Positions 1-64,000 of a stretch of DNA of 64,000 bases are shown in pieces (the stretch's first letter is position 1; the number at the start of each line of letters is the position of its first letter). Under the pieces are notes generated by a model that saw nothing but the letters and a program-made list of their open reading frames with translations, searched no databases and had not been told where the DNA came from. The position numbers and the translations under genes were made by a program. The stretch comes from Methylocella silvestris BL2 (lineage in GTDB: Bacteria > Pseudomonadota > Alphaproteobacteria > Rhizobiales > Beijerinckiaceae), in the NCBI RefSeq assembly GCF_000021745.1, contig NC_011666.1:3809001-3873000 (forward strand), given 5' to 3'.

Positions 1-1
1 T

Positions 2-352
2 GAACCCTATCGACTGCTCGGGCTCAGGATCGGCGACGCCTCAGGCTGGACAGCGAAGACCGGAGCGCGGCGAACGCCGCGGCTCGCCTGCGACGCGGAG
101 AATCCCAGCGAGAAGGCTGTTGATTCCTACATTCGCGAGTCAAGGCCTGATCTCGTGCTGCATTTCGAGCGCGACGAATATGAATGGCGCAAGCGCGGAC
201 AGAATGCGCTGTCCCTGACGCCGCTCTTCGACCGACGGGGCAATGCCTACTGGGCTTACGACGGCTTCGAGCTTTTCGCCGCCGCGCTTGACCACGCGCT
301 CAATACGCCATGGCGCAAACTGCTGAAGCCGCCTTGGCGGCGATCCGACTGA
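2..352 (+). CDS. C-terminal fragment of an unidentified protein
   Basis: An open frame runs from the left edge of the window to a TGA at 350-352, so only about 116 C-terminal residues are visible and the true start lies outside. The visible part contains RPDLVLHFERDEYEW and ends in a basic stretch with several Trp and Arg. I do not recognise a family. The layout (a RPD-hydrophobic strand, then a conserved-looking RGNAYWAYDG stretch) faintly recalls SGNH-type hydrolases, but that is a guess. A gap of about 134 bases separates it from the TonB receptor, so it need not belong to the same operon. Confidence 0.45.
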   Translation, partial: EPYRLLGLRIGDASGWTAKTGARRTPRLACDAENPSEKAVDSYIRESRPDLVLHFERDEYEWRKRGQNALSLTPLFDRRGNAYWAYDGFELFAAALDHALNTPWRKLLKPPWRRSD

Positions 353-486
353 CGCATCGCGCGTCTCAGCTTGCTTACAATTTGATCTGACAACCCTGGC
401 GGCTGTGAAGCGGCGCCATATGCTGTCTTGCGCGCCGGTCGCCGGAAAAAACATAACCCTCAGTTTCGCCGATAGGAGCTTCATCC

Positions 487-2673
487 ATGTCTAAATCCGC
501 AGCGCGGCTCCGCATGCGCATCCTCGCAAACGGCGTTTCCTTTTTCGCCGCCGGAGCGGTCGCTCCGGCTCTGGCCCAGACGCCAGCTGACCTTCCGCCT
601 GTGTTGGTCGCAAGTCCGGGTCCGATTTCGCTGACGCCCTTGAATGTCGACGCCGTGCTGCAGTCGGACGCCACGGCTGCGCAGGGCTACAGGCCCGAGT
701 TTCTGTCAGGCGTCGGTCCGCTTGGGGCCAAGCCCATTATCGACACGCCCTATTCGATCGACGTCATTTCGCGTGAGCTGCTGGAGAATACGCAAGCGCA
801 ATCGACTGATGATGTGTTCAAGCTCGACCCGTTCACGCAGAATGTGTTCCCGGTCAACCGGGGCAACCCCTTTTCGGTTAATATCCGAGGCTTTGCGACG
901 AGCGAAACGACGCTCGATAACATGCGGCTGTGGAATACCTCGGTCATCGACATCGAAGGCATGGAGCGCGTCGAAGTGGTGCGCGGGCTTTCCGGTTTTC
1001 TTTACGGAGCGGCCGATCCGGGCGGCCTCATCAATTTCGTCGTCAAGCGTCCAACCGCCGCGCCCTTTGCGCAATTGACCGTGGGCGATTATGGCATTGG
1101 ACCTTTTACTGGCGGAGCCGGCTATGTTCATGGCGATTTCGGCGGTCCGATCGACAAGGAAGGTCGCTTTGGCTACCGCATCAACATCGTCGGGCAGAGC
1201 GGCGACACAGCCGTCGACCAGCAGCGCCTGCAGCGCAGCTATTTCAGCGCCGCGCTCGACTGGCATGTCGCCCCGGAGGCGCTGGCCCAGGTCAATGTTT
1301 TCCACAGCTACTACCGCGTGGACGCGCCGGATCCCTTTTGGTTCTATGGCGGTACGGCCATTCAGGGCCAAGCGCCGTCCGCGCAAAGAAGCTGGAGCCA
1401 GCCCTGGGCCTATTACCGCAACGAACAGAACGGCGCCGAGGCGAAGCTGACCTGGAAGCCAAATGACATCTTGACGCTGCGCGGCGGATTTCTCTACATC
1501 CACAGCTCACAGCCCGAAATCTCCGTGAACAATCTCGTTTTCTCCAACGATGGCACATACTCCCAGAGCCTGAACAACAATGCGGCGGGCGATTTGACGA
1601 CGCTGTCCGGCTACGGCTTTATCGACGCCGATTTTGAGACAGGCCCGCTGAAGCACAAGGTCACGGGCGGCTATTTTACGCAGCGCTATCAGTCGGTGCT
1701 TCCCGAGGACGCGGCGTCTTTTGCCTCCACGACGGGAAATTTTAATTTTGGCCGCCCCTATTATGCCGCGATGCCCAGCTTCGACGCCATTGGAACGCGG
1801 CCTTCGTCGCTCTTCTTTACGCGCAGCAACCAGAATGCCGTTCTGGGCGACCAGATCGATTACGGCCCGCTCTCCGTCATCGCCGGCGTGACGCACGCCC
1901 AGATCCAGACCAGCGACTACACGTACCTGCCGCCGATCGGCGTGTCCCGGACTCTCGAGAGCCAGTATGACGAGGGGCGCTTTACCCCGAGCGCGTCGGT
2001 CCTGTTCAAGGTCACGCCCTGGCTTTCGACTTACGCGACCTATATCGAGGGCTTGGAAGCGGGAGACACCGCGCCGGTCGGCGCGCTGAACGCGGGCGAA
2101 ACCTTTCCGCCTTCGCTCGACCGCCAATATGAGGTCGGCGCCAAGGCGAATGTCGGCGCGACGCTGCTGACGCTCGCCTTTTTCGACATTGACAAGGCCT
2201 ACGCTTTTCTCGATTCGGACAATGTGTTCAAGTCCGCAGGCCGCGAGGAGCATAAAGGCGTGGAGTTCGGCGCGTCCGGCAAGGTTCTGCCCGAGTGGAC
2301 TGTTTTCGGCGGCGTCACTTTTCTCGATCCACGGGTGACAAATGATCCGACGCTCGATGGTTTGCAGCCCATCAATGTGTCGAGCCGGATGGCCAAGGTG
2401 TATTCGGAGTATGCGCTGCCCTTCGTCCCGGGGCTGACGCTGACCGGCGGCGTGTATTATTATGGGAAATACGCTGCGACCGTGGACAACACCCAGTATC
2501 TGCCGGGCTATGCCACAGGCGACCTTGGTTTTCGCTATGAAACGAAGCTGAACGGCATACCGCTCACCGCCCGCTTCAATGTCAGCAACGTCACCAATCA
2601 TAGCTACTGGATGTCGAACCGTTTTGTCGGCGCGCCGCGCGAAATCTCCTTCTCTCTGGCGACTCGTTTCTAG
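487..2673 (+). CDS. TonB-dependent siderophore-type outer-membrane receptor
   Basis: This 728-aa protein is an outer-membrane gated barrel that imports a metal chelate or similar ligand using TonB energy. Residues 1-30 form a signal peptide ending in PALAQ. A short TonB-box-like stretch (PVLVAS) lies near residue 40. The plug domain follows at roughly 75-190, with the typical DTPYSIDVIS and NPFSVNIRGF segments and VEVVRGLSGFLYG. The rest is a 22-strand-type barrel rich in alternating aromatics, and the chain ends in Phe as expected for BamA-dependent insertion. Length is normal for the family. It starts with ATG after a TAGGAG ribosome site. Nine bases separate it from the radical SAM gene, and a binding protein follows, so one uptake operon is likely. 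The ligand (ferric siderophore, cobalamin or another metal complex) cannot be told from sequence. Confidence 0.9.
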   Translation: MSKSAARLRMRILANGVSFFAAGAVAPALAQTPADLPPVLVASPGPISLTPLNVDAVLQSDATAAQGYRPEFLSGVGPLGAKPIIDTPYSIDVISRELLENTQAQSTDDVFKLDPFTQNVFPVNRGNPFSVNIRGFATSETTLDNMRLWNTSVIDIEGMERVEVVRGLSGFLYGAADPGGLINFVVKRPTAAPFAQLTVGDYGIGPFTGGAGYVHGDFGGPIDKEGRFGYRINIVGQSGDTAVDQQRLQRSYFSAALDWHVAPEALAQVNVFHSYYRVDAPDPFWFYGGTAIQGQAPSAQRSWSQPWAYYRNEQNGAEAKLTWKPNDILTLRGGFLYIHSSQPEISVNNLVFSNDGTYSQSLNNNAAGDLTTLSGYGFIDADFETGPLKHKVTGGYFTQRYQSVLPEDAASFASTTGNFNFGRPYYAAMPSFDAIGTRPSSLFFTRSNQNAVLGDQIDYGPLSVIAGVTHAQIQTSDYTYLPPIGVSRTLESQYDEGRFTPSASVLFKVTPWLSTYATYIEGLEAGDTAPVGALNAGETFPPSLDRQYEVGAKANVGATLLTLAFFDIDKAYAFLDSDNVFKSAGREEHKGVEFGASGKVLPEWTVFGGVTFLDPRVTNDPTLDGLQPINVSSRMAKVYSEYALPFVPGLTLTGGVYYYGKYAATVDNTQYLPGYATGDLGFRYETKLNGIPLTARFNVSNVTNHSYWMSNRFVGAPREISFSLATRF

Positions 2674-2681
2674 GGGCGGCA

Positions 2682-3722
2682 ATGGCGCGGGAGGTCGCGT
2701 TTTCGGGGATCAACATCCATGCGAAGAAATCCGCGTGCGCCCACAGCTGCAAATATTGCCTGATGGGGGACAAGAAGCTGTCATCCATTTCCAATGAGCG
2801 CTTCTCCACCTTCGTCCTGCGCTTTCTTGAATGGGGAGACAAGAGGAAGCGTTCCGATTTCGCTGTCGAGTATTCTCTGAACTATAGCGACGAATATGAC
2901 CGCGCGACCCTTGAAATGTTGCGCGGCCTGAACGAACGTTTCCCATCCAAATATCCGCTCGGGGGGATCACGCTCGGCGGACTGCGTCAACGCTCAGAGG
3001 CCGATATGCGCGCCTGGCTCATCGAGCGGCAAAGCTTTGGCTGCCGCACCGCCCATGCCTCGCTCGCAGGCGTCGGCGCGCTGCATGATCATTGGAACGG
3101 ACGCGAAGGGAATTTCGATTTTCTTTTGATGACCCTGCGTCTTGCCGGAGAGCTTGGAATGGCGCTTGGGGCGAGGCTGTTCGTCGCCAGGAGCACCTTA
3201 TCTTCGCTCGAGGCGCTGAACGAAAAGCTTGATTGTCTGCCAAGGCACGAAGGCGACTGGCGCTATGCGCAACCCTTCTTTTATCTCGGCTGGGGCGCCC
3301 GCTTTGAAGACGAGCGGCTTGACGAGGAGCTTAGGGACGCTTTGCCCGACTGGCTCGATCCCTTGATCGAGCGCGGCGCGGCCAGCGGAGTCTGGCGTTC
3401 CGAACGCGAGTGGATCATGCATCTGCGTGATACGCCTGCGCAGCCGGCAAAGCTTAGCCTCGACTTGATCCTGACGGACGATAACATCGATCGTCTCGAA
3501 AGCATGAGCTGCGGGGAGATCGTCGCCGAATATGAGACTCGAACGCGCGCGGCCTATGCCGCGTTGCCTAGCCTTCACGAGCTTTGCGATCGCTATGCGG
3601 ACCGCGACGGCCGCCTTGTCTATGAGCTCGAACGTTGCGTCGAGCTGAAGTGGCTCGACCGGCATCTCGCCGAGCATCCAACGCATTTCGAGCGGCAGCT
3701 CACGCATTTGCAGCTCGGCTAG
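2682..3722 (+). CDS. Radical SAM protein inside an uptake operon
   Basis: The 346-aa protein carries the radical SAM CX3CX2C iron-sulfur motif very near its N-terminus: C19, C23 and C26 in SACAHSCKYC. A Gly-rich strand (GGITLGG, about residue 93) and a following series of alternating strands and helices fit the partial TIM barrel that binds S-adenosylmethionine. No SPASM-like Cys cluster is visible at the C-terminus, which is acidic and helical. The enzyme should be cytoplasmic; no signal peptide is seen. Its position between a TonB receptor (9 bases upstream) and a periplasmic binding protein (6 bases downstream) suggests it makes or modifies the imported compound, or a peptide or cofactor linked to it. 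The substrate is unknown. Family membership is well supported; the role is inference. Confidence 0.82.
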   Translation: MAREVAFSGINIHAKKSACAHSCKYCLMGDKKLSSISNERFSTFVLRFLEWGDKRKRSDFAVEYSLNYSDEYDRATLEMLRGLNERFPSKYPLGGITLGGLRQRSEADMRAWLIERQSFGCRTAHASLAGVGALHDHWNGREGNFDFLLMTLRLAGELGMALGARLFVARSTLSSLEALNEKLDCLPRHEGDWRYAQPFFYLGWGARFEDERLDEELRDALPDWLDPLIERGAASGVWRSEREWIMHLRDTPAQPAKLSLDLILTDDNIDRLESMSCGEIVAEYETRTRAAYAALPSLHELCDRYADRDGRLVYELERCVELKWLDRHLAEHPTHFERQLTHLQLG

Positions 3723-3728
3723 GAAAAA

Positions 3729-4832
3729 GTGAAGAAGATGCGCTTTGCGAGAGATTACGGCGTCTCGGGTCTCGCCTGCATTTGCGCCTTCGCGCTCGCT
3801 CTCGCTTTGGCCGCCCCCAGGACTCACGCAGGTTCCGGCAACGCGCCTGCATTCGTCGAGGATATGACGGGCCGGCGCGTTGCCCTTAATGGCCGGCCAC
3901 GCCGCATCCTCTTCTCAGCCAATGTCATGCCCGCCTTCGCGACCCTGGCGGGCGGCGTCGGGCGCGTCGCAGCGGCGACATGGCTGGGTCGGTCCGGAAT
4001 GGACGGCGCGCTGCTTGAGCAAATATTTCCGGCCTCGCGCGACATCGCCTTCGCCGGCGCGGGCACGTCGCTCGATCCTGAAAGAGCGCTGCTAATTGCC
4101 CCTGACGCAATATTCGGCTGGGCCTTCCAGAAATCCGCGATAGAATCTGCTGCGCTTCCGGCCTTTGTCGCCTTCGCTACCGACGGGACGCTGGACGCTG
4201 ACGCCAGACTCTGGGATTTCATGGGCCAGATCAGCGGCGCGTCCGCCGCGGCCGAGGCCCTGCGCGCTCGCGGCGATGCGACGCTGGCCGCCATCGCGTC
4301 GCGCCTCGCCAGCGAAACGGTGGCGCGGCCGCGCGTTCTCATTCTTGTGTCCAATCTGCAAGGGATGTGGATCGGCCCAAGAATCCATTCGCTGACCACG
4401 CGCCTCGCCTTGGCCGGCGCCGAGAACGTCGCAACCTCCGCGAGGGCGTCTTTGTTCAACATTGAGCAGATCGCCCGGATCGATCCGGATGTCATCCTGA
4501 TATCCACTAATTTCGCCAATCTCGTCCCGGCCGATCTCTACAGGCAGAAGCAATGGCGCATGTTGCGTGCAACGCGCGAAAGACGAGTCTATCTGCAGCC
4601 GCATTTTCCGGCCTTTGCAGGCCCCGTCTTCGATCCCCTGCTCATCCAGTGGCTCGCCGAAACTCTGCATCCTGAAACGGCGCCGGGGCAGCTGCGGAAC
4701 TTGGTTCGCGCTTCCTATCTGGATGTCTGGGGTTATCGAATCGGTGAGGCCGAGATCGATCGTGTTCTCAATGTCGTGGAGAACTCGACTTCTGCCTCTC
4801 ATGCGCCTTTCCTGGCGCAGCCGGCAAGATGA
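3729..4832 (+). CDS. Periplasmic binding protein, FecB/BtuF (TroA-like) type
   Basis: The 367-aa product resembles substrate-binding proteins of iron-siderophore and cobalamin ABC importers. An N-terminal signal peptide (about 1-35, ending near RTHAG) directs export; no clear lipobox is seen. The mature start has the family's opening phrase, FVEDMTGRRVALNGRPRRIL, and the second lobe has ARIDPDVILIS. The GTG start at 3729 is favoured because AGGA precedes it by four bases; an ATG three codons downstream is the alternative. It follows the radical SAM gene by 6 bases. No ABC permease or ATPase follows in this window, so transport partners must lie elsewhere or the protein works in sensing. Confidence 0.8.
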   Translation: MKKMRFARDYGVSGLACICAFALALALAAPRTHAGSGNAPAFVEDMTGRRVALNGRPRRILFSANVMPAFATLAGGVGRVAAATWLGRSGMDGALLEQIFPASRDIAFAGAGTSLDPERALLIAPDAIFGWAFQKSAIESAALPAFVAFATDGTLDADARLWDFMGQISGASAAAEALRARGDATLAAIASRLASETVARPRVLILVSNLQGMWIGPRIHSLTTRLALAGAENVATSARASLFNIEQIARIDPDVILISTNFANLVPADLYRQKQWRMLRATRERRVYLQPHFPAFAGPVFDPLLIQWLAETLHPETAPGQLRNLVRASYLDVWGYRIGEAEIDRVLNVVENSTSASHAPFLAQPAR

Positions 4833-5340
4833 AAGGTTCCGGTAGAACTTGATGCATTTCTTTGCGGTTGTGAGCGCCGGGAACGAGCGACTTGATCCAG
4901 CGGCCCGGCGGCAGGCCTCGTCGGCGGCGGCCTTGCGGACAGGCTTTTCGCCGACATCGGAGAGAGCGGCCGTCGCCTTTTCCACCGGTTGCTCGCCGTT
5001 CCCTCACAAGAACAACCTCCCCCTGTCCGGACGGGCCGATCAGCGGCGTCGTAATGTTTGAAATCTCGGCCGGCGGCAGCGACTCGCTTCGAGGCTCTGA
5101 TGATGAGCCGCGAACTCGATTTCGGTGTTGGCCTGCTTTCCTTCCGCGACGATCACGCGCATGCAGACGAAGATCGGCCATGCGTTCAGCACACAAGCTT
5201 CTCTTGGAGAAGGCTTCGTCGGGAAAAGAAGGTCTTATCGTTGCCCAGGGAAGTTGTGAGTTATTGGTGAGTCGACGGTTAACCTAAGGATATCTGGATA
5301 AAGTTCGATTAGAAATCATAAGATAGAACAATCGCTTAGG
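4833..5340 (+). other. Gene-poor stretch between binding protein and tRNA-His
   Basis: About 500 bases contain no convincing gene. On the minus strand a frame at about 4830-5000 reads VEKATAALSDVGEKPV and onward with protein-like composition, but it is closed by a TGA just upstream and runs on as the antisense of the binding-protein gene. It could be the remnant of a broken gene. I could not assign it. Confidence 0.35.
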
Positions 5341-5417
5341 TGGTACCGCCACCCCGGCTCGAACGGGGGACCTCTAGATCCACAATCTAGCGCTCTAACC
5401 AACTGAGCTATGGCGGC
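5341..5417 (-). tRNA. tRNA-His (anticodon GTG)
   Basis: Reverse-strand cloverleaf of 77 bases. The acceptor stem is GCCGCCA paired with TGGCGGT (first pair G-U). The D arm is GCTC/GAGC, the anticodon stem CTAGA/TCTAG holds loop TTGTGGA with anticodon GTG, and the T arm is CCCCG-TTCGAGC-CGGGG. The CCA end is encoded. The base before position 1 is C, not G, and the discriminator is A73. Most bacteria need G-1:C73 on tRNA-His; alphaproteobacteria are a known exception, so this tRNA supports the taxonomic call. Confidence 0.96.
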
Positions 5418-5542
5418 GCGACCGAATAGGCGGCGGACCCTAAAAGGAACGCCCGCCGATTGCAAGCGCGAAGGCGCCGCTGCGGCGGGCCCGCAGATCA
5501 TCCGGGCGCCAGATCGAGGGTTCCACGCATAGGATCCGATGG

Positions 5543-5622
5543 TTAAGGATAATTAATCAATTTTTGCTTAAAATACCTCTCTTAATGGACCGCAGGTCGG
5601 GACGTGGTTAGCATTCTGTTAA
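5543..5622 (+). promoter_or_regulatory. Possible CtrA-type boxes upstream of the kinase
   Basis: Two candidates resemble the CtrA consensus TTAA-N7-TTAA. TTAA-N6-TTAA lies at 5543-5556 and TTAG-N7-TTAA at 5608-5622, just before the kinase start at 5629. The surrounding 80 bases are clearly AT-richer than the rest of the window, which is promoter-like but also makes chance matches easier. This is a weak call. Confidence 0.3.
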
Positions 5623-5628
5623 GCCGTC

Positions 5629-8157
5629 TTGAAGAAAGCCGCAGGGATGACCGAGATTTGCTTCAGCCCCGGATTAGGGGCAGCGGATGTCGCGACGGCG
5701 TTATGCAGCCTGTCGCCGCGTCTTGCGCCCGATACGCCGGCGATGGGGATCGGCGGCCGCGGAGCCCTTGACGCGGGCGAGGCTGTTTTCGCCAGCGCGG
5801 CCATCATGCGCCTGTTCGGCGTATCGGGACTCCCGGAATTGTCGGGCGCGATCGGCGTGTCCGATGGGGCGGCGGCGCGGCTGCGTCAGCTGTCGCAAAC
5901 GCTGCCGCTCAACGGGCCGGCCCGGCTGGAGCGGCTGCGCTTTGAAGGGGTCAAGCGGCCAATCATCTTTCTCTGCCGCAGGCTTGGCGTCGCGGGCGCC
6001 CCGCCGCTGTTTCTCGCGGCGGCGCTCGATATGCCGCATGATCTGCGCGGCTCCGTCGCGGCTCCGCCAGAGGCGCCCGCCGAGATCTCCAGCGTGGGAC
6101 GGCCGGATCGCGGCGGCCCGGCGCGGTTCCTGTGGCGTACCGACGCGGAGGATCGCCTGATCGAGGTCGGGCCGCGGCTCCCCGAAGCCATTGGCGAACC
6201 CAAGGCCGAGCTATTGGGTCAAAAGCTGGCGCGGCTCGTCGCCGGCTTTGACGCCGACAAGGGCATGGAGCTGGCCCGGCTGTTCGAAGCGCGCGAGAGC
6301 TGGAGCGGCCTCGACCTCGCCTGGCCGGTCGCGGGCGAGGATTTTATCGCGCCGGTGACGATCGCCGGCTCGCCAGTGTTCGACCATCGCCGCCAATTGC
6401 TCGGCTTTCGCGGCTTCGGCCTGATCCATCCGCGCCGGGCCGCTGCACCGGATTCGAGAATCCCGGAATCCAAAATTATTGTGCTGCGCTCGCCCCTGGA
6501 GGCCGGCGCCGGGCCGTCCGCGCCGCAAGGCCCCGAGCAGGGCGCCGACGATGCTTCGATCTCGGGCAGCCGGGCGCGGCTCGCCGATCTCGCCTCGCGG
6601 CTCGAACAGGAGTGGCCGGCGCCGCCGCGCGCAAACCCGCGCCAAAGCGCGGCGGAGCCCGATCCGCTACCGAACGGAGCAAAGGCGGCGTTTGACGTCC
6701 TGCCGATCGGCGTTCTCGTCTGCGGCAATGGCGCGGCGCTCTTCGCCAACCGGTTTCTGCTTGATCTTCTCGGCTGCGCCGATTTCGCCAGCGCCAAATT
6801 TCGGGAGGCGATCCAGCCGGTGATGACGCGCCCGGCTTCCGCCGAATATCTCGAGCTTCGCGACGGCTCCGGCCGCGCCGTGCGCCTGCGCGTCGCACGG
6901 GCGCCGCTCCCGCACGGGCCGGAATGGCTGGAGGCGATTTCGCTGGCGCCGCAACCGTCCGCGGCGCGCTCCGGCGCCGAGCCCGAGCTTAAGCGCCTTC
7001 AGCGTGAGGCCCGCGAACTCAATGCGATCCTCGATACGGCGATGGAAGGCGTCGCCGTCATCGATTCGGCGGGCCGCATCAAAAGCCTTAACCGCTCCGG
7101 CGAGGCGCTGTTTTGTTACGACAAGGCCGAGGTTGCGGGAGAACCCTTCACGGTTCTTGTCGCGCCCGAAAGCCGCGAGCGGGCGCTCGCCTATTTCGAG
7201 GGGCTGAAGTCGAACGGGGTCGCGGAGGTTTTCAACGACGGCCGCGAAATTCTCGGACTGACGCGGCAGGGCGGCCAGATCCCGATTTTCATGACGCTCG
7301 GCAAGATCGGCTCCAGCGCCGCCTCCGGGATCGATCAGCGCTATTGCGCGCTGCTGCGCGACATGACCCATTGGAAAAAAGTCGAGCGCGAACTCGACGA
7401 CGCCCGGCGCGAGGCGGAGCGGGCGAGCGCCCTCAAATCGGATTTTTTGGCCAAGGTCAGCCATGAAATCCGCACGCCGCTCAACGCCATCATCGGCTTT
7501 GCCGAGGTGATCATGGAGGAACGCTTCGGACCGATCGGCAATGCCCGCTACAAGGATTATCTGAAGGACATCCATAGTTCCGGCTCGCTGGTGATGAGCC
7601 TCGTCAACGATCTGCTCGACCTGTCCAAGATCGAGGCCGGCAAGATGGATCTGTCCTTCGAGGCGGTGGACGCCAACCGCATCGTCACCGAATGCGTGTC
7701 GATCATGCAGCCGCAGGCGAGCAGCGCGCGCGTCGTCATCCGGCTGTCGCTCGCGCCGCAGCTGCCGCATATTTTCGCCGACGAGCGCTCGGTGCGGCAG
7801 ATCGTGCTGAATCTTCTGTCGAACGCCATCAAATTCACCCAGGGCGGCGGGCAGGTCATCGTATCGACTGCGCTCAACGACGAAAATTGCGCCGCCTTGC
7901 GCATCCGCGATACCGGCGTCGGCATGTCCGAGGGCGATCTCAAAGTCGCGCTGGAGCCGTTCGGTCAGGCGCCGCGCGCGCGCGGCTCCGGAGGCACGGG
8001 TCTCGGGCTGCCGCTAACTAAGGCCCTGGTCGAGGCCAATCGCGCCTCCTTCTCGATCAAGAGCAAGGTCCAGGACGGGACGCTGGTCGAAGTCGCTTTT
8101 TTGCCGGCGCGGGTGGTTGCGGCGGAGAATGGCGCGCGCCATGGGCCGCAGCGCTGA
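5629..8157 (+). CDS. PAS-domain sensor histidine kinase, PdhS/PleC/DivJ-like
   Basis: The 842-aa protein autophosphorylates on His and should pass phosphate to a response regulator. The long N-terminal half has PAS-like segments, the clearest at about residues 460-590 (LNAILDTAMEGVAVIDSAGRI). The HisKA box SHEIRTPLNAI holds the phospho-acceptor at about H612, followed by LLDLSKIEAGKMDL. The ATPase domain has the N box (NLLSNAIKF, about 730), G1 (DTGVGM) and G2 (GTGLGLPL). No receiver domain and no clear membrane segment are seen, so it is probably cytoplasmic. The kinase core resembles Rhizobiales PdhS-family cell-cycle kinases acting on DivK; this is from memory. The start is TTG at 5629, with an in-frame ATG at 5647 as alternative. 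The N-terminal 450 residues are low in recognisable domains. Confidence 0.82.
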   Translation: MKKAAGMTEICFSPGLGAADVATALCSLSPRLAPDTPAMGIGGRGALDAGEAVFASAAIMRLFGVSGLPELSGAIGVSDGAAARLRQLSQTLPLNGPARLERLRFEGVKRPIIFLCRRLGVAGAPPLFLAAALDMPHDLRGSVAAPPEAPAEISSVGRPDRGGPARFLWRTDAEDRLIEVGPRLPEAIGEPKAELLGQKLARLVAGFDADKGMELARLFEARESWSGLDLAWPVAGEDFIAPVTIAGSPVFDHRRQLLGFRGFGLIHPRRAAAPDSRIPESKIIVLRSPLEAGAGPSAPQGPEQGADDASISGSRARLADLASRLEQEWPAPPRANPRQSAAEPDPLPNGAKAAFDVLPIGVLVCGNGAALFANRFLLDLLGCADFASAKFREAIQPVMTRPASAEYLELRDGSGRAVRLRVARAPLPHGPEWLEAISLAPQPSAARSGAEPELKRLQREARELNAILDTAMEGVAVIDSAGRIKSLNRSGEALFCYDKAEVAGEPFTVLVAPESRERALAYFEGLKSNGVAEVFNDGREILGLTRQGGQIPIFMTLGKIGSSAASGIDQRYCALLRDMTHWKKVERELDDARREAERASALKSDFLAKVSHEIRTPLNAIIGFAEVIMEERFGPIGNARYKDYLKDIHSSGSLVMSLVNDLLDLSKIEAGKMDLSFEAVDANRIVTECVSIMQPQASSARVVIRLSLAPQLPHIFADERSVRQIVLNLLSNAIKFTQGGGQVIVSTALNDENCAALRIRDTGVGMSEGDLKVALEPFGQAPRARGSGGTGLGLPLTKALVEANRASFSIKSKVQDGTLVEVAFLPARVVAAENGARHGPQR

Positions 8158-8220
8158 ACGAAGGAACGCTTCGCGAGCGCGGCCGTTCATCTTGCATCTC
8201 TGGGGCTGAGGACAGATGCA

Positions 8221-8394
8221 ATGATCGAGAAAACCAAATCCGGCAAAGAAGACGAAAAAGAGCTGACGGCCGAGGAAAAGGACGCGGAACTCGACGAGGA
8301 GCTCGAAGACTCCTTTCCTGCCAGCGATCCGCCGTCGCAGACACAGCCGAATGTCGCTCCGGGCGCGCCGGATCACAAAAATAAGAAAAAGTAA
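8221..8394 (+). CDS. Small acidic protein with DSFPASDPPS motif
   Basis: A 57-aa reading frame starts at ATG 8221 and ends at TAA 8392-8394. The protein is highly charged: a Lys/Glu-rich first half, then EELEDSFPASDPPSQTQPN and a basic tail, KNKKK. The EDSFPASDPP core recurs in short unnamed proteins of many alphaproteobacteria, which supports a real gene; its function is not known to me. It lies 63 bases after the kinase, and a hairpin follows. Confidence 0.65.
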   Translation: MIEKTKSGKEDEKELTAEEKDAELDEELEDSFPASDPPSQTQPNVAPGAPDHKNKKK

Positions 8395-8416
8395 TTTTTT
8401 CAAGCCGATCGCGTCA

Positions 8417-8445
8417 GTCGCCGCGTCATTTTCTGATGCGGCGAC
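8417..8445. terminator. Hairpin after the small acidic protein gene
   Basis: A 12-base stem, GTCGCCGCGTCA against TGATGCGGCGAC, closes on a 5-base loop (TTTTC) with a single G-T wobble. No T run follows on the plus strand, though TTTTTT precedes the stem. It may stop transcription entering the dcw region, but it is not a canonical intrinsic terminator. Confidence 0.4.
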
Positions 8446-8658
8446 GACAGGCGTCAGCGCGCCGCAAATTCGGCGTTAGACGGTGATGCCTCCGCCTCGC
8501 GCGGCAAGTCCCCTTGGCGGCTAAAGCGCGCCGGCGCCCCAAATCCCATATCGCCCACGTCCTCGCGTTGGACCGGCGAAGTCTTCCTCCCAAAAACCGC
8601 TTTCGCCAGATCGCCGTCCCGCGCGATCCCTGTCACGCGCCCGTGAATCGCGTTGACC

Positions 8659-8692
8659 CCCATATCATCCCATGTTATCCCAAATTGTCCCG
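8659..8692 (-). promoter_or_regulatory. MraZ-box array upstream of mraZ
   Basis: CCC trinucleotides followed by A, A, A and G start at 8659, 8669, 8679 and 8689, an exact 10-base period. Read on the minus strand these give TGGG repeats with helical phasing. Known MraZ targets are TGGGN direct repeats spaced by 5 bases just upstream of mraZ, giving autorepression of the dcw operon. Position (about 70 bases before the mraZ start) and period match that model; the orientation relative to the gene should be checked against other alphaproteobacteria. Confidence 0.65.
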
Positions 8693-8763
8693 TTTGAAGT
8701 GCGTATGCGTCGCGGCGCGCGGCGAATGTTTCGGCCGCGGGCGAAGGGTTTTGAGGTGGTGGG

Positions 8764-9258
8764 GTGGACGGTTATGTCTCGCACTACACCAACAAACTTG
8801 ACGCCAAGGGCCGCGTATCGATCCCGGCTCCCTTCCGGGCGGTGCTCGTGCGTGACGGTTTCGATGGGCTCTACGTGCATCCCTCGATCGATCAGGAGGC
8901 GCTCGATTGTGGTGGTCACGCCCTGTTGCGGGAGATCGACGGACTTCTATCGGGGCTGTCGCCCTATTCGGAGGAGCGCGATCTGTTTTCAACCGCGCTC
9001 ATCGGAACGAGCGAGATTTTGAAAGTCGACTCCGAGGGCCGGACAATTCTGACCGAAACCCTCAAGAGCTATGCGGGAATTACCGGCGAGGTCACCTTCG
9101 TCGGACATGGACACAAGTTTCAGATCTGGGAGCCGGGACGTTTTCGCGCGCATCTGGAGGAGGCCAGAAACCGGGTGCGCGATTTACGAAGACAGCTCAG
9201 CGCCAGGCACGCAGCGCCGGATGCTCCGCCGCTGCGATCACATGGAGCACGGGAATGA
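8764..9258 (+). CDS. mraZ: MraZ, transcriptional regulator of the dcw cluster
   Basis: The 164-aa protein has the two SpoVT/AbrB-like units of Mra[15 protein letters not shown] (residues 12-25) and [19 protein letters not shown] (about 89-107), the second followed by [11 protein letters not shown]. It is a nucleoid-associated, ring-forming DNA-binding protein that represses its own operon. It starts with GTG at 8764, preceded by GAGGTGGTGGG. Its TGA overlaps the rsmH ATG, which is the normal mraZ-rsmH coupling. The C-terminus (from about residue 140) is a charged tail typical of alphaproteobacterial forms. Confidence 0.95.
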
Positions 9259-10295
9259 CTGCGGGCCGCGGCGATGAGGATTCTCTCGCCGCTGGCGGAC
9301 CGGCCCGGCACATTCCCGTGCTTCGTGATGAAATTCTAGAGCTCGCCGCTCCCCAAGCGGACGGCCTGTATCTCGACGCCACGTTCGGCGCCGGCGGCTA
9401 TTCGCGCGGGCTGCTCGCAACGCAAGGCGCGCGCGTCCTGGCGATCGATCGCGATCCGGGCGCTATCGCCGCCGGCGCGGGCCTCATCGCCGAGTCGAAC
9501 GGGCGCCTCACGTTGGTCGAGGCGCGCTTTTCCGATCTTGCCGCAGTCGCGGAGAGGCTGGGGCTTGGCGCCTTCGACGCCGCGCTGTTCGACATCGGCG
9601 TCTCCTCAATGCAGCTGGACGAGGCCGCGCGCGGCTTCTCCTTCCGCTTCGACGGTCCGCTCGACATGCGAATGCAGCAATCCGGGCCAAGCGCGGCGGA
9701 TATCGTCAATGACGCGGACGAAGAGGCGCTGGCCGATATTCTCTATTACTTCGGCGAGGAGCGGGCCTCGCGGCGCATCGCCAAGGCCATCGTCATGGAT
9801 CGCGCCAAGGCCCCGTTCCGTTCGACGGCCGCCCTCGCCGCCATGATCGCGCGCGTTTGCCCCGGCAAGCCGGGCGATATCCATCCCGCGACCCGCTCGT
9901 TTCAGGCGCTGCGCATTGCTGTCAATGACGAACTCGGCGAATTGGTCGCCGGCCTCGCCGGCGCCGAGGCGAGGTTGAAGCCCGGCGGCCGGCTCGCCGT
10001 CGTCACCTTCCATTCGCTCGAGGACCGCATCGTGAAACTGTTCTTCGCGGGTCGATCCGGCCGCGGCGAGGCGCCCTCGCGCCGGCTGCCGGGAGAGCCC
10101 ATTCCCCCGCCGCCGACATTTGCGGTCAGCGGCCGTCAGCCGGTGACGCCGTCCGCCGCCGAGATCGCCGCCAATCCGCGCGCCCGCTCCGCCAAGCTTC
10201 GCCATGGCGTCCGCACCTCGGCGCCTGCAAGGGCGCCTGGCCGGGATCTCATGGCGCTGGCGGCGCTTCCGCAACGCGCCGCCAAGGGCAGATAG
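9255..10295 (+). CDS. rsmH: 16S rRNA (cytosine1402-N4)-methyltransferase
   Basis: The 346-aa enzyme methylates N4 of C1402 in the ribosomal P site. [16 protein letters not shown] opens the domain, [14 protein letters not shown] is the SAM-binding loop, and [25 protein letters not shown] and the C-terminal [12 protein letters not shown] are family signatures. The ATG at 9255 is chosen because it overlaps the mraZ stop (ATGA) and fits the normal length; the frame stays open further upstream but has no homologous sequence there. ftsL follows after 14 bases. Confidence 0.95.
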
Positions 10296-10309
10296 ACAGG
10301 GACGCCGCC

Positions 10310-10690
10310 ATGGTCAGACTCTTGAACGTCCTCGCCGTCTTCGCGCTGATCGGATCGGCGATCTACGCTTATTCGATCAAATACGAAACAATCTTTCACG
10401 CTGAACGAATCGTTAAGCTGAAACATGAGATCAAGAAGGAGCAGGATCAGATCGCCATGCTGAAGGCCGAATGGTCGCATCTGACGCGGCCGGAACGGGT
10501 GCAGGCGTTGGCGGATAAATTTCTGGATCTGCAGCCGCTCGGCTTGCGCCAGATCGTCAGCGCCGACGCCCTGCCGGCGCGAGGCGCCAAGGGCGACGCC
10601 ATCGGCGACAAGCTCGAGGCTCTGGGGCTGTCCGAGCCGACCAATACGCCGGGCGGCGGGGCGGGAGCGCCTGTGACGCCCGTGAGATAA
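10310..10690 (+). CDS. ftsL: Cell division protein FtsL
   Basis: A 126-aa bitopic membrane protein: one N-terminal membrane helix (LLNVLAVFALIGSAIYAYSI, residues 4-23), then a coiled coil (about 30-60, EIKKEQDQIAMLKAEW) and a Gly/Pro-rich tail. The PERVQALADKFLDLQPL segment is usual in alphaproteobacterial FtsL. It forms the FtsQLB complex that activates septal peptidoglycan synthesis. Sequence conservation is low in this family, so position between rsmH and ftsI is part of the evidence. No ftsB is seen in the window. Confidence 0.88.
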   Translation: MVRLLNVLAVFALIGSAIYAYSIKYETIFHAERIVKLKHEIKKEQDQIAMLKAEWSHLTRPERVQALADKFLDLQPLGLRQIVSADALPARGAKGDAIGDKLEALGLSEPTNTPGGGAGAPVTPVR

Positions 10691-10712
10691 ACAAGATCCA
10701 GATTGAGACGAG

Positions 10713-12512
10713 ATGGCAGACGGGCGCGAGACGGATCGAAATGTGGGGGGGAGCGCAGGCGGCGCGCCAAAAGCGGCGTCCGGCCGGCTGAAGGCGTATT
10801 TGGTCACGCTGTTTTCGACCAACCTCGGCAAGAGTCCGCTCCGCATCAAGCTCGTCGCCTGTGTCTTCATTGGCCTTTATGCCGTCATCGCCGGCAAGCT
10901 GATCTATTTCGGCCTGCATCAGGAGCAGTCGATCGGCTCCAAGCGCAGCGGCGATATCGTCGCGGCGGCCCGCCCTGACATTCTCGACCGCAACGGCGAC
11001 GTGCTCGCGACCGACATCAAGGTGATGTCGGTCTTCGCGGAGCCTCGCCGCATCATCGACAAGGACGAGGCGGTCGAACTCCTGACCGCCGTGCTGCCCG
11101 ACGTCGACGCCAGCGATTTGCGCAAGCGCCTTGGCTCGCGCAAGGGCTTCATCTGGGTGAAGCGCGCAGTTACGCCGCAGCAGCAGCAGGAGGTCTATCG
11201 CCTCGGCCTGCCGGGCGTCGGCTTCCTGCCCGAGAACAAGCGCGTCTATCCGAACGGCCCGATCGCGGCCCATGTTCTCGGCTTCGCCAATCTCGACGGC
11301 GTCGGCATCTCGGGGCTTGAAAAATATATCGACGGGCAGGGGCTCGCCGATCTGCATGGCGCGGGCTTCAGCCTGACGCCCGAAAGTCTCGCCCCGATTA
11401 CATCCTCGCTCGACCTCAAGGCGACCTATGCGGTGCGCGACGAACTCGCCAAGGGCGTCGCCAAATTCAAGGCGAAGGCCGGCGCGGTGGTGATCCTTGA
11501 CGTCAATACCGGCGAAGTCGTCGCGCTGGCGTCGCTGCCCGACTATGATCCGAACACCCCCGCCGATGCGCTCGACCCGAACCACATCAACCGCGTCTCC
11601 GTCGGCGTTTACGAAATGGGCTCGACCTTCAAGGCGATCTCTGTCGCGATGGCGCTCGACCAGGGCAAAGTCAATTTGAATTCGCGGGTCGACGCGCGAT
11701 CCTCGCTTCGCTACGGGCGCTTCACCATCCATGATTTCCACGCGCAGAACCGCGTCCTTACCGTGCCCGAAGTGTTCACTTTTTCGTCCAATATCGGCGC
11801 GGCGCGGCTCGCTCTGATGGTCGGCGTCGAGGGACACAAAGCCTTTCTGCGCAAGGTCGGACAGCTGACGCGGCTGCACACCGAACTGCCGGAGACCGCT
11901 GATCCGCTCGTGCCGAAGAATTGGGGCGAGCTCAACACCATGACCATCGCCTTCGGCCAGGGCCTCAACGTGTCGCCGCTGCAGGCGATGATGGCGGTCG
12001 GCGCGCTGGCCAATGGCGGCCTTCTCGTCAATCCGACCTTCCTGAAGCGCGACGAGCAGGCGGCCAAGCGCAACGCGCCTCGCGTCATCAAGCCCGAGAC
12101 GTCCGAATCCCTGCGCTATCTGATGCGCCTCAACGCTGAAATCGGCTCGGCGAAAAAGGCCGACATCCCGGGCTATTTCATCGGCGGCAAGACCGGCACC
12201 GCCGACAAGATCGTGCACGGCCGCTACGCCAAGGACCGGGTGTTTACGACTTTCATGGCGCTCATGCCGGCCGACAAGCCGAAATATCTAATCCTGACCC
12301 TGATGGACGAGCCGCAGGGCCTGCCGGAAACCGCCGGCTATCGCACAGCGGCGTGGAATTCCGGCGTCGTGACAGGCAGGATCATCGAACGCGTCGGCCC
12401 CTTGCTCGGCCTTCCGCCGCGCTTCGAGCTTCCGACGCAACCCTTTCCCCTTCTCGCCAAACTGGGCTATGGGATGGCCAACATTCCACAGAGCGGCGGA
12501 AGGGAGCATTAA
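10713..12512 (+). CDS. ftsI: Penicillin-binding protein 3, septal transpeptidase
   Basis: The 599-aa class B penicillin-binding protein crosslinks septal peptidoglycan as partner of FtsW. One membrane anchor lies at about residues 47-67 (LVACVFIGLYAVIAGKLIYF). The non-catalytic domain contains RPDILDRNGDVLAT. The transpeptidase domain shows all three active-site motifs: STFK with nucleophile S304, SSN at 358-360, and KTGT at 493-496. The N-terminal cytoplasmic stretch of about 45 residues is Gly/Ala-rich. The final A of its TAA stop is also the first base of murE ATG (TAATG), so translation is coupled. Confidence 0.96.
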   Translation: MADGRETDRNVGGSAGGAPKAASGRLKAYLVTLFSTNLGKSPLRIKLVACVFIGLYAVIAGKLIYFGLHQEQSIGSKRSGDIVAAARPDILDRNGDVLATDIKVMSVFAEPRRIIDKDEAVELLTAVLPDVDASDLRKRLGSRKGFIWVKRAVTPQQQQEVYRLGLPGVGFLPENKRVYPNGPIAAHVLGFANLDGVGISGLEKYIDGQGLADLHGAGFSLTPESLAPITSSLDLKATYAVRDELAKGVAKFKAKAGAVVILDVNTGEVVALASLPDYDPNTPADALDPNHINRVSVGVYEMGSTFKAISVAMALDQGKVNLNSRVDARSSLRYGRFTIHDFHAQNRVLTVPEVFTFSSNIGAARLALMVGVEGHKAFLRKVGQLTRLHTELPETADPLVPKNWGELNTMTIAFGQGLNVSPLQAMMAVGALANGGLLVNPTFLKRDEQAAKRNAPRVIKPETSESLRYLMRLNAEIGSAKKADIPGYFIGGKTGTADKIVHGRYAKDRVFTTFMALMPADKPKYLILTLMDEPQGLPETAGYRTAAWNSGVVTGRIIERVGPLLGLPPRFELPTQPFPLLAKLGYGMANIPQSGGREH

Positions 12513-13984
12513 TGCGGCTCGCCGAGCTTCTTCCCGGCGCATCCCTCACAAACGATCTGGCCTCCCTCGATGTCGCCGCGCTCAGCTGCGACAGCCGCAA
12601 GGTTGCGCCGAAAGCCCTGTTCTTCGCCGTGCCCGGAACGAAAGCGGACGGGCTCGCCTTCGCGCCCCAGGCGGCGCGAAAGGGCGCCGTCGCCATCGTC
12701 GCTGAAGGAAAATCCGCCGCCTCGATCGAAGGCGCGCCGGTCATCGCCGTCGCCGACGTGCGGGCGGCGCTGGCCGAGGCGGCGGCGCGCTTTTTTCCGC
12801 GCCAGCCGGAGACGATCGTCGCCATCACCGGAACCAGCGGCAAAACCTCCGTCGCGGCGTTTGTCCGGCAGCTCTTCGCGGCAAACGGCTTTGCCGCGGC
12901 CTCGCTCGGCACGCTCGGCGTCGTCGCGCCGAATGGTTCGGTCTATGGCTCTCTAACGACGCCGGACCCGATCAACCTGCACGAAACGCTCGACGGGCTT
13001 GCAGCTTCCGGCGTCACTCATCTTGCGCTGGAGGCCTCCTCGCACGGATTGACGCAGCGCCGGCTCGACGGCGTCCGCCTCAAGGCCGGCGCCTTCACCA
13101 ATCTGTCGCGCGATCATCTCGACTATCACGCGACGATGGCGGAATATCTTGCGGCAAAGCTCGAGCTGTTCCAGCGCCTGCTTGATCCGGGCCAGCCGGC
13201 CGTGATCGACGCGGATTCCGATGTCGCGACGGAGGTGATCGCCGCCTGCAAAGCCCGCGGCCTGAAAATCTTTACGGTCGGATCGAAGGGGGAAAGCCTG
13301 AAGCTTCTGCGCGCGACGCCGAAAGCCGCTGCGACCGGAATTGAAGTCGCCCATGAGGGCCGGATTTATAAACTGGAGCTGCCGCTGGCCGGCGCCTTCC
13401 AGACCTCGAACGCCCTTGTCGCCGCGGGCCTCGCCATCGTCTGCGGCGTTTCCGCCGAACGCGCCTTGACGGCGTTGGAACATATCGAGGGCGCGCCGGG
13501 GCGCCTTGAAAAAGTGGGCGAGCGCAACGGGGCGCCGATCTATGTCGATTATGCCCATAAGCCTGACGCGCTCGAAAAAGTGCTCTGCGCACTGCGTCCC
13601 GCGGTGGCAGGCAGGCTTCTCGTCGTCTTTGGCTGCGGCGGCGATCGTGACGCGGGCAAGCGTCCGATCATGGGCGAGATTGCAGCAAAGCTCGCCGATC
13701 TCGTCATCGTCACCGACGACAATCCTCGCAGCGAAGATCCGGCTTCGATCCGCGCCGCCATCTTGAAAGGGGCCGCCGGCGCCGCGACGGTGCGCGAAAT
13801 CGGCGACAGGGCGAGCGCCATCCGCGCGGGGGTTGCGGCGCTTAATTCAGGCGATTGTCTTCTTATTGCCGGGAAAGGTCATGAAACGGGCCAGATCATA
13901 GGCGACGTCACCCTGCCATTTTCCGACGCCGACTGCGCGAGAGCGGCGTTGAAGGATGCGGCGCAAAAGGATCTTGCCGAATGA
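12512..13984 (+). CDS. murE: UDP-MurNAc-tripeptide synthetase, meso-DAP adding
   Basis: The 490-aa ATP-dependent ligase adds the third residue to UDP-MurNAc-L-Ala-D-Glu. The ATP loop ITGTSGKTS is near residue 107, and the carbamylated-Lys and middle-domain motifs (LEASSHGL, TNLSRDHLDYH) follow. DNPRSEDP near residue 403 is the motif that selects meso-diaminopimelate rather than lysine, so the wall is Gram-negative type. The start at 12512 gives the usual MRLAELLP N-terminus and overlaps the ftsI stop by one base; the frame is open further 5' but only as ftsI shadow. The stop overlaps murF (ATGA). Confidence 0.96.
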   Translation: MRLAELLPGASLTNDLASLDVAALSCDSRKVAPKALFFAVPGTKADGLAFAPQAARKGAVAIVAEGKSAASIEGAPVIAVADVRAALAEAAARFFPRQPETIVAITGTSGKTSVAAFVRQLFAANGFAAASLGTLGVVAPNGSVYGSLTTPDPINLHETLDGLAASGVTHLALEASSHGLTQRRLDGVRLKAGAFTNLSRDHLDYHATMAEYLAAKLELFQRLLDPGQPAVIDADSDVATEVIAACKARGLKIFTVGSKGESLKLLRATPKAAATGIEVAHEGRIYKLELPLAGAFQTSNALVAAGLAIVCGVSAERALTALEHIEGAPGRLEKVGERNGAPIYVDYAHKPDALEKVLCALRPAVAGRLLVVFGCGGDRDAGKRPIMGEIAAKLADLVIVTDDNPRSEDPASIRAAILKGAAGAATVREIGDRASAIRAGVAALNSGDCLLIAGKGHETGQIIGDVTLPFSDADCARAALKDAAQKDLAE

Positions 13985-15477
13985 GCGAAATAGCGATCCG
14001 CGAAGCAAGCTCCTCCGAAACTGCGCGCCGGAGCGAGCCGCAGGAGCCGCTCTGGACCGGGCTTGGCCTTGTCGCGCCGCTCGAAGCGCGGATCAGCGGC
14101 GGCGCGCCTCGGCGCGGCGCGACGGGCGTCTCCATCGATACGCGCACGCTTTGCCCGGGCGATCTCTTCTTTGCGATCAGCGGCTTCAACAGCGACGGGC
14201 ATGATTATGTCGCGGCCGCGCTGGAAAAGGGCGCCCTCGCCGCCGTCGTCGACGAGGCTCATGCGGAGTCGCTTGCGCGCCTCGGCCCGCTTTATGTCGT
14301 GCGCGACGACGTTCTCGCCGCCCTCGAACGCCTCGGCGTCGCCGCCAGGGCGCGGACGCGCGCGCGCATCGCCGCCGTCACCGGCTCGGTGGGCAAGACC
14401 TCGACCAAGGAGGCGTTGCGCCTCGCCCTTTCCGCGGCGGGGCGAACCCACGCCTCGGTCGCCTCTTATAATAATCATTGGGGGGTGCCGCTGACGCTCG
14501 CCCGCATGCCAAGGCAGACAGAGTTCGGCGTGTTCGAAATCGGCATGAACCATCAAGGTGAAATCACGCCGCTGACGCGCATGGTGCGCCCGCATGTGGC
14601 GATCATCACCACCGTCGCTCCGGTGCATATGGAAAATTTCACTGGCGTCGAGGCGATCGCCGACGCCAAGGCGGAGATTTTCGCGGGGCTGGAGCCGGGC
14701 GGCGTCGCCATTCTGCCGGCCGACAATCCGCAGTTCGAGCGGCTTGCCGCTGCAGCGAAGCGTTCGGCGGCGGGACTTGTGACGAGCTTCGGCGCGGACA
14801 AGCACGCCGAGGCCCGTCTTCTGGACGTGCGCCTCGCCGCGGATCATTCCATGGTCGAGGCCGATATTTGCGGACAATTGCTGACCTATCGCCTCGGCGC
14901 ACCGGGGCGACACCTTGCGATGAATTCGCTCGCCGTGCTGCTCGCCGCCAAGGCGCTTGGCGTCGATCCGCGCGAGGCAGCGCAGACGCTCGCCTCTTTC
15001 GCCGCGCAGCCCGGCCGCGGCCAGAGGCTGGAGCTTCAGGCGCCCGATGGAGCCTTTACGCTGATCGACGAGAGCTATAACGCCAATCCGGCTTCGATGC
15101 GCGCCGCCTTCGATCTCGCCGGCGCGCTGGCGCCTCCTTCGCCCGGACGGCGCGTCGCGGTCCTTGGCGACATGCTGGAACTCGGGTCCCACGCCGCCGA
15201 CATGCACGCGGGGCTCGCGCAGGATCTTGCCGCCAATCATTTCGACCTCGTCTTCGCCGCCGGGCCGCTCTGCAAGCATCTGTTCGACGCGCTGCCCGCC
15301 GCGATGCGAGGGGAGTGGCGCGAAAACGCGCAGATGATCGCGCCGGCCGTGGCGGCCGCGGTTCATGCCGGCGATCTCGTGATCGTCAAGGGATCGAACG
15401 GCTCGAAGATGAGCGCCGTCGTCGAAGCGCTGAAACACGCCGCAAGCAACGGCTCAAACGAGGGGCGGACCGCCTGA
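13981..15477 (+). CDS. murF: UDP-MurNAc-tripeptide:D-Ala-D-Ala ligase
   Basis: The 498-aa enzyme finishes the UDP-MurNAc-pentapeptide by adding D-Ala-D-Ala made by Ddl (about 10 kb downstream). Motifs: [18 protein letters not shown] near the N-terminus, ATP loop [12 protein letters not shown] (about 137-148), [25 protein letters not shown], and [11 protein letters not shown] with VLGDMLELG in the C-terminal domain. The start overlaps the murE stop by four bases. About 25 N-terminal residues before the conserved core are extra and poorly conserved-looking. Confidence 0.96.
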
Positions 15478-15478
15478 C

Positions 15479-16561
15479 ATGCTAACCTGGCTCACCCAGT
15501 TTTCGCCGCACTTCCAGCCGCTGAACCTGTTCCGCTACATCACCTTCCGCACCGGCGGCGCCACGGCGACGGCGCTGTTCTTCGTGTTCTTCTTCGGCCC
15601 CCGCATCATCGCCGCGCTGCGCATCAAGCAGGGCAAGGGCCAGCCGATCCGCCTCGACGGGCCGCAGTCGCATCTCCTCACCAAAAAAGGCACGCCGACG
15701 ATGGGCGGCCTGATGATTCTCTCGGGGCTGATCGTATCAACCCTGCTCTGGGCCAATTTGCGCAACCATTATGTCTGGGTCGTCCTGTTCGTCACGACCG
15801 GTTTCGGGCTGATCGGCTTCTATGACGATTATCTCAAGGTCTCGAAGCAATCGCATAAGGGCTTTCCGGGACGGATCCGGCTCTTGCTCGAAGTCGGCAT
15901 CGCGGGAGCCGCCTGCTATGCGATGATGCTGCTTGGCACGCCGCACACCACATCGCTCGCCTTTCCGGCGATCAATGGCTTCGCCGTGGATCTTGGCCTG
16001 TTCTTCCTCGTCGTCGGCCCCTTCGTGATCGTCTCGGCCGGCAACGCCGTCAATCTGACGGACGGCCTCGACGGCCTCGCCATCGTGCCGGTGATGATCG
16101 CCGCCGGCACCTTCGGCGTCATCGCCTATCTCGCCGGCAATGCGATTTTCTCGACCTATCTTGGCATTAATTTCGTCCCGGGAGCTGGCGAACTCTCCGT
16201 CGTCACCGGAGCCGTCATCGGCGCGGGGCTCGGATTTCTGTGGTTCAACGCGCCGCCGGCGCAGATTTTCATGGGCGACACCGGTTCGCTCGCCCTTGGC
16301 GGCCTGCTGGGCGCCGTCGCCGTCGCCGTCAAGCATGAGATCGTGCTCGCCATCGTCGGCGGTCTGTTCGTCCTGGAAACGCTTTCGGTGATCGTTCAGG
16401 TGATCTCATTCAAGCTCACCGGCCGGCGCGTCTTCAAGATGGCGCCGATCCATCACCATTTCGAACAGCTTGGCTGGTCGGAGCCGCAGGTCGTGGTCCG
16501 CTTCTGGATCATCGCCTTCGTGCTGGCGCTGATCGGCCTTTCGACCCTGAAGCTGAGGTAG
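15479..16561 (+). CDS. mraY: Phospho-MurNAc-pentapeptide translocase
   Basis: The 360-aa integral inner-membrane enzyme transfers phospho-MurNAc-pentapeptide to undecaprenyl phosphate, giving lipid I. About ten hydrophobic helices are visible. Signature residues include GTPTMGGL (about 73-80), the aspartate pair in [32 protein letters not shown], and the cytoplasmic histidine cluster IHHHFE. It begins one base after the murF stop, and murD starts two bases after its stop. Full length. Confidence 0.97.
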
Positions 16562-16563
16562 AC

Positions 16564-17949
16564 ATGATTCCGGTTGGCGTGTTCCGCGATCAGTCCGTCG
16601 CGGTGTTCGGCCTCGGCGGCTCGGGCTTCATCACCGCGCAGGCGCTGGTGGCGGGCGGCGCCAGCGTCTACGTCTGGGACGATAATGAACATGCGCGCGA
16701 AAAGGCGCGCGCCGCCGGCCTCAGGATCGAAAATCTTGCGAGCGTCGACTGGCGGGGATTCAGCGCGCTCGTGCTGTCGCCGGGCGTTCCTCTCACCCAT
16801 CCGGCGCCGCATTGGACCGTCGTCAAGGCGCGGGAGGCCGGCGTCGAGGTCATCGGCGATATCGAGCTGTTCTGCCGCGAGCGGCGGCGCATCGCGCCGG
16901 ACGCGCCTTTGATCGCCATTACCGGCACCAATGGCAAATCGACCACCACCGCGTTGATCGCGCATCTCTTTGCGACGCTCGGCTTTGACGTTCAAATTGG
17001 CGGCAATATCGGCACGCCGATCCTGGCGCTGGAGCCGCCGAGCTCCGAGCGGGTGCATGTCGTCGAATGCTCGTCCTATCAGATCGATCTTGCCCCCTCG
17101 CTCGATCCGACCGTCGGCGTTCTTTTGAACGTCACCCCGGATCATCTCGATCGCCATGGGACAATGGAGAATTATGCGGCGATCAAGGCGCGGCTCGTTT
17201 CCGCCGCCGACCATGCCGTCATCGGCGTCGACGACGCCTTTTGCGCGGCGATCGCAAAAAAACTGCGCGCCGAGGGCCATGACGTCATCGGCGTTTCGGC
17301 CGCCGGAATGCTCGAAGGAGACGGCGTCGTTTTCGAGGGCGGCGCGCTCTATTGGCGCGGCGGCCGGCGCCTCGACCTCATTGCCGATCTTTCCGGCGTC
17401 GGCTCGCTGCGCGGCGCGCATAACGGCCAGAACGCCGCCGCCTCCGTCGCTGTCCTGCATGCGATCGGCCTTGACGGCGCAGGCCTCGCCAAGGGCCTTC
17501 GCTCCTTCGCCGGCCTCGCCCACCGGATGGAGGAGGTCGGAAAATATGGCAAGGCGCTGCTCGTCAATGATTCGAAAGCGACCAACGCCGACGCCGCCGA
17601 AAAAGCGCTTCTCTCCTTCGACAATATCTTCTGGATTCTGGGCGGCCGCGCCAAGCAGGGCGGCATCGAATCCTTGAAGCCGCTGTTCGGCAAAATCGCC
17701 AAGGGCTATCTCATCGGCGAGGCGAGCCACGACTTCGCCAAGACCATCGGCGACGCCTTTCCGGTCGCCTTCTGTCAGACGCTCGAAAACGCCTTGCCGC
17801 TCGCCGCGCGCGATGCGATCGAGAGCGCAAGGGCCGAGCCCGTCGTGCTGCTCTCCCCCGCCTGCGCCTCCTTCGACCAGTTTCCCGATTTCGAAAAACG
17901 CGGCGACCGTTTTTGCGAAATCGCGCGCGCTCTCATCAAGGCATACTGA
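16564..17949 (+). CDS. murD: UDP-MurNAc-L-Ala:D-Glu ligase
   Basis: The 461-aa cytoplasmic ligase adds D-Glu to UDP-MurNAc-L-Ala. The N-terminal Rossmann-like domain has [13 protein letters not shown]; the ATP loop is [11 protein letters not shown] (about 120-130); then [21 protein letters not shown] and LAHRMEEVG, followed by [12 protein letters not shown] and a C-terminal [18 protein letters not shown], which is diagnostic for MurD. It ends the first dcw block: after it the cluster is interrupted by vapBC on the other strand and resumes with ftsW 918 bases later. Confidence 0.96.
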
Positions 17950-18010
17950 GCCGGCGGCCGTGGCTTTCGGCCAGGTCCGATGACGCCCGGCTCCCAATTT
18001 CGCAATGAAG

Positions 18011-18403
18011 TTAAACCAGTTCGATCCGCGCGCGATGGCCGGCGGCCGCGGCTAAACGCCGGTCACGCGTCAGCAGCGGAGCGTCAAGCGCCTCGGCCAG
18101 CGCGACATAGGCGGCGTCATAAGCCGTCAGATTGTTCCGCAAATCCCAAATGCGCGGCAGAAGAAAATCGTGCGGATATCGCCGCAAAGGAAGGTCCGCC
18201 AGGTCGGCGAGGGCCAAGCCGCCGCGCGCTCTGTCGATCTCGCCGCTCAACGCGTAACGCCGGATCACTTGCGCGACTTCGACATCGAGCAGATGCGGCG
18301 CGTGAAGCGTTTGACCAGCGGCGAACAGCCGATCTTCCACCGTTTTCGCCGAGGGCGTGCGTAGAAGGGCTTCAAGAAGCGCGGAAGCGTCGACGACGAT
18401 CAA
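18011..18403 (-). CDS. vapC: VapC-like PIN-domain toxin ribonuclease
   Basis: The 130-aa PIN-domain protein is expected to be a Mg-dependent endoribonuclease toxin. The acidic active-site residues are recognisable: IVVDASALLEALL (first Asp, residue 5), DVEVAQVIRR (Glu of the middle motif), TAYDAAYVALAEALDAPLLTRDRRLAAA (Asp residues near 96 and 114). Its ATG overlaps the vapB stop by four bases, the usual antitoxin-first coupling. It lies convergent to murD, 61 bases away, inside the dcw cluster. Confidence 0.92.
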   Translation of the reverse strand: MIVVDASALLEALLRTPSAKTVEDRLFAAGQTLHAPHLLDVEVAQVIRRYALSGEIDRARGGLALADLADLPLRRYPHDFLLPRIWDLRNNLTAYDAAYVALAEALDAPLLTRDRRLAAAAGHRARIELV

Positions 18404-18630
18404 TTGCGGTCGCGCTCGGCGCGAACCGCTTCGGCTGGGGGCACGGAAGGATCCGTTTCCGTGCGGCTGCGCAAGCGCGCCCGCAACTCTTCAATCGTCG
18501 GCCGCTCCGCTGTCTGACGAATCTCGCTGAGCAGATAGTCGGACAATGACATGCCGGCCAGAGCGGCGCGCGACTTCAACTCGCGATGCAGCGCCTCGGG
18601 GACATTGCGGATCTGGATCATTACTCCCAT
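18400..18630 (-). CDS. vapB: VapB/FitA-like ribbon-helix-helix antitoxin
   Basis: The 76-aa protein has an N-terminal ribbon-helix-helix (IQIRNVPEALHRELKSRAAL, then AGMSLSDYLLSEI) as in FitA/VapB antitoxins, and a charged C-terminal tail (from about residue 42) that would wrap VapC. The longest start is ATG 18630. A second ATG three codons in (18621) gives MIQIRNV and may be the true start, because the first ATG lies inside a presumed operator palindrome. It binds its own promoter together with the toxin in known systems. Confidence 0.9.
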   Translation of the reverse strand: MGVMIQIRNVPEALHRELKSRAALAGMSLSDYLLSEIRQTAERPTIEELRARLRSRTETDPSVPPAEAVRAERDRN

Positions 18631-18661
18631 GTTTTACACATGGAAGCATGTTCTACACATG
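18628..18661. promoter_or_regulatory. Double CATGT-N5-ACATG operator of vapBC
   Basis: Two perfect palindromes CATGT-N5-ACATG occupy 18628-18642 and 18647-18661, with centres 19 bases apart and nearly identical spacers (TTTAC, TCTAC). They sit at and just upstream of the vapB start. Paired inverted repeats of this kind are bound by VapBC/FitAB octamers, so autoregulation is inferred. Confidence 0.7.
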
Positions 18662-18867
18662 TCAATGCTCGAAAGCGATGTTCGTCGCTCCCGTTCGCTT
18701 AGCGATGGGTATGGTGGTCTCGCCGAACTGCCCTTCAGGTTAGGAGATCGCTTGCGCCTCAAAACTTGTGAATTTCTCGTCGTTTCAACCCCATCGCAAA
18801 AGCCCCTAGCAAAACATTAACCAAAACGCGACAAAGTCGCTCGCAATCGAGGCTTCGAGGATCAGGC

Positions 18868-20064
18868 ATGGCGGCGCGCACGGAACGATCGGCTCTGGCC
18901 AATTGGTGGTGGACGATCGATCGCTGGATGCTCGCCGCCATTGGCGCGTTGATCGTCATTGGCCTCGTCCTCACCATGGCCGGCAGCCCGCCTGTCGCCG
19001 AACGGCTCGGCCTGCCGCCGTTCCATTTCGTTCATCGTCAGGCGCTCGCCATCTTCCCGACGATCGCGGTGATGCTGCTTGTCTCTTTTCTCAGTCCGCG
19101 TCAGGTTCGTCGCGCCGCGCTGATCATTTTCATGATCGCGATGGGCCTCATTATCGCGGCGCTCCTGTTCGGCCATGAGGTCAAGGGCTCGCGGCGCTGG
19201 ATTTTCGGCATCCAGCCATCGGAGTTCCTCAAGCCCGCCTTCGTCATTCTCGCCGCCTGGGCCTTTTCCGAAGGCGGCAAGCGAAAGGACGTGCCGGGCA
19301 ACTTCCTCGCTATCATCCTCCTGCCGATGACCATCGCGCCGCTGATCCTGCAGCCCGATTTCGGCCAGACGCTGCTGATCTCGATCGTCTGGGGCGCGCT
19401 GTTCTTCATGGCCGGGCTGCATTGGTTCTGGGTTTTTGGCATCGGCGGGGCGGGCTTCGGCGGCGCGCTGCTCGCCTATAAATTCGTGCCGCATGTGCGC
19501 TCGCGCGTCCTCAAATTCCTCGATCCCGGCTCGGGCGGCGGCATCGTCGACACCTTTCAGGTCGACACCGCGCTCGACAGTTTTCTGTCCGGCGGCTGGT
19601 TTGGCAAGGGCCCCGGCGAAGGCACGGTCAAGCGCATCCTCCCGGACGCGCATACCGATTTCATCTTCGCGGTGACGGGCGAGGAATTCGGCATCGCCGC
19701 CTGCCTGTTCATTGCCGCGATCTTCGCCTTTATCGTGCTGCGGGGGCTTCTCCAGGCTTCGCGCAACGACGACCCGTTCTGCCGCTTCGCCGCCGCCGGC
19801 CTCGTCATGATGTTCGGCATCCAGAGCGCCATCAACATGGCGGTCAATCTTCATCTGATCCCGGCCAAGGGCATGACCTTGCCGTTTATCTCCTATGGCG
19901 GCTCCTCGCTGGTCTCCCTGGCGATCGGCATCGGCTTCCTGATTGCGGTCACACGCAAGCGGCCGGGCGAGCGCATCATCGCCAGCGCACAGGCGGCGCA
20001 GCGCGGGAGCCAAATGTCCGCGCTCAAAGGCTATGAGGCGGCCCGGCGGGAAATCTATCCGTGA
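18868..20064 (+). CDS. ftsW: FtsW, septal peptidoglycan glycosyltransferase (SEDS)
   Basis: The 398-aa polytopic protein polymerises lipid II at the septum with FtsI. About ten membrane helices are visible. SEDS landmarks include GSRRWIFGIQPSEFLKPAFV, LQPDFGQTLLI (with the catalytic Asp region), the periplasmic loop with FQVDTALDSFLSGGWFGKGPGEG, LPDAHTDFIFAVTGEEFG, and GMTLPFISYGGSSL near the C-terminus. GAGG lies 7 bases before the ATG. As vapBC separates it from murD, a promoter for ftsW in the AT-richer 18640-18860 region is likely. Confidence 0.96.
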   Translation: MAARTERSALANWWWTIDRWMLAAIGALIVIGLVLTMAGSPPVAERLGLPPFHFVHRQALAIFPTIAVMLLVSFLSPRQVRRAALIIFMIAMGLIIAALLFGHEVKGSRRWIFGIQPSEFLKPAFVILAAWAFSEGGKRKDVPGNFLAIILLPMTIAPLILQPDFGQTLLISIVWGALFFMAGLHWFWVFGIGGAGFGGALLAYKFVPHVRSRVLKFLDPGSGGGIVDTFQVDTALDSFLSGGWFGKGPGEGTVKRILPDAHTDFIFAVTGEEFGIAACLFIAAIFAFIVLRGLLQASRNDDPFCRFAAAGLVMMFGIQSAINMAVNLHLIPAKGMTLPFISYGGSSLVSLAIGIGFLIAVTRKRPGERIIASAQAAQRGSQMSALKGYEAARREIYP

Positions 20065-21176
20065 GCGAAGATCGTCCCATTCTGCTCGCGGCGGGCGGCA
20101 CGGGCGGGCATCTTTTTCCGGCGCAGGCGACCAGCGAGGCGCTCGCCGCGCGCGGCTTTGCGGTCGAACTCTTCACCGACGAGCGGGCGCAACAATACGG
20201 ACAGGATTTTCCGGCGCGAGCGATCCATATCGTCAGCTCCGCCTCGCCGCGCGGCTCGGGGCTCATCTCGCGAGCGACGGCGGCTCTGGCGCTCGCTCGC
20301 GGCACAATGCAGGCGCGAAAGCTCATCGCGCGCATTCGTCCGCTGGCGCTGATCGGCTTTGGCGGCTATCCGAGCGTGCCGCCTGTGCTGGCGGCGAGCC
20401 AGCTTGGCGTTCCGACCGTGATCCACGAAGGCAACGCCGTCATCGGCAAGGCGAATCTCTTCCTCGCCCCCCGCGTGAAGGCCATCGCCAAAGGCTTTGC
20501 GACGCTCGACGGCCTCAGCGCCGCGCTGGCTGAAAAAACCCATCTGACCGGAGATCCGGTGCGGCCGATGGTGATCGAGGCGGCGAAAATTCCCTTTCCC
20601 GATTTTTCCGACGGAAGGCTGCGGCTGCTCGTCACCGGCGGCTCGCAGGGGGCGCGGGTGATGTCGGACATCGTGCCGGCCGCGATCGAACTTTTGTCCG
20701 AAGCCGAGCGCAAAGCCCTGATCGTCACGCAGCAGGCGCGCGGCGAGGACGAGGCGCGGGTGCGCGAAGCCTATCAAAGACTTGGCGTCGAGGCCGAGGT
20801 CAGATCCTTTTTTTCCGATCTGCCGTTAAGGATCGCGGCGGCTCATCTTGTGATCGGCCGCGCCGGCGCCTCGACGGTCTCCGAACTGACCGTCATCGGC
20901 CGTCCCGCCATACTCGTGCCGCTGCCGCATGCTCTGGATCAGGATCAGGCGGCCAATGCGCGGCAATTCGCGGCCTCGGGCGGCGCGAGCGTCGTCGCGC
21001 AGAGCGCATTTTCGCCGCAATGGCTGGCCAATGCCTTGAGCGAGGCGCAAAAAGATCTGGCGGGCCTCGCCCGCCGCGCCGAGGCGGCCAGGGGCGCCGG
21101 GATTCCCGACGCCGCGGACCGCCTCGCTGATCTCGTCCTCAGCGTCGCCGGGCAGAAGGAGAGGGTCGCGCCATGA
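20061..21176 (+). CDS. murG: UDP-GlcNAc:lipid I GlcNAc transferase
   Basis: The 371-aa GT-B glycosyltransferase converts lipid I to lipid II on the inner face of the membrane. The first glycine loop, [10 protein letters not shown], is at residues 13-22; further motifs are [39 protein letters not shown], and [12 protein letters not shown] with the donor-binding [14 protein letters not shown]. It starts with GTG overlapping the ftsW TGA, and its stop overlaps the murC ATG. Full length. Confidence 0.96.
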
Positions 21177-22579
21177 AACTTCCGCATGAACTCGGGCCGA
21201 TCCATTTCATCGGCATCGGCGGTATCGGCATGTCGGGCATCGCCGAGGTGCTGATCAATCTCGGCTATTCCGTGCAGGGCTCCGACGCCGCCGAGAACGC
21301 CAATGTGCTTCGTCTTCGCCGCAAGGGCGCGATCATCCATATTGGCCATCGCGCCGACAATCTTGGCGACGCCGAAGTCGTCGTGGTGTCGACGGCGATC
21401 AAGCGCAACAATCCCGAGCTCGCCTATGCGCGCGAATTGCGCCTGCCGGTCGTACGCCGCGCCGAAATGCTGGCCGAGCTGATGCGGCTGAAGCAATGCG
21501 TCGCCATCGCCGGCACGCATGGCAAGACCACGACCACATCGCTCGTCGCCACGCTGCTCGAAGCGGGCGGCTTCGACCCGACGGTGATCAATGGCGGCAT
21601 CATCAACGCCTATGGCACCAATTCCCGGTTAGGCGCCGGCGACTGGATGGTGGTCGAGGCCGACGAAAGCGACGGCACCTTCTTAAAACTGCCGGCTGAC
21701 GTCGCCATCATCACCAATATCGACCCTGAACATCTCGACCATTTCGGCACCTTCGAGAATATCCGCAAGGCGTTCCGCTCCTTCGTCGAAAACATCCCCT
21801 TTTATGGCTTCGCCGTCATGTGCCTCGATCATCCGACGGTGCAGGAGCTCGTCGGCCAGATCGAGGACCGGCGCGTCATCACCTATGGCGAGAATCCGCA
21901 CGCCGACGTGCGGCTCGTCGATATCGACCTTGCCGGCGGCATGTCGCGCTTTTCGGTGGTCGTGCGCGACCGCAAGAGCGGCGGCGAAACCGTGATTGAA
22001 AAAATCCTCATGCCGATGCCCGGCCTGCATAATGCGCTGAACGCCACGGCGGCCATCGCCGTCGCGCATCAGCTCGGCATGAGCCCCGACCAGATCCGGG
22101 GCGCGCTCGCGGGGTTTGGCGGCGTCAAGCGCCGCTTCACCCGCACCGGCGAATGGAACGGCGCCATCGTGTTCGACGATTACGCGCATCATCCGGTCGA
22201 GATCGCCGCTGTGCTCAAAGCCGCGCGCGCCTCGACCAAGGGCCGCGTCATCGCAATCGTGCAGCCGCATCGCTACACGCGCCTGCATTCGCTGTTCAAT
22301 GAATTCGCGGCCTGCTTCAACGACGCCGACGCGGTGATCGTCGCCGACGTCTATCCGGCGGGCGAGGCGCCGATCGAAGGCGCCGACCGCGACGGCCTCG
22401 TCGCTGCCATCAAGGCGCGCGGCCATCGCCTCGCCATGCCGCTGGCCCGTCCCGCCGATCTGTCGCGGCTGGTCCGCCAGCTGGCGCGGCCCGGCGATTA
22501 CATCGTGCTGCTCGGGGCCGGCAACATCACCCAATGGGCCTATGCCTTGCCGGGCGAACTCGCGGCGAGCGCGGCGTAA
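21173..22579 (+). CDS. murC: UDP-MurNAc:L-Ala ligase
   Basis: The 468-aa ligase starts the peptide stem by adding L-Ala to UDP-MurNAc. The nucleotide-binding start [20 protein letters not shown] loop [12 protein letters not shown] (about residues 110-120), [31 protein letters not shown], and [16 protein letters not shown] are all MurC signatures. The C-terminal domain includes [16 protein letters not shown] and [14 protein letters not shown]. Overlap of ATGA with murG; murB begins 40 bases after its stop. Confidence 0.97.
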
Positions 22580-22619
22580 GCCTTTGCGACCGCAGCCCGA
22601 CTTATTGGAGCCTCGCCCC

Positions 22620-23567
22620 TTGGCGTTTCCGGATTTGACGCCGGAGCTGCGGCGGGCGATGCCGGATCTGCGCGGCGCGATTAGCCCCAACGCGCCGCTG
22701 TCGGGACTGACCTTCTTTCGCACCGGCGGCCCGGCCCAAATTTTGTTCGAACCGGCCGATGAAGCCGATCTCGCCTATTTCCTGCAGCGCCTCGACCCAA
22801 ACCTCAATGTCATGACCCTTGGCGCGGGCTCGAATCTGCTTGTGCGCGACGGCGGGATCAAGGGCGTCGTCATCCGGCTCGGGCGCCCGTTCGAGGAAAT
22901 CGCGATCGAAGGTTTGCGCGTCACGGCAGGGGCCGCCGCGCGCGACATGAAGCTCGCCCTTGTCGCGGGCCGCGCAGGCGTCGCGGGACTTTCCTTTCTG
23001 CGCGGCGTACCGGGATCGATCGGCGGCGCGTTGCGCATGAACGCCGGCGCCTATGGGTCAGAGATCAAGGATCGCCTGATTTGCTGCCGCGTCGTCGACC
23101 GCGCCGGAAAAATCATCGAATTTGCCAACGCCGATATGGGCTTTTCCTATCGCCACAGCGCAATCGGCCCGGACGTCATTTTCACCGGCGCGACGTTTGA
23201 AGGCCTGCCCGGCGAGCCCGAAAAGCTGATGGCCGAGATGGCGGAGATCACTGCCGAGCGGGGCAAGACCCAGCCTGTGAACAGCCGCACCGGCGGCTCG
23301 ACCTTCAAGAATCCGCCGGGCCACAAAGCCTGGGCGCTGATCGACGCCGCCGGCTGCCGCGGCCTAACAATCGGCGACGCGCAAATCTCGCAGCTCCACT
23401 GCAATTTTCTGATCAATCAGGGGTCCGCTGCGGCGGCGGATCTTGAAGCCCTCGGCGAGGAGGTCCGCACCCGGGTCAAGGCGACAAGCGGCGTGTCGCT
23501 GGAATGGGAGATTTTGCGGGTGGGGGAGGGACCTCTCCGAATCCCTCATCCTGAGGAGGACGCGTAG
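22620..23567 (+). CDS. murB: UDP-N-acetylenolpyruvoylglucosamine reductase
   Basis: The 315-aa FAD enzyme makes UDP-MurNAc. Seen: FRTGGPAQILFEPAD, GAGSNLLVRDGGIKG, GVPGSIGGALRMNAGAYG, the catalytic Ser region SRTGGSTFKNPPGHKAW, and SGVSLEWEI with the catalytic Glu. I chose TTG 22620 (LAFPDLTPEL) because GGAG lies 9 bases upstream and homologues start MxFPDLTPEL; the open frame extends to 22542, overlapping murC, and ATG 22659 is a shorter option. The last nine residues, RIPHPEEDA, and the stop are encoded by a palindromic repeat, so the native C-terminus was rewritten by that element. Confidence 0.93.
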   Translation: MAFPDLTPELRRAMPDLRGAISPNAPLSGLTFFRTGGPAQILFEPADEADLAYFLQRLDPNLNVMTLGAGSNLLVRDGGIKGVVIRLGRPFEEIAIEGLRVTAGAAARDMKLALVAGRAGVAGLSFLRGVPGSIGGALRMNAGAYGSEIKDRLICCRVVDRAGKIIEFANADMGFSYRHSAIGPDVIFTGATFEGLPGEPEKLMAEMAEITAERGKTQPVNSRTGGSTFKNPPGHKAWALIDAAGCRGLTIGDAQISQLHCNFLINQGSAAAADLEALGEEVRTRVKATSGVSLEWEILRVGEGPLRIPHPEEDA

Positions 23568-23590
23568 CGTCCGTCTCGAAGGATGGGGAT
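23541..23590 (+). repeat. Palindromic repeat, left copy
   Basis: Outer arms ATCCCTCATCCTGAGGAG and CGTCTCGAAGGATGGGGAT flank an inner hairpin GGACGC-GTA-GCGTCC (23558-23572). CATCCT and AGGATG pair at the base. It encodes the murB C-terminus and contains the ATG of the following ORF. Confidence 0.85.
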
Positions 23591-23960
23591 TCCAGATGCA
23601 GGCGCCTCAATCTACATTCTGCGATGCGCGGACGGCGGCTATTACACTGGCGTCACGCGCCGTTCGGTCGCAGAGCGCGTGAGCGAGCATGCGCAGGGAT
23701 TGATCGACGACAGTTACACAAAAACCCGACTGCCAATCGAACTTGTCTTTGACGAATTTTATGAGCGAGCCGATGAAGCGGTCGCCGCTGAGCGCCGCAT
23801 CAGGGGGTGGTCGCGCGCCAAGAAGGAAGCATACATGCGGGGCGATTTTGCCGCTTTGTCCGCTTTGGCGCGGCGCAGGGGAAAGAGCGAACAGCCGACG
23901 AGCGATCCCCCGTCCTTCGAGACGCAGGCTTCGCCTGCTCCTCAGGATGAGGGATCTTGA
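23583..23960 (+). CDS. GIY-YIG domain nuclease within repeat unit
   Basis: The 125-aa protein has a single GIY-YIG domain: IYILRCADGGYYTGVTRR (residues 10-27, the IYI...YTG pair), an Arg and His in VAERVSEHAQGL, the YTKTRLPIELVFDEFY segment, and the catalytic Glu in AVAAERRIRGWSRAKKEAYM. This is the single-domain type related to UvrC/UPF0213 endonucleases. After about residue 107 the sequence (PPSFETQASPAPQDEGS) is just translation of the right-hand repeat. The only plausible start is ATG 23583, inside the left repeat. It sits in the dcw direction, so it is probably read through from murB. Function may be in repeat mobility; a DNA repair role is the alternative. Confidence 0.82.
   Translation: MGIPDAGASIYILRCADGGYYTGVTRRSVAERVSEHAQGLIDDSYTKTRLPIELVFDEFYERADEAVAAERRIRGWSRAKKEAYMRGDFAALSALARRRGKSEQPTSDPPSFETQASPAPQDEGS
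23905..23955 (-). repeat. Palindromic repeat, right copy (inverted)
   Basis: This is the reverse complement of the left copy: the arms match almost base for base (CTCATCCTGAGGAG and CGTCTCGAAGGA when read on the minus strand). The inner hairpin differs, GCAGGC-TTC-GCCTGC (23924-23938), yet remains perfectly paired, which is compensatory change. Confidence 0.85.
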
Positions 23961-23991
23961 ATCATTCCTCAATCCCGCTCCCTCTCAAAAC

Positions 23992-24035
23992 CCTCATCCT
24001 GAGCAGCGCTGAAGGCGCGGCTCCTCAGGACGAGG
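23992..24035. repeat. Third, divergent palindromic repeat before ddl
   Basis: CCTCATCCTGAG at 23992-24003 pairs with CTCAGGACGAGG at 24024-24035, with an inner imperfect GAGC...GCTC stem. It shares the CTCATCCTGAG arm with the two copies flanking the GIY-YIG gene but lacks the CTCGAAGGATG arm. It lies 49 bases before the ddl start. Confidence 0.7.
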
Positions 24036-24084
24036 ATTTCCTAAAACTCCGCAATGCCGCCTTCACCAAAAAACGGAAGTCCCA

Positions 24085-25008
24085 ATGAGCAAACATGTCG
24101 CCGTTCTGATGGGCGGACTCTCGGCTGAGCGCGAGGTTTCGCTGCGCTCGGGCGCCGCCTGCGCCAAGGCGCTCGAAGCGGAAGGATTTAGGGTCACGAC
24201 GCTCGACGTCGACCGCGACATCGCGCAAAAGCTCGCGGCGCTGCGGCCCGACGCCGCCCTCAATGCTTTGCACGGACGCTATGGCGAAGACGGCGTGATC
24301 CAGGGCGTGCTTGAAATGCTCGCCATTCCTTATACTCATTCCGGCGTGCTCGCCTCGGCGCTCGCCATGCAGAAGGATCGCGCCAAAGATGTTCTGCGCG
24401 CCGCCGGCGTGCCGGTGGCCGAGGGCGTCACCATCGGGCGCTTCGAGGCGGCCAAGGCGCATGTCATGACGCCGCCCTATGTGGTCAAGCCGCTCGGCGA
24501 GGGCTCGTCCTTCGGGGTCATCATCGTGCGCGCCGATCAGACGCATCCGCCGCAGGAGCTGACGCGCGACGACTGGGCCTATGGCGACCTCGTTCTGGTC
24601 GAACGCTTCGTCGCCGGACGCGAACTGACCTGCGCCGTCATCGGCGACAAGGCCTATGGCGTCACCGAAATCCGCGCCGCGGACGGCGGATGGTACGATT
24701 ATGACGCAAAATACAAGGCTGGCGGCTCGATCCACATCCTTCCGGCAAATCTTAAAGAATTTGTTTACCAAAATGTACAAGAGTTAGCTCTTGTGGCGCA
24801 CAGAGCGCTCGGCTGTCGCGGGGTAAGCCGGACTGACTTTCGCTACGACGATACGCCTCAAGGGACAGGCGAGCTCGTCGTGCTCGAAGTCAACAGCCAA
24901 CCCGGAATGACCGAGACGTCGCTGGTGCCAGAGATCGCGGCATATGCCGGCATATCTTTTGGTGAGCTTGTTCGATGGATGGTCGAAGACGCTTCCTGCG
25001 ATCGCTAA
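24085..25008 (+). CDS. ddl: D-alanine:D-alanine ligase
   Basis: The 307-aa ATP-grasp enzyme makes the D-Ala-D-Ala dipeptide used by MurF. Visible motifs: [19 protein letters not shown] (N-terminal substrate loop, residues 4-22), [60 protein letters not shown], and [16 protein letters not shown] with the Mg-binding Glu and Asn. Length is normal for DdlB-type enzymes. The start is ATG 24085; the repeat-rich segment upstream may mean it needs its own promoter. It overlaps ftsQ by 34 bases. Confidence 0.96.
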
Positions 25009-25955
25009 CCGCGAGGCAGGGCGAATTTGCGCAGATGGCGCCTTTCGGCGCGGCGCTCGCCGCTCCGGCGGCGGCTGCCCGGCGCGCGCAAATGGCGAAG
25101 CCGCGGGCGCGCCGGCCAAGGCAGGGCGCGCGTCATCGTCTGCTCGCGCGGCTGAGCGGGAGCGGCGCGACCTTCGTCTTCGTCGTAGCGCTGTTCGCCG
25201 CGACTGGCGTCTATGGCGCGGTGAGGGGCGGTCATTATCAGGCGATGGTCGAGGCCTATGGCGAGCCCGCCGACATCATGGCGCGGGCGCTCGGTTTTCG
25301 CATCAAGGCCGTGACGATCGCCGGCCAGAACGAGCTCACGGAAGCGGAAATCCTGGCCGCAGCCGGCATTGGCGAGCGCAATTCGCTTCCCTTCCTCGAT
25401 GTCGCCAGGGTGCGCGACAGGTTGCGCGCGATTCCCCTCGTCAAGGAAGTTAGCGTCGCCAAGCTCTACCCCAATCGCCTGCTGATCGAGATCGAGGAGC
25501 GCCAGCCCGCGGCGCTCTGGCAGAAAGATGGAACGGTCCACATCGTCGCGACCGACGGCATGATGATCGACGATCTGCGCGACCAGCGCTTCGCCAATCT
25601 GCCGCTCGTCGTCGGCGACGACGCCAATATGAGGCTTGACGACTATCGCGCGATTCTGGAGGCGGCTGGCCCCCTGCGCGAAAAAATCAGAGCCGGGGTT
25701 TTCGTTTCAGGCCGCCGCTGGAACCTCAAGATGGCCGATGGCGTCGATGTCCTGCTGCCGGAAACCGATCCCGCCGCGGCGGTCGAAACGCTCGTCCGGC
25801 TACAGCGCGAATCACGCGTTCTCGACAAGGCGGTGCTCTCGATCGACCTGCGCCAGCCGGGCCGCATGACCGCACGGCTGACGGAAGAGGCGAGCGCCGA
25901 GCGCGCCGCTGCGGCCGCCGCGCATAAGCCAAAGTCGAAAGGCGGCCAGATATGA
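24975..25955 (+). CDS. ftsQ: Cell division protein FtsQ
   Basis: The 326-aa bitopic protein links early and late divisome parts. A basic cytoplasmic N-terminus ([11 protein letters not shown], then Arg/Lys-rich) precedes one membrane helix at about residues 62-80. The POTRA domain follows with [20 protein letters not shown], and the beta domain with [25 protein letters not shown] and VATDGMMID. The start inside ddl is chosen because [11 protein letters not shown] is a typical Rhizobiales FtsQ opening. The stop overlaps ftsA (ATGA). Confidence 0.93.
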
Positions 25956-27268
25956 GTTTCGAGACCCTGCCGCCGCGCCTGCGTCCCCTGTCGGAACGCA
26001 AAAGCGCGATTTTATCCGTGCTGGATATCGGCACCTCGAAGGTCGTCTGCCTGATCGCGCGGCTCAATCCCAATACGTCGTCCGAGGCTCCAAGGGGGCG
26101 CACGCATCGCTGTCGCATTCTCGGCATCGGCCACCAGCGCTCGCGCGGCGTCAAGGGCGGCGCGATCATCGATATGGACGCGATCGAGGATTCGATCCGG
26201 CGCGCCGTCGACGCCGCCGAGCGCATGGCTGGGGTCGAGGTCGAAAGCGTGATCATCAACGGCACCGGCGGCCGTCTTGGCTCGCAGCTGTTCGACGCCA
26301 AGGTCGCGATCGGCGGCCGCGCGGTCGCGCAGCCCGACATCCATCGCGTGCTCGAAGCCTGCACGGCGCACGGCGGGCGCGATGGGCGCGCGGTCCTCCA
26401 TTCCCTGCCGATCGGCTTCTCGATCGGCGAGACGCGCCATATCGAGGATCCGCGCGGCATGATCGGCGAAGAGCTCGGCGCCGAGATGCATGTGCTCTCC
26501 TGCGACGCTGCGGCGGCGCGCAATCTGATGCTCGCCGTCGAGCGCTGCCATCTGCGCGTCGACGCCATGGTCGCGACGCCCTACGCCGCTGGCCTTTCGG
26601 TGCTGGCCGACGATGAAGCCGAACTCGGCGCCGCCCTCATCGACATGGGCGGCGGCACCACCACCGTCAGCATGTTCGCCGGCGGCAATCTCACCTATGT
26701 CGACGGCTTCGCGCTTGGCGGCAATCATGTCACGACCGATATCGCGCGCGGCCTCAGCATCCGGCTCGCCGACGCCGAGCGGCTGAAGACGCTTTACGGC
26801 GCCTGCATGACCTCAGCCTCCGACGAGCGCGAGACCGTCGCGGTCGTCCAGGTCGGCGAGGACGGCGACCACCCGGCGCATCTGCCGAAATCCAATCTGA
26901 TCTCCATCATCAAGCCGCGCGTCGAGGAGATCCTCGAGGTCGTGCGCGACAGGCTGAAGGCTTCGGGGTTTCCGGCTCATGCCGGACGGCGCATCGTGCT
27001 GACGGGCGGGGCGAGCCAGCTTTCCGGCATGCCGGAGGCGGCCAAGCGCATCCTGTCGGGCCAGGTTCGCCTCGGACGCCCGCTCGGCGTGCAAGGGCTG
27101 CCGGAATCGGCCAAGAACCCGGCCTTCTCGGCGGCGGTCGGCCTGCTGGTCTATCCTCAAGTCAGCGGCAACGAACATTTCCGGCCTTCGCGGGTCCCGA
27201 GCATCGCGGCTTCTGAGTCGCCGGGCTATATGGGGCGCGTCGGGCGCTGGCTGAAGAGCAGTTTCTGA
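25952..27268 (+). CDS. ftsA: Cell division protein FtsA
   Basis: The 438-aa actin-like ATPase tethers FtsZ to the membrane and recruits later divisome proteins. Actin-fold phosphate and adenosine motifs are seen: SVLDIGTSKVVCLIA (residues 23-37), LIDMGGGTTTVSMF (about 229-242) and RIVLTGGASQLSG (about 348). The chain ends with GRVGRWLKSSF, the amphipathic membrane-targeting helix. The overlap with ftsQ implies co-translation. A gap of 194 bases to ftsZ is left. Confidence 0.96.
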   Translation: MSFETLPPRLRPLSERKSAILSVLDIGTSKVVCLIARLNPNTSSEAPRGRTHRCRILGIGHQRSRGVKGGAIIDMDAIEDSIRRAVDAAERMAGVEVESVIINGTGGRLGSQLFDAKVAIGGRAVAQPDIHRVLEACTAHGGRDGRAVLHSLPIGFSIGETRHIEDPRGMIGEELGAEMHVLSCDAAAARNLMLAVERCHLRVDAMVATPYAAGLSVLADDEAELGAALIDMGGGTTTVSMFAGGNLTYVDGFALGGNHVTTDIARGLSIRLADAERLKTLYGACMTSASDERETVAVVQVGEDGDHPAHLPKSNLISIIKPRVEEILEVVRDRLKASGFPAHAGRRIVLTGGASQLSGMPEAAKRILSGQVRLGRPLGVQGLPESAKNPAFSAAVGLLVYPQVSGNEHFRPSRVPSIAASESPGYMGRVGRWLKSSF

Positions 27269-27281
27269 TCGCTTGGGTTTA

Positions 27282-27299
27282 GGGAGGAGCGGACCTCCC
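27282..27299. other. Hairpin in the ftsA-ftsZ gap
   Basis: GGGAGG and CCTCCC pair perfectly around a 6-base loop, 14 bases after the ftsA stop. No T run follows, so it is not a standard terminator; it might stabilise or trim the mRNA. The rest of the 194-base gap, where an ftsZ promoter would be expected, shows no site I can name. Confidence 0.35.
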
Positions 27300-27462
27300 A
27301 AAGCCCTGTGATCGAAAGGATCGCCTGAGCGCCGCGCGAAGCGGTCGGGCAAAAAAGTCGAAAGCGGAACGCAAGGGGTGGCGGCCTCGAGCGCTTCGTC
27401 CAAATGAACCAAACCAATCCTGGGCGACCTTCACCGGCGCTCCAACGTCGAGAGGCCAGACG

Positions 27463-29172
27463 ATGACGATCAATCTCAAAGCACCCGAGCTCCGCGAGCT
27501 CAAGCCGCGCATCATGGTGTGCGGCGTTGGCGGCGCCGGCGGCAACGCCGTCAACAATATGATCGTCTCGGGGCTGATCGGGGTCGATTTCATTGTCGCC
27601 AACACCGACGCGCAGGCGCTGACCTCGTCGCGCGCCGAACGCATCATCCAGATGGGACTGCAAGTGACCGAAGGCCTCGGCGCTGGTTCGCAGCCTGAGG
27701 TTGGGCGCGCCGCGGCGGAAGAGGCGATCGAGGAAATCCGCGATCACCTGTCCGGCGCTCATATGTGCTTCGTCACCGCCGGCATGGGCGGCGGCACCGG
27801 CACGGGCGCGGCTCCGGTCATTGCGCGGGCCGCGCGCGACATGGGCATCCTGACGGTCGGCGTCGTGACGAAGCCGTTCCAGTTTGAAGGCTCGCGCCGG
27901 ATGCGGCTCGCGGAATCCGGCATCAACGAGTTGCAAAAAGCCGTCGACACGCTGATCATCATCCCGAACCAGAATCTGTTCCGCATCGCGACCGAGCGGA
28001 CCACTTTCGCTGACGCCTTCGCGATGGCCGATCAGGTGCTCTATTCGGGCGTCGCCTGCATCACCGACCTCATGGTCAAGGAAGGCCTGATCAATCTCGA
28101 CTTCGCCGACGTGCGCGCCATTATGCGCGAGATGGGCAAGGCGATGATGGGCACCGGCGAGGCATCGGGCGACCGGCGCGCCATTCTCGCGGCGGAAGCC
28201 GCGATCGCCAATCCGCTGCTCGACGAAGTGTCGATGAAGGGCGCGCGGGGTCTGTTGATTTCGATCACCGGCGGCAATGACCTCACCCTTTACGAGGTTG
28301 ACGAGGCGGCCGGCCGCATCCGTCAGGAAGTCGACGAGGACGCCAATATCATCCTTGGCGCGACCTTCGATTCCTCGCTCGACGGCATCGTGCGCGTCTC
28401 GGTCGTCGCCACCGGCATCGACCAGCCGGCCGGCGTCTATGAGCTCAACGCCGCCGAGAACCGCATCACCGAAGTCGCCAACCGGCTGCGCGCGCAGACT
28501 GCGGCGCGGCCGATCGAGACGGCGCCCGCGCCCGTGTTCGAACATGCCGCAGCGCCAGAAGTCTATGCGCCGCCAGTCCGCGAAGCCTATGAGGAGCGCA
28601 TTCCGCAGCCGCAGACGCGCCCGCAATATGCCGCCGCGCCGCAGGGCGTTTATATTGAGGAGGCCCAGGCGCCGCAGCATCGCTACGCCGAGCCGGCCAA
28701 GCCGCAGGCGCGAATCGACGATCATTTCGATCCCGGCCCATTCATCCCCGCGGCGCCGGAATCGCCCGTGGTGCGGCCGCAAAGAATGCCGCAGATCGAC
28801 GATCTGCCGCTGCCGGCGCAAAACCAGCTTCGCGCCCAGCGTGGCGAGGCCCCGGCGCAGCAACACCCCCACCCCGAGGCGAAGCGCCGCTCGCTGCTGG
28901 AGCGACTTGCCTCCTTCGGCGCCGGCCGCCAGGACGAAGGTCCGGGCGTCGCCATCTCGCCCGAGCAGCGCCAGCAGGCGCCGCAGCTCCGGCTGCCGCA
29001 GCCGCGCCCGCAGGGGCCAAACCCGGTGCAGGCCGAATATGGCAAGCGGCCGCAGCAGCCGGCGCCGCAGCAGCGGCCGCCGCAACCCGATCCGCGCGCC
29101 GCCTATCAGACCCGCGTCAGCGAAGAGGACCAGCTCGAAATCCCGGCTTTCCTGCGCCGGCAGTCGAGCTGA
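27463..29172 (+). CDS. ftsZ: Cell division GTPase FtsZ
   Basis: The 569-aa tubulin homologue forms the Z ring. The GTPase core occupies about residues 1-320: [13 protein letters not shown] (nucleotide loop), the tubulin signature [11 protein letters not shown] (about 107-117), and the T7 loop NLDFADVR. A long Pro/Gln/Ala-rich linker (about 325-550) follows, as in other alphaproteobacteria where FtsZ exceeds 500 residues. The conserved C-terminal peptide [12 protein letters not shown] at the very end binds FtsA and other partners. No lpxC follows, although that is its usual downstream neighbour. Confidence 0.97.
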
Positions 29173-29361
29173 ACGGGGCGTCTCCCGGTCGGCGACGGCG
29201 CCATCGCTTTGGAAAAATGATCGCGGGGCTTCACGAGGGTCGGCGGCGCCACACTAATGCCTTTGTGACGCCGCACAGCTAAATCCGCGCAGGAATGGCC
29301 CTCAGCGGCCGTCCGGCGTGAGACACAAGTGTTTTTCACGGACGACGATCGAGCGATCCGC

Positions 29362-30288
29362 ATGACCCATGCATTGAAGGCTGTTCGCATTTCCCCCGCG
29401 CGGCGCTCCATCAGGCGCTCTATGGGGCGTTCTTGGCGCTTGGCGCTCGGACTTGCCGGCGCGCTCGCGCTGCCCGCCGCCGCCAGCGCCGACATGCTTG
29501 ACTCGCTGAACCCGATGAACTGGTTCAGCGGCGACAAATACAAGCCGGAAATCCTCAAGGATACGCCGGCCGAGGATCTCTATAATCAGGGGCTTGCCCG
29601 CCTGAAGGTGAGGGACTATCCCGCCGCGGCCAAGTCCTTCGCCGCGCTCGACAAGCAATACCCCTATTCGCAATGGCAGAGGAAAGGTCTCATCATGACC
29701 ACCTTCGCCCAGTATCAAGCCGGGTCCTATGAGGACGCTATCGGCTCGGCCAAGCGCTATATCGGGCTGTTTCCGCAGGCCGCGGACGTCGACTACGCCT
29801 ATTATCTCGAGGCGATGTCCTATTATAACCAGATTCCCGACATCAGCCGCGATCAGGACCGCTCCGCCAAGGCCGCCGATCTTTTTGCGCAGATCATCGA
29901 GAAATATCCGAAATCCGAATATGTCGACGATTCGCGCTACAAGCTGCAGGTGACGCGCGATCAGCTCGCCGGCAAGGAAATGATGGTCGGGCGCTTCTAT
30001 CTTAATCAGCGCAATTATGTCGCCGCCGTCGGCCGTTTCCGCGAAGTGCTCGCCAAATATCAGACGACGCGCCACGCCGAGGAGGCCTTGATGCGCCTGA
30101 CTGAGGCCTATCTGGCCCTGGGCGTGCCGCAGGAGGCGCAGACCGCGGCCGCGATCCTTGGCCACAACTTCCCCGATTCGGTCTGGTACAAAGACGCTTA
30201 CGCGCTGCTGCGGACCGATGGGCTGGAGCCGACCGAGGACAAGGGTTCGTGGATCTCCAAGGCCTTCTCGAAACTGGGCCTCGGCTAG
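29362..30288 (+). CDS. bamD: BamD-like outer-membrane assembly factor without lipobox
   Basis: The protein (308 aa from ATG 29362) belongs to the BamD/ComL TPR family that helps BamA insert beta-barrel proteins. TPR-type repeats run through ADLYNQGLARLKVRDYP-like segments (PAEDLYNQGLARLKVRDY), AKSFAALDKQYPYSQWQRK, YNQIPDISRDQ and TTRHAEEALMRLTEAYLALG, all typical of Rhizobiales BamD. The export signal ends in ALPAAASAD and has no Cys, nor is a Cys visible elsewhere, so lipidation is not possible as read. GTG 29329 and ATG 29422 are other possible starts; the last gives the most classical signal peptide, MGRSWRLALGLAG. recN follows. Confidence 0.85.
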   Translation: MTHALKAVRISPARRSIRRSMGRSWRLALGLAGALALPAAASADMLDSLNPMNWFSGDKYKPEILKDTPAEDLYNQGLARLKVRDYPAAAKSFAALDKQYPYSQWQRKGLIMTTFAQYQAGSYEDAIGSAKRYIGLFPQAADVDYAYYLEAMSYYNQIPDISRDQDRSAKAADLFAQIIEKYPKSEYVDDSRYKLQVTRDQLAGKEMMVGRFYLNQRNYVAAVGRFREVLAKYQTTRHAEEALMRLTEAYLALGVPQEAQTAAAILGHNFPDSVWYKDAYALLRTDGLEPTEDKGSWISKAFSKLGLG

Positions 30289-30439
30289 GCCGCACCGTCC
30301 GCACCCGATCGCTGCTGAGCCTTGTGCCAGCGTGAAATCTCTGCAATTTTTCAGCGCCATGCGTTAAGAACGCATGTCGCGCGGCTTTCCCCGCCTGCGG
30401 CTTGACACAAGGTCCCCGGGCGGGAAAAGCGGCGCCGCG

Positions 30440-32101
30440 ATGCTGGTTCAGCTCTCCATCCGCAACATTGTCCTGATCGACCGGCTCGACATGAGTTTTG
30501 CCGGCGGCCTCAGCGTGCTGACCGGCGAGACCGGCGCCGGCAAATCGATTTTGCTCGATTCCTTTTCCCTCGCCCTTGGCGCGCGCGGCGACGGTTCCCT
30601 TGTCCGCGAAGGCGAGGCGCAGGGCCAGGTCACCGCGGCCTTCGACCTTGCGCCCGACCATCCGGCCCTGAAGGCGGCCAACGCGCAGGATATCGAGACC
30701 GACGGCTCTCTGATCCTGCGCCGCGTGCAACTCGCCGACGGGCGAACGCGGGCCTTCGTCAACGACCAGCGCGTCACCTCGCAGGCGCTGCGCCTCGTCA
30801 CCCGCGAACTTGTCGAGATCCACGGCCAGCACGACGACCGCGCGATGGTCGATTCGACGACGCACCGCGCCCTGATCGACGCCTATGGCGGGCTTCAGCC
30901 GCAATTATTCGCAACCCGCGCCGCGCATGGCAGATGGCGCGATTTGTCGGCGCAAAAAGCCCGCGAGGAGGTCCGCATCGCCAAGGCGCGCGCGGACGCC
31001 GATTACCTGCGCCACGCCTTTGCCGAACTCGACAAACTCAGCCCCGAACCCGGCGAGGAGGAGGCGCTCGCGGCGCGCCGCACTTTGATGATGCAATCGG
31101 AAAAGGTCGCTGCCGATCTCCGCGACGCCTATGAGTCCGTTGCAGGCGATCATTCGCCGATGTCGGCTTTGTCGGCGGCGCTGCGCCGGCTGCAGCGGCG
31201 AGAGGCGCAGGCGCCGCAGCTGATCGAGCCGCCGGCGCAGGCGCTGGACGCGGTCCTGACCGCGCTCGACCTCGCCGGCGAGGCGCTGGCCCAGGCGCTG
31301 CGGGAGGCCGACTATGACCCGCGCGAACTGGAGCAGGTCGAGGAGCGTCTGTTCGCCCTTCGCGCCGCGAGCCGTAAATATTCCGCGCCCGTCGATAGCC
31401 TGCCGCAGCTTGCGGAAAATTTTGCGGCCGCGCTTGAGGAGCTCGACGCCGGCGAGGCGCGGCTCGAGGCTTTGACGAAGGATGTGGCGCTGGCCGAGGC
31501 CGATTATGGGAAGGCTGCAAAAGAGCTGTCGGCCGCGCGGAAAACAGCTGCAATCGCGCTCGATCGCGCCGTCAACGCCGAACTCGCGCCGCTGAAACTC
31601 GAAGGAGCGCGTTTTTCGACCGCGATTGGGCCAGAGGCGGCCGGCCCCGAAGGGATCGACGCGATCGAATTCTGGGTTCAGACCAACCCCGGCACGCGGC
31701 CCGGGCCGCTCATGAAGATCGCCTCCGGCGGAGAACTCGCGCGCTTCATGCTGGCCCTGAAAGTCGTGCTCGCTGAAAGGGGGTCCGCGCCGACCCTCGT
31801 CTTCGACGAGATCGACACCGGCGTCGGCGGCGCCGTCGCCGACGCCATCGGCCAAAGGCTTGAGCGGCTCGGCCGCCGCGTGCAGGTGCTCGCCGTCACC
31901 CATGCGCCGCAGGTCGCGGCCAAGGCGGAAAGCCATTTCCGCATCGCCAAGGACGCCGCAGAGCCCGGCCGCGTGGCGACTCGCGTCATGGCGCTGGCGG
32001 CGGACGCTAGGCGCGAGGAAGTCGCGCGCATGCTCGCCGGCGCAACCATCACCAATGAGGCTCGTGCCGCCGCGGCGCGGCTGATGCAGCGCGCGAAGTG
32101 A
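30440..32101 (+). CDS. recN: DNA repair protein RecN
   Basis: The 553-aa SMC-like ATPase acts in double-strand-break repair. The Walker A loop GETGAGKSILLD is at about residues 30-41, the central part is a long coiled coil (about 150-350), and the C-terminal half has ASGGELARFMLALK (ABC signature), VFDEIDTGVGGAVADAIG (Walker B) and VTHAPQVAAKAESHFRI. I chose ATG 30440 (MLVQLSIRNIVLIDRLDM), the family's usual N-terminus; an upstream ATG at 30374 would add 22 unrelated residues. No SOS box was noticed in front of it. Confidence 0.94.
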   Translation: MLVQLSIRNIVLIDRLDMSFAGGLSVLTGETGAGKSILLDSFSLALGARGDGSLVREGEAQGQVTAAFDLAPDHPALKAANAQDIETDGSLILRRVQLADGRTRAFVNDQRVTSQALRLVTRELVEIHGQHDDRAMVDSTTHRALIDAYGGLQPQLFATRAAHGRWRDLSAQKAREEVRIAKARADADYLRHAFAELDKLSPEPGEEEALAARRTLMMQSEKVAADLRDAYESVAGDHSPMSALSAALRRLQRREAQAPQLIEPPAQALDAVLTALDLAGEALAQALREADYDPRELEQVEERLFALRAASRKYSAPVDSLPQLAENFAAALEELDAGEARLEALTKDVALAEADYGKAAKELSAARKTAAIALDRAVNAELAPLKLEGARFSTAIGPEAAGPEGIDAIEFWVQTNPGTRPGPLMKIASGGELARFMLALKVVLAERGSAPTLVFDEIDTGVGGAVADAIGQRLERLGRRVQVLAVTHAPQVAAKAESHFRIAKDAAEPGRVATRVMALAADARREEVARMLAGATITNEARAAAARLMQRAK

Positions 32102-32442
32102 GCCGGGACGCGCTGCCTGCTTGAAGTCTGCCGCCGCAGCTGTGACCTTGCAGGCGTCCTTGGAACGGCCGCTCAAAAATTGCGGAGACTTTGGATCATT
32201 TCGTGTGCAGAGGCGGCGATCTGCCGATGCGCTTTCCAAAAGTATGTTGTTGGCGTTTGCGCAGAGGATTTGCTGCGATTCTATTCATGTCATTTGCTTG
32301 ACACGCCACGTTCAAAGCCTTTTGACCGGCCCACTTGACGCCAGAAAACGACAACACTACGCTTCCCCCAGATTTTTTAACGAAACGAATTGGCCGAGGC
32401 CGCGCCATGTCTATATGGCGGAGGCGCAGACGGAGTATGATT
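32102..32442 (+). other. Gap between recN and the beta-propeller gene
   Basis: These 341 bases are AT-richer than the flanks and hold no convincing gene. A possible sigma-70-like promoter is TTGACG (32335-32340), a 17-base spacer and TACGCT (32358-32363), about 80 bases before the next start; the -10 match is poor. GGAG at 32432-32435 is the ribosome site of the next gene. Confidence 0.35.
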
Positions 32443-36229
<3,787 letters not shown>

Positions 36230-36386
36230 TCCGCCGCGCCTGATCGAGAGCTTGGCGCGGGCTGCGCAACCCATTTGGGAAAAGCCGCGCCGGCGCACGC
36301 CGGTTCGCGATTGTCTCGACAACTTGCGTCAGCGGCCTATCATCGCAGCCGAAATCTTCCCCACTCTCGGCGGCCACCCCCATCCC

Positions 36387-37406
36387 ATGATCGGAAAAAT
36401 TGCACTCGAGGAGCACTTCGTGTCGGAAGACGCGAAGGCCTATTTGCCGGCGCTCGGGGTGAGGCCCGAAGTCCAGAAAAGGATCGACGACGGTCTCGTC
36501 GACGTCGAGCAATATCGGTTGCCGGACATGGACGCGCATGGCGTCGAAATGCAGCTGGTGTCATTGACTGCGGACGGCGTCCAGATAGAGCCCGATCGCG
36601 ACAAGGCCGCCATGATCGCCAGCCGCGCCAATGATGAGCTCGCGGAGCGCTTTGTCGCCAGACATCCGACGCGCTTCGCTGGCTTTGCCGCCGTCGCGCT
36701 TCAAGATCCGAAAGCCGCGGCGGATGAACTCGAGCGCGCGGTCAAGCAGCTGGGATTTGTCGGCGCGCTTGCGAATGGCTTCAGCAATATCGGCGATCTC
36801 GATACCGGCGAATATTACGATCTGCGCAAGTTTCTGCCGTTCTGGGAGCGCGTCGCTGATCTCGGCGTTCCATTCTACCTGCACCCGCGCGGCCCTCTCG
36901 ACTCGCAGCAGATGATCTATGACGGCCACAAGGAGCTTCTTGGCCCCGCTTGGGCCTTTGGGGTCGAAACAGCGACCCATGCGCTGCGGCTGATCACAAG
37001 CGGGCTGTTCGACCGCTTTCCCAAGCTGACAATCGTCATTGGCCATCTTGGCGAGGGCCTTATTCCCATGATGTGGCGCTTTCAGAACCGCTTCGACTAC
37101 GCTTCATTCGGCAGGAGGCTGCAAAAGCCGGTCGCGCAATATCTCAAGGATAATTTCTACATCACCACCAGCGGCAATTTTCATACGCCGACCTTGTTGA
37201 ACGTCATCGCCGAAATAGGCGCGGATCGCGTGATGTTTGCGATCGACTATCCCTATGAGCGGACGGAGCAGGCGGTTGAATGGTTCGACCATTGCGCCAT
37301 CAGCGAAGAAGATCGCCAGAAAATTGGACGGTTGAATGCGCAGCGGCTATTCAAACTAAGTCCAGCCCACGAGCAAGAAGGTCAGCTTCACTGGAGGTCC
37401 GCGTGA
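36387..37406 (+). CDS. Gamma-resorcylate decarboxylase-like amidohydrolase
   Basis: The 339-aa protein is a metal-dependent, non-hydrolytic amidohydrolase-superfamily decarboxylase, close to 2,6-dihydroxybenzoate (gamma-resorcylate) and 2,3-dihydroxybenzoate decarboxylases. From ATG 36387 the metal ligands fall where expected: E8 and H10 (ALEEHF), H166 (FYLHPRGPL) and D287 (AIDYPYE). Other matching segments are LGFVGALANGFSNIGD, GPAWAFGVETATHALRL and NFYITTSGNFHTPTL. The frame is open upstream to 36252, but the MIGKIALEEHF opening fits the family. Its TGA overlaps the GTG of the sulfatase, so the two are translationally coupled. Substrate is inferred from family only. Confidence 0.87.
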   Translation: MIGKIALEEHFVSEDAKAYLPALGVRPEVQKRIDDGLVDVEQYRLPDMDAHGVEMQLVSLTADGVQIEPDRDKAAMIASRANDELAERFVARHPTRFAGFAAVALQDPKAAADELERAVKQLGFVGALANGFSNIGDLDTGEYYDLRKFLPFWERVADLGVPFYLHPRGPLDSQQMIYDGHKELLGPAWAFGVETATHALRLITSGLFDRFPKLTIVIGHLGEGLIPMMWRFQNRFDYASFGRRLQKPVAQYLKDNFYITTSGNFHTPTLLNVIAEIGADRVMFAIDYPYERTEQAVEWFDHCAISEEDRQKIGRLNAQRLFKLSPAHEQEGQLHWRSA

Positions 37407-39199
37407 CAGAGAAGCCCGACCGCGGCCGCAATCTGTCGCGGCGCGCTGTCGTCGCTTCCGGGGCCGGCCTTCTCGGCGCCAATCTTCTGCCCGGCGCCGC
37501 CATGGCTGACGCGTCGACGGGCGAGGCGGCTGGCTCCTCTCCCATCGCGCCGGATTCGCCCCCGGGCGGCTATAATATCCTGTTCATATTGGTCGATCAG
37601 GAGCATTTCTTCGAGGATTGGCCGATGCCCGTCCCCGGCCGCGAGTGGATCAAGACGAACGGGGTCACCTTCGTCAATCATCAGGCGGCGTCCTGCGTCT
37701 GCTCGCCGGCGAGGTCGACGATCTATACCGGGCTGCACATTCAGCACACGGGCATTTTCGACAACGCAAATTCCCTGTGGCAGGCCGACATGTCGATGGC
37801 GGTGAAGACCATCGGCCACCGCATGACCGAACTTGGATATTACGCTGCTTATCAGGGCAAATGGCATCTCAGCGTCAACCTCGATCAGGCCAAGCACGCA
37901 ATCGATGCGCCCTTCAGCAAATACAGGCAGATCATCGAGAGCTACGGTTTTAAGGATTTCTTTGGCGTCGGAGATATCAACGACACGACGCTCGGCGGCT
38001 ATAATTTCGACGACACCACCTCGGCTTTCGTCACGCGCTGGCTGCGCACCAAGGGCGAAGAGCTGAGGGAGGCGGGCAAGCCCTGGTATCTTGCGGTCAA
38101 TTTCGTCAATCCGCATGACGTCATGTATGTCAATTCGGATCTCCCCGGCGAAACCGTTCAGGGCAAGGACACGGCCATGGCGATCGCCCGGCCGCCCGCC
38201 AGCGCAATCTATCAGGCCGAGTGGGATACGCCCTTGCCAGCCACGAGAAGCCAGGCGTTTGATGCGCCGGGGCGCCCGAGCGCGCAGAAAATCTATCAGG
38301 ACGTCCAGGACGTTCTGGTCGGCGCATGGCCGGACGAAGACCGCCGCTGGAGGCTGCTGCGAAACTATTATTACAACTGCATCCGCGACTGCGACCAGCA
38401 AGTAGTCCGCGTGCTGGATTCGCTCAAAGCCAATGGCATGGACAAGAACACAATCATCGTGTTCACCGCGGATCATGGCGAACTCGGCGGCAATCATCAA
38501 ATGCGCGGCAAGGGCAATTCCGCCTACAGGCAACAGAACCATTTGCCATTGATGATCGTCCACCCCGCTTATCCGGGCGGACGAATCTGCAAGGCGGTGA
38601 CGTCGCAGATCGATTTGACGCCGACGCTGATGGCTTTGACCGGCGCCGGCGCGCCGAGCCTAAAGGCAGCCGGGGCGGATCTGGTCGGCCGCGATTTCTC
38701 GAGGTTGTTGGCTGCTCCGGAGAAGGCGAGTTTTGACTCCCTGCGGCCGGGTTCATTGTACAATTACAACATGCTGTCGTTTCAGGATGCGAAATGGGCC
38801 AAGAGGATGGACGAGTTTTTGAAGCACTCGGACATGCCGCTCGCACAGAAAATCGCGATTCTGCTGAAAGAGGAGCCGGATTTCCACAATCGCTGCGCGA
38901 TCCGCAGCGTCTTCGACGGGCGCTACCGCTTCAGCCGCTATTTCTCGCCATTGGCGTTCAACACGCCGGCGAGTTTTGAGGAGCTTTTGGCCCAGAACGA
39001 CCTCGAACTCTACGATCTTCAGGAGGACGAAGACGAGGTTACTAATCTGGCGGCGAAGCCGAAGGCCAATGCGGAGTTGATCATGGCGATGAATGAAAAG
39101 CTCAACGCCCGAATCGCGCAAGAAGTGGGCGCGGACGACGGCGCCTTCTTGCCCTTGCGGGACAGCAAGTGGCGCTTTCCGAGCGCCAGCGAGCGGTAG
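37403..39199 (+). CDS. Tat-exported sulfatase (Cys-type)
   Basis: The 598-aa protein is a type I sulfatase that hydrolyses sulfate esters with a formylglycine made from Cys. The sulfatase signature CSPARSTIYTG is at residues 100-110, with C100 the modified residue. Metal-site and fold markers include FILVDQEHF near the N-terminus, YQGKWHLS, and VFTADHGELGGNH. A twin-arginine signal (NLSRRAVVASGAGLLG, about residues 10-25) implies folded export to the periplasm. Start GTG 37403 has GGAGG five bases upstream and overlaps the decarboxylase stop; the longer open frame is shadow. No formylglycine-generating enzyme gene is in the window. An arylsulfatase or choline-sulfatase-like role is possible. 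Confidence 0.88.
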   Translation: MTEKPDRGRNLSRRAVVASGAGLLGANLLPGAAMADASTGEAAGSSPIAPDSPPGGYNILFILVDQEHFFEDWPMPVPGREWIKTNGVTFVNHQAASCVCSPARSTIYTGLHIQHTGIFDNANSLWQADMSMAVKTIGHRMTELGYYAAYQGKWHLSVNLDQAKHAIDAPFSKYRQIIESYGFKDFFGVGDINDTTLGGYNFDDTTSAFVTRWLRTKGEELREAGKPWYLAVNFVNPHDVMYVNSDLPGETVQGKDTAMAIARPPASAIYQAEWDTPLPATRSQAFDAPGRPSAQKIYQDVQDVLVGAWPDEDRRWRLLRNYYYNCIRDCDQQVVRVLDSLKANGMDKNTIIVFTADHGELGGNHQMRGKGNSAYRQQNHLPLMIVHPAYPGGRICKAVTSQIDLTPTLMALTGAGAPSLKAAGADLVGRDFSRLLAAPEKASFDSLRPGSLYNYNMLSFQDAKWAKRMDEFLKHSDMPLAQKIAILLKEEPDFHNRCAIRSVFDGRYRFSRYFSPLAFNTPASFEELLAQNDLELYDLQEDEDEVTNLAAKPKANAELIMAMNEKLNARIAQEVGADDGAFLPLRDSKWRFPSASER

Positions 39200-39209
39200 C
39201 GCGGTCACA

Positions 39210-39300
39210 CCGGCCTTAGGCCGGCGCGGTCAAGGGTGTAGCGGACTTGCTAAAGCGGGTCAGGCGCAGCGAAGGGCGGTCCGCGCGCCGCGCGGACCGC
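39210..39300. terminator. Two hairpins between convergent sulfatase and PRC-barrel genes
   Basis: CCGGCC-TTA-GGCCGG lies at 39210-39224, and a near-perfect 25-base palindrome (GCGGTCCGCGCG, one base, then its complement) at 39276-39300. They fall between genes pointing at each other, 11 bases or more after the sulfatase stop. Neither has a clear T run, so the terminator role is inferred. Confidence 0.45.
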
Positions 39301-39331
39301 TTCGATTGCAGAGCCCGATATGGGCTATAGG

Positions 39332-39721
39332 CTACATGATCGCCTGTCCCGACCCATAGTAATCGTCAACCCGCTTTCCGTAGCCGGTCGACCAGTCGGG
39401 CGACTCATTCGCCGAAAAGGCCGGGCCTTCCTTCAGACGCTCTGGGGCGACATTGATGACGTAGCCGCCCATTTGTTCGTCGTAATGAAGAACATTCCAG
39501 GGAAGGGGATGATACTCTTCGCCGATGCCAAGGAAACCGCCAAAGGACATGACGGCGTAGGCCACCCTTCCGGATTGTTTGTCGATCATGACGTCATGGA
39601 TCGAGCCCAGAGAGTCGCCGGCTGAATTATAGACATGGGTGCCGTTGACTTTGCTGGCTGCGATCAGACTGGCCGTTTCCGAGTCGGCGAGATCGGTCCG
39701 CGGCGTGTCAAACTGTCCCAT
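39332..39721 (-). CDS. PRC-barrel domain protein
   Basis: The 129-aa protein has one PRC-barrel domain (about residues 16-100): LIAASKVNGTHVYNSAGDSLGSIHDVMIDKQ with YAVMSFGGFLGIGEEYHPLPW, the standard phrases of small stand-alone PRC-barrel proteins in Rhizobiales. No signal peptide or membrane helix is seen. Members are often stress-induced and of unknown molecular role. The ATG follows a GGAGGC ribosome site on the minus strand. It is convergent with the sulfatase. Confidence 0.88.
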   Translation of the reverse strand: MGQFDTPRTDLADSETASLIAASKVNGTHVYNSAGDSLGSIHDVMIDKQSGRVAYAVMSFGGFLGIGEEYHPLPWNVLHYDEQMGGYVINVAPERLKEGPAFSANESPDWSTGYGKRVDDYYGSGQAIM

Positions 39722-39913
39722 AATGCCTCCATCTTGTTGGTTGTTAGATGGAACGCGAACGGGCGCGCGACGAAATCGTTCGCGCCGCGCTCTAGCGTGT
39801 TCGGAAGTTTTTTTGGCGGGTGAACCACGCCACTGGGCTGCTGGTCTTTGCGGCTTTCAGCGCATGGGAATTTACAGTCTGCGCTTGCGCTGACAATGCT
39901 CCAGGCGGGCAGC

Positions 39914-40510
39914 TTAACGCCCGGCCTTCTCGATCTCTGGTAGCAGAGTCTTGGCGACATCCTCGTCGGAAAGCGGGCCGACAAACCGATAGGCCACGGT
40001 TCCGTCGCCCTTGATCACGAAGGTTTCCGGAACGCCATAGACGCCGAGGTCGATCGCCGCGCGGCCTTTCTCGTCGGCGCCGATGGTCGCGTAAGGATTG
40101 CCGAGCTTGCCGAGAAACGTCCGGACATTGTCCGGCGCGTCCTTATAGGCGAGGCCGACGAGGCGCACGCCCTGATCCTTCAGCGCCGCATTGTCGGCGA
40201 TGCGCGTAAGCACCGGATGCTCCTCGCGGCAGGGGACGCACCAGGAGGCGAACACATTGAGGACGGTGACATGTCCCTGCCGCAGATCGGCGTCGGTAAA
40301 GCCGTCGGCGCGGGGCAGGCCCTCGACTCCGGGCAGAGCGAAGGCCGGAACCTGGCGGCCGACCAGGGCCGAGGGCAGGCGCGAGGCGTCGCCCGCAAAC
40401 AGCCGCAGCAGAAACAGCCCGGCGAGCGCGGCAAACAAAAGCAGCGGCAGGAACACCAGCCATGAACGCCGTTTTCTGGGCGCGACCGCGGGATGATCGG
40501 TCGAAGTCAT
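39914..40510 (-). CDS. ccmG: CcmG/DsbE thiol:disulfide reductase
   Basis: The 198-aa membrane-anchored thioredoxin keeps apocytochrome c cysteines reduced for heme attachment. One N-terminal membrane helix (about 17-38, LVFLPLLLFAALAGLFLL) precedes a periplasmic thioredoxin fold with the redox motif WCVPC in NVFASWCVPCREEHPVL. YGVPETFVI contains the cis-Pro, and AYKDAPDN is a usual family phrase. Its ATG overlaps the ccmD stop. It is the last gene of the minus-strand ccmC-D-G group. Confidence 0.95.
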   Translation of the reverse strand: MTSTDHPAVAPRKRRSWLVFLPLLLFAALAGLFLLRLFAGDASRLPSALVGRQVPAFALPGVEGLPRADGFTDADLRQGHVTVLNVFASWCVPCREEHPVLTRIADNAALKDQGVRLVGLAYKDAPDNVRTFLGKLGNPYATIGADEKGRAAIDLGVYGVPETFVIKGDGTVAYRFVGPLSDEDVAKTLLPEIEKAGR

Positions 40511-40677
40511 CGCGCCGGACGCTCAGGATCGTCCGCGCTCGCGCGCTGCGGAAAGCGCGCCAGAGCCCGCCTCAAGCTGGAATAATCAAGCAGGATGGAC
40601 AGGATCATCGCGCCGATGACGACAAAGCCGAGGGCGTAGGCCGCGACGACGTAGAGGAAATGCGGGTCCTGCGTCAT
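40507..40677 (-). CDS. ccmD: Heme exporter protein CcmD
   Basis: A 56-aa reading frame too short for many gene callers: MTQDPHFLYVVAAYALG, then FVVIGAMILSILLDY. It has a single membrane helix (about residues 9-30) and a basic/Arg-rich cytoplasmic tail, the standard CcmD plan. It overlaps ccmC upstream (ATGA) and ccmG downstream (ATGA). CcmD helps release heme-loaded CcmE from the CcmABC complex. Confidence 0.92.
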   Translation of the reverse strand: MTQDPHFLYVVAAYALGFVVIGAMILSILLDYSSLRRALARFPQRASADDPERPAR

Positions 40678-41438
40678 TGCGCCGTCCCGAGCGAGGCGGG
40701 CGCGGAAAATTCGCCGCGATCGGCGTCCGCCGTCTGGATGGACAGCCGCCGCAGGCGCCGGCGCAAGATTTCATTGCGGATCGCCATGACATGCAGGGTC
40801 ACGAACAGCAGGGTAAAGGCCAGCGCCATCACGAGCAGCGGCCAGAGCATCGAGCCCGCGATCGCCGGGCCGCCGATGCGGAAGACCGAAGCTGGCTGAT
40901 GCAGCGTGTTCCACCAATCCACCGAGAATTTGATGATCGGAATATTGACAGCGCCGACAAGCGTGAAAATCGCCGCCGCCCGCGCCGCCTTGCCGGGGTC
41001 CTCGATCGTGCGCCAGAGCGCGACAAGAGCCAGATAAATCAGAAAAAGCACCAGCACGGAGGTCAGCCGGGCGTCCCAGACCCACCAGGCGCCCCACATC
41101 GGCTTGCCCCACAGCGAGCCGGTGACGAGGCAGAGAAAAGTGAAGCCCGCGCCGAGCGGCGCGGCGGCCTTTTGCGCGGCGTCGGCGAGCGGATGGCGCC
41201 AGACGAGACTGCCAAGCGCCGCCGACGTCATCGTCACATAGATGAACATCGACAGCCACGCGGCGGGCACGTGCAGATACATAATGCGGACGGTCTCGCC
41301 CTGCTGATAATCCGGCGGCGCGACAAACCATGCGAGGTAAAGACCGACGGCCAAGAGCGCGCCGGTCAGCGTCGCGAGGATCGGCGTCGCCACGCGGGCC
41401 GCCGCCAGGAAATTCGTCGGATTGGCGTAGTTCCGCAT
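40674..41438 (-). CDS. ccmC: Heme-handling membrane protein CcmC
   Basis: The 254-aa protein has six membrane helices and delivers heme to CcmE. The periplasmic tryptophan-rich motif is clear in GAWWVWDARLTSVLVLF, and His residues of the flanking loops (MYLHVPAAW and WWNTLHQ) match heme ligands of the family. Length is normal. It overlaps ccmD. Unlike the usual order, it is separated from ccmB by a glycine-rich protein gene and a 470-base gap. Confidence 0.95.
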   Translation of the reverse strand: MRNYANPTNFLAAARVATPILATLTGALLAVGLYLAWFVAPPDYQQGETVRIMYLHVPAAWLSMFIYVTMTSAALGSLVWRHPLADAAQKAAAPLGAGFTFLCLVTGSLWGKPMWGAWWVWDARLTSVLVLFLIYLALVALWRTIEDPGKAARAAAIFTLVGAVNIPIIKFSVDWWNTLHQPASVFRIGGPAIAGSMLWPLLVMALAFTLLFVTLHVMAIRNEILRRRLRRLSIQTADADRGEFSAPASLGTAQ

Positions 41439-41908
41439 GTTTTTCCATCGCGCTGCCGCGATCCGGGCCCTTGTTTTGCCGGACGATCGCGAGAAACTCT
41501 CTATTCCGCCCTCTCTTGAAACGCAATTGCCGACCGTTGGCGCGGCTTTGCCTGCGCCTCTCGCCTCGATCGTCGCAGGCGTCCAAAGCGCTCGCCTTGA
41601 GCCAAGCTTTGGATTGGCTGCGGCTCATTTAATATCCAGATCTTTATAAGGAGCGGAAGTTCATGGAAGATCGCGGCGGATCCATCACGCTAGAGTCCTC
41701 TCCGTCGCATCGCTTTGCGACAACGAGGATTTGAGGCGGCTCGACGGAGGCGTCAGGAATGAGGGCTCCTGCGCGTCAACGTTGACCGCCTCAAATTCTC
41801 AACTTTGCCCGCCATCGAGCAGGCCGGCTAGTTTCAGCCTCCTCAAAGCATCGACGCCAAGAGCCAAGGGAAGCGGGCCGACAGCGATCAACGAATTGCA
41901 ATGACCGT
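41439..41908 (+). other. Gap between ccmC and the glycine-rich protein gene
   Basis: This 470-base stretch holds no clear gene. On the plus strand an AAGGAG site at 41648-41653 precedes a 23-codon ORF at 41663-41734. A perfect 11-base inverted repeat, ATTTGAGGCGG (41729-41739) and CCGCCTCAAAT (41786-41796), straddles its end. Whether these are functional is unknown. The ccmC promoter is probably here. Confidence 0.4.
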
Positions 41909-42565
41909 CTAGCGGCGCCCGCCGAAGCCGCCGGCCCCGCCGCGTCCCGCCCCGCCGCCGAATCCGCCAGCGCTCCGACCGTCGTCGAAGCCGCCTTCGG
42001 CGTGGCGTTCGCCGCCCGCGGCGCCGGCGCCAGAGGCCGCCCCGCCAGCAGCGGCGGCTCCGCTCCAAGTTCCGCCGGCCGCCGCGGCGCCAGAACTCCA
42101 CCCTTCGCCGCCCGGACCGGAATAATAGCCGCCGCCCGTTGCGGCCGCGCCGCCGCCATAGGCCGCGCCGCCTGAGCCGCCATAAGAGGCGCCTGCGCCC
42201 CCGGCGGCGGTCCCGCCGAGGATGGCGTCCGCGCCGATAATGCTCGCGGCTGTCTCCTCGCCAGCCTGCCAGGCGTCGCGACTCCATCCGCTGCCATGCC
42301 AGGCGCCGCCGGCGGCCGCTCCGGCGCCATGCCAAGCGCCGCCTTCGGCGCCGCCCGCGTGATATTCGCCGCCTTTGGCGTCAGCGGCGCCGCCGTTGAA
42401 GCCGCCGCGGTCAGCGCCGCCGACGCCGCCTTCGCCGCCAACTCCGCCCGCGCCGCCCCTGCCGCCGCCGCGAAAGCCGCCCTCGAAGGCTCCCGCGGAC
42501 GTCGCCGCGCCGAGCAAAAGCGCGAGGGTCAATATGGCTGCGCCGGCGACGAGACTGCGATTCAT
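41909..42565 (-). CDS. Glycine-rich secreted protein
   Basis: The 218-aa protein starts MNRSLVAGAAILTLALLLG and has a signal peptide ending near TSAGAFE (about residue 27). The remainder is dominated by Gly and Ala with GGFRGGGRGG-like runs and scattered Tyr, Trp and Ser; there is no Cys in the mature part. Such low-complexity proteins are often surface or matrix-associated, but no family can be assigned. The start at 42565 is the first ATG with a signal peptide; the open frame extends far upstream through ccmB only as shadow. It sits within the ccm genes, 134 bases after the ccmB stop. Confidence 0.7.
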   Translation of the reverse strand: MNRSLVAGAAILTLALLLGAATSAGAFEGGFRGGGRGGAGGVGGEGGVGGADRGGFNGGAADAKGGEYHAGGAEGGAWHGAGAAAGGAWHGSGWSRDAWQAGEETAASIIGADAILGGTAAGGAGASYGGSGGAAYGGGAAATGGGYYSGPGGEGWSSGAAAAGGTWSGAAAAGGAASGAGAAGGERHAEGGFDDGRSAGGFGGGAGRGGAGGFGGRR

Positions 42566-42699
42566 GGCTGGAACCCTCAAGACAGAGCAAATTGGAGCAA
42601 GGTGCTCTGGATTGATGCGCTCGAGGCCTGAAAGCTCTGCAAAATCAATGCATAAAATTGCAAATGAGTGGATGATTGCTTCGCGGCGCCGGCGCGGCT

Positions 42700-43419
42700 C
42701 TATTCGCTCATCTGGCGCAACGCCGCCGCGGCGGCGATCGGCGCCCCGACCAGCGCGAGGAGACTGATCGCGGCGAGAATCAAGAATGGCGGCGCGGCCG
42801 GCGCGGGAGAGACCGCCGCTCCAGCCGCCGCGGCGGCGACGCCGAAAATGAGCGCCGGCGTGCAGAAGGGCAAAATCAGCACGGGCAGAAGAAGGCCGCC
42901 GCGGCGCAGGCTGACCGTCAGCGCCGCGCCGATCGCGCCGATCAGCGTCAGCGCCGGGGTGCCGATCATCAGCGAGAGGGTGACGCTCCACAGCTGACCC
43001 GCCGGCATCGCCAGCATCAAGCCGAAGAAAGGCGCCGCGGCGACCAGCGGCAGGCCGGTGACGAGCCAATGGGCGAGGCATTTGACGAGGACGATCAGTT
43101 CGAGCGGCGCCTTGCTCATCAAGAGAAGATCGAGCGAGCCGTCGTCGTGATCGGATTGGAACAGCCTGTCGAGGCCGAGCAGGGTGGCGAGCAGGGCGGC
43201 GATCCACAGCATGGCCGGCGCGATGCGGCCGAGCAAAGCGAGATCGGGGCCGACCGCGAAGGGCGTCAGCACGACGAGCATCAGGAAGAAGACGACGCCA
43301 AGACTTCCGCCGCCGCCGATGCGCCGGCTGATTCGCAATTCGCGCATAAAAAGCGCGCGCAGCGGCGAGCGCCGCGCGGCTTCACCGTCGGCCGCGGGGT
43401 TGGCCGCGCCGGCGCTCAA
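42700..43419 (-). CDS. ccmB: Heme exporter membrane subunit CcmB
   Basis: The 239-aa protein is the permease partner of CcmA in the complex that drives release of holo-CcmE. Six hydrophobic helices are visible. Family features include LFMRELRISRR at the N-terminus, LLGLDRLFQSDHDDGSLDLLLMS, ELIVLVKCLAHWLVTGLPL and SLRRGGLLLPVLILPFCTPALIFG. It overlaps ccmA by four bases (ATGA). The N-terminus has about 20 extra residues before the conserved core. Confidence 0.95.
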   Translation of the reverse strand: MSAGAANPAADGEAARRSPLRALFMRELRISRRIGGGGSLGVVFFLMLVVLTPFAVGPDLALLGRIAPAMLWIAALLATLLGLDRLFQSDHDDGSLDLLLMSKAPLELIVLVKCLAHWLVTGLPLVAAAPFFGLMLAMPAGQLWSVTLSLMIGTPALTLIGAIGAALTVSLRRGGLLLPVLILPFCTPALIFGVAAAAAGAAVSPAPAAPPFLILAAISLLALVGAPIAAAAALRQMSE

Positions 43420-44024
43420 GCGGCTGCCCCAAGCTGCAGTTCGCGCGCCGGCAGATCGAGGCGCGCATGGGTCGAGGCGACGACAAGTCCGCCGGCCGCC
43501 AGATGCGCGCCGATGACCGACAGGATCAGCGCTTGCGAGGCTGTATCGAGCGCCGTCGTCGGCTCGTCGAGAAGCCAGATCGGCCGGCGCGCGACAAGCA
43601 GCTTGGCGAGGGCGGCGCGGCGTTTTTGACCGGCCGAAAGATAGGCCGCCGGAAGATCGGCGACATGGCGGAGGCCAAAGGAGTCCAGCGCCGCATAGGG
43701 CTCAAGGCCGCCGCGCCCGAGGTCGAGCAGGGCGGCGAAAAATTCAAGATTCTCGGCGGCGGTGAGCGAATTTTTCAGGGCGTCGGCGTGGCCGATGTAA
43801 TGCGTCTGTTCGGCGATGCTGTCTTCGGACGAAGGGCTCAACGCAAGCGCGCCCGACGCCAGCGGCAGGAGGCCGGCGAGCGCGCGCAACAGCGTCGATT
43901 TGCCGGCGCCGTTGCGGCCGGTCACGATCAGCATTTCGCCGGAGTCGACGGCGAAATCGAGATTGCGAAGGATGGTGCGGCCGCCGCGTTCGATCGTTAG
44001 GCGCGATGCCGAAAGCCGCATCAT
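43416..44024 (-). CDS. ccmA: Heme exporter ATP-binding subunit CcmA
   Basis: The 202-aa ABC ATPase powers the CcmAB complex in cytochrome c maturation. The Walker A loop is VTGRNGAGKSTLLR (about residues 35-48), the signature is YLSAGQKRRAALAKLL, and Walker B with the following segment is WLLDEPTTALD. The short length is normal for CcmA. It is the first gene of a minus-strand group with ccmB, divergent from aconitase, so promoters for both lie in 44025-44159. Confidence 0.95.
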   Translation of the reverse strand: MMRLSASRLTIERGGRTILRNLDFAVDSGEMLIVTGRNGAGKSTLLRALAGLLPLASGALALSPSSEDSIAEQTHYIGHADALKNSLTAAENLEFFAALLDLGRGGLEPYAALDSFGLRHVADLPAAYLSAGQKRRAALAKLLVARRPIWLLDEPTTALDTASQALILSVIGAHLAAGGLVVASTHARLDLPARELQLGAAA

Positions 44025-44159
44025 AAAGCGTCCTCATATTGCCCAAATTGCTTAGGCGAACTGTCTAGCATCCGCATGGCTCTCAGCGTACATATCCCCT
44101 ATAAGCCCTCCGGCTTTTTCCTTTTCCTGTTCTCGTCCGACTTGCGGAGAAAAATGCTC

Positions 44160-46886
<2,727 letters not shown>

Positions 46887-46915
46887 CGCGTCAGCCTTCG
46901 GGCCGGCGTGAGAGT

Positions 46916-46970
46916 CAAAAAGTTGGACCGACGCGCCTTCGGACGCGCCGCGCTTCAAGTCCAATTTTTA
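46916..46970 (+). terminator. Hairpin after acnA
   Basis: AAAAAGTTGGAC at 46917-46928 can pair with GTCCAATTTTT at 46959-46969, leaving one bulged G, with a GC-rich interior. The T run ends the 3' arm. It begins about 30 bases after the acnA stop and looks like an intrinsic terminator, with a larger loop than usual. Confidence 0.5.
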
Positions 46971-47163
46971 AGATCGGAATCGAGCGAAGGATTGTGAATT
47001 TGGCGCGCCCCGTCCCGACGATCGATCCGGCGCGGGGCCGCGAAAATTTGCTGACCTTTTGCCCGTTTCAGCGTTAAAGCAGCAATGCGTAGGCTTGCGC
47101 CGGAGCCTGGTCGGCCCCGGTTGCGCCGGACGCAAAAAGAAAACAAATCGGGGCCTTAGACCA

Positions 47164-48276
47164 ATGACCACATATAAGCTCCTCGTCCTTCCCGGAGACG
47201 GCATCGGCCCCGAGGTGATGGCGGAGGTCGAGAAGATCGCCGCCTTTTTAACCTATGAGGGTCTCGTCAAATTTGAGATCGAGAAAGGTCTGGTCGGCGG
47301 CAGCGCCTATGACGTCTATGGCGCGGCGATCAGCGAAGACGATATGGCGCGGGCGCAGGAAGCCGACGCCGTCTTGCTGGCGGCGGTCGGCGGCCCGAAA
47401 TGGGATCAGGTTCCTTACGAAAATCGGCCGGAGGCGGGGCTCCTGCGCCTGCGCAAGGATATGCAGCTCTTCGCCAATCTTCGCCCCGCGATCTGCTATC
47501 CCGCCCTCGCCGACGCCTCCTCGTTGAAGCGGGAAGTGGTCGACGGCCTCGACATTCTGATCGTTCGCGAACTCACCGGCGGCGTCTATTTCGGCGAGCC
47601 GAAGCAGATCATCGATCTCGGCAACGGGCAGAAGCGCGCAATCGACACGCAGGTTTACGACACCTACGAGATCGAGCGCATCGGCCGCATCGCCTTCGAG
47701 CTTGCGCGCAAGCGGCGCAACAAGGTGACCTCGTCGGAAAAGCGCAATGTCATGAAGTCGGGCGTGCTTTGGCATGAGGTCATCTCGGCGCTGCACACAC
47801 GCGAATTCCCCGACGTGGAGCTTGAGCATCAGCTCGCGGACGCCCTCGGCATGCAGCTCGTCCGCCGGCCGAAGCAGTTCGACGTCATCGTCACCGACAA
47901 TCTGTTCGGCGACATGCTGTCGGACGTCGCCGCGATGCTGACGGGCTCGCTCGGCATGCTGCCGTCGGCCTCGCTTGGCGAACGCAACGCGACGACCGGC
48001 GCGCGCAAGGCGCTCTATGAGCCGGTGCATGGCTCAGCGCCGGATATTGCGGGGAAGGGAATCGCCAATCCGATCGCGATGATCTCGTCGCTGGTGATGG
48101 CGCTGCGCTATTCCTTCAATTTGGAGGATCTTGCCGACCGCATCGACCGCTCGATCGCGGCCGTGCTGGAAAAAGGCTTGCGGACCGGGGACATCGCCGG
48201 AGGCGCGCAAAATACGATCTCGACGGCGCAAATGGGCGACGCCATTTTGGAAGAATTGAAGATCGCCGTGCATTAG
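47164..48276 (+). CDS. leuB: 3-isopropylmalate dehydrogenase
   Basis: The 370-aa NAD-dependent enzyme performs the third step of leucine synthesis. Motifs: [19 protein letters not shown] (residues 6-24), [37 protein letters not shown], the [14 protein letters not shown] segment, [14 protein letters not shown], and [30 protein letters not shown] 47164 ([11 protein letters not shown]) is the family start; the frame is open upstream to 47059 without homology. No leuC or leuD is adjacent, and asd lies 2.6 kb downstream. Confidence 0.96.
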
Positions 48277-48533
48277 AACGGGATGATTTTAAGCTTGATC
48301 GTGTCCTGAGATTTTTTAACATGGCTTGCGAATTCGTCGTTTTTGAATGCGCGAGCGATTGGCCGAAAGCGGCGCAGATCGGGCGGAAGCGGCGAAATCA
48401 AGAGCTCTGCCCGGCGGCGGCCTCGCAGCGGTCGGCTCACCCTAGAATAGTTTTGAGAGCCAAGCCGCCTGTGGTTGCGTGACCGGCTCTGAAAAGTTCT
48501 TCAGCTTCGCTCACGCCAGCCGAGGAGACGATC

Positions 48534-49103
48534 ATGCGCCAAAAATCGTCGTTCCGGGCCCAGCGCAGCGTTCTGACTGCGTCCGCGGCAATTTGCGCGG
48601 CCATCGCAGCATTGGTCGCCAACCTCGGCGGCGGCGCCGTCGCCGCGCAGGACAAGTACAGCCTGGCAGTCCCGGACGGGCTCGCATTCTCTGAATTCAG
48701 GGGATTCGAAGACTGGGCGACTGTCGCCGTGAGTCAGAGCGGCGATCTGATCGAGGCGATCCTCGCCAACCCCGTGATGATTGAGGCCTATCGGGCCGGC
48801 GCGCCCGAAAATGGCCAGCCTTTTCCCGACGGCTCCAAACTGGCCAAGATCCATTGGAACGCGAAAAAGAGCGAGGAGGCCCCCTCTCCGACGATTGTGC
48901 CGGGCGCGCTGCATGACGTCGATTTCATGGTGCGGGACAGCAAGAGATTTCCGGACATCGGCGGATGGGGATACGCCCAGTTCGACTCTGACCCCGCCTC
49001 CGGTTCGTTCACGCCCGTTGGAAGCGGCGCTGATTGCGGCTTCGCGTGCCATACGATCGTGAAGGCGAAGGATTACGTCTTCACGGCCTATGGGAAGCGG
49101 TAA
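48534..49103 (+). CDS. Cytochrome P460-family protein with CX3CH motif
   Basis: The 189-aa protein has a signal peptide (about residues 1-39, ending VAAQDK) and a cytochrome P460 domain: LAFSEFRGFEDWATVAVS, ENGQPFPDGSKLAKIHW, PGALHDVDFMVRDSKRF, and GWGYAQFDSD. The heme-binding end is CGFACH (C168, C172, H173), with three residues between the cysteines instead of the usual two. A Lys in the SKLAKIHWNAKKS stretch could correspond to the crosslinked Lys of true P460, but I cannot verify it. P460 enzymes oxidise hydroxylamine or bind NO; many family members are uncharacterised. A strong terminator follows. Confidence 0.82.
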   Translation: MRQKSSFRAQRSVLTASAAICAAIAALVANLGGGAVAAQDKYSLAVPDGLAFSEFRGFEDWATVAVSQSGDLIEAILANPVMIEAYRAGAPENGQPFPDGSKLAKIHWNAKKSEEAPSPTIVPGALHDVDFMVRDSKRFPDIGGWGYAQFDSDPASGSFTPVGSGADCGFACHTIVKAKDYVFTAYGKR

Positions 49104-49164
49104 CCGAGCACCCTGGTTTTTAACTTGCGGCATTGATCCGCAGACGGCGATTTCCCCAGACGGC

Positions 49165-49206
49165 ACAAAAAAAAGCGGCCTCTCCGTAGAGAAGCGCCGC
49201 TTTTTT
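49165..49206. terminator. Bidirectional intrinsic terminator
   Basis: A run of eight A and GCGGC pairs with GCCGC and a run of six T, with CTCTCCGTAGAG inside. The A and T runs on both sides make it work on both strands, as fits its place between the P460 gene and a convergent gene at 49288. Confidence 0.88.
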
Positions 49207-49287
49207 GGCTCATCTGTTCTGCCTGACGCAACAACGCGCCTTCTGTCGAAGGCCAGCTAGTGCTCAGGCCCCTCGGTTCAGCCCGAT

Positions 49288-49644
49288 TTAGTCGATGCGG
49301 GGCGAATCGAATTCGAAGATCGGCGTCTGACGGCCGGGCACTTCGAGCGGCGCCGGCAGGATTTCATTGCCGTATTTCGAGCGCTGCGCGACCTGATCCG
49401 GCGTGCGGTTGAAGATCGTATTCGCCGTCACATAGTTCGACATGCTGCCGACGGGCACGACCGGGCCGGGATCGAGAAAGCTGCGCTTGTTGACGGTCAG
49501 CGGCGGGCGCTCGTCAGCATAGGCGGCAGGAGTCGCCTGACGATGGCGGGTTTTCGTCTCCGCGGACGCCGAACCCGAGAATGCAGCGAGCGTCGCGGCG
49601 GCGAGAAAGAGCGAAGCAAATCTGAAAGACGCGCCAATGGCCAT
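49288..49644 (-). CDS. Small secreted protein of unknown function
   Basis: The 118-aa protein starts at ATG 49644, with AGAGGG seven bases upstream. Residues 1-28 are a signal peptide (SLFLAAATLAAFSGSASA, then ETKT). The mature part contains NKRSFLDPGPVVPVGSMSNY, NRTPDQVAQRSKYGNEILP and ends in FEFDSPRID. I do not recognise a named family; the Pro-rich periplasmic stretch looks like conserved small Rhizobiales exported proteins. Longer in-frame starts exist upstream but lack a signal peptide. Confidence 0.62.
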   Translation of the reverse strand: MAIGASFRFASLFLAAATLAAFSGSASAETKTRHRQATPAAYADERPPLTVNKRSFLDPGPVVPVGSMSNYVTANTIFNRTPDQVAQRSKYGNEILPAPLEVPGRQTPIFEFDSPRID

Positions 49645-49693
49645 GGAAAAACCCTCTATTGCTACGCTTACAACGCAGCCGCTGCGTTTTCGT

Positions 49694-50554
49694 TCATCGC
49701 GCAGATAAAGAAAATCCATGATCCAGCGATTTTCGTAAGACGGGCGCGCCAAATTCCTCGGCTTGGCCGGCGCAGGCAGTGGTCTGGCGCAAATCCCGCT
49801 CGGCGAAGGCGGCGGCGAGGCCGGGATCGTCAATCCCCGGCAAGAGCTCGATGGCGTCGATGAGGCAGGCCGCGGTCTCTCCCATGGCTGGCGCGGCGCC
49901 GTCGGGCTCCGATGCGGCGCAGGCGAATCCCGCGACGCTAAGCGAGGCCTCCTGCGGCGATGCAGCCTCTCGAATATTGCGGAAGCCGACACATTTCGAC
50001 GCGCCGCCGCCGCTGCGGCTAAGCGAAGCTTCCGCCGCCTCGAATACCCCGAGCCGCGTCGGAAGGGCGGCGGGCTGCGCCGCGAGGGCGACGCTTCGCC
50101 CGGCTTCCGCGGCCATGCGCGCCAGAGCGACGAAGAAAGGCGAAGCGGAGGCGTTCGCCTCGCCTTGTTGGATGAGCGTCAGCCGCGCGATAGGGCCGTC
50201 GCCGTTTATGTCGCCAAAGACGAAGATGTCCTGACGGCCGCCGCCAGCCCGGACGCGAATTTCATGCGATGTCGGTTCACGCGCCCCGTCTGGCGCCGCG
50301 ACCCTGAACATCGCCGGAGCGGCGCGATTGACGACCCAACCGGCCTGCGCGGCGATCCGGGCCTCGCGCGGGCGGGGGCCCTCTTTCTCCTGATCGTAAA
50401 AAGCGACGAGACAGCCGAAGGCGATGGCCGCGAGCGCCGCCACGGCGATGAAGCGCGTCCATCCGCGCCCTTTTGCTTGTATTATGGCGCGCCGCCGCTC
50501 CCGCGGAGAAAACCCCGTCGCCGCCCCGTCGTCGTCGATAGCTACATGCGCCAT
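49694..50554 (-). CDS. Membrane-anchored protein of unknown function
   Basis: The 286-aa protein has a charged N-terminus with FSPRERRRAII, one membrane helix at about residues 35-53 (FIAVAALAAIAFGCLVAFY) and a periplasmic domain of about 230 residues. The domain includes QDIFVFGDINGDGPIARL, FRNIREAASPQEASLSVAGFAC, and CLIDAIELLPGIDDPGLAAAF; a few Cys could form disulfides. I do not recognise the family. It may be co-transcribed with the small secreted protein gene 49 bases downstream. Confidence 0.65.
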   Translation of the reverse strand: MAHVAIDDDGAATGFSPRERRRAIIQAKGRGWTRFIAVAALAAIAFGCLVAFYDQEKEGPRPREARIAAQAGWVVNRAAPAMFRVAAPDGAREPTSHEIRVRAGGGRQDIFVFGDINGDGPIARLTLIQQGEANASASPFFVALARMAAEAGRSVALAAQPAALPTRLGVFEAAEASLSRSGGGASKCVGFRNIREAASPQEASLSVAGFACAASEPDGAAPAMGETAACLIDAIELLPGIDDPGLAAAFAERDLRQTTACAGQAEEFGAPVLRKSLDHGFSLSAR

Positions 50555-50853
50555 ATAGAGCTGCCCTTCGCCGCCCCCCGCGGCGGCTTCGGCGCAACTA
50601 TAGAAGCCGAGGCTTACGCCAAACGTTACGTGTGCCGCCTGTTTGGGAATAGGCTTATCGCGGCCTTTACGATTGGCCCCGGCATTAACCGCTTCTTGAG
50701 CTTGACCGAAATTGCCGCCGGCTGAGCCGCATTGCGGGGCTGCGCCGCATCGCCTATGTTCAGGCCAAGCAATTTATATTCGATCGCCTTTGCTTTTGCG
50801 GAGGCGCAGCGCAAATGAGGGCGGCGGCGATGCGCCGCCGCGTGGAGACGATC

Positions 50854-51888
50854 ATGGGTTTCAGGGTTGCAGTCGTCGGCGCGACAGGAAATGTCGGCCG
50901 CGAGATGCTCGATATTCTGGCTGAGCGGCGGTTCCCGGTCGATGAGGTGATCGCGGTCGCCTCCTCTCGCTCGATCGGCACGGAAGTCTCGTTTGGAGAC
51001 AAGACCCTGAAATGCAAGTCGCTCGAAAATTACGATTTCAGCGGCGTCGACATTTGCCTGATGTCGGCGGGCGGCGCGATTTCCAAGGAGTACTCCCCGC
51101 GGATTGCCGCGCAACATTGCGTCGTCATAGATAATTCCTCGGCGTGGCGCTATGAGTCCGATGTGCCGCTGATCGTGCCCGAGGTTAATGCCGACGCGAT
51201 CATCGGATTTTCGAAGCGGAACATCATCGCCAATCCGAATTGTTCGACGGCCCAGCTCGTCGTGGCGCTGAAGCCGTTGCACGACAAGGCGAAGATCCTG
51301 CGCGTCGTGGTGTCGACCTATCAGTCGGTTTCGGGCGCGGGCAAGGAGGCGATGGACGAATTATTCGCCCAGACCCGCGCGATCTTCGTATCCGACCCGG
51401 TGCAGTCGAACAAATTCCCAAAGCGCATGGCCTTCAACGTCATTCCGCAGATCGATGTCTTCATGGAAGACGGCTCGACCAAGGAGGAATGGAAGATGAT
51501 GGTCGAGGTGAAAAAAATCCTCGATCCCAAGATCAAACTCTCGGCCACCTGCGTCCGGGTGCCGGTGTTCATCGGCCATTCCGAAGCGGTCAATATCGAG
51601 TTCGAGAACCCGATCAGCGCGGATGAGGCGCGCGATATTCTACGCGAGGCGCCCGGTTGCCTTGTCATCGACAAGCGCGAGCCCGGCGGCTACATCACGC
51701 CGCATGAAGCTGCGGGCGAGGACGCGACCTATATCTCGCGCATCCGCGAGGATCCGACGGTCGAAAACGGCCTGATCCTCTGGTGCGTCGCCGACAATCT
51801 GCGCAAGGGCGCGGCGCTCAACGCCGTGCAGATCGCCGAAACGCTAATCAACCGCAAGCTGATCGTTCCGAAGCAAAAGGCGGCGTGA
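50854..51888 (+). CDS. asd: Aspartate-semialdehyde dehydrogenase
   Basis: The 344-aa NADPH enzyme makes aspartate semialdehyde for lysine, threonine and diaminopimelate. The dinucleotide loop VAVVGATGNVGREML starts at residue 5; the active-site Cys is in ANPNCSTAQLV (about C130), and STYQSVSGAG, RVPVFIGHSEAVNIEFE and the final VADNLRKGAALNAVQIAE are family motifs. ATG 50854 is favoured by GGAG six bases upstream; the frame is open to 50815. It supplies the diaminopimelate that MurE uses. Confidence 0.96.
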   Translation: MGFRVAVVGATGNVGREMLDILAERRFPVDEVIAVASSRSIGTEVSFGDKTLKCKSLENYDFSGVDICLMSAGGAISKEYSPRIAAQHCVVIDNSSAWRYESDVPLIVPEVNADAIIGFSKRNIIANPNCSTAQLVVALKPLHDKAKILRVVVSTYQSVSGAGKEAMDELFAQTRAIFVSDPVQSNKFPKRMAFNVIPQIDVFMEDGSTKEEWKMMVEVKKILDPKIKLSATCVRVPVFIGHSEAVNIEFENPISADEARDILREAPGCLVIDKREPGGYITPHEAAGEDATYISRIREDPTVENGLILWCVADNLRKGAALNAVQIAETLINRKLIVPKQKAA

Positions 51889-51894
51889 GTCTGA

Positions 51895-51929
51895 CCATCA
51901 TCCGAAAAGTAGCGCTTTTCAGGATGGTG
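51895..51929. terminator. Hairpin between convergent asd and 51932 gene
   Basis: ATCCGAAAAG and CTTTTCAGGAT pair imperfectly around TAGCG, with flanking ACCATC and GATGGT adding stem. It begins a few bases after the asd stop and ends before the opposing gene's stop. It resembles the GAAAAG/CTTTTC arm of the longer repeat at 55017-55124. No T run follows. Confidence 0.4.
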
Positions 51930-51931
51930 GT

Positions 51932-52135
51932 TCAGCCCTTCTTCAGCACGCGATCGGCTTTGGCGTCGATCTTGGCTTCCTGCGCTTTTCCCATACGGCC
52001 GGCTTTGACGGCCTGGGAGGCGCGAGCCTTGGCGTCCGCAGCATGCGCCTTATCGGGAATTGGATAGGTCCGGCCGGGCCCTGCGAATTTGTCCTCGGGC
52101 AGTTTGTCCCGCTGTTTGCTCGTCAGTTTCGCCAT
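51932..52135 (-). CDS. Conserved small basic protein
   Basis: The 67-aa protein is rich in Lys and Ala: MAKLTSKQRDKLPEDKFAGP, then GRTYPIPDKAHAADAKARASQAVKAG. The pattern KLPxxxFAGPGRxYPIPDxxHAxxAKARASQ is shared by short proteins and phage head-associated ORFs in many bacteria; no function is known to me. The ATG has GGGGAA upstream on its strand. Likely cytoplasmic and possibly nucleic-acid binding, from charge alone. Confidence 0.7.
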   Translation of the reverse strand: MAKLTSKQRDKLPEDKFAGPGRTYPIPDKAHAADAKARASQAVKAGRMGKAQEAKIDAKADRVLKKG

Positions 52136-52227
52136 GGTCTTCCCCTTTCACCAAGATTTCGGGGGGAAATTCACGGCGGCGCTGCGGGTTCCGCAGACGC
52201 GTCAATCGACCCGATCCATTCCGTGGG

Positions 52228-53220
52228 CTAGCGGCGTCGCCTGAACTCCCTTGGCGCGCAACCGAAGCGCTGCTTGAATGCGCGGCTGAAGTGGGACGCG
52301 TCGCTAAACCCCCAGCGAAAGGCGATTTCGGACAGGGGATCGCCCGCCCGACGGGGATCCGAAAAATCCTTCGCGCAATTCTCCAGCCTGCGGGACCAGA
52401 CATAGCGCATGATCGAAGTCCCTTCATCGCCGAAAAGGCCGTTGAGATAGCGCGCCGAGAGCCCGGCGAGACGGGCGATTTTGGCCGTGTCGAGTTCGAG
52501 ATCGGCCAGGCGCTCTTCAACCAAAGCCTTGACGCGACGCATCGAAAGCGCGCGGCTTCTCGACAGCGAAAAGCCTCCGGGCCGGACCGACGCCGCCGCC
52601 AGGGTGACAAGATCGACGGCCTGGTCGGCGAGCGCCAAAATTTCGTTTGGCGCAAATTCGTCGGCGTTCTTGCCGCAGGACTGCAAAAAACGCGAGGCGA
52701 CCGAACCGATCCCGCCGGAGCCCGGAATTCGCAGAGCGGCGCAATGTTCGACGCCCGCCATCCGCTCTCGCAGCAGCAAACGGGGGATCGCTAGAATGAG
52801 CTTCGAAAAGTCCCGTGGGCAATGGATTTTGTGCGGCCGAGTCGCGTCATAGATCGTCATATCGCCGGGCTGCAGGACAACCTCCTTGCCCTCTTGCTCA
52901 AGCACGTAATCACCTGAAAGCAGCACGACCACGAAATAGGCGTCCTGACCGGCGAGCAGCGGCTCGCGCGGCAGGCGCCTCAGGCCGACGGCGGATGACC
53001 GGATAACGGACAGTCGAGAACGGTCCCAAGGGTAGATTGTCAGATCCTGTGACAGAATCTGGCAGGTCGGCGACGTCACTTCGACATTCGCGTATTCGCG
53101 GCAAATCACATCGCGCAGCCAGCCAGATCGCTCAGCGGGCGCGATGTCATTCGTGGACAGCCGCAGCGGGCGCCGCTGGTCCCGGCTCGCCGCCGGGTTC
53201 GACGTTTGGAGAGCATCCAT
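52228..53220 (-). CDS. AraC-family transcription regulator
   Basis: The 330-aa regulator has a C-terminal pair of helix-turn-helix motifs (about residues 230-328): DTAKIARLAGLSARYLNGLF and DPLSEIAFRWGFSDASHFSRAF, followed by RFGCAPREFRRR, the AraC hallmark. The N-terminal half is an AraC-binding-like cupin (YVLEQEGKEVVLQPGDMTIYD, about 105-130), similar to regulators of catabolic genes such as XylS/FeaR types. It is divergent from a small membrane protein gene at 53378, a likely target through the 157-base intergenic region. Confidence 0.88.
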   Translation of the reverse strand: MDALQTSNPAASRDQRRPLRLSTNDIAPAERSGWLRDVICREYANVEVTSPTCQILSQDLTIYPWDRSRLSVIRSSAVGLRRLPREPLLAGQDAYFVVVLLSGDYVLEQEGKEVVLQPGDMTIYDATRPHKIHCPRDFSKLILAIPRLLLRERMAGVEHCAALRIPGSGGIGSVASRFLQSCGKNADEFAPNEILALADQAVDLVTLAAASVRPGGFSLSRSRALSMRRVKALVEERLADLELDTAKIARLAGLSARYLNGLFGDEGTSIMRYVWSRRLENCAKDFSDPRRAGDPLSEIAFRWGFSDASHFSRAFKQRFGCAPREFRRRR

Positions 53221-53377
53221 TGCGCGATATCGCCTCCCGAGCCGCCCCTTGAGGAGGGATCTTGCTCCTTTTTTTCAGAGAACAGCCGTCACAGTCAATT
53301 TTTTGCGCCGCCTCGTCCCTGCCGATTTTGTCTTGGACTCGCTACGCCAAATGCCGGCTCATTTGAGGACCGAAGCG

Positions 53378-53833
53378 ATGAAGGAAGATCCAAGACATGC
53401 CGGCAACGTCGTCTTGCTGCGGGGAGGCTGCCTCTGGCTGTTGGCAGCGCTAATATTGGCTTGGTCTCTCGTCGCGCTTAATTTCGGCCTGCCCCTCATC
53501 AAGGATATATTTCCGGGCAAGACGACGAGAGTGCTTCAGGCCCACATCGACTTCCTGCTGATGACGGCGCTGATCCTCGGCCTTTACGCGGCGAAGACGC
53601 CATTGCCATGGCATGTGCGCTGGGCGATGGTTGTCGGCGCTTTCACCAATTCGAGCCTGTTTCTGTTGCAGGCCATGTTTCCCGCGCTGGACAGTCCGAC
53701 GCCGCCGGAGGGCGTGTTTCCTAAAATCTTTCTTGTCTATCTCCTGACAAGCCTCGTCGTAACAAGCTACGGCTTTGGCAAGGCGGCGGTCATCGTGTTC
53801 CGCTCGACGTTCGACGCCAGACCCATCAAATGA
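53378..53833 (+). CDS. Four-helix membrane protein of unknown function
   Basis: The 151-aa protein has four hydrophobic segments: LWLLAALILAWSLVALNFGL, HIDFLLMTALILGLYAA, WAMVVGAFTNSSLFLLQAMF and FLVYLLTSLVVTSYGFGKAA. A His lies at the start of helix 2 (LQAHIDFLLMTALILGL), a layout like hydroxylaminobenzene mutase or styrene-oxide-isomerase-like small membrane enzymes, but the match is only impressionistic. ATG 53378 is preceded by GAGG nine bases upstream; longer frames to 53144 overlap the AraC gene. The neighbouring AraC regulator suggests inducible expression. Confidence 0.65.
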   Translation: MKEDPRHAGNVVLLRGGCLWLLAALILAWSLVALNFGLPLIKDIFPGKTTRVLQAHIDFLLMTALILGLYAAKTPLPWHVRWAMVVGAFTNSSLFLLQAMFPALDSPTPPEGVFPKIFLVYLLTSLVVTSYGFGKAAVIVFRSTFDARPIK

Positions 53834-53872
53834 CCCGACGGCTGTCCGTCCGTATCTGGATCGGGCGAGACG

Positions 53873-54940
53873 TTACGCCTTCGTCTCGTTCTTGCTGAAC
53901 AAAAATGGCGCGACGTCGCGTATGCCCGGCGCGCGCGAGACCGCATAGGGCATCGGGCGGCAGACGGCCATCGCCGAGAGGCCGACTCGTGCTGTGAGCA
54001 ATCCGTTCAGCACGCCCTCGCCGAGCCGCGCCGACAATTTGGCGGCGATGCCATGGCCGAGCACCTGCTGCACGATGCTGTCGCCGGCCGCCATGCCGCC
54101 GGTGATCGCGATATGGGCGCCGATTGAGCGCAACACCTTCAAGAATCCAAGCAAACCGGGCCGGCCGCCATAAATCGTCGAGATGCGCCGGATCAGCCGG
54201 ATCGCCTGGGCGATGACGAAGACCACGTCGATGATGGCGCGCGGCGCGATCGCCGTCACCATCGAGACGCGCTTTGCCGCGTCGGCGATCTCCTGCCTCA
54301 CCTTGAGGTCGAGCGGATGGATCAGCGTGCGCTCGGCGATATCGATGAGGTCGCGTCCGTCAACGATGTCCTGCGCGAGGTCGCGCAACTGGTCGCGCGC
54401 GAGCGCGGTTTCGGCGCGCGCCGCATAAAGCGCGCTGAGTTCCTGCACCAGCCGACGCCCCTCCTTGAAATCGTCCGCTTCGCGCGCCGCGGCGAGGCCG
54501 GCGTGGAGCTCGGCGATGCGGCGCTGGCGTAACACGCCGGCCGCCTCGCGCGCGCCAAGAACGAGCAGCGCCAGCCCGGCGAGCCCAGCGAGAACGAGCC
54601 CGACGACGCCAAGGGCGGGGGCGCGCGAAAACAGATCGTCGATGAGGTTGTTGATCCAGACGCCGAAGCTGAGCGCGATCAGGCCGCTCGCGGCGGACCA
54701 GAAGACGCCCGCCCAGGACATCAGCCAGTGCCGGCGCAGGCCCTGTTGCTGGGCGATTTCGATCGCGGCTTCTTCAGCGTCGGCGGGCGCCGCGCCCGTC
54801 AGCGCTTCGGCCTCGGCCTCGAATGGATCGCGCGTGGGCTCGATCAGGATCGGCCCGCGCGGATTTTCCCGCGCCTCGGTTTCCTCGAGGTTGAGGTCTT
54901 GCAGGCGAAACGCGCGCGGTCGCTTCTGGTCTTCGGACAT
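53873..54940 (-). CDS. YcjF-like membrane protein (TIGR01620/DUF697)
   Basis: The 355-aa protein has an acidic N-terminus containing FRLQDLNLEE, two membrane helices at about 75-95 and 105-127 (VVGLVLAGLAGLALLVLGA), and a C-terminal DUF697-like domain (VTAIAPRAIIDVVFVIAQAIRLIRRISTIY, split by context; GLLTARVGLSAMAVCRPMPY). The chain is typical of YcjF-type proteins, which pair with the YcjX-like GTPase found directly upstream. Function is unclear; in enterobacteria the pair lies in the stress-related psp region. The 191 bases separating it from ycjX hold a repeat. Confidence 0.85.
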   Translation of the reverse strand: MSEDQKRPRAFRLQDLNLEETEARENPRGPILIEPTRDPFEAEAEALTGAAPADAEEAAIEIAQQQGLRRHWLMSWAGVFWSAASGLIALSFGVWINNLIDDLFSRAPALGVVGLVLAGLAGLALLVLGAREAAGVLRQRRIAELHAGLAAAREADDFKEGRRLVQELSALYAARAETALARDQLRDLAQDIVDGRDLIDIAERTLIHPLDLKVRQEIADAAKRVSMVTAIAPRAIIDVVFVIAQAIRLIRRISTIYGGRPGLLGFLKVLRSIGAHIAITGGMAAGDSIVQQVLGHGIAAKLSARLGEGVLNGLLTARVGLSAMAVCRPMPYAVSRAPGIRDVAPFLFSKNETKA

Positions 54941-55016
54941 CGGGGCGGCTCTTTACGGCTTGCTGTTTTTGGCGCGCTCTTCGGGACGCGGATCAGTATT
55001 GCGGCGATCGCCTTCA

Positions 55017-55124
55017 GATCACGATGATTTGGATCGAATCGATCCAAAATCGTGAACGTGATCGATCCCAAGAGTTTGAAGCATGATGTCGATCCGAAAA
55101 GTCTGCAACTTTTCGGCATCATGC
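55017..55124 (+). repeat. Intergenic repeat with two palindromes
   Basis: A 108-base element has two hairpins. The first is TTGGATCGA around a short loop with TCGATCCAA inside TCACGAT and ATCGTGA. The second is GCATGATG, a 5-base bulge, CCGAAAAGT, loop CTGCA, ACTTTTCGG and CATCATGC (55081-55124). Its phrases match, from memory, a common intergenic repeat of Rhizobiales genomes. It lies between the YcjX-like and YcjF-like genes. Confidence 0.75.
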
Positions 55125-55131
55125 TCCTGCG

Positions 55132-56721
55132 TCACGTCATCTTGTCGCCGAACAGGAATTGAAAGGCGCGGTCGAGGCGGATATGCGGCGGCGGCAGAGC
55201 GGAGCCGTCGGCGGCGCGGATCGGCATCGGCGGCCGGAAGCGCACGAAGCGATAGTCGACCTCGCCCGGCGCCGCGTTCCGGCCGGCGTCGCGAAACACG
55301 GCTTTGGGGTCCTGCGGCAGTTCGCCGGGAAAAATCGCGGCCTCCGTCTTGCCGTCGAAGACCTCGTCGCCAATCCGCTCGCCGTCGAGCGGCGTGCCGA
55401 TCACGGCCTCTAGCGCCGGGCCGCCATGGCCGTTGACCTTGGCCTCCCGCGTCGCGCGCACGGCGGCGAGCGCGATGACGTCGACCTCGGCGCCGACGCC
55501 CTTCACGCGCTCGATGGCCTTGGCGGTCAGATGGCGCAAAATGGCCTCCAGCCGGTCATGGCTGGTGTGATGCAGATGATCGGCCTTGGTCGCCGCAAAC
55601 AGGATGCGGTCGATCTTCGGCCGGAACACGGTCGAGATAATATTGCTGCGGCCGGCGCGGAAGGCGGTCAGCACGTCGCCGAGCGCGGTTTCGAGATCGC
55701 GCATCGCCGCGGGGCCCGCGTTCAGCGCAGCCAGTGCGTCGACGAGAACGATCTGCCGGTCGAGCCGTGAGAAATGATCGCGGAAGAACGGTTTTACGAC
55801 ATGCGACTTATAGGCCTCATAGCGCCGCTCCATCATGGCGGCCAGCGAATCCGGCGGATAGGCGCGGTTTGGATCGATGGCCAGCGGCGAAAAGGTCAGC
55901 GCGGGCGAGCCGGCGAGATCGCCGGGCATCAGGAAGCGGCCGGGCGGCAGGCTTGAAAAGCTGAATTCCTCGCCGCGGCAGGCGCGCAGATAGGCCGTGA
56001 ACAACTCGGCCGCGCGGCGCGCGTCGTCCTCGGAAAATTTCGCGCTCGGGTCTCTTTGCGCGCAAAAGCCGCGCCATTGCGCTGCGAGCGGCGCCCGCGC
56101 GGCGCCGGAGGCGGCGGCGAGCGAGTCCTGCGACCATTGCGCGAAGGATTTCTCAAGCAGCGGCAGATCGAGCAGCCATTCGCCGGGATAATCGACGATG
56201 TCGAGCGTCAGCGCGCGCCGGCCTGGGTTCATGCCGCCCTTCTGCTGATATTGCAGCCGCAGCCGCACCTCGGAGATGCGGCGGGTCGATTGCGGCCAGA
56301 TGCGGCGCTCCGCCTTGCCGCCCTCGCCGTTCAGCGCCTCTTCATGCTCCTCATAGGCAAAGCGCGGCACATTATCGTCCGGCTGCGGCTCCAGCGCGCC
56401 GCTGATCAGGCGGCCTTCGGCGTGAACGCGAAAAACAGGCAGCGTATTCTTCCGGCCGCGCAGGCTGGGGCTTGTCGCCTTGGTCAGATGCTCGATCAGC
56501 GCGGTGATGAAAACGGTCTTGCCCGCGCGCGAAAGCCCGGTGACCCCCAGCCTGATATGCGTTCCCGCAGACAGATTGACGAGGCTTTGGGCGACGGCGC
56601 GCGCTTCGAAAAGGAGATCGGAAAAGAGAGCCAATTGAGGTCCAGGCGGCGTTGGCGGGCGTCTGCGCGCCCGCGCGGAAGATAAAGCGGAGGGATTGGC
56701 AAAGGGATAGGTATGAATCAA
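55132..56721 (-). CDS. YcjX-like P-loop NTPase (DUF463)
   Basis: The 529-aa protein begins its family domain with ALFSDLLFEARAVAQSLVN, and the Walker A loop is IRLGVTGLSRAGKTVFITALIEHL (GLSRAGKT at about residues 64-71). Further family phrases are DIVDYPGEWLLDLPLL, MPGDLAGSPALTF, FFRDHFSRLDRQIVLVDAL, and FAATKADHLH, the last in the place of the guanine-specificity motif. ATG 56721 is the longest start; residues 1-28 are Pro/Arg-rich and poorly conserved. The YcjF-like partner is the next gene downstream. Confidence 0.9.
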   Translation of the reverse strand: MIHTYPFANPSALSSARARRRPPTPPGPQLALFSDLLFEARAVAQSLVNLSAGTHIRLGVTGLSRAGKTVFITALIEHLTKATSPSLRGRKNTLPVFRVHAEGRLISGALEPQPDDNVPRFAYEEHEEALNGEGGKAERRIWPQSTRRISEVRLRLQYQQKGGMNPGRRALTLDIVDYPGEWLLDLPLLEKSFAQWSQDSLAAASGAARAPLAAQWRGFCAQRDPSAKFSEDDARRAAELFTAYLRACRGEEFSFSSLPPGRFLMPGDLAGSPALTFSPLAIDPNRAYPPDSLAAMMERRYEAYKSHVVKPFFRDHFSRLDRQIVLVDALAALNAGPAAMRDLETALGDVLTAFRAGRSNIISTVFRPKIDRILFAATKADHLHHTSHDRLEAILRHLTAKAIERVKGVGAEVDVIALAAVRATREAKVNGHGGPALEAVIGTPLDGERIGDEVFDGKTEAAIFPGELPQDPKAVFRDAGRNAAPGEVDYRFVRFRPPMPIRAADGSALPPPHIRLDRAFQFLFGDKMT

Positions 56722-56762
56722 GCCGCCCGCAAGCGGCGCCTGAGTCCTAGCTCAGTGCCGGC

Positions 56763-57812
56763 CTATTTCCCTTCGGCCGGCGCGGCGGCCGAAGGGACGC
56801 CGCGGGCCTGCGCCTCCCGCCTCGCTTCGGTTTCGACCGCGGCCGAGATCAAATCGAATCGCGCCGCAAGCGGGCCGATCTCGACCTTCGCCATATTCTG
56901 CATCACCAGCGGCAAATTGGGGGCCGGGGGCGCCCCTCGGCCGTGAAAAGCATCAGATCGTCGTCGGGACTGGAGACGACGCCCCTCGATCGCGCGCAGC
57001 GCATATTGGCGGATGCGCGCGGTCTCGTCGACGCAGCTCGGCGCGGCAAGCAGCGGCGCAAGGCTCGGCATTTCGAGCAAGGCCAATTTGAAGGGCTGCT
57101 GCGGCGTGGCGCTTCGCTCGCCCATGCCGACGGCGATTTCGGGCGCTTCGATCATCCGCATCTTTCGGTCGGCGATGATCGAGACCCGGATTTTTGGCGC
57201 AGGCGCGCCGGGCCCGGCGCCTTTGGCGGTTTTCTTCAGCGCCGATCCGGGCCGATGCGCGGCCAGCCAGCGCGCGCGCAGCGTATTGCCGATCCCGCGC
57301 GGCGCCAGCGCGCCAAGCAGCAAGCCGCCGCCCCGGCCGCGCGACAGCGCTCCACCGCCGCATTGCGCCGGCGCCCAGCGCGACAGGATCGCCTGCGCCG
57401 AGCGCAAATTATAGACAAGATAGTAGCGCCGCAGCAGCATCGCCGCGACGACGGCGCCTTCCGTGGCGGAGGCGAAGGCCACATGTCCATCGGCGTCGGC
57501 GGCGATCTCGCCGGCCCATCCCGCCTTTTTGACGCACCAGTAATTGTTAAGTTTTACGCATCGCGGGGAAGACGCGTCCGGGGCGACGAGCTTCGCCAGC
57601 TGGGCGACGGGCGCGTCAAGATTCCGGGCCGCCTCGAACCGCCAGTTCGATACGGCGCGCGGAGCCGGCTGAAATGTCGCGGCGGGGAAGGGCGCCTGTA
57701 GCGGTCGCTCCGCTATCGCTGCGATAAATTCCGGGCCAAGGCTTAGCGCGCCGCCCGGAGAGGCGTTGGGGGCAAGTGCGAGCGCGAGTAAACTCAGCAT
57801 TTCGAGAAGCAT
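56763..57812 (-). CDS. Secreted protein of unknown function
   Basis: The 349-aa protein starts MLLEMLSLLALALAPNAS, a signal peptide, and has no recognised domain. Visible features are CVKLNNYWCVKKAGWAGEI with a possible disulfide pair, FASATEGAVVAAMLLRRYYLVYNLRSAQAILSRW (split by context), RVSIIADRKMRMIEAPEIAVGMG and the Arg/Gln-rich C-terminus. The YWCVKKAGWAGEIAADADGH stretch suggests a conserved Rhizobiales family, but I cannot name it. ATG 57812 is chosen as it starts the signal peptide; a 14-residue longer start is possible. The YcjX-like gene begins 41 bases downstream. Confidence 0.65.
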   Translation of the reverse strand: MLLEMLSLLALALAPNASPGGALSLGPEFIAAIAERPLQAPFPAATFQPAPRAVSNWRFEAARNLDAPVAQLAKLVAPDASSPRCVKLNNYWCVKKAGWAGEIAADADGHVAFASATEGAVVAAMLLRRYYLVYNLRSAQAILSRWAPAQCGGGALSRGRGGGLLLGALAPRGIGNTLRARWLAAHRPGSALKKTAKGAGPGAPAPKIRVSIIADRKMRMIEAPEIAVGMGERSATPQQPFKLALLEMPSLAPLLAAPSCVDETARIRQYALRAIEGRRLQSRRRSDAFHGRGAPPAPNLPLVMQNMAKVEIGPLAARFDLISAAVETEARREAQARGVPSAAAPAEGK

Positions 57813-57868
57813 GGGCGTTCCCGGGCGAGGCGGCGGCGCGCTTGCTGCGGGCAAGCGGATTTTGCAGC

Positions 57869-58396
57869 TTATGCGCCGCCCTGCAACTCGTTCGACGTCA
57901 AAGTGAGAAAGATATCGAGGCGGCCCGCGTCCTGACTGGCCTGCCTCCAGTCGACAGCGTCGAAATCGATAATCGCCAGGGACGGCGCCGGAAACTGGGC
58001 GCGAAGCCGGGCAAGCACCGCCCGCTCGCCCTCCCGCGACAACAAAACCGCCGCCTCAGCCAAGCCTGGATTATGGCCAATCAAGAGAAGGCGCTCGATA
58101 TTGGCGGGGGTTTCCTGCAATAGCGCGAACACTGTCCCCATGCTCGCGTTGTAAAGCGAGGGCGCGACGATGCGGGGGATTTCGCATGCGGCGCCGAACT
58201 GAAGCTCCTCGAATGTTTCGAGCGTGCGCCGGGCCGGAGAGACCAGCGCAAGCTCGGGCACAAGTTGCGCTTTGTGCAAATAGGCGCCGATGCGCGAGGC
58301 TGCGGCGCGACCCCCCGCCGTCAGGCGCCGGTTGATATCGCCCCCTCCCGCGGCGGGCGCAGCTTCGGCGTGGCGAAGAAGAAGAAGCCGAAGCAT
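57869..58396 (-). CDS. sixA: SixA-like phosphohistidine phosphatase
   Basis: The 175-aa protein is a histidine phosphatase: LLLLRHAEAAP (the RHG-type motif, catalytic His near residue 8) opens it; LALVSPARRTLETFEEL holds the second Arg; and LLIGHNPGLAEAAVLL has the second catalytic His. This is the SixA type, which removes phosphate from His in phosphorelay domains. ATG 58396 (MLRLLLLRHAEA) is the domain start; the frame continues to 58495 without conservation. It may modulate a phosphotransfer system, possibly the PTS-Ntr, but no partner is nearby. Confidence 0.87.
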   Translation of the reverse strand: MLRLLLLRHAEAAPAAGGGDINRRLTAGGRAAASRIGAYLHKAQLVPELALVSPARRTLETFEELQFGAACEIPRIVAPSLYNASMGTVFALLQETPANIERLLLIGHNPGLAEAAVLLSREGERAVLARLRAQFPAPSLAIIDFDAVDWRQASQDAGRLDIFLTLTSNELQGGA

Positions 58397-58547
58397 GGAC
58401 GAGGCAACTTTGCAGCGACGAGACGCGGAGTTATGACACGGAAAAAAACAGGCGTCTCGGTCCGCGACGACGCAGCCTCCCATGCCAGCCGCCAAAATCG
58501 ACGGGCCGTGTTGACATCTTCCGCGCCCTCAGCTCAGCCGGTTGCTC

Positions 58548-58943
58548 TCAGGATGGCTTCGTCAGCCGCTCGACGTTGGAGGCGACTTTTTCGCCGGCCT
58601 CGCGCGTCTTGTCCGCCGCGGCGTTCATGGATTGGGTCCAGGCTTCGGTGTAAGTCTTGGTCATTTCCAGCGGAAATGCGGCCACGAGTTCGATAAACCG
58701 GCGCGAGTGCTGCGTAAAATTTTCAAAGGCCTCGCGCAGAAATTGGGACTGGATCGAGAGAACTTCGGCCGGGCCTTTGGCGTGGCGCAGCTTTTCGACC
58801 GTCTCAGTCGTGTGCTCGATCGACTGACGCGATATCTCCGCACATTCGGCGGCGAAAGCCTGCAAATTCTTGGTGGCGATAGATGCCGCCGCATTGCTGA
58901 CCTGCGCCGCTTGATCGGTCGTCTTCTGGTTGGTGTCTGACAT
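58548..58943 (-). CDS. Phasin family protein
   Basis: The 131-aa protein is all-helical with a typical phasin pattern: NLQAFAAECAEISRQSIEHT, SIQSQFLREAFENFTQHSR and AAFPLEMTKTYTEAWTQSMNAAADKTREAGE. Phasins coat polyhydroxyalkanoate granules and stop them fusing. No signal peptide. ATG follows a GGAGGAGAC ribosome site on its strand. It is monocistronic between sixA and alaS; a phaC or phaR gene is not in the window. Confidence 0.9.
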   Translation of the reverse strand: MSDTNQKTTDQAAQVSNAAASIATKNLQAFAAECAEISRQSIEHTTETVEKLRHAKGPAEVLSIQSQFLREAFENFTQHSRRFIELVAAFPLEMTKTYTEAWTQSMNAAADKTREAGEKVASNVERLTKPS

Positions 58944-59027
58944 GTCGTCTCCTCCACAGGTCTGGAGTTAACTGCCAGCCCCGCGGTCCGGTTTTGACCT
59001 GCCGCAAATAAAGCTCCGAAAGGGGCG

Positions 59028-61715
59028 TCAGGCGGCGTTTTGAGCGCCGCGCAGTCCGTTGGCGATCGCAGCCAGGGCCGCGTCGACGCCAGCGCCGTTC
59101 GGGCCGCCCGCCTGCGCCATGTCGCGCCGGCCGCCGCCGCCCTTGCCGCCGAGCTCCGTGGCGGCGAGGCGAACCAGCGCGACAGAATCGAACCGCTCGA
59201 CGAGGTCCGCGGTCACGCCGACGACGACACCCGCCTTGCCGTCGCTATCGACGCCGGCGATGGCGACGACGCCCGAACCAACCGTCTGTTTGGCCTCGTC
59301 GGCGAGCGATTTCAGATCCTTCAGATCGACGCCCGAAACGGCGCGGCCAAAAAATTTAACGCCCCCGATTTCTTGCGCCTCGGCCGCGGCTTTTTCGCCG
59401 CCGCCCATGGCCAGTTTCTTGCGCGCATCGGCCAGCTCGCGATCGAGCTTGCGCCGCTCCTCCAGGAGAGCGGCCAATCGTTTTTCGGCGTCGTCCTCGG
59501 AGGATTTGAGCAGGACGGCGATGTGCTCAAGCTTGTCGGAGCGCGCGTTGAGATGGCGCCGCGCCGCGGCCGCCGTCTTCGCCTCGATGCGCCGCACGCC
59601 GGCGGCGACGGCCGATTCCGACGTGATCGCAATAAGGCCGATGTCGCCCGTGCGCGCAACATGGGTGCCGCCGCAGAGCTCGACGGAAAAGGCCCTGTTG
59701 GCGCCGCCGTCTCCGCTGTCCTCGCGGTCCTGCGCATAGCCCATCGTTACGACGCGGACCTCGTCGCCATATTTCTCGCCGAACAAAGCGCGCGCGCCGG
59801 AGGCGATCGCCTCGTCGACCGCCATCAGCCGGGTGACGACGGGCGCATTGTCGGTGACCGCGCGATTGGCGATGTCCTCGACGCGCGTGAGCTCTTCCGG
59901 CGAGATCGGCTTCAGATGGGTGAAGTCAAACCGCAGACGGTCGTCGGCGACGAGCGAGCCTTTTTGCGCGACGTGATCTCCGAGCACGAGCCGCAGCGAT
60001 TCATGCAGGAGATGGGTCGCCGAATGATTGGCCCGGATCGCCGAGCGGCGCGCGTGATCGACCGACAGTTCGAGCGCGAGGCCGGGCGTGATCTCGCCTT
60101 CCTCGACGATTCCCTCATGCACGAACAGATCGCCAAGCTTCTTCTTGGTGTCTGTGACGCGGAAGCGAACCCCGGCGGCGCTCATCACGCCCGTGTCGCC
60201 GACCTGTCCCCCTGATTCGGCATAGAACGGCGTTTGGTTGAGGATAATGGCTCCGGTCTCGCCCTTGTTGAGGCGTTCGACCGGCTTGCCGTCCTTGACG
60301 AGCGCGGCGACGACGCCTTCCGCTTGTTCGGCTTCATAGCCGAGGAAATCTGTCGCGCCCGCCTCGTCCTTGATCGCGAACCAGAGGGTTTCGGTCGCAG
60401 CCTCGCCGGAGCCGGCCCAAGCCCTGCGCGCGTCGGCGCGCTGACGCTCCATCGCGGTATTGAAGCCGTCCACGTCTACGGCGAGCGAACGCGCCCGCAG
60501 CGCGTCCTGCGTCAGGTCGAGCGGAAAACCATAGGTATCATAGAGCTTGAACGCCACCTGCCCCGGCAGGGGGGCGCCCTCGGGTAAGTCGCGCACGGCT
60601 TCGTCGAGGATCGAGAGGCCGCGCGCCAGCGTGTCGATGAAGCGGGCCTCTTCGAGCCGCAGGGTCTCGACGATCAGCGACTCGGCGCGGATCAGCTCGG
60701 GATAGGCCTGCCCCATCTCGCGCGAGAGCACGGGGACGAGCCGCCACATCAATGGCTCGCGCGCGCTAAGCAGCTGCGCGTGGCGCATGGCGCGGCGCAT
60801 GATGCGGCGCAGCACATAACCGCGGCCTTCGTTGGAGGGGGTCACTCCATCGGCAATGAGGAAGGCGCAGGCGCGCAAATGGTCGGCGATGACGCGATGG
60901 CTGGCCTTCTGCGGCCCGTCGGGATCGACGCCGGTCGCCGCGGCGATCGCCACGATCAGCGCGCGCATGAGGTCGATGTCATAATTCGACGTGACGCCCT
61001 GCAGCAGCGCGGCGATGCGCTCGAGCCCCATGCCGGTATCGATCGAGGGGCGCGGCAGATCGATCCGTTCGCCTGGCCCGAGCTGTTCGAACTGCATGAA
61101 GACGAGGTTCCAGAATTCGAGGAACCGGTCGCCATCCTCGTCGGGGCTGCCGGGCGGGCCGCCCTTCAGCCTTTCGCCCTGGTCATAAAAAATTTCGGAG
61201 CAGGGGCCGCAGGGGCCGGTGTCGCCCATCGCCCAGAAATTATCGGAAGAGGCGATGCGGATGATCTTCGAATCGGGAAAGCCGGCGATTTTCTTCCATA
61301 AATCAAAGGCTTCGTCGTCGGTATGATAGACGGTGACGAGGAGACGATCTTTCGGCAGACCGAATTCCTGCGTGATCAGCTTCCAGGCCAGCTCGATCGC
61401 CAGCGGCTTGAAGTAATCGCCGAAGGAGAAATTGCCGAGCATCTCGAAGAAGGTGTGGTGCCTTGCAGTATAGCCGACATTGTCGAGATCATTGTGCTTG
61501 CCGCCGGCGCGGACGCATTTCTGCGCGCTCGCGGCGCGCGTATAGGGGCGCTTTTCGAGGCCGGTGAAGACATTCTTGAACTGGACCATCCCGGCGTTGG
61601 TGAACATTAGGGTGGGGTCATTGCGCGGCACGAGCGGCGAAGACGCCACGATCTCATGGCCGTTCTTCTTGAAGTAATCGAGGAAACCCGCCCGTATTTC
61701 GTTAACGCCGTTCAT
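59028..61715 (-). CDS. alaS: Alanyl-tRNA synthetase
   Basis: The 895-aa class II synthetase charges tRNA-Ala. The N-terminal catalytic core has [18 protein letters not shown] and [21 protein letters not shown] (split by context), the tRNA-recognition part [19 protein letters not shown], and the editing domain with [12 protein letters not shown] and [13 protein letters not shown], whose His and Cys residues bind zinc. A C-terminal coiled coil and glycine-rich C-Ala domain end with [16 protein letters not shown]. Full length. It follows recA on the same strand with a gap of about 180 bases. Confidence 0.97.
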
Positions 61716-61899
61716 TCGCTATTCCGTTTGAAGGCCGCGTTTTTTCCGCGCCGCGCCTTTAATCATGTGTCAACGCAAAATGCGTGGCGCGAAGTCAAAA
61801 CGCAAGCGCGCGGGCGCGTCACGCGCGCGGCTTCGAGGCAGCGGGATCGCTCGGGTCAGCGCCCGACGATCAGCGAGCGCGCCGACTCGCTCGATCGCC

Positions 61900-62967
61900 T
61901 CAATCCTCGGCTTCCTCCTCGCCGACATCAAGGATCTTGTCGGCGATCATCCCCGCATTCTCGCGGATCGCCAGTTCGATCTTGTCGGCGATCTCGGGAT
62001 GCGCCTTCAAGAAGGCCTTTGAATTCTCGCGGCCTTGACCCAGCCGCTGGCTGTCATAGGAGAACCACGCGCCCGACTTCTCGACGACGCCTGCTTTTAC
62101 GCCGAGATCGATCAATTCGCCGATTTTCGAGATGCCTTCGCCATACATAATGTCGAATTCGACCTGCTTGAAGGGCGGCGCGACCTTGTTCTTGACGACC
62201 TTGACCCGGGTCTGATTGCCGATCACTTCCTCATGGTCCTTGATCGAGCCGATGCGGCGGATGTCGAGCCGCACCGAGGCGTAGAATTTGAGCGCGTTGC
62301 CGCCCGTCGTCGTCTCGGGGCTGCCATACATCACGCCGATCTTCATGCGGATCTGATTGATGAAGATCACCATGGTGTTCGAGCGCGAGATCGAGGCCGT
62401 GAGCTTGCGCAGCGCCTGACTCATCAGGCGCGCCTGCAGGCCCGGCTGGCTGTCGCCCATCTCGCCCTCGATCTCGGCGCGCGGGGTCAGAGCGGCGACG
62501 GAATCGATCACCAACACGTCGACCGCGCCCGAGCGCACCAGAGTGTCGGTAATTTCGAGCGCCTGTTCGCCGGTGTCGGGCTGCGAGACGAGGAGATCTT
62601 CCAGATTGACGCCGAGTTTGCGCGCGTAAATCGTGTCGAGCGCATGTTCGGCGTCGATGAAGGCGCAGACGCCGCCCTTTTTCTGGGCTTCGGCGATGAC
62701 ATGCAAGGTCAACGTCGTCTTGCCGGAAGATTCCGGACCATAGATCTCGACGACGCGTCCGCGCGGCAGGCCGCCGACGCCAAGCGCGACGTCGAGGCCG
62801 AGCGAGCCGGTCGGCACCGTCTCGATCTCGACGACCTTCTGATTCTTGCCGAGCCGCATGATCGAGCCTTTGCCGAAGGCGCGTTCGATCTGCGACAGGG
62901 CGGCGTCGAGGGCCTTGGTCTTGTCCACGGATGTTCCTTCAACAAGGCGAAGTTTGGCTTGGCTCAT
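61900..62967 (-). CDS. recA: RecA recombinase
   Basis: The 355-aa recombinase promotes strand exchange and the SOS response. The Walker A loop [10 protein letters not shown] is near residue 71, followed by IDAEHALD, the Walker [45 protein letters not shown] (loop region, split here), and an acidic C-terminal tail. ATG 62967 ([11 protein letters not shown]) is favoured by AAGGAT upstream and by family length; the frame is open to 63012. A LexA box lies about 100 bases upstream, so it is probably SOS-induced. Confidence 0.97.
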
Positions 62968-63067
62968 TGGATTGATCCTTCTGACACAGGCTTGGCGAAA
63001 TGTGCAATGCAATCGGCTTGGCGAGCCGCGTTGCTGATAAATGTATCTGGTTTGTTCTCACTCGCAA

Positions 63068-63082
63068 GTTCTTTTTATGTTC
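63068..63082 (-). promoter_or_regulatory. LexA (SOS) box upstream of recA
   Basis: The direct repeat GTTC-N7-GTTC (spacer TTTTTAT) occurs at 63068-63082, equal to GAAC-N7-GAAC on the recA strand. This is the alphaproteobacterial LexA site. It is about 100 bases before the recA ATG, in an AT-rich promoter-like stretch. A third GTTC at 63054-63057 is nearby but not at N7 spacing. Confidence 0.8.
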
Positions 63083-63351
63083 TATTCTCGGCGCACAATT
63101 TTCAGTCAATACCGCCGCGCGAAGCGGCCTTAGAGGAGCCTGCAACCGGCGCGGGCGCGACAAAGCGCGCGTGACGGGAGAAAGGACGAAATCGGCGCGA
63201 ATCGGATGCGCCCCGCAGCCGCCGAAAAAAATCACGGATGGTTAATATGCGGCGCCGCAGCGCCAATGGGGCAGCGCCGCCGGCGAGGGCGGGCACGGCT
63301 CTTGCTGCGGCGAAGGGAGCGCGGCCCTCTTTCCCGGCGGCGGCGCAAGGC

Positions 63352-63870
63352 ATGTCGGAGACGCGACACTCGATGCGGCAGGAAACGGACAATCTCGTCC
63401 GGATGGACGATCTTGTCGATTTCGGCGAGGTCCTTCCCGAGGTCAATGCGATGCTGCAACGCGGCGTCGCGCTGTACCGTCGAGACCGGGCGGCGGCCGA
63501 TCTCGCCTTCCGCGCCGCGCTCGAGCTGCGCCCTGACGCCCTGCCGACCTATCTCTGCCTGTATAAGATCCATACCTATCAGGGCAATCTCGACGAATCG
63601 CTGGCGATCGCGCGGGCGGGCCTTGCCGAGGCGGCGCGCCAGGCCGGGATCGACCCGGATTGGACGGCGTGGCGGCGCGGCGACATTGCAAGCAACGTCA
63701 ACGGACCGGGCCATTTCGCGCTCTATACCTTGAAAGCGCTGGCCTTCATCCATTTGCGCCGCAACGAGAAAGCGCGGGCGCAGCGCTGCCTCGACAAGAT
63801 AGCCGAGCTCGGCGCGATGGAGACGGTTGGCGGCAGCGTCATCGCGGCGCTCGCGGCAGGCGTGGATTAA
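63352..63870 (+). CDS. TPR-type protein
   Basis: The 172-aa protein (from ATG 63352) has tetratricopeptide-like helical pairs: AMLQRGVALYRRDRAAADLAFRAALELRPDALPTYLCLYKI and LDESLAIARAGLAEAAR, then GHFALYTLKALAFIHLRRNEKARAQRCLDKI, each phrase split here for length only. Family members of this size and layout sit in nitrogen-fixation regions of several alphaproteobacteria (memory, not verified). Starts at 63238, 63373 and 63403 are also possible; none has a strong ribosome site. No signal peptide is clear. Confidence 0.68.
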   Translation: MSETRHSMRQETDNLVRMDDLVDFGEVLPEVNAMLQRGVALYRRDRAAADLAFRAALELRPDALPTYLCLYKIHTYQGNLDESLAIARAGLAEAARQAGIDPDWTAWRRGDIASNVNGPGHFALYTLKALAFIHLRRNEKARAQRCLDKIAELGAMETVGGSVIAALAAGVD

Positions 63871-63962
63871 GACGGATTCTTTCGCAACGCGGCGGCGTCC
63901 TGCGATCGGACCCAGGCGTTGCGACAGAAGTGATCGTAAAGTGAAAGGACTGTGAGGCGAAG

Positions 63963-64000
63963 ATGCAAGCGACATTCATCAGAGAAACCTCCGACGGCCG
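63963..64000 (+). CDS. Start of a further gene (truncated by window end)
   Basis: ATG 63963 has GAGG five bases upstream and opens MQATFIRETSDGR before the window ends. Thirteen residues are too few to identify it. It lies 92 bases after the TPR gene on the same strand. Confidence 0.45.
   Translation, partial: MQATFIRETSDG

Follow-up and report, generated by a model that had tools for sequence, protein, structure and literature searches.

A clade of GIY-YIG nuclease genes associated with a superfamily of inverted REP palindromes

The closest described systems are those of RAYT/REP (TnpA-REP), REPtrons and REPINs, in which, as in the unit reported here, inverted palindromic repeats bracket the gene of a DNA-processing enzyme, many further copies lie without a gene and often as inverted pairs, and the repeat family tracks the enzyme (PMC3733652). 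The enzyme there is an HUH tyrosine transposase, whereas here it is a GIY-YIG protein; RAYT REPs carry a GTAG tag, whereas the repeats described here read TGAG...TCGAA, have a GA bulge and, by eye, lack GTAG. Inverted REP flanks are thus a RAYT/REPtron criterion that is met; an HUH/IS200/IS605-like transposase and a terminal GTAG tag are criteria that are not, and because both are absent we do not regard the unit as a member of that group.

CGTC-tagged REPs, one of two large REP classes, had no association with a transposase gene in a 2013 survey (PMC3733652). They occur mainly in Alphaproteobacteria, often as inverted dimers (PMC3733652), and are defined by a terminal CGTC (or TGTC, CCTC) tag, an 8-9 bp stem, a 4-5 nt loop and a CCA-like tail (PMC3733652). 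The REP studied here differs in that its CGTC is internal and its stem longer and bulged; the criterion of a terminal CGTC is not met.

Among GIY-YIG enzymes, the Ssn nucleases of Neisseria and elsewhere are reported, in a 2025 paper, to cut single-stranded repeat sequences. The pairing of Ssn with the Neisseria NTS repeat is similar in that a small GIY-YIG enzyme is tied to an abundant genomic repeat, and differs from the clade described here in its repeat family. Given this paper, part of the nuclease-repeat principle may already be in print. A search of open-licence literature returned nothing on a GIY-YIG-REP pairing, which does not prove the pairing unpublished. The UPF0213 GIY-YIG proteins (PDB 1ywl, 1zg2) and Slx1 have their fold in common with our enzyme; to our knowledge, no repeat pairing has been described for either.

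The REP-flanked unit between murB and ddl

The unit lies in a 64,000-nt stretch (the window) of the genome of Methylocella silvestris BL2, which comprises 4,305,430 bases in one contig; positions are those of the window (Table 1). The original prediction, made from sequence alone, was that two inverted palindromic repeats of about 50 bases bracket a 125-aa GIY-YIG ORF, which starts within the left repeat and whose C-terminal codons cross the right one. Both claims held: the arms are 48 nt long and inverted, with 319 nt between them, the ORF starts 6 nt within the left arm, and its final codons cross the right arm. The arms had also been called nearly identical; we measured 88% complementarity. 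Self-complementarity within each arm also gives a bulged hairpin, with folding energies of -29.4 and -26.8 kcal/mol under RNA parameters.

Table 1 Features of the unit and its borders, in window coordinates
Feature	Position	Strand	Remarks
murB	22542..23567	+	upstream neighbour of the GIY-YIG unit
Left REP	23541..23588	+	hairpin with 2-nt GA bulge, of the form CTCATCCTGAGGAG-hairpin-CGTCTCGAAGGATGGGG
GIY-YIG nuclease ORF, 125 aa	23583..23960	+	catalytic-type Y11, Y21, R32, H36 and E70 present
Right REP	23908..23955	-	inverted copy of the left REP; codes C-terminal codons of the GIY-YIG ORF
Third REP-like hairpin, degenerate	23991..24036	.	outer edge next to ddl-side ATTTCCTAAA
ddl	24085..25008	+	downstream border of the site

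The start of the ORF inside the left REP is possibly a derived accident, since the sister species (L012) uses a start whose counterpart here is the ATG at 23596, which is out of frame in the window because the window is one base shorter there. The last eight codons of murB (IPHPEEDA) and its stop also lie within the left REP, which is not so in the sister species. At 23532-23567, murB is without the sister's stop, and spacer and left REP supply its final 12 codons (GPLRIPHPEEDA) and its stop; murB of the sister species ends before the REP. The outer edge of the third REP adjoins the ddl-side sequence ATTTCCTAAA, and the ddl-side REP of the sister species abuts the same sequence. The surrounding cluster also includes murG, murC, ftsA and ftsZ.

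The GIY-YIG gene is single-copy in this genome (search at E 0.01). The exact 14-mer CTCATCCTGAGGAG occurs ten times, two of these at the unit, and a looser REP unit pattern 16 times. An Rfam scan of 23400-24150 gave two matches, both under the gathering score. PADLOC and PHROGs returned no match for the unit, which therefore has no defence or phage label. Separately, an NCBIfam match to BrxC was dismissed as chance, being far under cut-off, and there was no other NCBIfam hit.

The only Pfam match of the ORF is GIY-YIG (PF01541, E 4e-11). The five residues that we take to be the GIY-YIG catalytic set (Y11, Y21, R32, H36 and E70) are invariant in 46 alignment rows, and the superfamily criterion, the fold with conserved Tyr, Tyr, Arg, His and Glu, is met. 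A predicted structure (mean pLDDT 78.6) resembles those of UPF0213 proteins and, to a lesser degree, Slx1. We conclude that the protein has the GIY-YIG fold and catalytic-type residues; by analogy, a kinship with the Ssn nucleases is probable. dN/dS was 0.016-0.30 in 12 of 14 gene pairs, the other two being saturated and yielding no value, and dS exceeded 1 in some pairs. The gene is under purifying selection.

A comparison of related genomes for empty murB-ddl sites had been proposed. Of 30 relatives searched, all have ddl; in the fetched stretches, a REP-gene-REP unit at this site was seen in two genomes only, that of the window and that of the sister species (G040). In the latter it occupies the same place in inverted orientation, with the gene opposite to murB and ddl; its 3' end is still the one next to the REP with hairpin CAGGCGAAGCCTG. 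No GIY-YIG gene lies between murB and ddl in the eight other same-genus genomes for which both genes were inside the fetched stretch (murB was outside it in five more). By eye, five of these eight sites hold a REP or part of one: a partial REP in L030 and L031, one REP in L032 and L034, and two in L035. No clear REP was visible at the gene-less sites of L033, L036 and L041. Methylocella silvestris TVC (L058) is a sister of the window genome.

In G040, the gene no longer encodes the second catalytic-type tyrosine. Because of this loss, and because the homologous start is out of frame in the window copy, the lineage of these two genes may be decaying, yet dN/dS between them is 0.095 (dS 1.5).

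One REP superfamily is associated with the gene clade

From 201 relatives in a scan of named genomes, 80 loci were kept. In a motif-free test, inverted repeats between one flank and the other reached a score of 16 in 54 of the 80 loci, as against 0.37% of 7,900 control pairs drawn from the same loci. By eye, the repeats form one superfamily, CAT-nn-TGAG ... TCGAA-n'n'-ATG, between whose arms stands either an inserted hairpin (of the type GAG...CGTC or GTG/GCG...GCC) or a short loop, CTTG or CCTG. A strict motif placed a unit within 300 bp in 65/80 loci and on both sides in 43/80, and the variable dinucleotide stayed complementary in 189 of 206 such units. The density of strict-motif units, 6.9 per kb in the nearest 100 bp, was down to 0-0.06 per kb in the five bins that lie more than 400 bp from the gene.

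The clade members examined next number 106: the 80 scan loci, that of the window and 25 further genes, without removal of redundancy between the 80 and the 25. L012-L027 are not among the 106, and L145 and L146 (cut contigs) and L142 (a duplicate of the window) were omitted from clade and flank counts. An earlier unit rule, which required a fully paired 5-bp stem, was satisfied at 62 of 105 clade genes; it was relaxed and re-controlled because it missed the common ...GGACG right arm. With the relaxed TGAG...TCGAA motif, a REP lies within 300 bp of 100/106 clade genes and on both sides of 76/106, compared with 3.3% (any unit) and 0.10% (two-sided) of 15,800 random places. Since the relaxed rule matches 3.3% of random places, a one-sided hit alone is weak evidence. 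The innermost pair is in +/- order in 52 of the 76 two-sided loci and in another order in 24. The original prediction was to be abandoned if homologues mostly lacked the repeats or if the repeats flanked random genes equally often. By these counts and the density given above, neither is the case.

Six clade genes have no relaxed-motif REP within 300 bp. On inspection, L114 has an imperfect REP, and the flanks of L149, L153, L154, L171 and L174 hold other or divergent inverted palindromes. In L153, L154, L171 and L174, a different inverted palindrome is found around CGTTCGT and TCGAGCGAAGTCGAG or TCGAGCTTGTCGAG; it is possibly a further REP family.

A phylum search of 249 genomes separated the clade, scoring above 90 bits, from other GIY-YIG genes, scoring below 75 bits. 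Of the other genes we use a partial set of 42, made up of L158-L167 and 32 of about the next 40. The TGAG...TCGAA REP is at none of these 42 more distant genes. We conclude that the association of these REPs with GIY-YIG genes is restricted to this clade, and that their orientation and paired arrangement are established as well.

Two other explanations bear on this association. One is chance or hitch-hiking, in which REPs gather in intergenic gaps and the gene merely sits in such gaps; REPs are indeed frequent in some of these genomes. However, within these very loci REP density drops at least 100-fold with distance from the gene, and the absence from the 42 other genes and the random-place and flank controls also contradict this explanation, which we consider all but excluded. 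The other is that the repeats merely serve the gene as terminators or autoregulatory hairpins. In its favour, the stop codon is not yet complete where the right REP starts in 46/90 loci, and the hairpins are strong. However, the two-sided REPs of most loci, and the many REPs far from the gene, speak against it, and we regard it as very unlikely.

REP type matches gene lineage. A protein tree of 81 tips requires 15 changes of REP subtype, as against a mean of 38 and a minimum of 31 in 200 shuffles; L132, L152 and L175 (stops) were left off the tree, and seven near-identical tips were also left off the shuffle test. Resolution of the tree is low, with 57 of its 99 inner branches open, and plain vertical descent could account for part of the match. 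In one genome, Dino_bin37, two paralogues have different REP types (L067 GAG, L095 GYG).

Across 99 genomes of the family, REPs occur in 14/15 gene-positive and 19/84 gene-negative genomes (P 2.6e-7, not corrected for kinship). The gene-positive exception, G013, has REP variants beside the gene that the pattern missed. As 19 of the gene-negative genomes carry the REP, the repeat needs no gene today. Units with GG stems outnumber those with CC stems in G035 (33 v 0) and G046 (119 v 22), and both genes are GG-flanked. The CC units are the more numerous in G000 (10 v 5), G040 (3 v 2) and G012 (34 v 22), where the genes are CC-flanked. CC units occur without GG units in nine of the 15 gene-positive genomes, and G013 has neither. 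Among these nine, the gene is flanked by GC stems in G041 and by CC and GC stems in G061 and G062; the stem type at the gene flank of G014, another of the nine, is not included.

Paired REPs and duplicated, relocated units

Among 102 pairs of neighbouring REPs less than 150 nt apart, sampled from ten relatives, 83 are in +/- order, 16 are -/+ and three are -/-; for several genomes the sample is partial. A first count, in three chosen genomes, had given 46/46 pairs as +/- (with 33 of 40 places covered for G041); a recount in eight genomes added -/+ pairs, and the 102 combine both counts with G041 taken once. The added -/+ pairs slightly weaken the evidence from orientation. Gaps within pairs peak genome by genome, near 17, 25, 32, 37 or 47 nt. 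The criterion for REPINs, dispersed inverted pairs with fixed short spacing, is met in the relatives; in the window genome, only two of eight other sites examined are paired. The window unit itself follows the prevalent +/- order and holds the gene between its two REPs. We also observed that all three neighbouring pairs counted for G062 are -/+, opposite to most relatives.

Whole units have been duplicated and relocated. In one Maricaulaceae genome, three units at unrelated sites (L075, L080 and L094) are 93-97% alike over 475-534 bp. Their likeness begins 21-39 nt outside the left REP. At the right it stops just past the REP or, where there is a second one, after that; no other long match was found among their surroundings. 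These three loci are a good place to seek recent transposition. From REP to REP, over 364-365 nt, L085 and L116 (one genome) are 78% alike, and L116 and L119 (two genomes) 82% alike. Two Cloacimonadota records share a run of genes but carry the unit in different gaps of it, A-unit-B-C versus A-B-unit-C (L104, L117), so that each record shows the other's place without a unit. A 20-nt sequence (17/20 alike) is found on both sides of the L117 unit (9761, 10438) and once in L104 (2064). It may be a target-site duplication or a re-made ribosome-binding site; the former is only suggestive, because a ribosome-binding site and a start codon fall within the 20 nt and because the L104 unit shows no such pair. 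An insertion between near-identical strains was not seen.

These sites also bear on a homing-endonuclease-like origin, in which the gene would insert into pre-existing REP sites that it cuts. The REP or part of one at five of the eight gene-less murB-ddl sites favours this explanation. However, a homed gene would halve one site, whereas here a whole REP lies on each side, usually inverted, and L104 has no REP at the place of the L117 unit. The criterion for a homing endonuclease, a gene that splits its target, often in an intron, is not met by an intergenic unit with intact REPs. We consider homing very unlikely.

A putative mechanism and the more distant GIY-YIG genes

The suggestion that this is a RAYT-like unit with a GIY-YIG enzyme in place of the transposase is supported by the data above, and we think it likely that we are dealing with an autonomous REPIN, its nuclease recognising the REP hairpin. 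Binding, cleavage, movement of the repeats, a single-stranded substrate and a role of the enzyme in dispersal are all inferred; no experiment has been done. The autonomous REPIN would consist of two REP hairpins in +/- order with the nuclease gene in the spacer, and REPs elsewhere in the genome would be its non-autonomous derivatives. When DNA becomes single-stranded in replication, repair or uptake, the REP would fold into a hairpin with its conserved GA bulge (TC-GA-A), and the small GIY-YIG enzyme would recognise its own REP type and nick at or near the hairpin. Repair of the nick or break may then copy a REP, a REPIN or the whole REP-gene-REP unit to another place, or may result in conversion between copies; repeat and gene would thereby persist together. 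With such a pairing of REP families and GIY-YIG enzymes, a candidate enzyme and a predicted target can be named for each family. REP biology would gain a new enzyme class, duplicated and inverted REP-gene-REP units would be explained, and many candidate sequence-specific nucleases would become available, with targets legible from their flanks. The spread or upkeep of these common, unexplained repeats may thus be the work of the GIY-YIG family.

Other inverted flank repeats were found at 13 of the 42 more distant GIY-YIG genes, compared with 0.16% of 2,520 controls; at the remaining 29, no inverted flank repeat reached a score of 16. By eye, 12 of the 13 are of the CGTC class, the tag being GTC (in the form CGTC or TGTC) or, in L194, its CCTC variant; CGTCATTCCCGCGAAAGCGGGAATCCAG in L205 is an example. 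Inverted CGTC-class REPs bracket L158, L176, L181, L187, L188 and L191, and also L194, L197, L198, L199, L203 and L205.

A rival reading is that of an Ssn-like guard: the nuclease would cut its REP in incoming or recombining single-stranded DNA and so tune uptake or recombination near REPs, while the spread of the repeats would have other causes and selection would retain them. The GIY-YIG fold, the purifying selection and the reported Ssn/NTS system of Neisseria favour it, as do the CGTC-class repeats at 12 of the 13 repeat-flanked distant genes, since the Neisseria dRS3 repeat is of the same class. A guard remains possible; a pure guard, however, leaves the duplicated and relocated REP-gene-REP units unexplained.

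The autonomous-REPIN reading can be extended to a bolder claim, which we put forward tentatively and, taken as a whole, are more inclined to doubt than to accept. GIY-YIG nucleases would be a second, independent class of REP-mobilising enzymes, each lineage driving its own REPIN family by nick-and-copy transposition (TGAG/TCGAA for this clade, CGTC-class for its distant kin), and would account for a large part of bacterial 'orphan' palindromic repeats. No bacterial transposase is known to us to transpose by such a nick-and-copy route.

Four genomes (G209, G246, G335 and G343) have one clade gene and one distant gene, each beside its own repeat class; the repeat of the clade gene is divergent in G246, and that of the distant gene lies 360-400 nt upstream in G335. 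We also note that G360, G297, G243 and G335 have five to eight GIY-YIG matches each, both clade and non-clade.
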